Shown: piece by piece, positions 1 through 40,772 of the stretch
How the letters are laid out: the number at the start of each line of letters is the position of its first letter
Position numbering within the stretch: the first letter of the stretch is position 1
Source: Bacteroidales bacterium
GTDB taxonomy: Bacteria; Bacteroidota; Bacteroidia; Bacteroidales; WCHB1-69
Direction: 5' to 3'
Assembly: GCA_031253655.1 (NCBI GenBank)
Contig: JAIRVY010000135.1
Span: forward strand, 1-40,772
Length of the DNA: 40,772 nucleotides
The notes under the pieces: generated by a model
Database searches by the model: none
What the model saw: the letters and a program-made list of their open reading frames with translations, nothing else
What the model was told of the DNA's origin: nothing
Position numbers and translations under genes: made by a program

Positions 1-91
1 TTGGTTCTTTTTTTGTCTTTTTCATAAAAAAAAATAGGTTTTCAAATTAATACTTTTTTTAATTGAAACCCTAAACTATTTTTCTATCTAA

Positions 92-1369
92 ACGGTGCAC
101 TTTTTGCTGACGACTTACAATACTACATACGGTATAAATCAATTGGGCGCTATTAATTTTTATGACGGCTATTTGGGTAATAGTCAAGGAGGAGGGAACT
201 TCTTCATAGACAATTTCACCGTTTATGAAATTGAGTCTTCGCAACCCGGAGTATTTGTTATTGAACCCGAGACTCCCATTATTCAAAATTTTTATAATAC
301 CGGAAATTTTACACTCAACTTAAGCAATCAAGGTGGCGCTCCTATTGATTATGAAGTAATAGCCGTTTATGATATTCCTAACACTAATCCAACTTCAACC
401 GGTGCACAAGTTATAACTCATTATAGTGTTCCGTCATCAAATTCTATTATGTGGAGTGCGTACGAACAATACACCTTTGCTTCAGGTTATTCTCCCACAA
501 TGTTGCAGGAGTATATCGGGAAAACCATACAACAATTTGATATTGGACTCATAAATGTTCATGGGATTTTATCGGCAAAACTATGTATTTGGGATATGGG
601 CCCATTTGGAATGCCAAGCGTTAGTCCTCCAATTTATGAACAAGCAATTCCGGTCTCTTCATTAGTTGAAGGGGTAAGTTCAATTCCTCTTTCTGAGCCA
701 TGGCTAATTGATGGGCGTTATTTGTATATCGGAGTTGAATTGGTAGTAACTCCTGCAATAGTTAAAATTGCACTTGACGGAACGCCTTTAAATCAATGTA
801 ACTATTTGGGTCGTATCTACAAACGGAATGTAGCGTGGGCACTAATTCCCGAAAAGGAAAGTGGTACTAATCTCCCACTTAACGGGGTTTGGAATATGAC
901 AGTACATGTGGATGGGGCGCCAATAAAACCATGGATTGCTTTAGACCATACTTCTGCCAGTTTACAACCGGATGTCAATAAAAATCTAAATATTTCTTTT
1001 GGTGCAGATGATGTAATTGATAGTTGTACCAAAAAGGCAAAATTGTACTTCTTTTCTACCGATTTTCAAAAAGAAGAAACCATAATCAATGCAACTATTC
1101 ATTTTTATTTAGTTGGTATCGAAGATATTAATACAAACAATCTACAAGTTAAGATATTTCCTAATCCGGCTTCAGATAGTATTATTATTGAGTGTAATAT
1201 AGTAATTGAGAGTGTTCAAATTTTCAACGAAACTGGACAAGTCGTTTTATCTAAAAGTGTAAAAGAAGAGAAAACTGTGATAGACACTTCCAATTTGCTT
1301 TCAGGTATTTACTTAATCGTTGTAAAAACAGATAATAATACCCATACAGGAAAACTTATCATTAAGTAA
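92..1369 (+). pseudogene. 5'-truncated secreted protein with T9SS sorting domain
   Basis: The open frame has an in-frame stop just upstream (89-91) and only a GTG at 95, with no signal peptide, although the C-terminus (about residues 347-424, starting near KIFPNPASD and ending GKLIIK) is a typical type A Por-secretion sorting domain. Such proteins need a signal peptide, so the 5' part is missing. The first 45 residues, ending FFIDNFTVYE, look like the end of a MAM/choice-of-anchor-type domain, so the lost part was probably large. Bases 1-91 look non-coding. The middle is beta-rich without a family I recognise. Seen: sorting domain, absent start and signal. Inferred: remnant left by a deletion or frameshift; an assembly error is the alternative. 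Confidence 0.6.
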
Positions 1370-1457
1370 GAAGGAAATAGACATTAACTTGTAGTGCATT
1401 TCGCTCCGTATGTTTGGGGGAATAATTTTTTTCTTCCATTTTGAATAAATAAACGCG

Positions 1458-1484
1458 CAAAAATAATAGAAATTCCTATTTTTG
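1458..1484 (+). promoter_or_regulatory. -7 box and palindrome upstream of LptF/G permease
   Basis: TATTTTTGC at 1477-1485 matches the Bacteroidota -7 consensus TAnnTTTG and lies about 22 bases before the GTG start. Its reverse complement GCAAAAATA lies 11 bases upstream, so the pair also forms a palindrome. No TTG is seen at the -33 spacing. It could be a promoter, a small hairpin or both. Confidence 0.4.
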
Positions 1485-1506
1485 CAAACACATAAGCAGT
1501 ATTTTT

Positions 1507-2580
1507 GTGCAAATCATTGACCGTTACATATTTATGAAATTTCTTAGCGCATTTTTCTATGCGTTAACACTCCTTATGGTAGTGGTAATCGTTTTTGATT
1601 TTGCGGAAAATGTATCCCGATTTATGGATTACAACATCTCCTGGATAGATGTTGTTTTTAAATTTTATCTGAATTTTATTCCCTATTTTTTTAATCTGTT
1701 TATTCCGCTTTTCACTTTTATTAGTACGATATGGTTTACTTCCAAACTCTCTTCCAACAATGAGATTATTGCCATATTAAGCGGGGGTGTAAGTTTTTAC
1801 CGTATGCTGTTTCCCTATCTGGCGAGTGCCATTTGCATTGCATTGCTAGCTGTTTTTATGTCGAATGTGATTGTTCCCAAAGCGGCTTACAATTTGCAAA
1901 CTTTCAAACAGGCTTATATGTCGAGGGTGGCGAAAACTACGACTAATTTTCACGTTCGTAACTCAAAAAACAGCTATATTTATGTGGACCGCTGGAATGT
2001 AGGCGATAATAAAGGGTATTCTTTTTGCTATGATGAAATGGGAGAATCGTTTGTGAAATACAGAATTACCGCGTGCGAAATCCAATATGATGACAGTAAC
2101 AAAGTTTGGCATCTCACCGATTATACTAAACGTTTTACTACCCAAACCGGAGAGAAATTAATTTTTGGAAGTAGAATGGATACTACGCTCAATATTACTC
2201 CGTTAGACTTATCGCAAGATGATAAAGCCTGTGAAATTATGACTTTTGGTGCCATTTTAAAATATATTCGGGAAGATAAAGAGAAGGGTGGAGGAATGTC
2301 GAAATACTACATCATTGAAGCCCATAAACGAATTACTAACTCGCTGGGTGCGATTATTATGACTCTGTTGGGGTTAAGTGTAGCCTCTAGAAAAAACAGA
2401 AGGGGAGTTGGGGTGCATCTCTTTATCGGAGTTGCGTTAGCCTTTGTTTTTGTTTTCCTTCAACAAGTTTCTACCGTATTTTCAAAAAACGCCGACTTAT
2501 CCCCCGCACTTGGAACCTGGATACCTATTATTATTTACTCTTTTGTTTGCCTGATTATGATAAGAACGTGCCAAAAATGA
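1507..2580 (+). CDS. LptF/LptG family permease (YjgP/YjgQ)
   Basis: This 357-aa protein has the normal length and layout of LptF/LptG: N-terminal membrane segments (about 12-34, 55-80 and 97-120), a central soluble beta-rich domain, and three C-terminal membrane segments. The N-terminus (IIDRYIFMKFLSAFFYAL) is characteristic. The family forms the inner-membrane part of the ABC exporter that passes lipopolysaccharide to the Lpt bridge. The start is GTG, just behind a -7 box. Which of LptF or LptG it is cannot be told from one copy. Confidence 0.9.
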   Translation: MQIIDRYIFMKFLSAFFYALTLLMVVVIVFDFAENVSRFMDYNISWIDVVFKFYLNFIPYFFNLFIPLFTFISTIWFTSKLSSNNEIIAILSGGVSFYRMLFPYLASAICIALLAVFMSNVIVPKAAYNLQTFKQAYMSRVAKTTTNFHVRNSKNSYIYVDRWNVGDNKGYSFCYDEMGESFVKYRITACEIQYDDSNKVWHLTDYTKRFTTQTGEKLIFGSRMDTTLNITPLDLSQDDKACEIMTFGAILKYIREDKEKGGGMSKYYIIEAHKRITNSLGAIIMTLLGLSVASRKNRRGVGVHLFIGVALAFVFVFLQQVSTVFSKNADLSPALGTWIPIIIYSFVCLIMIRTCQK

Positions 2581-2636
2581 GATAAGAGAAAAGAGATATG
2601 AATTAAAAGTTAAGAGTTATAAATTTAGAGTTAATT

Positions 2637-3416
2637 ATGATTACATTACTTAGTGATTGGAAGTTAAGAGACCCATATATTGGGATATTTAAAGGACAGC
2701 TGTTGAAAGAGTTACTTCAAGTACAAATGGTGGATATTACCCATTATTTAGAGATGTTTAACCCTTCGCAAGCAGCATTCGTGCTGAAAAATAGTTATTC
2801 CTATTTTCCCGAAAAAACGATTCATATTGTGCTGGCAGGATTAACTTTTTCGACAGATACAAAACCGGTATTAGTACTTTATAATGGACACTTTTTTCTG
2901 GGAGAAGATAACGGCGTTTTCTATATGATGTTTGGCTCCGAAAACAGTTATGAAGCGTGGCAGTACAACGGCGATATGTCGATTCCTGTTTTAGAAAAAT
3001 TAGTAATAATGGCTTCGTGGGTAAATCAAAATAAATATAAAAATCATACAACCCCTTATCCTTCTTTAAAGTTTCAACTTAGTAATCTGTCGGAAGCTGA
3101 TTATAATCTCGAACGAAAAACCATATCGGGAAAAACTGTATTTGTTGATTCTTACTGCAATGCGGTTACCAACATTCCTGTTTCAATGTTTGAATCCGCG
3201 CTCGAATCAGCCGGAAAAAAGCAGTTTACCGCCACTGTTTCTACCCATCGTCCTTTGAAAATTACCCGTTTCCATCCTTGTTACAATCCCAACGAACCGG
3301 ATATCTATCTGGTGCATAATCAATTTGGTTTACTTGAAATCACTTTGTTTAACGGTAACATAGCCGTAATGGCAGATATAAACCCTGGAAACAGTATTGA
3401 AATTCAATTTCATTAA
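2637..3416 (+). CDS. SAM hydroxide adenosyltransferase (DUF62 family)
   Basis: 259 aa. The N-terminal pattern (TLLSDWKLRDPYIGIFKGQL), VDITH near residue 35, AAFVLKNSYSYFP and GEDNGVF are the family marks of S-adenosylmethionine hydrolases/halogenase relatives, which split SAM to adenosine and methionine. The usual T-D-F-G at the start is S-D-W-K here, and the segment normally reading VDPGVG is AGLTFSTD, so active-site substitutions are possible. It starts with ATG after a low-complexity AGTTAAGAGTTA spacer. It is cytoplasmic by absence of signals. Pairing with an LptF/G gene is common in Bacteroidota, but its role there is unclear. Confidence 0.8.
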   Translation: MITLLSDWKLRDPYIGIFKGQLLKELLQVQMVDITHYLEMFNPSQAAFVLKNSYSYFPEKTIHIVLAGLTFSTDTKPVLVLYNGHFFLGEDNGVFYMMFGSENSYEAWQYNGDMSIPVLEKLVIMASWVNQNKYKNHTTPYPSLKFQLSNLSEADYNLERKTISGKTVFVDSYCNAVTNIPVSMFESALESAGKKQFTATVSTHRPLKITRFHPCYNPNEPDIYLVHNQFGLLEITLFNGNIAVMADINPGNSIEIQFH

Positions 3417-3444
3417 AGGAGTTAAAAGTTAATAGTTAAATATT

Positions 3445-3879
3445 ATGAGTAACAAATTCTGCTTTTCTGTTTTTCTGTTTTTCTGTTTTTCTGCCTTATT
3501 CGCGCAAAACAAACCTGACGATATTTTGGGGTATTATCTTAATGAAGACCCGTTTTCAGGCGCACTTTCACAGGTTTATATCTATAATGCCGGTAATGGT
3601 ATCTATGAGGGAATTGTGATTTGGGTGAGAGAAGTTGAAAGAAAAAAATATGAAGGTTTAGTGTTTTTGAAGGAGATGACTTTTAACGAGAAAGATAACG
3701 AATGGCAAAACGGGGCAATGATCTACCCGGGGAAAAACGGAAAATTCAAATCTTTTATGCGCCTTGAAAAAGATGGGCGACTTCGAGTTCGAGGCTACTG
3801 GGGAATCTCGATGCTGGGCAAAACAGTCTATTGGACCCGCGAAACAGAATCCCGAAACCCAAAAATAATGCATCCGTAA
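3445..3879 (+). CDS. DUF2147 secreted protein
   Basis: 144 aa with a signal peptide (cleavage probably after LFAQ) followed by a DUF2147-type domain: ILGYYLNEDPFSG near the start, the central WQNGAMIYPGKNGKF and RVRGYWGISMLGKTVYWTR at the end. It should be an exported, periplasmic lipocalin-like beta domain of unknown ligand. The signal-peptide DNA is a run of repeated TTTTTCTG words. It lies 28 bases after the SAM hydrolase gene and probably shares its transcript. Confidence 0.8.
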   Translation: MSNKFCFSVFLFFCFSALFAQNKPDDILGYYLNEDPFSGALSQVYIYNAGNGIYEGIVIWVREVERKKYEGLVFLKEMTFNEKDNEWQNGAMIYPGKNGKFKSFMRLEKDGRLRVRGYWGISMLGKTVYWTRETESRNPKIMHP

Positions 3880-3937
3880 GTCTTAGCATTTTAAGATTTA
3901 AAAGTTCAAAAGTTCAACAATTCAACAATTCAATATT

Positions 3938-5011
3938 ATGAGTCTCAAATTCTCCATTTTCCATTCACCATTCTCCATTCTACTCTTTTGCTTTTCCGCT
4001 TTTTCCCTTTCCGCCCAGAAGTATATTTTCTATTTTATAGGTGATGGGTTTGGGATTGGGGCTTTAACTTATTGTGAAAAAATGGCGATGGAAAAAGGGG
4101 ATACTTTATGTTTTACCCAATTTCCGGTAACAGGATTTATCACTACACATTCGGCTGATAATTTGGTTACCTGTTCAGCTGCTGCCGCAACCGCTTTAGC
4201 ATCAGGAGAAAAGACAAAAAACGGGATGTTGAACTTTTCCCCAGACTCGAAAAGGAAATTGCTCCCGATTTCAAAAACACTCCATCAAAAAGGCTTTTCT
4301 GTGGGTATCGCCACTTCGGTTAGTATTGACCACGCTACACCAGCCGGATTTTACGCACATTCTACAAGTAGAAGTGACTATTACGATATTGCCAAACAAC
4401 TTACTGTTTCGGGGTTTGAGTTTTTTGGCGGTTCCGGTTTTTTACAACCAGAGCCCGCGGGTTTTGTTTCTATCTTCAAGCTGCTGAAAGATAACCATTA
4501 TACCGTTTCTACTTCTATGCAACAGTGTTCAGAATCACAATCTATTAAGAATGTTTTAGTTCAGCCGCAGGGAAAAAGTGCGAAACAGCTGCCCTTCGCC
4601 ATCTACAAAGATAAAACAGATTTTACATTACCGCAAATTACCCAATTGGGAATAGAGAAACTCTATGCGCTTGAAAAACCATTCTTTTTTATGGTGGAGG
4701 GAGGATTGATTGACTGGGCTGCCCACGACAACCTGACCAAAGAGTTGTATGGTGAAGTGAAAGAGTTTTCGGAAGCTATTAAGGTGGCATTGAATTTCTA
4801 TGAACAACATACCGAGGATACTTTAATCATTGTAACTTCCGACCACGAAACCGGAGGGATATTTGCTGTTACCAAAGGAATTCGTTTTTACTCGAAAGAC
4901 CATACCGGAAATATTGTTCCCTTGTTCGCTATTGGCAAAGGTGCAGAGAATTTTTCCGGATTGCATGACAATACGCAGATTAGTAAAAAAATTTTAGAAT
5001 TAACCCCATAA
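3938..5011 (+). CDS. alkaline phosphatase, exported
   Basis: 357 aa with a signal peptide ending SLSAQ, then an alkaline-phosphatase fold: YFIGDGFG (first metal Asp), TCSAAAATALASG (nucleophile region), SIDHATPAGFYAH, EGGLIDWAAHDN and TSDHETGG. The nucleophile motif is normally D-S-A-A-S; here it is C-S-A-A-A, so the serine is kept but the Asp before it and the second Ser are changed. It should act in the periplasm on phosphomonoesters. The upstream gap holds TTCAAAAGTTCAA-type word repeats, and the signal peptide is coded by repeated CCATT words. Confidence 0.87.
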   Translation: MSLKFSIFHSPFSILLFCFSAFSLSAQKYIFYFIGDGFGIGALTYCEKMAMEKGDTLCFTQFPVTGFITTHSADNLVTCSAAAATALASGEKTKNGMLNFSPDSKRKLLPISKTLHQKGFSVGIATSVSIDHATPAGFYAHSTSRSDYYDIAKQLTVSGFEFFGGSGFLQPEPAGFVSIFKLLKDNHYTVSTSMQQCSESQSIKNVLVQPQGKSAKQLPFAIYKDKTDFTLPQITQLGIEKLYALEKPFFFMVEGGLIDWAAHDNLTKELYGEVKEFSEAIKVALNFYEQHTEDTLIIVTSDHETGGIFAVTKGIRFYSKDHTGNIVPLFAIGKGAENFSGLHDNTQISKKILELTP

Positions 5012-5026
5012 TTATACTCAAAAAAG

Positions 5027-5163
5027 TGGTTAAAAATTAGTTTGAGGCGTTATGAATTAGATTACTCGCTGCGCTCGGAATGACAACGACGCCACCGGTA
5101 GGGAAGGGATTCCTCGCTACGCTCGGAATCACATTCATAACGCCTCAAACTAATTTTTAACCA
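5027..5163. repeat. MITE-like 137-bp inverted repeat
   Basis: Perfect 31-bp arms (5027-5057 and 5133-5163, beginning TGGTTAAAAATTAGTTTGAG) flank a core of 75 bases. The core carries two copies of a CTCGCTrCGCTCGGAAT word in the same orientation. It codes for nothing and fills the gap between the phosphatase and the DHH gene. The arms could form a very long hairpin and act as a transcription end. No transposase is nearby. Confidence 0.8.
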
Positions 5164-5229
5164 AAAAAGTTAATAAATAAGAAGGAAAAAGAAAAAATGT
5201 GTTTCTTCGCTCCTTAAAATTAACCCCTT

Positions 5230-6243
5230 GTGCTAACCCCATCCCAAATTTCCGACTTTCAAAGCTTACTATCGCAAAGTAAAAAAATTGCTATCTGTAC
5301 CCATTACAATCCCGATGGCGATGCTATAGGTACCTCACTTGCACTGCGCACTTACTTCACTTCGCAAGGTTTTGAGGTAAATTGCGTGATTCCTAATAAT
5401 ATGCCTGATTTTCTTCAATGGCTCCCCGGCGCAGATAGTATCATCAACGCACAGAAACAATTCAAAGATATTAAAGCCATAATCAAAGAAGCAGATATTC
5501 TTTTTTTGGTGGATATGAATGCCGAACATCGCAGCGGTGTGGATGTAGAAAAAGTGCTTTTAGAAACGAGCGCCTTTAAAGTACTGATTGACCACCACCC
5601 CAATCCTACCGCCCAAAGCCACCTTATCTATTCTATTCCCGAAATCTCTTCATCCTGTGAGGTGCTCTATCGCTTCCTTAGCGAAATAACTACACAACAA
5701 TTTCTTAATCAAGAGATTGGAACTTGCCTATATACCGGAATAATTACCGATACAGGCTCTCTAAGTTTTGGATGTAACAACCCCGAAACATATAAATTAT
5801 TAACAAAATTGATGGAATTAGAGATTAATGGCGAGGATATTCACCGAAATTTGTACGATAATTACTTCGAAAGCCGCATCCGTTTGTTAGGTTTGTGTTT
5901 GAATTCACTAAAGGTATTTTTCGAACTGGGAACCTCTTATATGTACCTTACTAAAGAGGAGATGATAAACAACTTTTTTAAAGAGGGCGATACCGAAGGG
6001 TTTGTAAACTATGGACTCTCTTTAAAGGGAATTATCTTTACGGCGTTTTTTACCGAAAGGGACAAAAGAATTAGAATTTCCTTTCGCTCAAAAGGGGATT
6101 TCGACGTTAATAAATTTGCACGAACATACTTTCAAGGAGGCGGGCACAAAAATGCCGCCGCCTCCTATCACTACGACACTCTCGAAAATACGATTAAATA
6201 CTTTGAAGAAGTGATTCACAAACACAACGAATTGGTTATTTAA
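5230..6243 (+). CDS. DHH phosphoesterase, NrnA-like oligoribonuclease/pAp phosphatase
   Basis: 337 aa, the usual NrnA length. DHH domain motifs are HYNPDGDAIGTS (about 24-35), LVDMNAEHRSG, LIDHHPNP (DHH) and TGIITDTGSLSF. The DHHA1 domain at the end carries GGGHKNAAAS. The family removes nucleotides from very short RNAs and dephosphorylates 3',5'-pAp in the cytoplasm, using Mn ions bound by these Asp/His residues. The start is GTG; no ATG is available close by. Confidence 0.87.
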   Translation: MLTPSQISDFQSLLSQSKKIAICTHYNPDGDAIGTSLALRTYFTSQGFEVNCVIPNNMPDFLQWLPGADSIINAQKQFKDIKAIIKEADILFLVDMNAEHRSGVDVEKVLLETSAFKVLIDHHPNPTAQSHLIYSIPEISSSCEVLYRFLSEITTQQFLNQEIGTCLYTGIITDTGSLSFGCNNPETYKLLTKLMELEINGEDIHRNLYDNYFESRIRLLGLCLNSLKVFFELGTSYMYLTKEEMINNFFKEGDTEGFVNYGLSLKGIIFTAFFTERDKRIRISFRSKGDFDVNKFARTYFQGGGHKNAAASYHYDTLENTIKYFEEVIHKHNELVI

Positions 6244-6299
6244 TATTAATTATTATTGTTTTGAGCTATTGAATTATTAAATCATTAAACTTTAAATCT

Positions 6300-6836
6300 T
6301 TGAATTTTAAATCTTTAAATTATAACTTATTATTTTTCTTTTTTTCTGCTCTTCTGCTCTGTTGCAATAATTACACCCCTATCGGCGTTATCGTAAGTTT
6401 ATCAGAAAAAAAAGAAGAAACAAACCCCTTTATTGTGGGTAATAAAAAGATTGTGGAACTTGAGAATCAAGATATTGAACTCTTTTTGAAACGATATAAA
6501 TGGGAAATGACTCAAACCAATACAGGACTGAGGTATGAAATTACAAAGAAAGGAAATGGAAAAAAAATTACGGCAAGAGAAACGGTAGTGTTAAAATATA
6601 AGACACTTTTATTATCGGGAGAAGAGATTTATGACTCAATAAAGGACGGAAAAATTGAATTTATTGTAGAAAAAACGGCAGAAATAGCAGGGTTGCACGA
6701 GGCGGTTCAGTTGATGAACAGGGGTGACGAAGCGAGGCTGATAATCCCCTCATATTTAGCCTACGGTGCAAGCGGAGATGGAGATGGAATTAAACCTTAC
6801 CAAACGATAATAATGAAAATAGTGATTAATGATTAA
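6300..6836 (+). CDS. FKBP-type peptidyl-prolyl isomerase lipoprotein (GldI-like)
   Basis: 178 aa. The N-terminal hydrophobic stretch ends in SALLLC, a lipobox, so it should be a lipid-anchored envelope protein. The C-terminal 90 residues are one FKBP domain (VVLKYKTLLLSGEEIYDS, GLHEAVQLMNRGDEARLIIPSYLAYG). Size and layout resemble the gliding-motility lipoprotein GldI, but I would not assign that role. The TTG start lies within an AAATCTTTAAATT word repeat that also occurs inside uppP, so the exact start is uncertain. A second FKBP gene follows. Confidence 0.75.
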   Translation: MNFKSLNYNLLFFFFSALLLCCNNYTPIGVIVSLSEKKEETNPFIVGNKKIVELENQDIELFLKRYKWEMTQTNTGLRYEITKKGNGKKITARETVVLKYKTLLLSGEEIYDSIKDGKIEFIVEKTAEIAGLHEAVQLMNRGDEARLIIPSYLAYGASGDGDGIKPYQTIIMKIVIND

Positions 6837-6917
6837 TGGTTAATAGGTGTATTAGTGTAAAAACCCGTAAACCCATAAATCCATAAACTTAAAAACAATA
6901 ACTTTTAAATATTTATA

Positions 6918-7775
6918 ATGAAAAACGTAACAAAATTTATGATTGCCTTAGTGGCGTTAGCAGTATTGGGAATAGCCTGCTCAAAGCATCCCGGATTTAA
7001 GAAAGACAAAGAAGGGTTCTATTACAAATTCCACGTATTGAACAAAAAAGAGCCACAGCCTCAAATGGGAGATGTAGTGGAAATGACCTATACCCTTCGC
7101 ACATCGGATTCATTGTTATATGATAATGAACCGCTTACAGATATGATTGTAGAATCATTGTTTCCCGGAGATATTTATGCTGCCATTCAAACAATGCATT
7201 TGGGAGATAGTGTAACTTTTATTTTGGATGGAGAGAGCTTCTTTAAATATTTTATGGGACGACCCTGGGAATTTGCGAATAATGACCTGTACTTCGACTT
7301 AAAGTTGAATAATATTATTCCCAAAGAAGAATATGAACAAATACGTGCCGAACAAAGGCAGAAATATGAAATATGGCTGGAAGAATGCAGAGCTGTGGAG
7401 GATAGTTTGATAACAGATTACATTACTAAGCACAAAGCAACACGCACAGATAACGGCCTCTATTTCATATCGAAAAAACCCGGCAAAGGCAAAGAGATTA
7501 AGTTCGGCGCAAAAGTCAAGGTTCACTATACCGGGATGTTTATAGACGGCACAGTTTTCGACAGTTCGGTTAATAGAGGTGAACCTATTGAAATATCTGT
7601 AGGTCAAGGTGGTGTTATATCCGGATGGGAAAATGCGCTGATGATGATGCGTGGGGGAGACAAGGCTACTATACTCATCCCTTCCGAATCTGCTTACGGA
7701 GGTGAAGGGTATAGGAACTTCATACCACCCTATACACCCTTAATTTTTGAGATGGAGATTGTTTCTGTAGAATAA
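6918..7775 (+). CDS. FKBP-type peptidyl-prolyl isomerase lipoprotein with two domains
   Basis: 285 aa. The signal is followed by lipobox LGIAC (Cys21). Residues about 45-135 form a degenerate FKBP-like domain (GDVVEMTYTLRTSD, MHLGDSVTFIL), then a charged helical linker, then a well-kept FKBP domain at about 185-285 (VKVHYTGMFIDGTVFDSS, VISGWENALMMMRGGDKATI, AYGGEG). The second domain should be the active isomerase acting on proteins in the envelope. It lies immediately upstream of tRNA-Ala and has its own ATG. Confidence 0.87.
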   Translation: MKNVTKFMIALVALAVLGIACSKHPGFKKDKEGFYYKFHVLNKKEPQPQMGDVVEMTYTLRTSDSLLYDNEPLTDMIVESLFPGDIYAAIQTMHLGDSVTFILDGESFFKYFMGRPWEFANNDLYFDLKLNNIIPKEEYEQIRAEQRQKYEIWLEECRAVEDSLITDYITKHKATRTDNGLYFISKKPGKGKEIKFGAKVKVHYTGMFIDGTVFDSSVNRGEPIEISVGQGGVISGWENALMMMRGGDKATILIPSESAYGGEGYRNFIPPYTPLIFEMEIVSVE

Positions 7776-7788
7776 TTTTCTATTTTCG
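7759..7788 (+). promoter_or_regulatory. promoter of tRNA-Ala
   Basis: TTG (7759-7761), 19 bases, then TATTTTCG (7781-7788) fit the Bacteroidota -33/-7 layout. The -7 box sits 18 bases before the tRNA. The boxes before tRNA-Asn and tRNA-Leu in this window are the same TATTTTYGCC type. Confidence 0.65.
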
Positions 7789-7805
7789 CCACCTGTTTTC
7801 AGGAT

Positions 7806-7879
7806 GGGGCGTTAGCTCAGTTGGCTAGAGCGTTAGACTGGCAGTCTAAAGGTCACGGGTTCGACTCCCGTACGCTCCA
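7806..7879 (+). tRNA. tRNA-Ala (anticodon GGC)
   Basis: Full cloverleaf of 74 bases. Acceptor arms GGGGCGT/ACGCTCC include the G3-U70 pair that identifies alanine tRNAs. The anticodon loop CTGGCAG gives GGC, the T loop is TTCGACT and the discriminator is A. CCA is not encoded. It is the integration target of the element that follows: its last 27 bases are repeated at 29706. Confidence 0.97.
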
Positions 7880-7880
7880 C
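7853..7880. repeat. attL, left attachment site
   Basis: These 28 bases (TCACGGGTTCGACTCCCGTA...) are identical to 29706-29733. They cover the T arm and 3' acceptor strand of tRNA-Ala, so the tRNA stays intact on this side next to the integrase gene. Confidence 0.95.
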
Positions 7881-7923
7881 AAAGTCTGAAAATCAGATTG
7901 TTACACACAATTTTTAATAAAAG

Positions 7924-7944
7924 GTGTGTCAAAATCGTGCCAAA
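7924..7944. repeat. left integrase arm-site candidate
   Basis: GTGTGTCAAAATCGTGCCAA at 7924 recurs with one change (C to T) at 29604, in the same orientation. Both copies lie just inside the element ends and outside any gene, as expected for arm-type sites bound by the integrase N-terminal domain. Confidence 0.7.
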
Positions 7945-7999
7945 TCTTTTTAACCTTTTAATTATTAAGAAACTAACTAATTAAAGGGGTAAAAAAAAA

Positions 8000-9160
8000 A
8001 TGCGTTTAATTCAAACCTCCCTTCTTAATCAAAAAGCATTAGTATTCAACTATATGCCTGCTAAACTTTGCAAAAACAGATCCGGTTGGATTATAGAATA
8101 TTATGTGGAAAATCCGCTTACTTTTGAAATGTGCCGAGTTCGAAAACGTGTCCATTTTATTAAAAAAAGATACAAAAGTGTGAGAGATGCAGAAAGTCAT
8201 TGCCAAAAAATTATTTACGATATAAATGCAAAGATGGCAAATGGAATTAACCCGATGTTTTCTGATGATAACCCAGTCGGATATACAACCATTGCTGAAG
8301 TTATTAAAAAGTTTTTAGAGGAAAAAACACGCGAAGTACGACCCGACACGATGCGCTCCTACAAATCTTTTTCAAATATTTTTTTAAACTATATTTCTAA
8401 AACGTCTCTCGCTTTTATTTGTAAGTTCGGAAAAATTGAAGCCGCACAATATTTAGACTATATTTATAATGTACGTAAAATATCTCGCCGATCGTATAAT
8501 AACTATTTGAAATTTATTCGGGTTGTTTTTAATTGGGCAATTGAAAAAGGCTACATTTTGACTAATCCTTTTGAGCAAATGAAAACTAAGAAAAAAGAGG
8601 AAAAAAATCGTACTCTTGTGGATTCTGCATCAAGAAAGAAACTAATGGAATATTTAAACGCAAATGATAAGCAGTTTTTAATTGTATTAAAGTTGGTTTA
8701 TAGTGCATTAATCCGCCCCAAAGAGATTACAAATTTACGGGTTTCAGATATAGATTTTAATAACAAAACTGTTTGTGTAAATAGTAAAGCTGCAAAAAAT
8801 CATAACACAAGGTACATAGCCCTTACAGACGATATTTTAAACGATTTAAACTATATTAATGATTTTAAGAAAGATATGTTTTTAATATCTCAAAATATGA
8901 TGCCTGGTTATACTCAAGCACACCGGGCAAAGTACGGGAAAATGTGGGTAAAATTACGTGACAACTTAAAACTACCTAAAACAATGCAACTCTATTCTTT
9001 ACGTGATTCTGGTATTACAGATATGCTTAAAGCAGGTATCGACCCGCTTACCGTTAAACAACATGCCGACCATCATTCGTTAGAAATGACTACAATATAT
9101 TCAAAACACGCGGATCCAAATTTAATAAAAATTATCCGTGAAAAAGCACCGGCGTTTTAA
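8000..9160 (+). CDS. int: tyrosine recombinase (integrase)
   Basis: 386 aa. Residues 15-90 look like an arm-binding domain (SGWIIEYYVENP), about 95-190 form the SAM-like core-binding domain (EEKTREVRPDTMRSYKSF), and about 205-380 are catalytic. The visible catalytic residues are the first Arg in SALIRPKEITNL, Arg in LYSLRDSGITDML and His plus Tyr in ADHHSLEMTTIYSKH. The usual His of HxxR is Tyr here, a variant seen in many Bacteroidota integrases. It should recombine attP with tRNA-Ala. A later in-frame ATG at 8054 is an alternative start. It converges with the GIY-YIG gene, overlapping it by four bases. Confidence 0.93.
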   Translation: MRLIQTSLLNQKALVFNYMPAKLCKNRSGWIIEYYVENPLTFEMCRVRKRVHFIKKRYKSVRDAESHCQKIIYDINAKMANGINPMFSDDNPVGYTTIAEVIKKFLEEKTREVRPDTMRSYKSFSNIFLNYISKTSLAFICKFGKIEAAQYLDYIYNVRKISRRSYNNYLKFIRVVFNWAIEKGYILTNPFEQMKTKKKEEKNRTLVDSASRKKLMEYLNANDKQFLIVLKLVYSALIRPKEITNLRVSDIDFNNKTVCVNSKAAKNHNTRYIALTDDILNDLNYINDFKKDMFLISQNMMPGYTQAHRAKYGKMWVKLRDNLKLPKTMQLYSLRDSGITDMLKAGIDPLTVKQHADHHSLEMTTIYSKHADPNLIKIIREKAPAF

Positions 9161-9576
9161 TATGGCAACCCTCCATAAATATCTGTCTCCTGATAAATAT
9201 CTTCTACCGTTTCAATGTAGTTTCTTTCTACAAAGGGCATTTTGATTATTCTATATTTCATTTCATTATCGCGGGGCTTATGTTTTTTGATTAATGCCTT
9301 TTCAAGGGCCGCGGCTTGTTTGGGTGTGCAATAAATAACGCGCACGAGATAGTCGCTACTTCTCATGTGCGACTTATAACTTATTACTTCTTGAGTTTTG
9401 TGATGCCACGATTGAAAGTGTCGGTACATTGTTTTATACAGATTATAGCCGGAAAAACCAACGTAAACAATTACTCCATTTTCTTTAATAATATAAACCC
9501 CTGTCCGGTTTACCGTCTGTGGAAAGTTTGTTTTTCCATCTTTTTTGTATGGCGGCAAAAATTTAAAAACTTTCAT
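9157..9576 (-). CDS. GIY-YIG nuclease
   Basis: 139 aa. The GIY-YIG core is visible: TGVYIIKENGVIVYVGFSG (about 26-44), an Arg in MYRHFQSW, and the Glu plus Asn motif ALEKALIKKHKPRDNE near residue 95. All expected catalytic positions are kept, so it should cut DNA. It is the last gene of the leftward late operon and overlaps the stop of the 47-aa gene before it. In a virus it could process replication products or resolve junctions; it could also be a free-standing homing-type nuclease. No DNA-binding domain is evident beyond the core. Confidence 0.8.
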   Translation of the reverse strand: MKVFKFLPPYKKDGKTNFPQTVNRTGVYIIKENGVIVYVGFSGYNLYKTMYRHFQSWHHKTQEVISYKSHMRSSDYLVRVIYCTPKQAAALEKALIKKHKPRDNEMKYRIIKMPFVERNYIETVEDIYQETDIYGGLPY

Positions 9577-9719
9577 TATAGTTTTCCTTTAAGTTGCTTT
9601 CCTGCTTCCTTCATGCAGGTAGTCCACTTTTTGCCGGGGCTTGCTTTTCTAATTGCTTTTGCTTTGCTGGTAATTCTCTTACCGTTTGCGCTCATTTGTC
9701 TCTTTGTTAGTTTTGCCAT
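9576..9719 (-). CDS. small basic protein, 47 aa
   Basis: Too short for the ORF track. ATG at 9719 gives a 47-residue protein starting MAKLTKRQMSANGKR. It is very rich in Lys and Arg, with almost no acidic residues and no membrane segment. Its stop overlaps the start of the GIY-YIG gene (TAATG), which supports real translation. Small basic proteins of this kind in virus genomes often condense or accompany packaged DNA, but no family is recognised, so that is only a guess. Confidence 0.6.
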   Translation of the reverse strand: MAKLTKRQMSANGKRITSKAKAIRKASPGKKWTTCMKEAGKQLKGKL

Positions 9720-9724
9720 GATAA

Positions 9725-10105
9725 TTATTTTTTAGGTAATGGATAAATAAACTCGTTTCGGCGTACAGGCTCATGTTCTGAGCCAATGAAAAACAAATCG
9801 TTTTCATTTTTAGGCACTGCCATTATCTTTCTTTTTTTCTTGTAATGTATGTCAAAAACAAACTGCCCTATTTTAGGGTTCTTTTGTTCCTGTCGGGTTA
9901 TTATGTTCCTGTCGTATCGAATTATTTGATTCTTTTTCAAAAGCTTTAATTCTATTTGTCCATTTTTATACTCTTTTTTTGCAGCAAATGGGTTTTTTCC
10001 ATTATGGATACCAATATACCCCCTTTTCACCATTGTAAATGAATTAGTAACTATCCAACCCTTGGGTACTTTTTTATATATTTTAAGTCCTTTTTTCTTT
10101 TCCAT
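9725..10105 (-). CDS. hypothetical basic protein, 126 aa
   Basis: Not recognised. 126 aa, basic and beta-rich, no signal or membrane segment. It begins MEKKKGLKIYKKVPKGWIVT and ends YPLPKK. It lies between the spanin candidate (5 bases upstream) and the small basic protein (5 bases downstream) in the leftward late operon, so it is probably translated with the lysis/virion set. Confidence 0.65.
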   Translation of the reverse strand: MEKKKGLKIYKKVPKGWIVTNSFTMVKRGYIGIHNGKNPFAAKKEYKNGQIELKLLKKNQIIRYDRNIITRQEQKNPKIGQFVFDIHYKKKRKIMAVPKNENDLFFIGSEHEPVRRNEFIYPLPKK

Positions 10106-10110
10106 ATTAT

Positions 10111-10575
10111 TTATTTTAAGTATAATTTAATAATTTTACGAATTATGATTAAAACCGCCACCGTTCCAACACCAAGCAAATAGAAATTGCGTTTTGTTTT
10201 GCGTTGTTTTTCGGCATAGTCTTCAGGAAAATGCTTACGATTGCAAGGTATTACTTTTTCTATCGGTATCTCTACAGTGATAGTTTCTGCCGGTATGATT
10301 AAATTTGTTTTTACTCGATTTGAATCAATGATAATATTACCTGTTATTCGCTTTCCTGTAATAGGAAAAATAAGCGGTTGTAGTAGAGGCATTTCTAACT
10401 TATAGCCGGGTGGAAATAAATAGATTGAATCGTATTTGTATTCCTCAATTACTACGGATTTTGTTACCGTGTCAATAGTAAATAATTCAGGGCATTTGTA
10501 GCGCAGCTTTGCCAATTGTTTCTGACAATTGCAAGATGAAAGAAATACCAAAAGAATTAGAAAATATTTTTTCAT
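10111..10575 (-). CDS. unimolecular spanin candidate (lipoprotein plus C-terminal TM)
   Basis: 154 aa. The N-terminus MKKYFLILLVFLSSC is a lipoprotein signal with lipobox LSSC (Cys15). Residues about 20-125 are a beta-rich periplasmic region, and residues about 131-153 (NFYLLGVGTVAVLIIIRKII) are a membrane segment with a basic end. An outer-membrane lipid anchor at one end and an inner-membrane segment at the other is the layout of u-spanins such as phage T1 gp11, which fuse the two membranes in the last lysis step. It overlaps the holin candidate gene by four bases (ATGA). The topology is seen; the function is inferred. Confidence 0.6.
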   Translation of the reverse strand: MKKYFLILLVFLSSCNCQKQLAKLRYKCPELFTIDTVTKSVVIEEYKYDSIYLFPPGYKLEMPLLQPLIFPITGKRITGNIIIDSNRVKTNLIIPAETITVEIPIEKVIPCNRKHFPEDYAEKQRKTKRNFYLLGVGTVAVLIIIRKIIKLYLK

Positions 10576-10826
10576 GTTGTATATTTATCCGTTAATACTT
10601 TTGTAACCCCAACTGCTCCCAATAATGCAGAACATGCCCCAATTATTGCCGCTATTCCTGTGAAATAATCAAAACAAATTTTACCACTCTTAACCGTATC
10701 ATATACCATAACAAAACAACAAACCAACAAAATTAACAGGGCTACTACGGTTATCATTAATAGAACTAGTCGTGAACTGCTAACCTCACTCTGTTTATTA
10801 ATTAATCGTAAAAAAAACTTTCTCAT
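10572..10826 (-). CDS. holin candidate, two TM segments
   Basis: 84 aa. After a short basic start (MRKFFLRLINKQSEVSSSR) there are two membrane segments (about 20-45 and 55-75) joined by a short loop. The SEVSSSR plus two-TM layout resembles small membrane proteins common near lysis genes of Bacteroidota phages. It overlaps the genes on both sides by a few bases and sits next to the spanin candidate. It could release the glucosaminidase at 13761. No functional motif proves holin activity. Confidence 0.5.
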   Translation of the reverse strand: MRKFFLRLINKQSEVSSSRLVLLMITVVALLILLVCCFVMVYDTVKSGKICFDYFTGIAAIIGACSALLGAVGVTKVLTDKYTT

Positions 10827-11125
10827 CAGTTGTATTTTTTGTCTTGCTTGGTTACTAACTTTTTGTCCATCTCAGTAAGTTTGTCATTAATAGACCCTAA
10901 TTTTGAATCAATATCTTTTAGTAAATCCTTTTCAATTTCTAATTTAAGTACTTCTAATTTTCCTTTCATATCAATTTTTACAAGTTGTATCTCTTTTTCA
11001 ATATGTACAAATTTTATTTGTGTATTTATGAAACTTCCTGCCAAACCCGTAACGACAGTGATTAGGAAAGTCCAAAAAATCGCTTTGGGAATCAATATGA
11101 AATCTCTGTTTTCATTTTTCATCAT
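10826..11125 (-). CDS. small membrane protein with coiled coil, 99 aa
   Basis: One membrane segment (about 13-33, AIFWTFLITVVTGLAGSFI) is followed by a long charged helix with heptad character (LEVLKLEIEKDLLKDIDSKL). No family is recognised. It sits between another small TM protein and the holin candidate with overlapping ends, so it belongs to the lysis or envelope set; an antiholin or second holin is possible. Confidence 0.6.
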   Translation of the reverse strand: MMKNENRDFILIPKAIFWTFLITVVTGLAGSFINTQIKFVHIEKEIQLVKIDMKGKLEVLKLEIEKDLLKDIDSKLGSINDKLTEMDKKLVTKQDKKYN

Positions 11126-11364
11126 TTCATCACTTTTAGAATAACTTGAATATCACCGTTTGACATTTCTGAAAACTGCAAAGCGCCACTTTCTGCTATT
11201 TCGTTCGAAAGTTGCATCACGCCATCTATAGCGATCTGTTTATTAGTCCTTTTTCTGTTCGGTGTAAATCTGTCTGTTACTACTATAGCGCTCCCTTTTT
11301 GAATATATATCCCAAAAATAATCCCTATGATTAATGATGCTAAAATTAATATAATTGTTATCAT
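11122..11364 (-). CDS. small membrane protein, 80 aa
   Basis: An N-terminal membrane segment (about 2-23, ITIILILASLIIGIIFGIYI) is followed by a 55-residue soluble tail. Not recognised. It overlaps the start of the next gene by four bases in the leftward operon. Likely a virion-membrane or lysis-associated protein, by context only. Confidence 0.6.
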   Translation of the reverse strand: MITIILILASLIIGIIFGIYIQKGSAIVVTDRFTPNRKRTNKQIAIDGVMQLSNEIAESGALQFSEMSNGDIQVILKVMK

Positions 11365-11371
11365 AATATTA

Positions 11372-11812
11372 TTATTTAGATTCTGCTTTCCAATTTTGAG
11401 ATGCTAAATTCGGGGTGGTTTTATTGAAAAATCCATAAACGGGGTCGGTAATGTTTTGTGCTTCGTAAACAACACCATCATAGGTTCTTATAAATCCATT
11501 TTCTACATATTCTCCAAAAATCCATTCTTTATCATCTGCATCGGTAAACGGGCGAAACAAATCAATCATTGTAGGGTAAGAAGGCGGGGTAGTGTTTTGA
11601 TTTGAATTAGGTGATTTAATTGTAAAATATTTTTTCCCATCGTATTGTAACACCTCGTTTACTATAGGGGTTGTTCCACTTATCCATTTTTTGAATAATG
11701 TAAAAGGAAGCTTTAATATTCTGTTTCTGTTTTGCAAAAAACTTGTATTTTGCACAATTTCTGTCATTTGCGCGAACATTTCGTCAACTTTAGTTTTTTC
11801 GTCTCTAATCAT
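11372..11812 (-). CDS. spike-associated protein, 146 aa
   Basis: 146 aa, no signal or membrane segment. The C-terminal half has spaced aromatic motifs (YDGVVYEAQNITDP, then NLASQNWKAE at the end) like small carbohydrate-binding or fibre-tip domains in which a V-Y-x-A strand and a terminal W-x form the binding face. It follows the spike and a 94-aa gene, a usual position for receptor-binding accessories. The function is inferred from place and motif only. Confidence 0.55.
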   Translation of the reverse strand: MIRDEKTKVDEMFAQMTEIVQNTSFLQNRNRILKLPFTLFKKWISGTTPIVNEVLQYDGKKYFTIKSPNSNQNTTPPSYPTMIDLFRPFTDADDKEWIFGEYVENGFIRTYDGVVYEAQNITDPVYGFFNKTTPNLASQNWKAESK

Positions 11813-11830
11813 ATTTTAATATTTATAAGT

Positions 11831-12115
11831 TTAACCGAATAGTAATTGATATAAATAATCTTGAGGCGTTTGTTCAGTGATTGGGATTTCTACCAAATTC
11901 CATTGTTGGATTATTTGTGTTTCGGTTTCATCCCATCCCGCAAATTCATAGTTATATCCTTCGGGTGGTAGTGGTGGTGATAAAGTTATTATTTCTTTAT
12001 ACCCAAGCGTAATTAATTGCGCTTCACTTGGTGGAATTACTAACATGTCGTCCTCTTGTATTATTGTAGGTGCATATTCAATTTGTCCGTTTATCAGTTT
12101 TCCGTATCTTTTCAT
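11831..12115 (-). CDS. spike-associated small protein, 94 aa
   Basis: 94 aa, beginning MKRYGKLINGQIEYAPTII and containing ETETQIIQQWNLVEIP. Small proteins with this pattern (Y-G-K-L-I-N-G start, proline-rich middle, Q-x-W strand) are common beside fibre genes in Bacteroidota phages. It is probably a fibre or spike accessory. It sits 11 bases after the spike gene. Confidence 0.6.
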   Translation of the reverse strand: MKRYGKLINGQIEYAPTIIQEDDMLVIPPSEAQLITLGYKEIITLSPPLPPEGYNYEFAGWDETETQIIQQWNLVEIPITEQTPQDYLYQLLFG

Positions 12116-12126
12116 ATTTGTTGTTT

Positions 12127-13107
12127 TTAAAAGGTATAATTAAAACCACGTAATCTTGGATATGTAATATCTTCGCTTACAATCTCCCAAATAGTGTCCA
12201 TATCCCATCCCATTGTATCGCGGTAAAATGCAAGTGATTTTAGCTGTGTTTCTGTTGCGTTAGCGCCATTTCTTAAACTTGCGCCTATATCAATCGTAGG
12301 TATTGCATTGTTTAACAGTGCAGTATCCAATGAATAGTTGTTAATCAATTGTGGAGTATTCGCGTGTCCACCTGCAATTCTTTTTGATCCGACTGTTCCT
12401 GCTAAAGTCGCGTTAATTGTAGCAAGGTTAACGCAATTACTGATTTTCGCCGATGAGTTCTCTGTCCTACATATACCAAACGCATTACCTGACCCACCGT
12501 TTATCGTTCCTTTTGACAAGCAATTTCTAACTTCAAATTGTTGCGCTCTACTATTGATAATATTTGCATATCCATAACCACCATCTTTTGTTGCGACAAA
12601 ATCAACCACACAGTTTTCAATCAACCCTGAAAATTGAGTAGCGATTCCAGCTAACTCATAATTTACTTTTTGTATAATAATACCTTGTACATAAACTTTT
12701 CTTATTATCCCATTTCCTCCATACCCTATTGCGCCTGTATTATTATTAATACCTGCCTTCCCTAATCTGTTAATATACACATTAATAAAAGCCAAATTTT
12801 CTAAAATACCGTTAACGCTTCCAAAAAGTGCTGTTGAATTAAAAGTGGGTGCCTTGTCGTCAATAATTATGTTTTTGAAAACCTTGTAGTTTCCGTGAAA
12901 ATGACCTTCGTAAACAGCATTTTGATAAGGTATTGTAAACCCTGTAAAATCTATGTTATTGGTAACTTTGTGATGTATTCCTGAAAAAGTATTACCAATT
13001 ATCATTTCGTTGCGAAATGCAATATAATCAAATACATTTTCAATTAAAAAAGGGAACTCTTCCGTTCCTAATTCTGGCTTTCCCATTAGTCTTCTACTTT
13101 GTTTCAT
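12127..13107 (-). CDS. receptor-binding spike candidate, beta-helix type
   Basis: 326 aa. After TEEFPFLIENVFDYIAFRN the protein consists of short repeated beta units with Asn/Gly turns (NIDFTGFTIPYQNAVYEGHF, ALFGSVNGILENLAFINVYI, IENCVVDF, KISNCVNLATI). This is the sequence style of GLUG/right-handed beta-helix fibres. The end (TMGWDMDTIWEI, YPRLRGF) is also typical of GLUG-type adhesins. Four bases of overlap with the collagen-like gene suggest they act together as stalk and head. Likely role: host recognition at the virion surface. Confidence 0.65.
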   Translation of the reverse strand: MKQSRRLMGKPELGTEEFPFLIENVFDYIAFRNEMIIGNTFSGIHHKVTNNIDFTGFTIPYQNAVYEGHFHGNYKVFKNIIIDDKAPTFNSTALFGSVNGILENLAFINVYINRLGKAGINNNTGAIGYGGNGIIRKVYVQGIIIQKVNYELAGIATQFSGLIENCVVDFVATKDGGYGYANIINSRAQQFEVRNCLSKGTINGGSGNAFGICRTENSSAKISNCVNLATINATLAGTVGSKRIAGGHANTPQLINNYSLDTALLNNAIPTIDIGASLRNGANATETQLKSLAFYRDTMGWDMDTIWEIVSEDITYPRLRGFNYTF

Positions 13108-13697
13108 ACTGGAATTCTAAAAGGTGTATTACAAATCAACCCATTAGATATTGACAGTTCATAAATCGTACCTCCTTTGCAAGGGAATTCTCCCGCCAAT
13201 GAGGTACCTGCCGGAACACTTAAAATTGTTGGGGATACGGATACGGCGTTGGATGCTATTCCGCTTTTATACCAAATAACTATATCCTGTGTTAGACTTA
13301 ACGGAATTGAATTCAATACTAAGTGTGATAAATTATCAAATATATAGCGCGTATCTAATTTTGGTGTAAGTGCTATAGATGTAGAGACTAAATCTTCAAC
13401 GATTAGGGGCAAAGTACTATTACCGGGATCACCTTTGTCGCCTTTTGGACCGGGATCGCCTTTGTCGCCTTTTGAACCTGGATCACCCTTGTCGCCTTTT
13501 GAACCGGGATCACCTTTGTCGCCTTTTGGACCGGGATCACCTTTGTCGCCTTTTGGACCGGGATCACCTTTGTCGCCTTTTGGACCGGGAGTTTCAGTAC
13601 TAATACCGGATTCATCTTGGCAAAATTTATCACTTTTTCGATAGATAAAGCGTTTATCTAACACCTTATCTGTTATGTTTCCCTTATTTTTTTCCAT
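13104..13697 (-). CDS. collagen-like stalk protein
   Basis: About 197 aa from ATG at 13697 (the track uses TTG at 13703). Residues about 34-87 are 18 collagen triplets, arranged as six copies of GPKGDKGDP or GSKGDKGDP. A C-terminal beta-rich domain of about 105 residues follows. Gly-X-Y runs form triple helices, so the protein should be a trimeric stalk. PRD1 spike protein P5 is a known tailless-virus protein with a collagen-like part. The 27-bp DNA repeats are nearly identical, so the copy number may vary. Confidence 0.8.
   Translation of the reverse strand: MEKNKGNITDKVLDKRFIYRKSDKFCQDESGISTETPGPKGDKGDPGPKGDKGDPGPKGDKGDPGSKGDKGDPGSKGDKGDPGPKGDKGDPGNSTLPLIVEDLVSTSIALTPKLDTRYIFDNLSHLVLNSIPLSLTQDIVIWYKSGIASNAVSVSPTILSVPAGTSLAGEFPCKGGTIYELSISNGLICNTPFRIPV
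13434..13594. repeat. six 27-bp tandem repeats in the collagen-like gene
   Basis: The unit CCTTTGTCGCCTTTTGGACC plus GGGATCA recurs six times with a few changes. It codes for the GPKGDKGDP repeat on the minus strand. It creates long open frames on other strands that are shadows. Confidence 0.9.
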
Positions 13698-13699
13698 AT

Positions 13700-13774
13700 T
13701 CAAAGGTTCTTATAAATTATCCAAATTCCAAAAGCTATAGCTACAGATGCTGCCCCTATTTCAAAATATTTCAT
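13700..13774 (-). CDS. tiny membrane protein, 24 aa
   Basis: ATG at 13774 gives MKYFEIGAASVAIAFGIWII plus four residues, which is a single membrane segment and little else. It overlaps the end of the glucosaminidase gene by 14 bases, and its stop overlaps the start of the collagen-like gene. It fits the series of tiny TM proteins in this operon, but such a short frame could be chance. Confidence 0.4.
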   Translation of the reverse strand: MKYFEIGAASVAIAFGIWIIYKNL

Positions 13775-14249
13775 AACTTTTTTTTTCATCAAGAGTTTCT
13801 AAATTATATTGTTTAATGATGTTTATCAATTTATTGGCATAACCCGGGTCGGTGGCATAACCACAACTTTGCAGCGCCTTTGCCTGTTCTTCCGGGGTTT
13901 GCGCATCTCTAACCCGGGCATAGCGCGATAAAGTGAGTAATAAGTGAGAGTGATCTTTAATAGAATCCTGTATGGAACTGTAGGCACGAAATTTATCTAC
14001 AATGCTAATATTTCCATCACCATAGTTTTCTTTTGTAGAGGCGGTTATTGCGTTTCCTTTCCAATAGGGAGAAAAACTACCGGAGGCTTTAATACCAAAC
14101 AAATTCTTTGCTTCGCCAACTGTGCTTCTTCCCCATCCTGTTTCTAAAGCTGCCTGTGCCATTTTTACGGATGGCAACAATGGCGTGCCCAGTGTGGATA
14201 ATACTATCGCTTCTGAATATTGGTCAATAAATTTTTTTTCTTTACTCAT
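13761..14249 (-). CDS. glucosaminidase-type cell-wall hydrolase
   Basis: 162 aa. The domain is the FlgJ/mannosyl-glycoprotein endo-beta-N-acetylglucosaminidase fold: MAQAALETGWGRS with the catalytic Glu, NLFGIKASG, YSSIQDSIKDHSHLL, and CGYATDPGYANKLINIIKQY at the end. It has no signal peptide. It should cut peptidoglycan, either as a virion entry enzyme or with the holin in lysis. It overlaps the 48-aa TM gene by four bases (ATGA). Confidence 0.9.
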   Translation of the reverse strand: MSKEKKFIDQYSEAIVLSTLGTPLLPSVKMAQAALETGWGRSTVGEAKNLFGIKASGSFSPYWKGNAITASTKENYGDGNISIVDKFRAYSSIQDSIKDHSHLLLTLSRYARVRDAQTPEEQAKALQSCGYATDPGYANKLINIIKQYNLETLDEKKSYEIF

Positions 14250-14392
14250 ATCTTTTTACTGATAATTATTAAGATTATTCCCACAATAAAAACAGCTACC
14301 GCTAATACGGCAGCGCTCAAGTAGTCTATTCCAATATCTACTCTCACGGCTTTGTCGCCGGATATTACATCTAAAATTCCTTTGTCGTTCAT
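14246..14392 (-). CDS. small membrane protein, 48 aa
   Basis: Too short for the ORF track. ATG at 14392 gives 48 aa: a soluble start (MNDKGILDVISGDKAVRVDI) then one membrane segment (about 25-46) ending SKKI. It starts one base after the stop of the peptidoglycan-binding protein gene and overlaps the glucosaminidase start by ATGA, so coupling is very likely. Probably a virion-membrane protein. Confidence 0.65.
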   Translation of the reverse strand: MNDKGILDVISGDKAVRVDIGIDYLSAAVLAVAVFIVGIILIIISKKI

Positions 14393-14393
14393 A

Positions 14394-14723
14394 TTAGGTA
14401 GTATGTTCTTGGTCTATTTGTGAATAATAAAAAGATTTGCTTACGATACGCATCCCCGTCAAATTGTAGAGTCTGGCTTCTGTTTTATATCCAAAAATTC
14501 CATCTTCAACTAATTGTTCCGCCATAGGATTTAACGCGTTAAGTACTTTCTGAAGAAATATAACCCTTACGCCTGTACTGCCTTGTTTCAAAGGAAAATT
14601 ATCACTGCGTACTTCCGGTGTGTTATCCCTTGCTTTTTTTTGCTTTATCTTTTTGATAATAAAATAAGAAGCAATTCCAAGTAAAGCTAATACAACAATA
14701 ATCATAACGATTTTTTTTTTCAT
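14394..14723 (-). CDS. membrane-anchored peptidoglycan-binding protein
   Basis: 109 aa. An N-terminal membrane segment (about 5-24, VMIIVVLALLGIASYFII) and a basic linker precede a peptidoglycan-binding_1 domain (about 45-95). Its marks are PLKQGSTGVRVIFLQKVLNAL and DGIFGYKTEARLYNL. It would tether a membrane, of the virus or the host, to the cell wall. Standing just before the glucosaminidase gene, it probably helps DNA entry or lysis. Confidence 0.75.
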   Translation of the reverse strand: MKKKIVMIIVVLALLGIASYFIIKKIKQKKARDNTPEVRSDNFPLKQGSTGVRVIFLQKVLNALNPMAEQLVEDGIFGYKTEARLYNLTGMRIVSKSFYYSQIDQEHTT

Positions 14724-14740
14724 GTTTTTATGTTCGTTAC

Positions 14741-15214
14741 TTAAAATTTGTAAAATATCCCCTTTTTAGTTAGAGTCTTATTTATCTCTTTTTTTATGTC
14801 TCCTGGCTTCCACCAGTGCACCTCACCATCAAGCCACTGCTGCAAGTTCTCTCCGTCTCGTACGCCAAATGCTTGCACTAATTTGAGCACGTCTGTAATG
14901 TTAATCATTTGCTCAAACACATCTTTAATAGTAGTTTTATCGGTCCCTGCGCCTTTCATTGCGGTATAAAGACGGTTGGCAAATTCTTTGTATTTGGCAT
15001 CGTTATAAGATGGTGGGTTGCCGTTGTCTATCTCTTTGCTTATATCGCTGTCTAAGGCTATTTTTGTGCTGATACTGTTGAATAGCGCTTTAATTTTCGA
15101 CCAGGAAAAATAAAATACTACTGCAATTACTGCCAAAATGATTAATAGCGCTAACAAGCGCTTAGGATTACTTACCAACCCCTCTGTTTTATCTAATAAA
15201 TTTTGATTTGCCAT
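14741..15214 (-). CDS. membrane protein with annexin-like repeat
   Basis: 157 aa. One membrane segment (about 20-40, LLALLIILAVIAVVFYFSW) is followed by a domain holding RLYTAMKGAGTDKTTIKDVF (about 83-102). That stretch matches the annexin repeat core in which the M-K-G-x-G-T-D loop binds calcium against a membrane. Only one repeat is visible. By position it is a virion membrane protein. The motif is seen; membrane or calcium binding is inferred. Confidence 0.6.
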   Translation of the reverse strand: MANQNLLDKTEGLVSNPKRLLALLIILAVIAVVFYFSWSKIKALFNSISTKIALDSDISKEIDNGNPPSYNDAKYKEFANRLYTAMKGAGTDKTTIKDVFEQMINITDVLKLVQAFGVRDGENLQQWLDGEVHWWKPGDIKKEINKTLTKKGIFYKF

Positions 15215-15215
15215 A

Positions 15216-15686
15216 TTATTTTTTTTGTTTGAATAATACTAAAATAATGCCTGCTACTACTAAAGCGCCGATAATTAATGTTCCATTTGATATGCCGGAA
15301 AAAAGTTGCTGCTTTTCGTCTTCTAAAGTTTTTTTTCGCAATGTACCATCGTCTTTGTGCAAATTACCATCCTGATCTTCTAAATAACCGTCCTCATCAC
15401 TTTCTGAAAGATACCCGGACCTTTTGATTTCCTGAATTTCTGACATGAATTTGTCTCGATCTCCCACTGATACATGGTAAGTTCTTACAAACCTCTCTTT
15501 TCCGGTTCCACCAACTTCCGTTTTTTGAATCAAATACGACCAATACTTATTAATCAAATCCTGCAGAAGTCCCGTATTATTTTTATTGGTGTTAACCCTA
15601 AGCCGTTTGGGGTAAGCAGCAAAATACTGTGTATTAGTGATCATATCAGCCAAGGTCGTACGATCCTTATTCGTAATTTGTGCCAT
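15216..15686 (-). CDS. C-tail-anchored virion protein candidate, 156 aa
   Basis: 156 aa. The soluble N-terminal part (MAQITNKDRTTLADMITNTQ) includes an acidic stretch with Gly-Tyr-Leu repeats (SGYLSESDEDGYLEDQDGNL, about 102-121) that looks like a loose calcium-loop pattern. A C-terminal membrane segment (about 134-153) ends FKQKK. Not recognised. It ends two bases before the annexin-like gene begins. Confidence 0.65.
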   Translation of the reverse strand: MAQITNKDRTTLADMITNTQYFAAYPKRLRVNTNKNNTGLLQDLINKYWSYLIQKTEVGGTGKERFVRTYHVSVGDRDKFMSEIQEIKRSGYLSESDEDGYLEDQDGNLHKDDGTLRKKTLEDEKQQLFSGISNGTLIIGALVVAGIILVLFKQKK

Positions 15687-15691
15687 AATTA

Positions 15692-16327
15692 TTATTTTTT
15701 AAGTTTTCCTGAAATAACAAATAGAGATATCAGAATGGCTGCCAACAAAATGTTGGTCATGGAAAAATAGATGTTTCCAATGGCGAAGCCATTCACTTTA
15801 TGGCTTTTTCCGTATGTGGTAGTAGTTACCGGTGTGTCATCGGTGCCGTCGGCGCGTTTTTTTCTGTTCTTTCTTTTCTTTTTTATAGGAAGCATTGCAC
15901 CGTTTGCAGCTGCCTTTTGAAAAGGATTATCTGAATGGTTAAGTTTTTTTCTCATATCGTTTGAATTTTGATTTATTTTTGGGTATGATGTTTTTCCTGC
16001 GTGTTTTATTAAAGCCGCTTCATGATAAAGCGCATTGAGGCGACTTTTGTCTTTCAGGTTCATTTTAGCAAGTGCATTAATGCCGTCTTTTAAGGCACTT
16101 TGGTTTATTTTAAGAGTTTGCACTAATGCGTAGGCATCTGCTTCCTTTTCAAATTCAGTAGGAAGCAAGTAGTGTCCGCGCTCATGCTGAATGATAAAAG
16201 CACGTTCGTAAGGGGTAAATTTATGCCAAACGTCTTTATTGATTTCAATAATGCCGGTTGCCATATATACGGCTGCCGGAGAGCGTCCTATAACCGTTGA
16301 ATCCACAATATTTATTTTATTTTCCAT
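15692..16327 (-). CDS. membrane-anchored HExxH metallopeptidase-like protein
   Basis: 211 aa. HERGH at residues 48-52 is an HExxH zinc motif, followed by EKEADAYAL (60-68), whose E-x-x-A-D arrangement resembles the third-ligand region of M48-type gluzincins. A strongly basic stretch (KKKRKNRKKR, about 149-158) and a C-terminal membrane segment (about 188-208) follow. It would be a small zinc protease fixed in a membrane. In the middle of a structural operon it may mature virion proteins or cut envelope proteins during entry. No signal peptide is present. Confidence 0.6.
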   Translation of the reverse strand: MENKINIVDSTVIGRSPAAVYMATGIIEINKDVWHKFTPYERAFIIQHERGHYLLPTEFEKEADAYALVQTLKINQSALKDGINALAKMNLKDKSRLNALYHEAALIKHAGKTSYPKINQNSNDMRKKLNHSDNPFQKAAANGAMLPIKKKRKNRKKRADGTDDTPVTTTTYGKSHKVNGFAIGNIYFSMTNILLAAILISLFVISGKLKK

Positions 16328-16330
16328 TTT

Positions 16331-16636
16331 CTACTTTTTTACACTTCTTAATTTCTTAAATCCAAGCCACGCAGCAATAACTACAACTACTATTACTGCT
16401 ATAATAGCAGTAATGTAAGATAAATCTATACCGCCGGTTCTTTTGTCTATGATAAATCGACTTCTCGGAGCATTCGCACTTTTCTTCGACTTAAACAAGT
16501 TCGTAACTCCACTGAAAATACCTTTAACACCCCCCTCTACAACCTCCCCAACAATAAATCTTCTTTTCTTTTTATGAGGGGAAGATTTTTTTATTTCGGT
16601 TTTTTCATCAAGCGAAAAATAGATATATTGTTTCAT
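16331..16636 (-). CDS. C-tail-anchored virion protein candidate, 101 aa
   Basis: 101 aa. The basic N-terminal half (KKSSPHKKKRRFIVGEVVEG) is followed by a linker and a C-terminal membrane segment (about 73-93, TAIIAVIVVVVIAAWLGF) with a Lys/Arg tail. The basic part may face the genome inside the virion. Not recognised. It lies between two other TM protein genes, three bases or fewer apart. Confidence 0.65.
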   Translation of the reverse strand: MKQYIYFSLDEKTEIKKSSPHKKKRRFIVGEVVEGGVKGIFSGVTNLFKSKKSANAPRSRFIIDKRTGGIDLSYITAIIAVIVVVVIAAWLGFKKLRSVKK

Positions 16637-16638
16637 TG

Positions 16639-16914
16639 TTATTTTTTGCGAATTAGCATAATAAGTCCTACCACTACGGCGATACTTACAACACCAAGAA
16701 TCATATACAATCCTATATTACTTTTTTGTGGATTCTGTTGGGCGTTGTAATAGCTTGTGTTTTGTACTTCTTTTCCGCCGATAATACCGCTTGCTAAATT
16801 ACCTGCACCTGTAAGAATATCTCCCGTATTGCTCAATAAAACTTCCCACCACTTGCCGCCGGTTTCTCCCCCGTTTCCATACTGTTTTTTTAATTGTGAT
16901 TGTTTTGGTATCAT
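16639..16914 (-). CDS. C-tail-anchored virion protein candidate, 91 aa
   Basis: 91 aa. A glycine-rich first half (YGNGGETGGKWWEVLLSNTG) precedes an amphipathic stretch (ILTGAGNLASGIIGG) and a C-terminal membrane segment (about 68-88) ending IRKK. Not recognised. It is the first gene after the capsid candidate and its hairpin, and shares the one-TM, basic-tail layout of its neighbours. Confidence 0.65.
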   Translation of the reverse strand: MIPKQSQLKKQYGNGGETGGKWWEVLLSNTGDILTGAGNLASGIIGGKEVQNTSYYNAQQNPQKSNIGLYMILGVVSIAVVVGLIMLIRKK

Positions 16915-16943
16915 AATCGTGTTTTTTTTGGTTTATTAATAAA

Positions 16944-16973
16944 TATGCCCTGCCCCTAAAGAGGCAGGGCATA
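16944..16973 (-). terminator. strong hairpin after the capsid candidate
   Basis: An 11-bp perfect stem (TATGCCCTGCC/GGCAGGGCATA) with an 8-base loop lies between the capsid candidate and the next structural gene. On the minus strand it is followed by an AT-rich stretch but not a clean T-run. It may be a partial terminator or an mRNA end stabiliser that keeps capsid mRNA in excess. Confidence 0.7.
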
Positions 16974-16995
16974 CCCGGTTAAAGAAAAGGTATCA

Positions 16996-17607
16996 CTAAA
17001 AACGGAAGTTGAAATTCATGGTAGCACCGGCAGGAATGTTTACCGCCATAACCAAATCGTCGCAAATTTCAAGCGGATAGTCGCTAAAGTCAATTATTAC
17101 ACGATCCGGTTGATATTGGTCAGGAGAGAAAAACTGGTTGATGTCAATATTAACCATTTTACCATGACCCAGAGGAGAGGCTTTGGTGAGTTCTATCGAG
17201 GCTTCAAAAGCATCCTGGTTGTTGGTCGTAATTAATAAAGATTTTAATTGTCTTGGGTTGGTGGCGATATATCTTTTAAACGCCTGGATAGTTGCAGCTG
17301 GGTTTCCGCTGGCAAAATCAATAGTTACACCAGGTTCAACTTCAGTACTTCCATCGAAAGCAATAGCTGCTATAGAAAAACCGTTGTCTTTTAATTCTTT
17401 TGTTGAACTTTGATTAATAGGCGCCGATGTACGCGAGGCGTTATAGTCCATTGTGTCGAAAAAAGCACCCAAAAGCGCCACTTTTTGAATTTTGTCGCTA
17501 TTGTTGGTAGCTTTGATGGTAAATTTTTCAAGCATACCATTTTGTACGCTGCGAGATAAGATATTAGCCATTTTTGAGGCTTCTATTTGTAAAATTTTTT
17601 GTGCCAT
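16996..17607 (-). CDS. major capsid protein candidate
   Basis: 203 aa, soluble, without signal or TM. It reads as alternating beta strands and turns: MLEKFTIKATNNSDKIQKVA, SLLITTNNQDAFEASIEL, DRVIIDFSDYPLEI, and a final hydrophobic strand GATMNFNFRF. That pattern suits a jelly-roll shell protein. It follows the packaging-type ATPase, precedes the run of TM proteins, and is followed by a strong hairpin, as highly expressed capsid genes often are. The length suits a single jelly roll better than a double one. No sequence motif proves it; a minor virion protein is the alternative. Confidence 0.55.
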   Translation of the reverse strand: MAQKILQIEASKMANILSRSVQNGMLEKFTIKATNNSDKIQKVALLGAFFDTMDYNASRTSAPINQSSTKELKDNGFSIAAIAFDGSTEVEPGVTIDFASGNPAATIQAFKRYIATNPRQLKSLLITTNNQDAFEASIELTKASPLGHGKMVNIDINQFFSPDQYQPDRVIIDFSDYPLEICDDLVMAVNIPAGATMNFNFRF

Positions 17608-17680
17608 GTTTTTGTTTTTTTTTATGTTAATTGTTTATTTTCTTTAAAAACAGAATCTGTATCCGGCTTAGGCCGGTCTG

Positions 17681-17818
17681 TTACTCCCCCGGCGTTAAGG
17701 GAGGTTCTTCGTTTGCTTTTTCTTTTTTGGCTTTATAAACAGAATAAGCCGAATAGCCGCCTAAAGCAAGTGCTATAATTACTATAATTGTGATGTTGTC
17801 GTTAAAAAATTTTTTCAT
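17681..17818 (-). CDS. small membrane protein, 45 aa
   Basis: Too short for the ORF track. ATG at 17818 gives MKKFFNDNITIIVIIALALG and a charged tail (KAKKEKANEEPPLTPGE). There is one membrane segment (about 9-28). It is the first gene after the 325-base gap and lies directly before the capsid candidate, so it probably opens the structural operon. Confidence 0.6.
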   Translation of the reverse strand: MKKFFNDNITIIVIIALALGGYSAYSVYKAKKEKANEEPPLTPGE

Positions 17819-18020
17819 TTGTTTATGTTATTAAAGGTTTAGTTTCAGTTAAAAAGGATTGGGGGCTTTGTTCCTACCACCACCAACGAGTCGTTTACAA
17901 CCGTTTATTTCTTCTTTATATCAAAAAAATACAACCCTTTATATTTTATTTATTAATTCGTTTTTTCGAGGTCAAAAAAGTAGTAACGAAAGATATACTT
18001 TCTCGAATTTGCATGAAAGT
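17819..18020. other. non-coding gap before the structural operon
   Basis: This is the larger part of the 325-base gap between the 45-aa gene and the 64-aa gene. No convincing gene is seen; the 65-aa plus-strand frame at 17859 has no family features. A minus-strand TTGTATTTTTTTG is a loose -7 candidate. With the tandem repeats at 18021-18068 it is the likely late-promoter region. Confidence 0.45.
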
Positions 18021-18068
18021 TCCTTAAAATACTTAAATTTTCCTCAAAATACCTGAATTGTCCTCAAT
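18021..18068. repeat. 20-bp tandem repeats, operator candidate
   Basis: TCCTTAAAATACTTAAATTT and TCCTCAAAATACCTGAATTG follow each other directly with four differences in 20, and a third partial unit TCCTCAAT follows. The exact 20-base spacing (about two helix turns) suggests a protein-binding array controlling the structural operon promoter downstream on the minus strand. Confidence 0.6.
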
Positions 18069-18069
18069 A

Positions 18070-18106
18070 AAAAAGCCCTGCGGGCAGGTAGATCTAATGT
18101 ACCTGC
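18070..18106 (-). terminator. terminator after the ATPase/DUF4248 genes
   Basis: On the minus strand a 7-bp stem (GCAGGTA/TACCTGC) overlaps a short GCCC-GCA-GGGC hairpin followed by TTTTTTATT. It ends the ATPase unit. The sequence is clearly related to the terminator at 22724. Confidence 0.7.
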
Positions 18107-18130
18107 TATTGTCGGTTAGTTTGAAAATGC
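18095..18130 (-). pseudogene. fragment related to the 76-aa gene at 22754
   Basis: On the minus strand this stretch would code FKLTDNSRYI, matching FKLADNSKYI in the gene at 22754-22984. At DNA level GTACCTGCTATTGTCGGTTAG resembles GTACTTGCTGTTGTCGGCTAG. In both places a related CCTGC...GCAGGGCTTTTTT terminator lies just downstream, so a gene end was duplicated and the copy here lost its reading frame. Confidence 0.6.
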
Positions 18131-18143
18131 AATGACAGCAAAA

Positions 18144-18338
18144 TTACGGCTCTCCCAGATGATTCACAATTTCGTTTATCTGTTTGATGCTGTAATAATA
18201 CCCGTCAGGTTTGATATGTTGTAAACTTTTACACCTTAGCCACGATTTAAAAGTTTTGGAGCATACACAGTACGCCCGGGCTAATTCTTTCAGCAATCTG
18301 GGTTTGTCGGTTATTTTTTCTCTCTGTCTTGTTTCCAT
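18144..18338 (-). CDS. DUF4248-like small protein
   Basis: 64 aa. LLKELARAYCVCSKTFKSWL near residue 15 and KQINEIVNHLGEP at the end match DUF4248, a small helical, probably HTH-like family frequent in Bacteroidota mobile elements. It may bind DNA. It overlaps the end of the ATPase gene by 28 bases, so both should be co-translated. Confidence 0.65.
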   Translation of the reverse strand: METRQREKITDKPRLLKELARAYCVCSKTFKSWLRCKSLQHIKPDGYYYSIKQINEIVNHLGEP

Positions 18339-18907
18339 AGTGCGCGTATTTGTTCATCAATTAGCAATATCTTATAGTAGTAAGGGTTGCCGGCTTCTAC
18401 TTTCTTTTTTATATCAGCCTGCATTTTTATTATTTTTTCAAATAGTTCGGGGTAAACATCTTTTTTTCGGGAAACAAAACTTTCAACGGTATTAAATAAG
18501 ATAAGATAACTGGTAAAGGTGAAACATTTTGGCGGTACTTGTCTAAGTCCGTGTGCTACAAAATACAGGTCAATGCCGTGGTGTCTGCGGCGTATATACA
18601 GATATTGCATCATTGCCGGCGTTTGTTCATCTAAATATGCCATAGCATCATCAAGTACCAAAATGCCTCCGGAATAGTTGTTTTTTATTGCTTCTAACGT
18701 TTTGGGACCTTCGTAAATCATACGCGCATGCCCTGTGAAGGTTCTTATTTGTTCGTTTGTAATGAGTGGCAATTTACGCCACTCCAAACCATCGGGCGTT
18801 ACAACCAATCCTTTTTTCCCAGTAAGTAATACGGAATTTGCAATAAAAGTAGTTTTACCTGTTCCGTTTACTCCTACTATTAGTGTGAGTTCAGTTTTTC
18901 GTATCAT
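18311..18907 (-). CDS. FtsK/HerA-type ATPase, packaging ATPase candidate
   Basis: 198 aa. The Walker A is GVNGTGKT (12-19), the Walker B is GILVLDDA (81-88), and RRRHHGIDLYFVAHGLRQVP (106-125) is the Arg/sensor region typical of the HerA-FtsK group. The size is that of genome-packaging ATPases of tailless membrane viruses, near 200-230 aa, and far below terminases. Zot of filamentous phages shares the R-H-x-G-x-D pattern and is the main alternative. The capsid candidate follows two genes later, and lysis genes argue against a filamentous phage. A rightward promoter sits just upstream of its start. Confidence 0.75.
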   Translation of the reverse strand: MIRKTELTLIVGVNGTGKTTFIANSVLLTGKKGLVVTPDGLEWRKLPLITNEQIRTFTGHARMIYEGPKTLEAIKNNYSGGILVLDDAMAYLDEQTPAMMQYLYIRRRHHGIDLYFVAHGLRQVPPKCFTFTSYLILFNTVESFVSRKKDVYPELFEKIIKMQADIKKKVEAGNPYYYKILLIDEQIRALWKQDREKK

Positions 18908-18912
18908 TATAA

Positions 18913-18942
18913 TTGGTTCATATTGTTTTTATTATATTTTTG
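18913..18942 (+). promoter_or_regulatory. promoter of convergent small RNA A
   Basis: TTG, 19 bases, TATTTTTG fits the Bacteroidota consensus exactly. The same boxes and almost the same 30 bases (AATTGGTTCATATTG) occur at 20719-20748. It points away from the ATPase gene and toward the 3' end of the nuclease-like gene. Confidence 0.7.
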
Positions 18943-18945
18943 CAG

Positions 18946-19043
18946 CGTGATTTTCATACAGTGCAGAAAATTAAAAACTGTTAGCGTCGATGTTTTTAGC
19001 AGTATCACGAAAAAAAGGAGCCCAAGTTTATTTGGGCTTTTTT
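18946..19043 (+). ncRNA. small RNA candidate A
   Basis: A region of about 98 bases between the promoter and the hairpin AGCCCAA-GTTTAT-TTGGGCT with six Ts (19019-19043). CGTGAT at its start pairs with ATCACG at 19004-19009, enclosing further possible stems (ACAGT/ACTGT). The terminator lies inside the last codons of the convergent gene at 19028, and works on both strands. No ORF is convincing. Seen: promoter, fold and terminator. Inferred: a stable RNA. Confidence 0.55.
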
Positions 19044-19426
19044 AATATGTCAAAGGCGGTTAGTAGCCAATTTTTACCTTTATCAATAGCTATAACGAAT
19101 CTAAAACCCTCACCTTCAAAAACTTTTTTATGTGATTCTGATTTTTTTAAATTTACATTTCCATGTTCTACAATAAGAATAATAAATGTTGCAAAATCAA
19201 ATCCAAGTCTTTTTATTTCGGAGCCATGCTTTTCGAAAATATGTTTTAATCCATATCCTTTGTTTGTTTTCGGGTCATTCTTGCCCCAAACAATATCAAT
19301 ATATCCTATATCGTTACGAAATAAAGCTTTGGTACATTCTCCTTCTTTTACTTTTAAAAGATGTTTTATTGCTTTAGTTCCTTGTTTTTCAAATTGTGTG
19401 TAAGTTGTTCCAAATTTACTTTTCAT
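19028..19426 (-). CDS. barnase/colicin E5-like (PBECR-type) nuclease domain
   Basis: 132 aa. NKGYGLKHIFEKHGSEIKRL (about 55-75) and the end RFVIAIDKGKNWLLTAFDIL match phage BECR-fold nucleases (the PBECR families), in which a Lys/His-bearing helix and the W-x-L-T-A-F strand form the RNase core. It is probably an RNase toxin or effector. It overlaps the 156-aa gene by 11 bases. No immunity gene with clear features follows; instead a convergent RNA candidate meets its 3' end. Confidence 0.6.
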   Translation of the reverse strand: MKSKFGTTYTQFEKQGTKAIKHLLKVKEGECTKALFRNDIGYIDIVWGKNDPKTNKGYGLKHIFEKHGSEIKRLGFDFATFIILIVEHGNVNLKKSESHKKVFEGEGFRFVIAIDKGKNWLLTAFDILKKPK

Positions 19427-19886
19427 CTTCTTTCTTATTTGGTTGAATAAATTCAGGTTCCGGTTTTTTGTTGAAATGAAAGGCGGCTACTTTCGCTCCA
19501 TAAATGGTGAGTACTGTAGTTAAAAACACTACGCCTGGTGATAGATTAAAGGAGGTGGTTTTAAGATAGGCAGCGCACGCCTGTACGAGTGTATCGCGTT
19601 CATCGGCTTCTACCTTTGTTTCTTCACGGGTAATTCCCTTGCAAATGAAAGATAATGGAATAATCATTAAGTAGTCCATCAAAGAGATTATAATCTCTGC
19701 GGTGGGTTCGTTCAGTTTTAGCATATTCAGTTCCGTCCTTACATCTTTGTCGGAGATATGCTCTTTGGGGTCTTCCGGCATCGGTTCCGGCTCCGATTCT
19801 ATGAAAGCCGGTTCTTCGTAAGCCTGTATCTCCGCCTGGCGGCTTTCGTGCCACAGGGCGGCCTCATCTTTTAATACTTCGCTCAT
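19416..19886 (-). CDS. hypothetical protein with hydrophobic segments, 156 aa
   Basis: Not recognised. The acidic, proline-rich N-terminus (EPAFIESEPEPMPEDPKEHI) is followed by two hydrophobic stretches (about 63-83 and 115-135) that may be membrane segments, and a charged tail. The codons are more GC-rich than the nuclease-like gene it overlaps. It is cotranscribed with the 92-aa gene three bases upstream. A virion-assembly membrane protein is possible. Confidence 0.6.
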   Translation of the reverse strand: MSEVLKDEAALWHESRQAEIQAYEEPAFIESEPEPMPEDPKEHISDKDVRTELNMLKLNEPTAEIIISLMDYLMIIPLSFICKGITREETKVEADERDTLVQACAAYLKTTSFNLSPGVVFLTTVLTIYGAKVAAFHFNKKPEPEFIQPNKKEDEK

Positions 19887-19889
19887 GGT

Positions 19890-20168
19890 TTATCCTTTCT
19901 TTGCTAAGGTGATTAATTCTTTTAAGAGCGGAATCAGTTTTTTCTGTTCTTTGGGCTGGCTTAGTTGAAACACCCGGAGTGTTTGATTGTAACTTCTACC
20001 GCAAACCGTAGCATAAATTACATCGTTTTCCACTTCAATAACCAATACGTTTTTCTTCTCGTTGCCTGTAAGCGGATACTCTTTCAATTTGTTTTCCAGT
20101 AGCGGCGCCAAAGTTTCGTCGTTCAGTACCTTGTCAATTATGGAACTTCCTAATATTTTACTAAACAT
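19890..20168 (-). CDS. hypothetical protein, 92 aa
   Basis: Not recognised. 92 aa, helical N-terminus (KILGSSIIDKVLNDETLAPL), then a short beta part (NVLVIEVENDVIYATVCGRS) and a helical end. No membrane segment. It overlaps the RHH/coiled-coil gene by eight bases and precedes the 156-aa gene, forming a tight three-gene unit before the ATPase. Confidence 0.6.
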   Translation of the reverse strand: MFSKILGSSIIDKVLNDETLAPLLENKLKEYPLTGNEKKNVLVIEVENDVIYATVCGRSYNQTLRVFQLSQPKEQKKLIPLLKELITLAKKG

Positions 20169-20703
20169 TTTCCAACTCCTTTCTCATTTGGTTAATAATA
20201 TGGTCGGGCACGCTGGAAAGGTCGCCATTTAAGGAACCAATCTCGAAGCGGGAATGAATAAAGAAGTTTACCACATCGGAAATGGTCCACTCCTGTTTAC
20301 GTTTCTTGCCTTCGCGGATGGCAACATAATTTAAGATTTGTATGTTGAGCGGGTCAAGGGTTAGTACAGTTCCACCGGCAGGAACGCCGGCAACCGGCGT
20401 TAAATCTTCCATCTCTTTTTTTAACTCATCGTATTCTCTTACTAATTTTACATGGTTTTGTCTTTCTTTTTCAATTTGTGAATCGTAATGTTCCTTTATT
20501 GCAATAACCTCTTTTTGCAGCTCGGTAACCTTTTCCTGGTTGCCTCTATTAATTTGCATAGGATTGTTGTACCGTTCAAGCAAGGTATTAAACATTTGGT
20601 CCTGTGTTTGAAAATCGCCGGAAGCCATTAACTCCGATAAATCTTTTTTGGTTTGCGGAAACAACCGGCATGAGTAGGTTTCTGTTTTTTGTGTTTCTGT
20701 CAT
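20161..20703 (-). CDS. RHH-like, coiled-coil DNA-binding protein candidate
   Basis: 180 aa from ATG at 20703; the ORF-track start at 20778 runs back through the small-RNA promoter and is unlikely. The N-terminus (YSCRLFPQTKKDLSELMASG) looks like a ribbon-helix-helix start. About residues 55-100 are a charged coiled coil (EKVTELQKEVIAIKEHYDSQ), followed by a globular end with WTISDVVNFFIHSRF. It may regulate the middle operon or help partition or package DNA. Confidence 0.6.
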   Translation of the reverse strand: MTETQKTETYSCRLFPQTKKDLSELMASGDFQTQDQMFNTLLERYNNPMQINRGNQEKVTELQKEVIAIKEHYDSQIEKERQNHVKLVREYDELKKEMEDLTPVAGVPAGGTVLTLDPLNIQILNYVAIREGKKRKQEWTISDVVNFFIHSRFEIGSLNGDLSSVPDHIINQMRKELENV

Positions 20704-20718
20704 TTTTTTTGTGTTTAA

Positions 20719-20748
20719 TTGGTTTATATTGATTTTATTATATTTTTG
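20719..20748 (+). promoter_or_regulatory. promoter of convergent small RNA B
   Basis: TTG, 19 bases, TATTTTTG, as at 18913-18942; the two share the sequence around both boxes. It starts just upstream of the minus-strand gene at 20703 and points right. Confidence 0.7.
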
Positions 20749-20752
20749 CAGG

Positions 20753-20835
20753 GTTGAATTCGGAAGGCGAAAAAACAAGTAGAGTTTGCGAAGCGTTCAA
20801 GGTAACTCCTTTATACCGCAAACTCTATTTTATTT
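20753..20835 (+). ncRNA. small RNA candidate B
   Basis: About 80 bases ending in an 11-bp stem, TAGAGTTTGCG (20780-20790) with CGCAAACTCTA (20817-20827), followed by TTTTATTTATTT. The loop holds a minor AAGG/CCTT hairpin. The 3' arm runs into the last codons of the convergent gene at 20811. It may be a stable RNA or just a bidirectional terminator; the promoter favours the former. Confidence 0.5.
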
Positions 20836-21254
20836 ATTTCTAAATTATAATAAAAATAACCGCCTTTCTGCATTTGGACTGTAATTCTAATATGTTCAAG
20901 TTTTTCATCTATATTGCATTTTACTTTAAAATTTAAGTAACCAATAACAACCTCAGAATCTTTTTCTTTTCTGTTTCCAAAATTATTTAACATAGCATAT
21001 TGTATGAGTTTTGGAAGAATTTGTATTACTGCTGACTTTTTTTTATAAATTGCTCCTCCCATTGCTGTTTTTCTGCCTCCGGTAACAGTTATTTTAATAG
21101 TCAATTTTGTATCTTCATTCACAATGTTTTGTCCAGCAAGTTCTGTTTTTACATAATTGATAATATATTTTCTAAGTTCTTTACCCGACATATTACTAAA
21201 TAAATCCTGAGTTTTTACAGATGGGATTACCTTTTGTATGTATTTTTTATCCAT
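20811..21254 (-). CDS. LPD3-like polyvalent-type domain protein (paralogue 1)
   Basis: 147 aa. It is homologous to the protein at 24190: both have a V-K-T start region, an N-I/T-V-N-[ED] turn, NNFGnRKEnD, GYLNFK, and a final Y-Y-N-x-E strand. The layout (two beta halves joined by a helix, ending in a strand with Tyr-Tyr) resembles LPD3-type domains found beside phage nuclease toxins. The function is not established. It starts leftward after a gap that holds CI-type palindromes, so the repressor may control it. Confidence 0.5.
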   Translation of the reverse strand: MDKKYIQKVIPSVKTQDLFSNMSGKELRKYIINYVKTELAGQNIVNEDTKLTIKITVTGGRKTAMGGAIYKKKSAVIQILPKLIQYAMLNNFGNRKEKDSEVVIGYLNFKVKCNIDEKLEHIRITVQMQKGGYFYYNLEINKIEFAV

Positions 21255-21488
21255 TCTTTTTATTATTAATGTATTAATTATTGTTTTTTAGTGCTGTTTA
21301 CCTGTTTACAAAAAATGTTTACCGGATGTTTTCAAATGTAAACTCAGTGTGTACAGGGTGTGTTTTTGGAAGGATTTTGCTGTTTACGGGCGCAGACGTG
21401 ATTTTGAAGGTAAAAATGAGCATAAAATTGTCGGCTTTTGTTAATTCGTTGGTTGATTGTAGTTTCTGTTTTTTGTATTGTGGCTTTG

Positions 21489-21547
21489 AAACAATGTATT
21501 GTGTTTTTGAAAAACTGCGTTTTGTTCTTGAAACAATGAATTATGTT
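21489..21547. promoter_or_regulatory. CI-type operators, middle operon
   Basis: AAACAATGTATTGTGTTT (21489-21506) differs only in its two central bases from the site at 29027 next to the repressor gene. A weaker copy AAACAATGAATTATGTT follows at 21531. They lie upstream of the leftward gene at 21254. Confidence 0.65.
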
Positions 21548-21676
21548 AAAAACAAAATTTTAGTTTTTGCGAGCGTTGCCGCCAATATATAAATTTTTAC
21601 ATTTGCCGCCAAAATGATGTTTCCGGAATTTTTTTACTCTGTGTGTGTGCAGTGATACTTCGTATAAGTTGCTTTT

Positions 21677-21858
21677 TTTTAGTGATTTTAGTGCTATGGT
21701 GCTATGTTTTAGAAGTAGTTGATTTTCAGGCAGCACTAAATTGATTAGTACTTTAGTGCTATTTAGTGCTATTTTAGTGCTACAAAAAACAGGGTTTAAC
21801 TATTTGTGTTTTAAATCGTTACAAAGTTAGTACTTTTAGTGCTCACTAAAGTACTAAA
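21677..21858. repeat. iteron array and palindrome
   Basis: TTTAGTGCTA occurs at 21687, 21752, 21762 and 21773, with shorter or inverted versions at 21697, 21732 and 21835. The right end is a large imperfect palindrome, TTAGTACTTTTAGTG facing CACTAAAGTACTAA. An AT-rich stretch follows. This is the layout of an iteron origin. Confidence 0.65.
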
Positions 21859-22133
21859 ATTTAGGTAAAAATATCTAAGTATCATTGCAGAAAAAAATAT
21901 AAAAAAAAGATATATTACTATATATAAGCGCATTACATTTTTTTGTTGAATTGTTGATATACAAAAGCACCAATTTTTTTTTCAAAAGCAAGGGGGGCGC
22001 GGGGAAAATAATGATTAATGCTTAATGGTTAGTGATTAATTGGCTGCCGCGATTTGCCTTCTTTCTTCTTTTTGAAAATATATTTTGGTGCTTTGGATTG
22101 ACAACCCTCTGAGAATTGAATATTTGAAATGAA

Positions 22134-22163
22134 ACAAGCCCATAGTGTTGAATATGGGCTTGT
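22134..22163 (-). terminator. terminator after the YafQ-type toxin gene
   Basis: An 11-bp perfect stem (ACAAGCCCATA/TATGGGCTTGT) with an 8-base loop begins 24 bases after the toxin stop. On the minus strand TTTCATTTC follows. Confidence 0.75.
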
Positions 22164-22186
22164 GGTGAGGGTAAAGTAAGGATTAT

Positions 22187-22465
22187 TTATCGAAATAAAT
22201 CAGAATGAGTTCCCGTATGGGTTAAAACTACAGTTACAGTGTTTTTATTTACATACCATATAAGTAACCAGTTGGGTTGCAAATGCGCTTCCCACATATT
22301 CGAGTAATTGCCGCTTAATTTATGCGTTTTATACTTGTCTACCGGTAATGTTCCTGTGGCAATAAGTATTTTAATAGCATCATTTAGCAATTCCATATTA
22401 TAGGACCGCTTTTGCATCAATTTTGCCTGTTTTTTAAATTCGTTGGTATATTCAATAGAATACAT
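22187..22465 (-). CDS. YafQ/RelE-family toxin
   Basis: 92 aa, full length for YafQ. Family marks are YTNEFKKQAKLMQKR, the short central HKLSGNYSNMWEAHLQPNWL, LIWYV and the end LTHTGTHSDLF. YafQ toxins are ribosome-dependent mRNA interferases using conserved His residues, and these are kept. It follows the antitoxin candidate by six bases, in the usual antitoxin-toxin order, and ends at a clear terminator. Confidence 0.9.
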   Translation of the reverse strand: MYSIEYTNEFKKQAKLMQKRSYNMELLNDAIKILIATGTLPVDKYKTHKLSGNYSNMWEAHLQPNWLLIWYVNKNTVTVVLTHTGTHSDLFR

Positions 22466-22471
22466 ACTTGA

Positions 22472-22672
22472 TTACTGTAATATTTCTTCCAATGGATTTT
22501 TAGTATTTTTTAATTTGAGAGTTTTGCCGGATTGTAATTCACTCATTGACTTTTTAAATGAATGGGTAGGCAGTTTTTCTTCCATTCTAAAAATACCTAA
22601 TGTCAATAAGTAATTTAATGTTTGCACTGCCATTCTATTTCTTGTATTGTAATGTAATGTAACTGTCGCCAT
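22472..22672 (-). CDS. antitoxin of the YafQ-type pair
   Basis: About 66 aa starting MATVTLHYNTRNRMAVQTLN (the track adds two residues from an earlier ATG at 22678). A beta-strand start followed by helices and a charged, partly disordered tail (SELQSGKTLKLKNTKNPL) is the usual antitoxin layout. The -7 box lies about 20 bases upstream, so the pair has its own transcript. Confidence 0.75.
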   Translation of the reverse strand: MATVTLHYNTRNRMAVQTLNYLLTLGIFRMEEKLPTHSFKKSMSELQSGKTLKLKNTKNPLEEILQ

Positions 22673-22691
22673 TGTCATATTTTTGATGCGG

Positions 22692-22699
22692 CAAAAATA
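22692..22699 (-). promoter_or_regulatory. -7 box of the toxin-antitoxin pair
   Basis: On the minus strand TATTTTTG followed by CC, the same form as the tRNA promoters. The 5' leader would be very short. No exact TTG is seen at the -33 spacing. Confidence 0.5.
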
Positions 22700-22715
22700 G
22701 TATATTTTTCATTGT

Positions 22716-22747
22716 AAATAAAAAAGCCCTGCGGGTGGCAGGGCTTC
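22716..22747 (-). terminator. terminator after the 76-aa gene
   Basis: A stem of 9 bp (AAGCCCTGC/GCAGGGCTT) with a five-base loop is followed on the minus strand by TTTTTTATTT. It ends the transcript of the genes at 22754 and 22974. Confidence 0.85.
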
Positions 22748-22753
22748 GGATAC

Positions 22754-22984
22754 TCAGAGCGCACTTAATTCTTTCTCCAAATCTTCCATAAAAACATAGA
22801 GCATTTGAGCTGCATCGGCCTCCTCTTCATCCAAACCGGCATCTAAAAGCCGGGCAAAGCCGGCGCGAAATAAAGACTTGTAACCACTCAGAATGGCGCG
22901 CCAAAAACTACAGTCGTTCTCAAATGCAATGTACTTGCTGTTGTCGGCTAGTTTGAAACTGCCCGGAATTAAATTAGTTTGCAT
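22754..22984 (-). CDS. hypothetical protein, 76 aa
   Basis: 76 aa from ATG at 22984, overlapping the preceding gene by 11 bases; the longer track frame runs back through that gene. The sequence (SKYIAFENDCSFWRAILSGY, then a helical acidic end EEEADAAQMLYVFMEDLEKE) is not recognised. Part of it is duplicated as a broken copy at 18095. Confidence 0.65.
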   Translation of the reverse strand: MQTNLIPGSFKLADNSKYIAFENDCSFWRAILSGYKSLFRAGFARLLDAGLDEEEADAAQMLYVFMEDLEKELSAL

Positions 22985-23282
22985 GGGCGCCTCCTTTCTC
23001 TGTTTTGCGTACTGTGACTTCAACTTCAATCCTGCCATCGAGGAAAATGGCTTTAACTGAACTCTTGCTTTCCTCAAAAAAATCTAAAAAGTGCTCATTG
23101 GCGCTAAATTCTCCAAGGTAGCAATCTTCTGCATAAATTCTGTGGGAAGATTTTACTACATAGGTTTTGATTACCGGTTCCATTAATTCGGGATTGTGCT
23201 TCCTTTTGAAAAATTTTGGATGGTTGGAAGCAACTTCTTGCAGGTTTAAAGCCTCATGCGTGGCTGTGGGTTGTTGTTGCAT
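22974..23282 (-). CDS. hypothetical protein, 102 aa
   Basis: About 102 aa from ATG at 23282 (MQQQPTATHEALNLQEVASN). Earlier in-frame ATG at 23369 would include the structured leader and is less likely. It has a beta-rich second half (YAEDCYLGEFSANEHFLDFF, IFLDGRIEVEVTVRK). Not recognised. It is the first gene of a two-gene unit with its own promoter and terminator. Confidence 0.6.
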   Translation of the reverse strand: MQQQPTATHEALNLQEVASNHPKFFKRKHNPELMEPVIKTYVVKSSHRIYAEDCYLGEFSANEHFLDFFEESKSSVKAIFLDGRIEVEVTVRKTEKGGAHAN

Positions 23283-23291
23283 AATATAGAA

Positions 23292-23386
23292 ATTTGGTGT
23301 AAATGAAAAAGCCCCCGACAGGAGTACCGCGCTTTCTATAAGTGCGCCACGCTGGTTTCCTTTGCGCATACCATAAGGGGCTAAAT
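23292..23386 (-). promoter_or_regulatory. structured 5' leader
   Basis: On the minus strand AGCCCC near the start pairs with GGGGGCT near the end, enclosing a TGCGC/GCGCA stem and a GGAAACC loop, and the outer stem is followed by TTTTTC. It lies between the -7 box at 23438 and the ATG at 23282. It looks like an attenuator or structured leader; a protein-coding N-terminal extension is the alternative. Confidence 0.45.
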
Positions 23387-23437
23387 AAAATCCTTTGGAT
23401 TGTTTTTTTAAACATTTTTAATAGAAATTTGGTTCGG

Positions 23438-23445
23438 CAAAAATA
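23438..23445 (-). promoter_or_regulatory. -7 box upstream of the 102-aa gene
   Basis: TATTTTTG followed by CC on the minus strand, just beyond the stop of the KilA-N gene. No exact TTG is seen at the -33 position. Confidence 0.5.
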
Positions 23446-23455
23446 TAAAAATATT

Positions 23456-24055
23456 TCATTCATCAGGAAAATCAATATCATATTGATTATTCACTGCACT
23501 TTTTATTTCGTTAATACACTCCATTGTAAGAGATTTTCGTTTGTTTTCTTCTGCGGTTAGTTGTTGGGAAATTTCCAAGTATCTATCAAAATCTTCAATG
23601 GTTTTGCTATCCTTTTTAAGAATCCTGCTTATTTCCTTTTTAAGAATTGCAGATGTTTTAAAAGATTCTTCTCTTTTGGCATGCCTACCGAAAAGAAGCT
23701 TGTCAATGGTAGAATATACCCATAGTTCAAATTCTGGAGACAACCAAGCGGCAAATTTTAGGGCTAAAATGCGGTGCATAAAAGTACCGGATTTTTGTTT
23801 AGAAGTGTATAAATCTTCTTCATTTTCTATATCTAAAAAGTGCATTTTCGCACTTTTTTCATCATTTAAAAACGCGGAATTCCTCGTTTTTAAACAAACA
23901 GAAATGAAATCTTTTGTGCTTTTGTTTTCCATAAAACGGGCTACTTCAGCATTAAAAATTTTCGCCATTTCTGTGGCATTTACCATAACTTTATTTTCTG
24001 TGTCGAGTGTGAAGGTTATTTCGCTGCCTTCAAAAGCAAATTTTACGGTTTTCAT
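23456..24055 (-). CDS. KilA-N domain protein
   Basis: 199 aa. VNATEMAKIFNAEVARFMEN (25-44) and GTFMHRILALKFAAWLSPEF with ELWVYSTIDKL (about 90-120) are the two halves of a KilA-N DNA-binding domain. The rest is a charged helical tail. KilA-N proteins of phages act as regulators or antirepressor-like factors. It stands alone, with the small-RNA candidate C upstream and a new promoter downstream. Confidence 0.9.
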   Translation of the reverse strand: MKTVKFAFEGSEITFTLDTENKVMVNATEMAKIFNAEVARFMENKSTKDFISVCLKTRNSAFLNDEKSAKMHFLDIENEEDLYTSKQKSGTFMHRILALKFAAWLSPEFELWVYSTIDKLLFGRHAKREESFKTSAILKKEISRILKKDSKTIEDFDRYLEISQQLTAEENKRKSLTMECINEIKSAVNNQYDIDFPDE

Positions 24056-24123
24056 AAGCTTAATATTTTAATTGGTTTAATAGTTATCGTTAAGTCATAT
24101 GTGGGGTTATGTTGTTTTTTTAT

Positions 24124-24131
24124 TATTTTCG
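24124..24131 (+). promoter_or_regulatory. -7 box of small RNA candidate C
   Basis: TATTTTCG, identical to the boxes before tRNA-Ala and tRNA-Asn here. The -33 position reads TGG, so this promoter is weaker in consensus than A and B. Confidence 0.45.
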
Positions 24132-24135
24132 CGGC

Positions 24136-24205
24136 TCAAAACAATCGGTTAGAAATTCTCATTGAGAGCGATATTCAATCTCTGACTTTCTAACCGATTT
24201 TTATT
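24136..24205 (+). ncRNA. small RNA candidate C
   Basis: About 70 bases dominated by a perfect 13-bp stem, AATCGGTTAGAAA (24143-24155) with TTTCTAACCGATT (24187-24199), then TTTTATTA. Its loop holds a TCTC/GAGA hairpin. The 3' arm overlaps the last codons of the convergent gene at 24190. On the minus strand the T-run is poor, so the hairpin serves rightward transcription best. Confidence 0.5.
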
Positions 24206-24612
24206 ATGTTTACTTCGTGATTGTAATATGTATCACCTGTTTTTAAAAGCCTTACAGATATTCTAACACACTCCTTTTTATCATTAATGTATACAAATGC
24301 CTTAAAATTCAGATAACCCAACAATTCTTTTGGGTCGTTTTCTTTTCTGATTCCAAAATTATTATACTTTGCTACTTTTAGAAGTGATGGTAAAACTTCT
24401 AATACGGCTGTTTTCTTTATGTGTAACGCCCTGCCGTATGCTAGTTCAGCCTTTCCAAGTGCTGTAAACTTTATGCTTATTCCCAAATGATCGTTTACAA
24501 TGGTTTTTCCTTGTAAATTATTAGTATAATATTTAGCAACACTTTTTCTGTTATTGGCAATGGACCCGGTCTTAACCTTGGGGATTATGATTTGTTTGTA
24601 TTTTTCTATCAT
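24190..24612 (-). CDS. LPD3-like polyvalent-type domain protein (paralogue 2)
   Basis: 140 aa. It is a paralogue of the protein at 20811, sharing IxPkVKT near the start, NNFGIRKENDPKELLGYLNF in the middle and YYNHEVNIIKI at the end. It is AT-rich like other accessory genes here. LPD3-type domains accompany phage nuclease toxins, but this resemblance is from pattern only. A convergent RNA candidate meets its 3' end exactly as for the genes at 20811 and 19028. Confidence 0.5.
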   Translation of the reverse strand: MIEKYKQIIIPKVKTGSIANNRKSVAKYYTNNLQGKTIVNDHLGISIKFTALGKAELAYGRALHIKKTAVLEVLPSLLKVAKYNNFGIRKENDPKELLGYLNFKAFVYINDKKECVRISVRLLKTGDTYYNHEVNIIKIG

Positions 24613-24661
24613 AATATTATCATTTTTTTGCTCTCTTACTGCTATGATATATGGGATTTTT

Positions 24662-25189
24662 TTAGAAAAGTTTCAATTGGTAGCCATCGCCAATCTTTTC
24701 TATTCGCTCTTTATTACTGCTAATAATATCTTTGAGTTCTGTTTTTCGCTTGTAGATATTGCTTTCTTTAAACTCTTTATCCAACTCTTTTAGTTCTGAT
24801 TCTGCATTTTCTATAGCGTCTAAACTTTCTCTCAAATCAATTACAGAGGTGATAAAATGGTTTCCCAGCGCTTCAATACACTGTGCACGGTATTTAATCA
24901 GTTTGTCTTTTGCATCTTCTTTTACATTCGCCGGCGTTATGGTAAAGAGCCATGCCGGGATATACATAATGGGTAAACAAAGCATTTCTCGTTGTTTTTC
25001 ATCACCTCCAACTGTAACCCTCAGGGTTATAATTGAGGCAAAATTTTCGTCATCTTTTAGTTTTTCTTGCTGCTTTTGGTTAGATACTCCGATTATTTCA
25101 CAAATGGGTTTAATAGGTACATAAACATTGTTGTTTTCGTATAAAAGTTCAATTTCTTTGTTTAAAATTTTGATGTGTGTTAATTTCAT
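24662..25189 (-). CDS. P22-type phage antirepressor
   Basis: 175 aa. VYVPIKPICEIIGVSNQKQQ (about 22-41), CLPIMYIPAWLFTITPANV and KLIKYRAQCIEALGNHF match the P22 antirepressor N-terminal domain, which in phages binds and disables CI-type repressors. A charged coiled-coil tail follows in place of a second domain. It probably counteracts the repressor at 29123 during induction. It lies between the primase and the second LPD3-like gene. Confidence 0.88.
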   Translation of the reverse strand: MKLTHIKILNKEIELLYENNNVYVPIKPICEIIGVSNQKQQEKLKDDENFASIITLRVTVGGDEKQREMLCLPIMYIPAWLFTITPANVKEDAKDKLIKYRAQCIEALGNHFITSVIDLRESLDAIENAESELKELDKEFKESNIYKRKTELKDIISSNKERIEKIGDGYQLKLF

Positions 25190-25220
25190 AAGATATTATT
25201 TTATAGGTTAATAATTAATT

Positions 25221-28200
25221 CTATTCTTCCATATCAAACCACTTATTAGCAATGGTAATATACTCCGTTCCGCTGCGCTTATCCTTTCCGGGTTTCTCCG
25301 GATCGAGCGTTTGTGCCGGGTTTAGGCGCAAGCCCCAGTAGCGGCAATATTGCGTAAGTTTTTTCCAAAATTTCTGCGGCGTGTAAAAGCGCTTTTGACT
25401 GGGGCACTTATCCAAGTAGTTGTATTGCAGGATAACGCGCTCTATCGGCGTGTTAAGCTGCGTGTCGTTTCGGCTTTCAACGGTGTTTTCGTCAACCCCC
25501 AAGTAGTCGTTAAACCAGCCGAGAAACAACTCGCCTATTTCCTGTTTCAACTGGCGGCGCTCTAAGCGCTCGGTGGAAGCCTGTATCAGCCCGGTCCCGT
25601 TAATGCCCCAGCCATTTTCGCGGGCAATAAAATAGAGTTCCAAACACTCTGCCATGAAATTGTAAAACAGATTCCATTCTTCGCCGTCCCATTCATCAAA
25701 GAAGTTTTTGCCAAACAGTTCTCGCGGTTTGTAGTCGTCATCAAAGAAGTCACAGAAGGCTATCCGGAACTGCCGGTCGCGGATGCTGGCGCTGGTGCCG
25801 TTAATGGCGTGGTTGGTAGTAAGGTAAATCTTGGGAACCTCAGAGCCGGAGAGGGTAAAGCGCGGCTTCCCTTTCGGTTCTACTACCATCTTGCCGGTGA
25901 TGATGGTAAATAGTACATCGAAATCGAAGTTTACCCGGATATCGTCAACAAAAATATTTTCTGTTTTTTCTGTTACTTCTTCCCAAAGGTATTTTTCTTT
26001 ATCCATGTCGCACTTTCCGTTTACATACGCCTGTATGAGCATTTGCTCCAGCGCAACGCCGAGCAGAGACTTGCCGGAACGTCCGTTGCTCTCTCCCACT
26101 TCCGACAGTTTACCGTCCATGCCCACAATTGCCTTTTCGCAGCTTTTATCCCGGTATTGGTGTAACAGATACCCAATGGCGCACATTTTACTTACAAAAT
26201 GCAGATTCGTGTCGGCAATTTCTTCCGGAAATTGTAGAATATCAAGCGCGTTGGTTTGCTGTTTGTGGTCATCATAAAACTTTTCCCAGTAGAAGTTTGA
26301 AGTGTAGTAGAGAAATCGGGCAAAGTCGCATTTTTCACCGAAAGTACTAAATCCCACAAGATACTTACCCATGAGGGAAGCGGGTAAAGAGGATTTTTCA
26401 AGTATTGCTTTGTCAATCTTAACCACGTTAATAATGCGGTCGGTGCGTGTGGCATCAAATTCTTTCAATTGTTCGTGCCAAACGTTTTCTTCTATCAGCT
26501 TCATGGGCTTTTCATTGATGCCGGCTGCCGATATTTCCCAGTATTTGGTTTTGAAAAAAATATTTTCGCTGTCGCGGTTTGGTTTGAGCAGGTTCGGATA
26601 ATAGTAGTCTATATTGCTGATACTTTCGCGCCCGAAGTACATTTTACCGCCTTTTAGCAGCATATTTACAACCGGTTTGTCGCATACTTCTTTTGCTAAA
26701 TCCATGGCAAAGTCGCGGGCTTCGTAGTGGCTTATCATGCGCACGATGTTATCTTCCACTCTTACAAAATCGAAATCGTTGTTGTGGGTGTGAATGCGGT
26801 AAAAGCCGCGGTTGCGGTAAAACTTTAGCATATTCACATAATCGAAGTTGTACAGTTCGTATTCTTCGCCGGTGCGGTCGGTTTTCTTTATTACCTGCCA
26901 AAACTTTTCATCATCGTAGAGCGGTTGCGCCAGTTCCATTTCGTTTTGCTCGTTAAAGCGCCACATATTGCCGCCATATTTGAATTTTGGCAGTTTTTTA
27001 AGCGCTTCAATATGAAACTCGCAGAAATCTTTCCGGTCGTTCAAATACCAAATCTGCATGAGTTGCAAATCCGGTATGGAGGAAATTTTGTATAACTCGA
27101 TATTGATAAATGCCCGGGTTTCTTTTTTGGCAATATCGTTCATCTGTTGCTCAAGTTCTACAATAAACTCCGATTCTTTGCCGGAAAGGCTACCGGTTAG
27201 CAAATCATCAATCCCTTTTTCTGCCGGCGTGTTTCCGCAAACTAAATACACTTCAAGAAATATTTGCCGGTTTGCCAATGTTTGAAACCAGTCGCGGAAG
27301 TTCTTTGCTGCATAGAAAAAATTGCGGCTTCGTTGCGAAACGTCTTTATCTTCCTTTATGTTGTCGGATAGTTCTCTAAAATCGCTATCGAGTACTAAAA
27401 AAACTTCTTGCACTCCGCACCGTTCAATCACTTTCAATACGTTGTCCGGAAACTGTTTGTTTTTGCCAACCAAAGAATTTATACCGGGCATGCCAAAAGC
27501 CGGCATGCCGTGTTTGCACATCTTTTCGGCTTTCTTTTCGCCTTCGGTAAAAAACAATCGCTTTGTTTCCCGGGAGTTTTTGTACATTTCGCGCAATGTT
27601 TCCGGAATATACAGTTGCACACTGGCGCCGTAAGGCGTTTTATACTTGCAAATACTTCCGTCTTTCAATTGGTGGCTTTCTGGGAACTGCCAGCGCACGC
27701 GGTAAAAGTCTCGCAGTTTTTTATTATCTTCTTTAACTTTATACTGAACCTGCCTGCCTTCCAAATCCAAATAGCGAATAATCATATCGTCGCCGTCCAC
27801 AATTTGCCCCATCTCATTGAGCGTTGCCGCCTCAAACACATTGAGGCTTTTAATGCCGTTGTCGGTATTTTCCATTGCCCGCACGTCCTTAACGGTAAGT
27901 CCGGATTGTTCTAATTGCCGGTTTTTAAATGATACTTCCCGGGCGCTTGCTTTAAGCCCACGGTCCCGATGAGGCTCCTCCGGAATGGTGATGTTAAATA
28001 GATCGGCTAAATAGCGCAATGCTTCCGGGTAGGTCTTACCGGTGGCATCCATCACGTATTTTATAGCGCTATTACCGCCATAATCACAGGAAAAACATTT
28101 AAAAAGATACTCCCCTTTTACCTTGCTTACTTTCAGCCCCCGGTCTTTATGGCACATGGGGCACTCTCCGGCATAATCCTTGCCGCTCTTTTTAAGAGTA

Positions 28201-28277
28201 GTAATAGTATCTATGGTTTTAAAGAGATCGGCGGCGCGTTTAATTTCATCGGCGGTTTCTTTACTAATATGGCTCAT
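25221..28277 (-). CDS. primase-helicase (zinc finger, TOPRIM, SF3-like helicase)
   Basis: 1018 aa. A Cys4 zinc finger (CPMC at 39-42, CFSC at 61-64) opens a DnaG-like primase part. TOPRIM marks are FFTEGEKKAEK (about 240) and VFLVLDSDF (about 297). The C-terminal third is a helicase: Walker A GESNGRSGKS (near 735), Walker B ENIFVDD (near 776) and PKIYLTTNHAI (near 820), as in the SF3/D5 group. It should start and drive replication of the element. The gene is visibly more GC-rich than the genes around it. Confidence 0.88.
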   Translation of the reverse strand: MSHISKETADEIKRAADLFKTIDTITTLKKSGKDYAGECPMCHKDRGLKVSKVKGEYLFKCFSCDYGGNSAIKYVMDATGKTYPEALRYLADLFNITIPEEPHRDRGLKASAREVSFKNRQLEQSGLTVKDVRAMENTDNGIKSLNVFEAATLNEMGQIVDGDDMIIRYLDLEGRQVQYKVKEDNKKLRDFYRVRWQFPESHQLKDGSICKYKTPYGASVQLYIPETLREMYKNSRETKRLFFTEGEKKAEKMCKHGMPAFGMPGINSLVGKNKQFPDNVLKVIERCGVQEVFLVLDSDFRELSDNIKEDKDVSQRSRNFFYAAKNFRDWFQTLANRQIFLEVYLVCGNTPAEKGIDDLLTGSLSGKESEFIVELEQQMNDIAKKETRAFINIELYKISSIPDLQLMQIWYLNDRKDFCEFHIEALKKLPKFKYGGNMWRFNEQNEMELAQPLYDDEKFWQVIKKTDRTGEEYELYNFDYVNMLKFYRNRGFYRIHTHNNDFDFVRVEDNIVRMISHYEARDFAMDLAKEVCDKPVVNMLLKGGKMYFGRESISNIDYYYPNLLKPNRDSENIFFKTKYWEISAAGINEKPMKLIEENVWHEQLKEFDATRTDRIINVVKIDKAILEKSSLPASLMGKYLVGFSTFGEKCDFARFLYYTSNFYWEKFYDDHKQQTNALDILQFPEEIADTNLHFVSKMCAIGYLLHQYRDKSCEKAIVGMDGKLSEVGESNGRSGKSLLGVALEQMLIQAYVNGKCDMDKEKYLWEEVTEKTENIFVDDIRVNFDFDVLFTIITGKMVVEPKGKPRFTLSGSEVPKIYLTTNHAINGTSASIRDRQFRIAFCDFFDDDYKPRELFGKNFFDEWDGEEWNLFYNFMAECLELYFIARENGWGINGTGLIQASTERLERRQLKQEIGELFLGWFNDYLGVDENTVESRNDTQLNTPIERVILQYNYLDKCPSQKRFYTPQKFWKKLTQYCRYWGLRLNPAQTLDPEKPGKDKRSGTEYITIANKWFDMEE

Positions 28278-28300
28278 TGGTGGTGCTTTTGATCTCTTTG

Positions 28301-28519
28301 TTATTCAAATTCTACAATCGTATTATCTAACCCGTCTATCATTTTAAGTTGTTTGTCTCTGGGCGTTTTTGTGGTATAACTGTTTAAAACTGTCCAGCAT
28401 CCAAACTCCTTACATTGCATAATGGCGTATGCTGTTTTACCATTTTTAGCCGTAATATCTCTCGTGCGTATAAGCACATACCCGGCTTTAAGTAGTTTTT
28501 CCTTGCTTTGTTTTGTCAT
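28301..28519 (-). CDS. hypothetical early protein, 72 aa
   Basis: Not recognised. 72 aa with beta-strand pattern (YVLIRTRDITAKNGKTAYAI, then CWTVLNSYTTKT). No membrane segment. Early operon, between the 82-aa gene and the primase, spaced by 11 and 23 bases. Confidence 0.6.
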   Translation of the reverse strand: MTKQSKEKLLKAGYVLIRTRDITAKNGKTAYAIMQCKEFGCWTVLNSYTTKTPRDKQLKMIDGLDNTIVEFE

Positions 28520-28530
28520 AATTATAAGAT

Positions 28531-28779
28531 TTAAAGATAATTTTCAATTTCTACCGGTTCTGCTACTGGTATGTTCCACACTTCCGTTATGCCATACTCG
28601 GCAAATATGGCTTCAATTTTTTGAGCTTCGCTTACTTTTGGCTCTACTCTGCCATTCATACGCTGGTAAAATGCATAGGATTCTTTTGATAATTCAGACA
28701 TTATTTTGGCGCGCACTTCAGATTTTTTATTTGCAGGAAGTGATTCGTAGGCGCGTTTAAATGAAAATAGATTGTTCAT
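28531..28779 (-). CDS. early protein of a mobile-element family, 82 aa
   Basis: 82 aa. ESYAFYQRMNGRVEPKVSEA and QKIEAIFAEYGITEVW follow a pattern seen in small helical proteins of Bacteroidota phages and conjugative elements. No domain name is known to me. It is the second gene of the early leftward operon. Confidence 0.65.
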   Translation of the reverse strand: MNNLFSFKRAYESLPANKKSEVRAKIMSELSKESYAFYQRMNGRVEPKVSEAQKIEAIFAEYGITEVWNIPVAEPVEIENYL

Positions 28780-28791
28780 ATTTAATATATA

Positions 28792-28986
28792 TTATTTGGT
28801 TAAAATAAATTCGCATGTTTCGCCAACGTAGGCAACACAATTGTCAAAATAGCAAGCGTTGTTACTCTTGCTATAGGTAAATTGTCTAACAATTGTACCT
28901 TCCGGATAGCCCTCTTTCCGAAGTTCCATAATATATCCCGCATTATCGCCGGTTACATCTTTTATCATTATTTTGTTAGTTCGCAT
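28792..28986 (-). CDS. hypothetical early protein, 64 aa
   Basis: Not recognised. 64 aa, beta-rich (DNAGYIMELRKEGYPEGTIV, CVAYVGETCEFIL). As the first leftward gene after the operator region it sits where phages carry cro-like or immediate-early genes, but it shows no helix-turn-helix. Confidence 0.6.
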   Translation of the reverse strand: MRTNKIMIKDVTGDNAGYIMELRKEGYPEGTIVRQFTYSKSNNACYFDNCVAYVGETCEFILTK

Positions 28987-29013
28987 TGCTCTTTTTTCGT
29001 ATTACTTTTTTTA

Positions 29014-29105
29014 TAATTTTGCTTTTAAAACAATCCATTGTGTTTTTAAAACAATTGGTTGTTTATACGGCGCAAAAATAAACTAATTGTTTAATAAATA
29101 CACAA
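29014..29105. promoter_or_regulatory. divergent early/repressor promoters with CI operators
   Basis: The rightward -7 box TAATTTTG (29014-29021) serves the repressor. The leftward box TATTTTTG (29073-29080 on the minus strand) serves the early operon, with a TTG 22 bases upstream. Between them lie AAACAATCCATTGTGTTT (29028) and AAAACAATTGGTTGTTTA (29048), with half-sites further right (AACTAATTGTTTAA at 29081). The two transcripts face each other across the operators, as in a genetic switch. Confidence 0.6.
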
Positions 29106-29122
29106 ATTGACAATATTTTTTT

Positions 29123-29551
29123 ATGGAAAGTGATAAAACATTAATATTAAATAGAATAAAACAAGTAATGGGACTTAAAACCGATAAGGAATTGGCTCAA
29201 TTTTTAGAAATTACCCCACAGACTTTGTCAAATAATATAAAAAGAAATAGCATTGATTTGGAAAATGTATTGTCAAAATGTGAATTGATAAATTTGAATT
29301 GGCTTTTCACCGGAAGCGGTGAAATGTTCCGAAATATTAACAAAAATGCAATTAATGGCGACAATAACATACAGAATAATATCCAAGCCGGGCATAACAG
29401 TAATGTAGATGCTCGCCAGTATTACAGTGATAGCCCCGATGTTTTGCGGGCGCAGATTGATGCTTTGGATGTCAGGATTAAGGAGAAGGATGCGCAGATT
29501 AAGGAGAAGGATGCGCAGATTAATAAGTTGTTAAATATTATGTCTAAATAA
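29123..29551 (+). CDS. CI-like repressor with coiled-coil tail
   Basis: 142 aa. A helix-turn-helix (KTDKELAQFLEITPQTLSNN, about 19-38) is followed by LINLNWLFTGSGEMF, the usual ending of the CI_repr domain in Bacteroidota. The middle is Asn-rich. The C-terminus has repeated heptads (KEKDAQIKEKDAQINKL) that should form a coiled coil for oligomers in place of a LexA-type cleavable domain. Without that domain, release is likely by the antirepressor at 24662 rather than self-cleavage. Confidence 0.85.
   Translation: MESDKTLILNRIKQVMGLKTDKELAQFLEITPQTLSNNIKRNSIDLENVLSKCELINLNWLFTGSGEMFRNINKNAINGDNNIQNNIQAGHNSNVDARQYYSDSPDVLRAQIDALDVRIKEKDAQIKEKDAQINKLLNIMSK
29477..29518. repeat. 21-bp tandem duplication in the repressor gene
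   Basis: ATTAAGGAGAAGGATGCGCA plus G occurs twice in a row and adds exactly one seven-residue coiled-coil turn. Confidence 0.9.
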
Positions 29552-29589
29552 AAACACGCTATCTTTGTAACACGTTAATAGCGTGTTTT
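29552..29589 (+). terminator. terminator of the repressor gene
   Basis: AACACGCTAT pairs with ATAGCGTGTT across a 13-base loop and is followed by TTTTTT, directly after the stop codon. Confidence 0.88.
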
Positions 29590-29603
29590 TTGCAGCGAAA
29601 AAA

Positions 29604-29624
29604 GTGTGTCAAAATTGTGCCAAA
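29604..29624. repeat. right integrase arm-site candidate
   Basis: GTGTGTCAAAATTGTGCCAA, same orientation as the copy at 7924, one difference. It lies between the repressor terminator and attR. Confidence 0.7.
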
Positions 29625-29705
29625 AATAGTGAAAAAAAGAAAAATTATAAATTATAAATAATTAAAAACAAAAGAGTTATATAAGTGGTTGATTTTCAGA
29701 ATTTT

Positions 29706-29733
29706 TCACGGGTTCGACTCCCGTACGCTCCAC
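29706..29733. repeat. attR, right attachment site
   Basis: An exact copy of 7853-7880, i.e. a tRNA-Ala 3' fragment without the rest of the tRNA. It marks the right end of the element; rarD begins six bases later. Confidence 0.95.
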
Positions 29734-29738
29734 TTTCA

Positions 29739-30611
29739 ATGTCCAAACCAAAAGGAATTCTCTACGCTATTTCTGCTTACCTCATTTGGGGAACAATGCC
29801 ACTCTACTGGTATCTGTTGTCTTCGGTTCCTGCATACGAAGTGGTGGCGCACCGTATTTTGTGGTCGGCAGTGTTTATGCTTATCCTCTCCGTAGCCGTG
29901 TTCAAAGCCGATTTTCGTTCCATATTTAACAACAGAAAGAAAATGCTCTATCTGTTATCCACCTCTACGTTGATTACACTGAATTGGGCACTCTATATCT
30001 GGGCGGTGGCAAACGAACACATAGTAGATGCATCCTTGGGATACTATGTAAATCCGTTTCTCAATGTAATTCTGGGAGTGTTTTTTTTGAAAGAACGGCT
30101 GTCGGGAATGCAAAAAATAGCGATTCTCTTTGCGCTTTTCGGGGTTACCTATTTCACAATCAGTTACGGCACATTCCCTTTTATCGCAATTATACTTGCC
30201 TTATCCTTTGCTCTCTATGCCCTGTTGCGAAAGAAAGCGCAAGTGGAAGCGATGCCGGCACTGACCATAGAAACCGCTATTGCGATGCCGGTGGCACTCG
30301 GGTTTCTAATTATCACCTTTTGTACAGACGCAGCGAACCACGTTCCTGCGTACCACGTCTCTACGATATTTTTGCTAATGCTGGCAGGACCCATCACTGC
30401 CATTCCGCTCTATCTTTTTGGAAAAGCCGCAGAAACGGTATCCTTAACCTCTCTCGGATTTGTGCAATATCTTTCTCCAACATTGCAACTACTCATTGGT
30501 ATTTTGCTGTTCAAAGAAACATTTTCAACTGCACATCTCGTATGTTTCTGCGCAATTTGGGTAGGATTGGTTTTCTACTCGGTATATTTAGTGAGTGAAA
30601 ATAGGGTATAA
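29739..30611 (+). CDS. rarD: RarD, EamA-family transporter
   Basis: 290 aa from ATG at 29739; the track start at 29685 reads through attR and is an artefact of integration. GILYAISAYLIWGTMPLYWY at the start, AHRILWS and about ten membrane segments in two EamA halves are typical of RarD. The substrate is not known with certainty. With the element removed, the gene would lie directly behind tRNA-Ala. It overlaps the convergent dehydratase gene by 24 bases. Confidence 0.88.
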   Translation: MSKPKGILYAISAYLIWGTMPLYWYLLSSVPAYEVVAHRILWSAVFMLILSVAVFKADFRSIFNNRKKMLYLLSTSTLITLNWALYIWAVANEHIVDASLGYYVNPFLNVILGVFFLKERLSGMQKIAILFALFGVTYFTISYGTFPFIAIILALSFALYALLRKKAQVEAMPALTIETAIAMPVALGFLIITFCTDAANHVPAYHVSTIFLLMLAGPITAIPLYLFGKAAETVSLTSLGFVQYLSPTLQLLIGILLFKETFSTAHLVCFCAIWVGLVFYSVYLVSENRV

Positions 30612-31007
30612 TTTGAAATGTTTTGGTAGAAATTTGTGGTGATTCACTATCACCATCGTTAATTTAGCGAAAATATTATTCCCGCAAAATACTGTAGCGC
30701 CAATCTTACAGGTATCATTCTCTATTGATAAAATAGAGATTGAAAAAGTAACTTCTTTGTTCTCAGATGGCTGAATGATATTCAAAAACTTTACCTGTGG
30801 AATTTTTTTTATTAGAAGTGCAGGCACGCCGGTTTCTATTAACAATTCTTTGATAATATGTATGATACAAACACCAGGGGTAATAGGATTATCCGGGAAA
30901 TGCGCCTTGTAAATAAAGTGCTCGGAGTTAAATTCTATAAAAAAATTAACCCCCTTTTCTGTATTAGAAAACCCTTTTATCCGGTAAAAACTATCTTTAA
31001 GTATCAT
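30588..31007 (-). CDS. FabZ-like hotdog dehydratase
   Basis: 139 aa. HFPDNPITPGVCIIHIIKEL (about 34-53) is the hotdog-fold motif of 3-hydroxyacyl-ACP dehydratases. The catalytic His of H-F-P is kept, but the Glu that usually follows P-G-V-x-I-x is His here. Together with the ketoacyl synthase it overlaps by 11 bases, it forms an acyl-chain unit such as those in aryl-polyene/flexirubin clusters. The altered residue means activity is uncertain. Confidence 0.75.
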   Translation of the reverse strand: MILKDSFYRIKGFSNTEKGVNFFIEFNSEHFIYKAHFPDNPITPGVCIIHIIKELLIETGVPALLIKKIPQVKFLNIIQPSENKEVTFSISILSIENDTCKIGATVFCGNNIFAKLTMVIVNHHKFLPKHFKLYPIFTH

Positions 31008-32304
31008 CGGTTTTACTAAAAATTAAACAGGTATCATTACCGCCAAACCCAAAAGAGTTTTTTAGGATGTGGTTTATTGAGATGTGTGATGTGTGATGTG
31101 AGACTTGAGATTTTGAATTTGAGATTTGAGATGGGGTTATTTCTTCCATTTCACGGTAGGGTGAGAAGGAGATTTCAGGCATTTTTTCGGCGAAATTTAG
31201 ATTTATCGGTATGAAGTTGTACTGCAGAGCCAAAATAGATATGACAGATTCTACGCACCCCGCCGCGCTTGTAGTATGTCCGGTAAAAGATTTAGTAGAG
31301 GAAACGGGTGGGGGTTTATTTCCGAAAACTCTCATTATTGCAGTACCTTCGCTCACATCGTTATTGGGGGTTCCGGTGCCGTGTGCATTGATGTAATCAA
31401 TATCCTGCGGTTGCAAACCGGCATCTTCAAGTGCCTGTTTCATAGCCAAATAAGCACCTTCTCCATCGGGAGAGGAAGCAGTTTGATGATAGGCATCGCA
31501 AGTATTTGCGTATCCTGAAAGTTTGCACAACACAGTCAAAAACGTGTTAACTTGTTTTCTTTTATCAAAGTTTTCCTTAGATTCCATCACAACAAACGCC
31601 GCACCTTCGCCAAGGTTTAATCCTGCTCGTGAAGCATCGAAAGGGCGACATGGTTCTTTATCAAGTATCATCAAGGTATTAAATCCATTAAGATGAAATT
31701 TTGTTATACACTCGCTACCACCTGCCACTACAATATCGGCGCGTCCGCTTTTTAGAAATTCAGCACCCAAAATGATGGCATTTGCAGCCGAACTGCAAGC
31801 AGTAGAAATAGTATCTAACTGAGAAAAAATCCCGAAATAATCGGCAAGCATTTCGGTGCAAGTGCCGCAATCGTGCGTGGAAATATACTCGTTTCGCAAA
31901 TCATTCTCAAGAAAATCGAGGTAATACTGCTCGCTCTTGTCCATCCCACCTACAGTAGTACCTGAAATTAGGGCAATTCTCGGCCCATCTTTCAATTTCC
32001 ATCTTCCAACCTCCCCCTTCCATCTCTCATCGCAAATTCCCGCATTTTGCAGTGCTTCTCGAAGTGCCAAAATTCCCATTAACGCTGTTCTTACAGTGGG
32101 CACATCTTCCGAGATATCGAGCAATGCGAGCATCTCCTCGTTGGTCATCTTCACTTCCCCCACCGGAAACTCGGTGTGTGATGTCTTCAAGTAACGCAAA
32201 GGCGCTATTCCGGTACGTTTTTCAAGCAATGCCTGTAAGTTTTCCTCCACATTGTTACCCAACGCCGATACAATTCCCATTCCACTAATAACTATTTCTG
32301 TCAT
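30997..32304 (-). CDS. beta-ketoacyl-ACP synthase (FabF-like)
   Basis: 435 aa. The catalytic Cys is in STACSSAANA (about 170), and the two His are in NAHGTGTPNND and GHTTSAAG. The enzyme condenses malonyl-ACP with an acyl chain. Two stretches look inserted and are coded by word-repeat DNA: RWKGEVGRWKLKDG near residue 100 and SQISNSKSQVSHHTSHISIN near residue 400. Both lie between conserved blocks, so the fold may tolerate them. The next gene is the FabZ-like dehydratase. Confidence 0.9.
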   Translation of the reverse strand: MTEIVISGMGIVSALGNNVEENLQALLEKRTGIAPLRYLKTSHTEFPVGEVKMTNEEMLALLDISEDVPTVRTALMGILALREALQNAGICDERWKGEVGRWKLKDGPRIALISGTTVGGMDKSEQYYLDFLENDLRNEYISTHDCGTCTEMLADYFGIFSQLDTISTACSSAANAIILGAEFLKSGRADIVVAGGSECITKFHLNGFNTLMILDKEPCRPFDASRAGLNLGEGAAFVVMESKENFDKRKQVNTFLTVLCKLSGYANTCDAYHQTASSPDGEGAYLAMKQALEDAGLQPQDIDYINAHGTGTPNNDVSEGTAIMRVFGNKPPPVSSTKSFTGHTTSAAGCVESVISILALQYNFIPINLNFAEKMPEISFSPYREMEEITPSQISNSKSQVSHHTSHISINHILKNSFGFGGNDTCLIFSKTDDT

Positions 32305-32405
32305 AACTATTTTGTTTAATGTTTATAGTTCAAAAGTTTAATAGTTTTAAAGTTCAAAACAACTTTTCTTATAATTCTTAATTTTTTTTTTTACTCCTCT
32401 AATTT

Positions 32406-33656
32406 CTATATCTTCCTCCTCCTATTATACCCCAACGCAATTCCCATACAAACTACTGCAAACCCCAATGAATAAGCACACTCAGGAAGAATATCCATCA
32501 GCGTACCGTTGCGTATCAAAATGTTGTAAAAGCCATTCAGACCCCAATTCAATGGTGATATTTTGCTGATGATTTTCATAATTTCGGGCATAGTAAATAC
32601 AGGGATCCAAATTCCGCCTATAGCAGCAAAAATAACTACCGATAACGCTGCAAGAACCGCCGCTTGTTGATGGTCTGTCGTTATTTTCCCAATAAAAATA
32701 CCAAAACCTATCGCTGCTAAAGATGAACAGATACACATGGGCAGCAAGAGCCAGGCATTATCTCCAAGGAGCAGTTTAGGTAAACCAAGATGCGGGAAAA
32801 GATAGATTCCCAGCGCAAAGAGCAACGCAAACTGGAGTAAGCAAACGAACAGAAACAAAATGCTTTTACTTAACAAATATTGAAAATAAGTACATGGCAA
32901 AGCGAGTAATCTTTTAAAACTGCCATCTTTTCTTTCGTTTATTAACCCTACCGAAAGAGAAAGAGAGATAAAAAATATGGCAAATAATGTCCAAGCCGGA
33001 ACATTATGCTGGGTTGCATTGGGTACTGCTGCATTTTCGTCTTTCAGCGCATACTGCACATCAAAATTCACTTGATTTCCATCTAATTGTATAGTTCCCA
33101 GCATAAAAGGAAAACTTTGATTGAGGGCTGCCAACAGTTCCTGTAGAAGAAAATCGCGTTCAGTTTTGGCAGAATACTCTTTCATTGTACTCATCAGGGT
33201 ATTACGAAACGATGTTTTAAGTGTTGGGTCAATTAAAATATGAATAGTAACCGAATCTTTACTTTCGTATTTTTCTCCTTTAAACCCTTTCTGCACTGCG
33301 CGCTTGGCGTTCAAACGAATGGAATCGGAAGCATTTTCGGGTACCACAATACCAATCATATAATTGCCGCGTGCTACTGCAATGCGTAACTCATTTTCGC
33401 TGTTTTTCGACTTCGTCAGTACAAAACTCTCCGATTCTGAGATATGTTTTTCGATAGAGTTTCCCAGAATATCGTTGTCCAAATTGAGCATTATTACCGA
33501 TATTTCTGCTTCATTCACTTTTCCTATGATGTCGTTCTGTAAAAAAGTCATTAGAAAAACCAGCGCAATAGGCATAAGAAACATCAGGCAAAGTCCTGCC
33601 ACATCACGAATGAGCAACAAATAATCCTTATATAGTAGTGAAATTAACTTTTTCAT
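32406..33656 (-). CDS. ABC-2 type transporter permease
   Basis: 416 aa. An N-terminal membrane segment (about 18-40) is followed by a large extracytoplasmic domain (about 45-215) and five to six membrane segments at the end. That is the ABC2_membrane_3 layout of NatB/YhaP-like exporters, with the late AAIGGIWIPVFTMPEIMKII region characteristic. It overlaps the ATPase gene by one base. The substrate is unknown; the neighbouring acyl-chain enzymes hint at lipid or pigment export but do not prove it. Confidence 0.85.
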   Translation of the reverse strand: MKKLISLLYKDYLLLIRDVAGLCLMFLMPIALVFLMTFLQNDIIGKVNEAEISVIMLNLDNDILGNSIEKHISESESFVLTKSKNSENELRIAVARGNYMIGIVVPENASDSIRLNAKRAVQKGFKGEKYESKDSVTIHILIDPTLKTSFRNTLMSTMKEYSAKTERDFLLQELLAALNQSFPFMLGTIQLDGNQVNFDVQYALKDENAAVPNATQHNVPAWTLFAIFFISLSLSVGLINERKDGSFKRLLALPCTYFQYLLSKSILFLFVCLLQFALLFALGIYLFPHLGLPKLLLGDNAWLLLPMCICSSLAAIGFGIFIGKITTDHQQAAVLAALSVVIFAAIGGIWIPVFTMPEIMKIISKISPLNWGLNGFYNILIRNGTLMDILPECAYSLGFAVVCMGIALGYNRRRKI

Positions 33657-34402
33657 CAGTCGCGCAGAGTTTTACCGGTTAATTTTAAATACAAACTTTC
33701 CAAATTGGGGCAATTCGTGTTCTGAATCAGGTTTTGTGGGGTATCTTTGCACAGCAGTTTACCTTCGTCCATAAAAGCCACGCGCGAGCAGAGCATTTCG
33801 GCTTCTTCCATAAAATGTGAGGTATAAATGATGGTGGTACCTTGCGCATTTATCTCTTTCAAATTATCTAATATCAATGTTTTGGATTGAACATCAACCG
33901 ATACAGTCGGTTCATCAAGAAAGAGTACTTTAGGTTGGTGCAGCAGTCCGGCAATCAAATTAATCCGGCGTTTCATACCTCCGGAATAAGTTTTAATTTG
34001 TCGGTTTTTACTTTGTTCCAACCCGAAATAGTTCAGCAAGTTATCCATCCTTTGTTTCAACTCTTTACTAATTATTCCATAAATGCCGCCAAAAATTTTC
34101 AGATTTTCCACTGCTGTAAGGGTTGGATAAAGTGCTATTTCTTGGGGAACTACGCCAATCAGGGGTTTAATTTCATTCAGTTGTTGGGGCATATTTCGTC
34201 CGCAAATGGAGATATTTCCCGTATCAAAAGTGAGTAATCCGCTCAAAATATTGAGTAGTGTTGATTTTCCCGCACCATTAGGACCCAACAGACCGAATAT
34301 TTCTCCTTCTCTCACTTCAATAGAAAAATTACGCAAAGCGGGAGTGTAACTTCCTCTATAAGTTTTATTTACATTGTTGACTTGGATAATTATTTCTGAC
34401 AT
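33656..34402 (-). CDS. ABC transporter ATP-binding protein
   Basis: About 248 aa from the ATG at 34402 (an earlier ATG at 34414 adds four residues). Walker A is LLGPNGAGKST, the Q-loop is VVPQE, the signature is YSGGMKRRI (S-G-G-M), Walker B is VLFLDEPT and the switch His is in YTSHFMEEAE. It powers the permease encoded next. The DrrA/NatA-like C-terminus fits a single-ATPase exporter. Confidence 0.93.
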   Translation of the reverse strand: MSEIIIQVNNVNKTYRGSYTPALRNFSIEVREGEIFGLLGPNGAGKSTLLNILSGLLTFDTGNISICGRNMPQQLNEIKPLIGVVPQEIALYPTLTAVENLKIFGGIYGIISKELKQRMDNLLNYFGLEQSKNRQIKTYSGGMKRRINLIAGLLHQPKVLFLDEPTVSVDVQSKTLILDNLKEINAQGTTIIYTSHFMEEAEMLCSRVAFMDEGKLLCKDTPQNLIQNTNCPNLESLYLKLTGKTLRD

Positions 34403-34510
34403 TATGCTTACCATAAAAATAGTAATAAACTAAAAATAAAGACGCGAAAGTAGAGTTTTTATTGAATTGCGGCGTATATTTTAGTGAGGTGGTAAACAAG
34501 GGAAGTTCTT

Positions 34511-36181
34511 TTACTTTACCAATTTTCTCACCTGCGCCTCAATAACCGCATTTTCAATTTTTTCAAAAAGATATTCGGGGGCATTGATTTTGTGTCCTGC
34601 TTTTAGTAGGTCAACTCTGCCGCTATCGCTCCAGTAGAGGATATCAATATTCAATATCTTTCGAAGTTTTGCCGAAGTAAAGGGCAGGAATGGTTCGCCC
34701 AATACCGACAAATTGGCGCAAATTTGGATAGAAAGGTGCAGGATAGTTTTTACGCGCTTGGGGTCGGTTTTTACAACCTTCCATGGCTCTGTATCGGTTA
34801 AGTATTTGTTACCCAACCTCGCTAAGTTCATGAATTCCGCCAGGGCTTCTCTGAAACGGTATTTTTCAACAGATGTGCCAATGACGCTCGGAAAACCGGC
34901 GATTTTAGCAATCAATTCTTTTTCCTCGTCTGTAAATTCACCTATTTCCGGAATTACTCCTTCATAATATTTGTGAATTAAAACCACTGTTCTGTTCACA
35001 AAGTTTCCGAAAATTGCCAATAGTTCATTGTTGTTTTTTGCTTGAAAATCTGCCCATGTAAAATCAGAATCTTTGGTTTCCGGTGCTATAGTAGTTAAAG
35101 TATAACGCAAAACATCTTGTTTGTCTTTAAATTCTTCCAAATACTCATGCAACCACACTGCCCAATTTCTCGAGGTGGAAATTTTATTGTTTTCCAAGTT
35201 CAGAAACTCGTTTGCGGGTACGTTTTCGGGCAAAATATAAGAGCCCTCCGCTTTCAACATTACGGGAAAAATAATACAGTGAAACACAATATTGTCTTTT
35301 CCAATGAAATGAAGTAACCGCGTTTCTTCATCTTTCCACCATCTTTCGTAGTTTTGACCGTTTTGTTCGCACCACTCTTTCGTTGCAGAGATATAACCGA
35401 TGGGGGCATCGAACCAAACATACAGCACTTTGCCTTCTGCATCTGCTAAGGGAACCTTAACGCCCCAACTCAGGTCGCGGGTAACCGCTCTTGGGTGCAA
35501 TCCTTGTTCAATCCACGATTTGCACTGCCCATACACGTTGGTTTTCCAATCCTCCTTATGTCCTTCTAAAATCCACTTTTTCAACCAATCTTCATATTGT
35601 TCAAGGGGTAAATACCAATGTTTCGTTTCTTTCATTATAGGAACATTTCCACTGAGTACCGATTTTGGATTTATTAAGTCGGTGGCGTTAAGCGAGGAAC
35701 CGCATGCTTCGCACTGGTCGCCGTATGCACTGTTGTTTTCGCAATGAGGGCAAGTTCCGGTAATATACCGGTCGGCTAAAAACTCGCTCGCCACCTCATC
35801 AAAATATTGTTCGGAGGTTTTCTCAATCAACTTTCCTGTTTTATACAAATTTGTAAATATTTCGGATGCAGTTTCGTGGTGAACTGGTTTTGTTGTTCTG
35901 GAATAAATATCAAATATGATACCTAATTGTTCAAACGATTTTTGAATCATTTCGTGGTATCTATCCACAATTGCCTGTGGGGTTGTATTTTCTTTTCGCG
36001 CTGTAATGGTAATTGGAACGCCGTGTTCATCCGAACCGCCTATAAACAGCACCTCTTCGCCTTTGGCACGCAAATAGCGGCAGTAAATATCTGCCGGAAT
36101 ATAAACACCGGCTAAATGTCCGATGTGAATAGGTCCGTTGGCGTATGGCAACGCAGTAGTAATCAAGTGTCTTTTTATCAT
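34511..36181 (-). CDS. metG: methionyl-tRNA synthetase, short form
   Basis: 556 aa. The HIGH motif is HIGH (in [11 protein letters not shown]), the zinc-binding knuckle is CPHC...CEAC (about 143-160), the KMSKS site reads KISTS, and the anticodon-binding helical domain follows. Bacteroidota MetG usually continues for about 120 residues with a Trbp111-like tRNA-binding domain; here the protein stops right after [10 protein letters not shown], and no such domain follows downstream. It is essential, so the short form must suffice or the domain is supplied elsewhere. Confidence 0.93.
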
Positions 36182-36224
36182 TCTGTTTTTTTTAAAGAGT
36201 CGGCAAAAGTATCAAAAAAAAATA

Positions 36225-36232
36225 TATTTTCG
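36225..36232 (+). promoter_or_regulatory. -7 box of tRNA-Asn
   Basis: TATTTTCG followed by CCGCC, 18 bases before the tRNA. The -33 position has no TTG. Confidence 0.5.
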
Positions 36233-36250
36233 CCGCCTTAAAACCAACAC

Positions 36251-36324
36251 TCCTCCTTAGCTCAGTTGGTTAGAGCATCTGACTGTTAATCAGAGGGTCC
36301 GAGGTTCAAGTCCTCGAGGGGGAG
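36251..36324 (+). tRNA. tRNA-Asn (anticodon GTT)
   Basis: 74 bases. Acceptor TCCTCCT/AGGGGGA, anticodon loop CTGTTAA giving GTT, T loop TTCAAGT, discriminator G as usual for Asn. CCA is not encoded. It precedes uppP. Confidence 0.96.
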
Positions 36325-36372
36325 CAAAAATATGGGACAGGTAATGCCTGTCTCTTTTAATATCAAATCACT

Positions 36373-37218
36373 ATGGATTGGCTGCAGGCGCTCATTTTAG
36401 GAATAATTCAAGGATTAACAGAGTTTCTGCCTATCAGTAGCAGTGGGCATCTAATTATTGGTAAAGAACTACTTGGCTTGGAAGTATCCGACAATATCGC
36501 TTTTGAAACGGCGGTGCACTGCGCCACAGTGTTGAGTACCATCACGATTTTACGAAAAGAAATATCTGCTTTGTTTCTAAAATTCTTCAAATTTCAAAGG
36601 AATGCCGAAACACAATATATCGGCAGGGTCTTACTTTCCATGATTCCGGTAATGATTGTGGGATTGTTTTTTAAGAAAAATGTAGAACAACTTTTTGGCG
36701 AAGGGTTGACATTTGTGGGTGCCATGTTGCTGATTACAGCGCTATTGTTAGCATTATCATCGTTCAAAAGTTCAAAAATTCAAAAGTTCAAAGTCCAAAG
36801 TTCAAAATCATTGAATCTTAAATCTTTAAATTCTAAATCAGTGGGCTGGGGAAGCGCCTTCCTTATGGGCATTGCGCAAGCGGTTGCCGTTTTACCCGGT
36901 TTGTCTCGTTCCGGCGCTACCATTGCCACCGGATTATTAGCCGGAGTAAAAAAAGAAGAAGTAGCAAAATTTTCATTTTTAATGGTATTGATTCCTATTT
37001 TGGGAGAAACCGCATTAGGCGCTATGAAAGGCGATTTTGCGGCTGAAGTTTCGGGAATTTCAGTAAGTTCGCTAATTGTTGGTTTTATTGCGGCTTATCT
37101 CTGCGGTTGTTTTGCCTGTAAATTTATGATTGAATTGATAAAACGAGCTAACCTCCTCTGGTTTGCCCTTTATTGTTGCATAGCCGGAATTATCGCTTTA
37201 ACCTATTCGTTATGTTAA
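36373..37218 (+). CDS. uppP: undecaprenyl-diphosphatase UppP (BacA)
   Basis: 281 aa. GIIQGLTEFLPISSSGHLII near the start and LPGLSRSGATIATG (about 174-187) are the two catalytic regions. Multiple membrane segments fit the family, which recycles the C55 lipid carrier for peptidoglycan and other polymers. A loop between membrane segments (about 132-158, SFKSSKIQKFKVQSSKSLNL...) is coded by low-complexity TTCAAAGTTCAAA DNA and is longer than usual. Its stop overlaps truB. Confidence 0.95.
   Translation: MDWLQALILGIIQGLTEFLPISSSGHLIIGKELLGLEVSDNIAFETAVHCATVLSTITILRKEISALFLKFFKFQRNAETQYIGRVLLSMIPVMIVGLFFKKNVEQLFGEGLTFVGAMLLITALLLALSSFKSSKIQKFKVQSSKSLNLKSLNSKSVGWGSAFLMGIAQAVAVLPGLSRSGATIATGLLAGVKKEEVAKFSFLMVLIPILGETALGAMKGDFAAEVSGISVSSLIVGFIAAYLCGCFACKFMIELIKRANLLWFALYCCIAGIIALTYSLC
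36762..36840 (+). repeat. in-frame word-repeat insertion in uppP
   Basis: TTCAAAAGTTCAAAAATTCA and similar words, then TTGAATCTTAAATCTTTAAA. The second part matches 6300-6325 in 24 of 26 bases. The reading frame is kept. Confidence 0.75.
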
Positions 37219-37958
37219 AAAAAATGATTCACCAAACGCGGTTTGAACTGCCAGAAATAGAGGTTAATTTGGAAGGCGATGTGTTGGTTTTTGACAAACC
37301 ATACCGATGTACCTCATTCGATTTGGTAGCAAAAACAAAAAAATATATCCAACAAAAAGTAGGAGCGACCTTTATGGTCGCTCAAAATATCTCCATGGCA
37401 GCCCAACGGAAAAAAATAAAGGTTGGGCACGCCGGCACCTTAGACCCCTTAGCCACCGGTGTGATGATTATTTGCGTAGGTTCATTTACAAAAAGAATAG
37501 AACAATATCAAAATCTGGAAAAGGAATATACCGGTACTTTTACATTAGGCGCAACAACGTCAAGTTTTGATTTGGAAAAACCTGTGAATGAAACATTTTC
37601 GATAGAACACATTACCGAAGAACAGATTTATGAAACTGCCAAAACGTTTATTGGAGAACAGGAACAAATTCCGCCCCATTTCTCGGCTGTTAAAGTGAAT
37701 GGAAAACGTGCATATCTTTTGGCACGTATAGGAGAAGAACCAGAAATAAAACCAAAGAAAGTTACCATTTCTGCATTTGAAATAACAAGAATAGCACTAC
37801 CGGAAGTGGATTTTAAAATTATCTGTTCCAAAGGCACTTACATTCGCTCCATTGCTCGTGATTTCGGACAGAAACTGGAAAGCGGCGCACATTTAACGGC
37901 ATTATGCAGAACCAGAATCGGAGAGTTTAAAGTAGAGGAGGCAATTGCCATATTATAG
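37212..37958 (+). CDS. truB: tRNA pseudouridine-55 synthase TruB
   Basis: 248 aa from ATG at 37212, which overlaps the uppP stop by seven bases; the track start at 37173 lies deep inside uppP. VGHAGTLDPLATGVMIICVG holds the catalytic Asp, and KEYTGTFTLGATTSSFD, PPHFSAVKVNGKRAY and SKGTYIRSIARDFG follow as usual. It makes pseudouridine 55 in tRNA. Fifteen residues (ATFMVAQNISMAAQR) stand between KYIQQKVG and KKIKVGHAG and are coded by a palindrome-bearing insertion. Confidence 0.95.
   Translation: MLKKMIHQTRFELPEIEVNLEGDVLVFDKPYRCTSFDLVAKTKKYIQQKVGATFMVAQNISMAAQRKKIKVGHAGTLDPLATGVMIICVGSFTKRIEQYQNLEKEYTGTFTLGATTSSFDLEKPVNETFSIEHITEEQIYETAKTFIGEQEQIPPHFSAVKVNGKRAYLLARIGEEPEIKPKKVTISAFEITRIALPEVDFKIICSKGTYIRSIARDFGQKLESGAHLTALCRTRIGEFKVEEAIAIL
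37363..37383 (+). repeat. palindrome inserted in truB
   Basis: GAGCGACC-TTTAT-GGTCGCTC, a perfect 8-bp stem, within the part of truB that adds about 15 residues to the usual protein. It keeps the frame. Confidence 0.75.
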
Positions 37959-37978
37959 AAACAAGGCGCGCCCTATCC

Positions 37979-38842
37979 CTAAAGGATATTCGCTAATTGT
38001 TCTTTCATTTTCTCTGCCTCATCTTTCATCAAAACCACAATTTGTTGAATATTAAAATCATTGGCTTTTGACCCAATGGTGTTAATTTCTCTACCAATTT
38101 CCTGAACGATGAAACCCAGCTTTTTTCCGGCACTTTTTTCTTTCATCGTTTCTAAAAAATAATTGCAATGCTTGCGCAAACGAACTTTCTCTTCGGTAAT
38201 ATCTAATTTCTCAAGGTAGAAAAACAACTCTTGTTCTAAACGGTTCGGGTCATATTTAATCGGTAATGTTTCAAGATTTTCAATTATTTTTTTCTTGAAC
38301 TCTATGATGCGATTTTTTTCAAAGGGTGTAATATCCTTTATCATATTTGAAATTAGCAGAATTCGAGTAGAAAAATCTTTTTGTAAAATAGTGCCTTCTA
38401 TTTCTCTGAAGCGGTTAACTTCATCGCAGGCGATTATTATCCCTTTTAAAAGTTCTCCCCATAGATTTTCAGAAATTATTTCTTTGGATGTAGAGATAAC
38501 ATCCGGAATACGAAGTATTTGCGCAAAAATATCAGTATTTACGGGATTGTTAACCAATTTCGACAGTTTTGTTAATTTTTCGAAATAGGCTTTTGCCAAA
38601 TCCTCTTCAATGGCAATAGTTTGATTATCTGTCTTTTCAATATAAACAACTATCTCAATCTTTCCTCTTTCCAATTCTTTATTGATCAGGCTTCTAATTT
38701 CGTTTTCCTTTTCTCTTAGCAGTGCAGATATTCGGGTTACGATGTCTAGTTGTTTGCTGTTTAACGATCTAATCTCTATTGCAATCGTTTTTCCCTCGCA
38801 ATTTACTGTGGCTTTTCCAAAGCCGGTCATTGATTTTATCAT
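37979..38842 (-). CDS. YicC/YloC-family endoribonuclease
   Basis: 287 aa, normal length. MIKSMTGFGKATVNCEGKTI at the start and the DUF1732 end (KKLGFIVQEIGREINTIGSK, then EKMKEQLANIL) are diagnostic. Members are RNA-cleaving proteins involved in RNA turnover. It follows the outer-membrane-type gene by two bases and faces truB. Confidence 0.93.
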   Translation of the reverse strand: MIKSMTGFGKATVNCEGKTIAIEIRSLNSKQLDIVTRISALLREKENEIRSLINKELERGKIEIVVYIEKTDNQTIAIEEDLAKAYFEKLTKLSKLVNNPVNTDIFAQILRIPDVISTSKEIISENLWGELLKGIIIACDEVNRFREIEGTILQKDFSTRILLISNMIKDITPFEKNRIIEFKKKIIENLETLPIKYDPNRLEQELFFYLEKLDITEEKVRLRKHCNYFLETMKEKSAGKKLGFIVQEIGREINTIGSKANDFNIQQIVVLMKDEAEKMKEQLANIL

Positions 38843-38844
38843 AA

Positions 38845-39456
38845 TTACAAATCTATACCCACACTAACTTTAAAATAAGGGTAAAAACTATGTGAATAAT
38901 TATTTATTGTAGGTGGGTTAATTGGAATATCAATAAGAACTAATCCTTGAATATATATTTTCTGCGCAAGATACTGTTTGTATCCTCCTCCTAACACAAC
39001 ATAGTTAAAATTTTCTTTTTCTCTTGGGTATATATCAAGCCATTTAATCTGTATTTGATTGAATTTGTACCCAGCGTGAAGTAAGATTCTATCAATAATA
39101 CAGGGTTGAACAGCAACGCCAATTCCCCAAATATGAGCATTAAAATAATTTTTGTTCCACATAAAGGCATATTCACCATTAACTAAAAAAACCAACCATT
39201 TAGTGGCATAAATTCCGGCAAAAGGGGAGATTTCGACTGCACTGGTAGCGCCAAATTGGGCGCCGATTCCGCTACCTACCGTAAAAACAGGTCTTTTTTT
39301 CTCGGTTTTAATATTTTGTTGCAAACTTTTAGGTAGTGGAATTTTTTCGGTTTGTGCGTTGCAATGGAAAAAGGCGAAGAAAAAGAAAAGCAGAAAGAAG
39401 AAGGGAGAAAGGAGAAAGGAGAAAAGATTTTTTGATTTCTTGTTTCCGGGTTTCAT
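38845..39456 (-). CDS. secreted outer-membrane-type protein, 203 aa
   Basis: 203 aa. An N-terminal signal (long Phe/Leu run ending FFHCNAQ) precedes beta-strand-rich sequence with Gly/aromatic alternation (GSGIGAQFGATSAVEISPFA, VVLGGGYKQYLAQKIY) and the terminal YPYFKVSVGIDL, as in small outer-membrane barrels of Bacteroidota. The DNA of the signal is almost entirely repeated CTTTCTCC words. Specific function unknown. Confidence 0.7.
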   Translation of the reverse strand: MKPGNKKSKNLFSFLLSPFFFLLFFFFAFFHCNAQTEKIPLPKSLQQNIKTEKKRPVFTVGSGIGAQFGATSAVEISPFAGIYATKWLVFLVNGEYAFMWNKNYFNAHIWGIGVAVQPCIIDRILLHAGYKFNQIQIKWLDIYPREKENFNYVVLGGGYKQYLAQKIYIQGLVLIDIPINPPTINNYSHSFYPYFKVSVGIDL

Positions 39457-39542
39457 AGTTTATTTTTTTTATTCTAAAATATTGATTTACTGCATGATAT
39501 TCGAACATTAGCCATTATTCACTAATTACTAATTATTAATCA

Positions 39543-40541
39543 CTACTTACTGGCTTGGCATGCAGTTATTGCCACCAAACTCACGATATCATCCACTGAG
39601 CAGCCGCGCGACAGATCGTTGATGGGGGCTGCCATTCCTTGCATAATCGGTCCAATAGCATCTGCGCCGGCAATACGTTGCACCAATTTGTAGGCAATAT
39701 TTCCTACTTCTAAGGTTGGGAATACCAGCACATTAGCTTTTCCCGCGATTTCACTGTTGGGGGCTTTTGATTTTCCAACACCGGGCACAATAGCAGCATC
39801 GGCTTGCAGTTCACCATCAATTTTAAAGTGGGGTGCCATCTCTTGTGCTATTTTTGTAGCATTTACTACTTTATCCACCATTTCGTGTTTTGCGGAGCCT
39901 TTTGTAGAAAAACTCAACAGCGCTACACGTGGCTCTAATTGTGCAATTGATTTGGCAGTTTGCGCGGTAACCACGGCAATTTCAGCCAATTCACGCTCGT
40001 TGGGGTTGGGGTGTGCTGCACAGTCTGCCCATACCATCACGCCGTTATCGCCCCATTGCGGGTCTTTGAACACCATAATGAACGCGCCCGAAACGACAGA
40101 TACGCCGGGTAATGTTTTTACCACTTGAAACGCGGGGCGAAGCACATCGCCGGTTGAATTTTGCGCACCTGCAACTTCGCCGTCTACCTCTTTGTTCTTG
40201 ATTAACAGCGTTGCCAAATACAGGGGATCTTCCACCAAGCGCATGGCTTCTTCCATCTGCATTCCCTTGTTTTTCCGGATTTCATAAAGCATTTTCGCGT
40301 AGAACTCTTTTTTTGGAGTATTTTTTGGATCAATAATTATGGCGTCTTTAATGTGGGTTAACATCCATTCAAAAGCTTGGTTCTCAATTTTTTTGCGGTT
40401 CCCAAGAAGCACAATTTTTGCAAACCCCTCTTTTATTATTATGTCTGCGGCTTTTAGTGTTCTTTCCTCCTCGCCCTCCGGAAGTACAATAGTTTTGTTT
40501 GCCAATTTGGCACTTGATTTAATTTGGTCTATCAAATTCAT
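39543..40541 (-). CDS. pta: phosphate acetyltransferase
   Basis: 332 aa from ATG at 40541 (MNLIDQIKSSAKLANKTIVL); the longer track frame adds an unlikely 12 residues. It is a single PTA_PTB domain of normal length, with EGEEERTLKAA, GAQNSTGDVLRPAFQ, VSGAFIMVF, LSFSTKGSAKHEMVDKV and the end NDLSRGCSVDDIVSLVAITA. It interconverts acetyl-CoA and acetyl phosphate. Acetate kinase is not within the window. Confidence 0.95.
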   Translation of the reverse strand: MNLIDQIKSSAKLANKTIVLPEGEEERTLKAADIIIKEGFAKIVLLGNRKKIENQAFEWMLTHIKDAIIIDPKNTPKKEFYAKMLYEIRKNKGMQMEEAMRLVEDPLYLATLLIKNKEVDGEVAGAQNSTGDVLRPAFQVVKTLPGVSVVSGAFIMVFKDPQWGDNGVMVWADCAAHPNPNERELAEIAVVTAQTAKSIAQLEPRVALLSFSTKGSAKHEMVDKVVNATKIAQEMAPHFKIDGELQADAAIVPGVGKSKAPNSEIAGKANVLVFPTLEVGNIAYKLVQRIAGADAIGPIMQGMAAPINDLSRGCSVDDIVSLVAITACQASK

Positions 40542-40613
40542 AAGAAATAAATTATTCGTTTTGTAAAAGTTTGGCAAAAATAGAAATTTATACCACCCAC
40601 CTCAAAAAAATCT

Positions 40614-40621
40614 TATTTTTG
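40614..40621 (+). promoter_or_regulatory. -7 box of tRNA-Leu
   Basis: TATTTTTG followed by CCGCC, 12 bases before the tRNA. The -33 position has no TTG. Confidence 0.5.
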
Positions 40622-40633
40622 CCGCCTGCTTTT

Positions 40634-40717
40634 GCCCAGGTGGTGGAATTGGTAGACACGCTACTTTGAGGGGGTAGTGAGAGAACTCTCGTGCAAGTTC
40701 GACTCTTGTCCTGGGCA
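40634..40717 (+). tRNA. tRNA-Leu (anticodon GAG)
   Basis: 84 bases with a long variable arm, as for class II tRNAs. Acceptor GCCCAGG/CCTGGGC, anticodon stem CTACT/GGTAG with loop TTGAGGG giving GAG, T loop TTCGACT, discriminator A. Confidence 0.93.
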
Positions 40718-40772
40718 CTTTGAAAATCACTAATGATTTGAACAGTAAATTGTTAGCGATTTTTGCTTTACT

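Follow-up and report, generated by a model that had tools for sequence, protein, structure and literature searches.

A membrane-anchored single-repeat annexin-like protein encoded in a provirus of a Bacteroidales bacterium

Results

The provirus and its genes

The window, by which we mean the whole stretch of 40,772 nucleotides analysed here, carries an integrated element of 21.9 kb in a Bacteroidota chromosome, and the annexin-like gene with which this work is concerned lies inside that element (Table 1). The final 28 bp of a tRNA-Ala gene are repeated exactly downstream and the two copies bound the element; with an integrase and att repeats in a tRNA gene it has the marks of a temperate provirus, and the genes flanking it are chromosomal, for example those for an FKBP isomerase and methionyl-tRNA synthetase.

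The module of interest is read entirely from the minus strand in the order packaging-type ATPase, a small 64-aa protein, major capsid protein candidate, two small proteins with C-terminal transmembrane (TM) segments, metallopeptidase-like protein, a further protein with a C-terminal TM segment and the annexin-like protein. After it come a peptidoglycan-binding-like protein with a TM segment, a TM protein of 48 aa, the glucosaminidase and, last, the collagen-like fibre protein. By hydropathy, single-TM proteins form a run between the capsid candidate and the lysin. A preliminary description of this DNA had placed the gene in a run of virion-type genes, a view that the attL and attR repeats, the integrase, the packaging-type ATPase and the capsid candidate bear out.

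Table 1. Features of the provirus and of the annexin-like gene within it
Feature	Position	Strand	Evidence
attL, 3' end of tRNA-Ala(GGC) 7806-7880	7853..7880		exact 28-bp direct repeat
Tyrosine integrase	8000..9160	+	Pfam PF00589, 1.1e-17
Collagen-like fibre protein	13104..13703	-	Pfam Collagen; tail fibre PHROGs
Glucosaminidase (lysin)	13761..14249	-	Pfam PF01832, 5.7e-33; PHROG endolysin
48-aa single-TM protein, possibly holin-like	14246..14392	-	ORF and hydropathy; similar small TM ORFs in L012, L013
N-terminal TM and peptidoglycan-binding-like protein	14394..14723	-	weak PG_binding_1, E 0.17; endolysin PHROGs
TM-anchored annexin-like protein, 157 aa	14741..15214	-	ORF, Pfam, PDB sequence search, AlphaFold2, Foldseek
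Annexin repeat, residues 72-150, helices A-E	14765..15001	-	AlphaFold2 helices; Foldseek
E131, partner acid of putative type II calcium site	14822..14824	-	conservation; alignment with annexin VI D655
GxGT loop, residues 88-91 (putative calcium-site carbonyls)	14942..14953	-	conservation in 29 relatives
Transmembrane segment, residues ~20-38	15101..15157	-	hydropathy; single helix 17-63 in AlphaFold2 model
Protein with C-terminal TM	15216..15686	-	hydropathy; homologue in L013
Metallopeptidase-like protein (HERGH), C-terminal TM	15692..16327	-	weak M56/M48; relative in L013 over M48 cut-off
Small protein with C-terminal TM	16331..16636	-	hydropathy
Small conserved protein with C-terminal TM	16639..16914	-	homologues in L012 and L013
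Major capsid protein candidate, all-beta, 203 aa	16996..17607	-	conserved with ATPase and annexin; AlphaFold2
Packaging-type ATPase	18311..18907	-	weak Pox_A32 and STIV B204 matches; conserved
Primase-like replication protein	25221..28277	-	CHC2 zinc finger, 1e-16; DUF3854
attR	29706..29733		exact 28-bp direct repeat

The ATPase has weak matches to Pox_A32 (E 0.015) and to the packaging NTPase B204 of STIV (E 0.035). The AlphaFold2 (AF2) model of the capsid candidate is all-beta and of moderate confidence (pLDDT 79), and a Foldseek search with it returned no significant fold match, the chains listed including PRD1 P5, PR772 and phiCjT23; an attempt to name a virus family by way of the capsid candidate failed for want of a significant fold match. 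The annexin, capsid candidate and ATPase genes occur together on 12 contigs, and two IMG/VR contigs (L147 and L148) show the same arrangement as the provirus module. The place of the peptidoglycan-binding-like gene beside the annexin gene is conserved.

Several other features of the provirus were recorded. The adjacency of the metallopeptidase-like gene to the annexin gene is conserved. The collagen-like part of the fibre protein is encoded by tandem repeats of 27 nt at 13395-13610; a protein with a PBECR1 domain (phage-Barnase-EndoU-ColicinE5/D-RelE-like nuclease), conserved in L012, is encoded at 19028-19426; and a YafQ-type toxin at 22187-22678, with a small ORF upstream, is likely to form a toxin-antitoxin pair. 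The proteins of 20811-21254, which matches Pfam LPD3, and 24190-24612 are related, and both are matched by one L013 homologue.

Membership of the annexin family

The open reading frame at 14741-15214 is real and lies on the minus strand, a point absent from the preliminary description. In its 157-aa product, residues 81-100 read RLYTAMKGAGTDKTTIKDVF, and N-terminal to this stretch lies a strongly hydrophobic segment (residues ~20-38), so that the membrane segment earlier said to precede the annexin motif is indeed present.

The same description held that this motif is close to the core of an annexin repeat, and both the sequence comparison with the PDB and a profile of 29 relatives agree. With the protein as query, phmmer against all PDB chains gave 71 sequences at E<=10, the best 60 of which are all annexins or annexin fusions (top E 2.5e-14, summed over repeats); the reversed domain, as a control, found no annexin among the PDB sequences, its best E being 0.42. 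The profile of relatives found annexins only among the 60 PDB matches listed (best E 1.1e-31), and with a second profile, from which all sequences of the same family were left out, the annexin domain of the window scored 71.5 bits, whereas none of 5000 shuffles exceeded 14.3. The outcome with the annexin HMM itself was divided: the Pfam Annexin model (PF00191) matches residues 78-130 at E 0.0016, and the score of 18.9 bits falls short of the curated cut-off of 25, a gathering score that serves to detect single sequences and does not describe a biological feature. A relative with two repeats (L111:9413-10108) clears the cut-off with 37.4 bits. Run against the genome that contains the window, the Pfam model gave nothing at E<=0.001, and it was silent in control genomes too, which makes this search uninformative. 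Matches of the protein to SpoIIIAC, confined to the TM region, and to Flp1-like and similar families, taken to be driven by the TM segment, were discarded.

The AF2 model, computed from the 29-sequence alignment, has a mean pLDDT of 88.8. It predicts a long helix (17-63) that would form the TM segment plus a stalk, followed by helices 72-86, 93-101, 106-116, 124-130 and 139-150 in the annexin A-E order. All 50 PDB matches listed by Foldseek are annexins or annexin fusions, with probabilities mostly of 0.97-1.00 and, for many, a superposition of about 2 A over 63 columns; the E-values are just 0.07-0.6, as is expected because the query is a single short repeat. Structure prediction, put forward earlier as a check, has thus returned the five-helix annexin repeat with annexins as its PDB neighbours, and by this model the outer part of the protein folds as a true annexin repeat, present once, with helices A-E. 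A search of this type in BFVD matched two unannotated viral proteins, both at probability 1.00, one of 801 aa from an uncultured tailed phage and one of 154 aa, and therefore we do not claim the first such protein in any virus.

The single-sequence Pfam score under the cut-off is what could be said for a chance resemblance to annexins, the probability of which we consider negligible given the annexin matches of phmmer and of the profile, the AF2 fold, the annexins found by Foldseek and the two-repeat relative above the Pfam cut-off; the reversed and shuffled controls led us to reject it. The annexin fold and family membership of the protein are well supported. Classical annexins have a core of at least four repeats, and with one repeat in its 157 aa this protein belongs to the domain family as a single-repeat form and falls outside the classical annexins.

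The putative calcium site

Type II calcium sites of annexins are formed by carbonyls of the GxG loop together with a distant acid. The corresponding residues of the protein are G88, G90, T91 and E131, the last lying 41 residues past G90 and aligning, in the PDB phmmer search, with the aspartate D655 of annexin VI (chain 1m9i). Among the 29 relatives, G88 is conserved in 21, G90 in 24 and T91 in 25, while position 131 holds E in 17 and D in 9 (26 of 29 in total). Loss of the motif in close homologues had been named as grounds for doubt; each of the five aligned relatives from the same family keeps a GxGT, GxGS or GxGC loop, and the acid at 131 is kept in the 26 just mentioned. These residues suggest that the protein may bind calcium. 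The loop or the acid is lost in relatives L022, L035 and L043. The protein at the annexin place of L147 lacks a match to the annexin profile, and the TM protein at that position of L148 (15445-15912; same gene order) has a degenerate GxGT loop; calcium binding would thus not be universal.

Relatives and a second type of element

Whole-genome searches found relatives of 34-45% identity in further genera of the bacterial family to which the host belongs and, within this range, a second annexin copy elsewhere in the same assembly, as well as a more distant homologue in another family. The second copy belongs to a diverged copy of the element (L010, contig C173, 382-2459) with annexin, peptidoglycan-binding-like and ATPase genes and a capsid fragment at the contig end. 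Profile matches occur in 9 of 104 family genomes, 37 of 393 order genomes and 12 of 396 genomes of the phylum sample; the weakest span mainly the TM part and were excluded from the relatives. An N-terminal TM or hydrophobic stretch followed by the annexin domain is constant across the 29 aligned relatives. Pattern scans with the window annexin in IMG/VR and GTDB contigs gave no match, whereas the whole-genome protein and profile searches did. Among 50,697 phage records there was no match for the window annexin or the ATPase; two relatives likewise found none in phage records, and one relative none among plasmids. A GWGTDED annexin-like stretch was also noticed in a 539-aa protein (L113:30-1649) whose IMG/VR contig encodes a phage-type DNA polymerase.

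A TM-annexin also adjoins a lysozyme-like protein in a different module, found in Marinilabiliaceae and other Bacteroidota and on IMG/VR contigs L112, L114 and L115. Cultured isolates such as Breznakibacter xylanolyticus DSM 6779 and a Carboxylicivirga strain are among the carriers of this second type. This module has a large protein of 611-838 aa, transglutaminase-like by eye, and a conserved protein of 213-281 aa, and is shared by L111 and its relatives L154 and L155. It was located at L111:8059-17258, L102:7169-17633 and L114:3028-13663, with the transglutaminase-like, 213-281-aa, annexin and lysozyme proteins as its conserved components and most of its proteins without a PHROG match. In L067 two annexin genes are adjacent, which recalls the annexin pairs of flavobacteria (PMC3894181).

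Discussion

A possible role for the annexin-like protein

The element is probably a temperate Bacteroidota virus that is tailless and contains a membrane, although the run of single-TM proteins only suggests an internal virion membrane. What has been computed for the protein is an annexin fold, conserved type II site residues, a TM anchor, a location in a provirus and conserved neighbours. Most likely it is anchored in a membrane, binds lipid in a calcium-dependent way and serves to dock or bridge membranes in the course of entry (or lysis). More specifically, we infer that it is located in the virion, as a protein of a structural and envelope-penetration module whose calcium-dependent docking or bridging of the viral and host membranes helps fusion or genome delivery, a reading to which we give a probability of about 0.45. 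The viral membrane would carry the protein, its annexin domain borne on a helical stalk; on opening of the virion at the cell surface, calcium would enable E131 and the A/B loop to attach to the acidic headgroups of host membrane lipids; and the membranes would then be docked or bridged, together with the action of the neighbouring peptidoglycan-binding and -cutting proteins, as an aid to the fusion or genome-delivery step. The points that we count for this are the annexins that make up the PDB matches listed, with a reversed control free of them, the AF2 helices A-E, the annexins of the Foldseek listing, the conserved site residues, the ends of the provirus and its integrase, the module of 12 contigs, the run of TM proteins and the IMG/VR contigs. 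Against it stand the capsid candidate, with no significant fold match, the degenerate loop in L148 and the protein of L147 that the annexin profile does not match, and the glucosaminidase neighbour, which fits lysis equally well; a single repeat, moreover, may bind membranes weakly.

Of the two main alternatives, lysis and a calcium-independent scaffold, the first would make the protein a late component of the host inner membrane with a periplasmic annexin domain, acting either as a spanin-like clamp from inner to outer membrane or to position the peptidoglycan binder and glucosaminidase for the opening of the envelope. The immediate neighbours (the TM peptidoglycan-binding-like protein, the 48-aa TM protein and the glucosaminidase) point this way, as does the lysozyme-like neighbour in the second type of element, but the entry enzymes of membrane phages can be peptidoglycan hydrolases too, so that such neighbours are not decisive, and the annexin gene sits within the single-TM run that follows the capsid candidate; taken jointly, we regard the lysis variants as doubtful. 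An annexin-fold scaffold that works without calcium, as an adaptor between the viral membrane and the capsid or a vertex, would be consistent with the single repeat, with the constancy of the TM anchor and with the relatives in which loop or acid is gone (L148 besides the three aligned ones). A pure scaffold would have no need of the GxGT loop and the acid at 131, both kept in most relatives, and we judge this explanation unlikely. It is very improbable that the element is non-viral, a satellite or transfer element whose protein serves cell-surface attachment or transfer: the capsid candidate is unproven, and annexin and ATPase find no counterpart in the phage records, yet the packaging-type ATPase, lysin, fibre, att sites and integrase speak for a virus, as do the IMG/VR contigs that share the arrangement.

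Annexins characterize the membrane biology of eukaryotes, and both their origin and their puzzlingly patchy presence in bacteria invite explanation. Conserved membrane-anchored annexins in provirus modules offer a simple explanation for this patchiness, and some of the 'bacterial annexins' of Bacteroidetes may be viral genes. We put forward tentatively, as a possibility somewhat short of probable, the wider proposal that TM-annexins recur as a structural or entry component in two or more lineages of viruses of Bacteroidota, and that the patchy Bacteroidetes annexins are largely proviral. If true, annexin repeats would have in viruses both a reservoir and a vehicle, and viral entry would make use of membrane bridging that depends on calcium. 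The provirus annexins also suggest a role that can be put to the test, namely docking or fusion under the control of calcium in membrane phages, and they bring the question of annexin origin within easier reach, since viruses carry genes from host to host.

Comparison with known systems

A search of the full text of open-licence papers found no paper on viral annexins of the TM-anchored provirus kind, and as far as the searchable literature shows, the TM-anchored annexin is new as a recurrent provirus component. The 2014 survey of Kodavali et al. reported no annexins in Archaea or viruses and described those of Cytophaga, Kordia, Marinilabilia and other bacteria as cellular genes (PMC3894181). 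Our protein resembles these in its single repeat, in the TM segments that some of them have, in the Bacteroidetes hosts and in the adjacent pairs; metalloproteases were noted beside the Kordia annexins, as a metallopeptidase-like protein (15692-16327) is found here. On the survey's description, it is set apart by the location of its gene in a provirus module and by the good conservation, among the TM-annexin relatives, of the D/E-turn acid, which the survey found to be less conserved in bacterial annexins.

The gene order of the element resembles that of phages of the PM2/Vinavirales type: the ATPase comes first, followed by the capsid protein (here a candidate) and small membrane proteins, with the lysin and fibre genes after these. 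A run of single-TM proteins between capsid and lysin genes is likewise described for PM2-like phages, and the ATPase, with its weak A32 match, may be of their FtsK/A32-like kind (PMC9502842). The element differs in its 203-aa capsid candidate, which is unmatched to the double jelly roll, and the paper on PM2-like phages does not mention an annexin (PMC9502842). In the toxins of PVC-type secretion and eCIS, too, an annexin repeat occurs in a delivery system that is phage-like or derived from phages; there it is a soluble domain with a toxin domain after it, whereas here there is a TM anchor and no toxin domain (PMC3482391, PMC8213781). From the eukaryotic annexins (PF00191; annexin VI 1m9i, annexin XII 1dm5, annexin A5) the protein is distinguished by one repeat in place of four to eight, by its N-terminal TM anchor and by its viral gene context, and with them it shares the five-helix repeat, the GxGT loop and the acid of the D/E turn.
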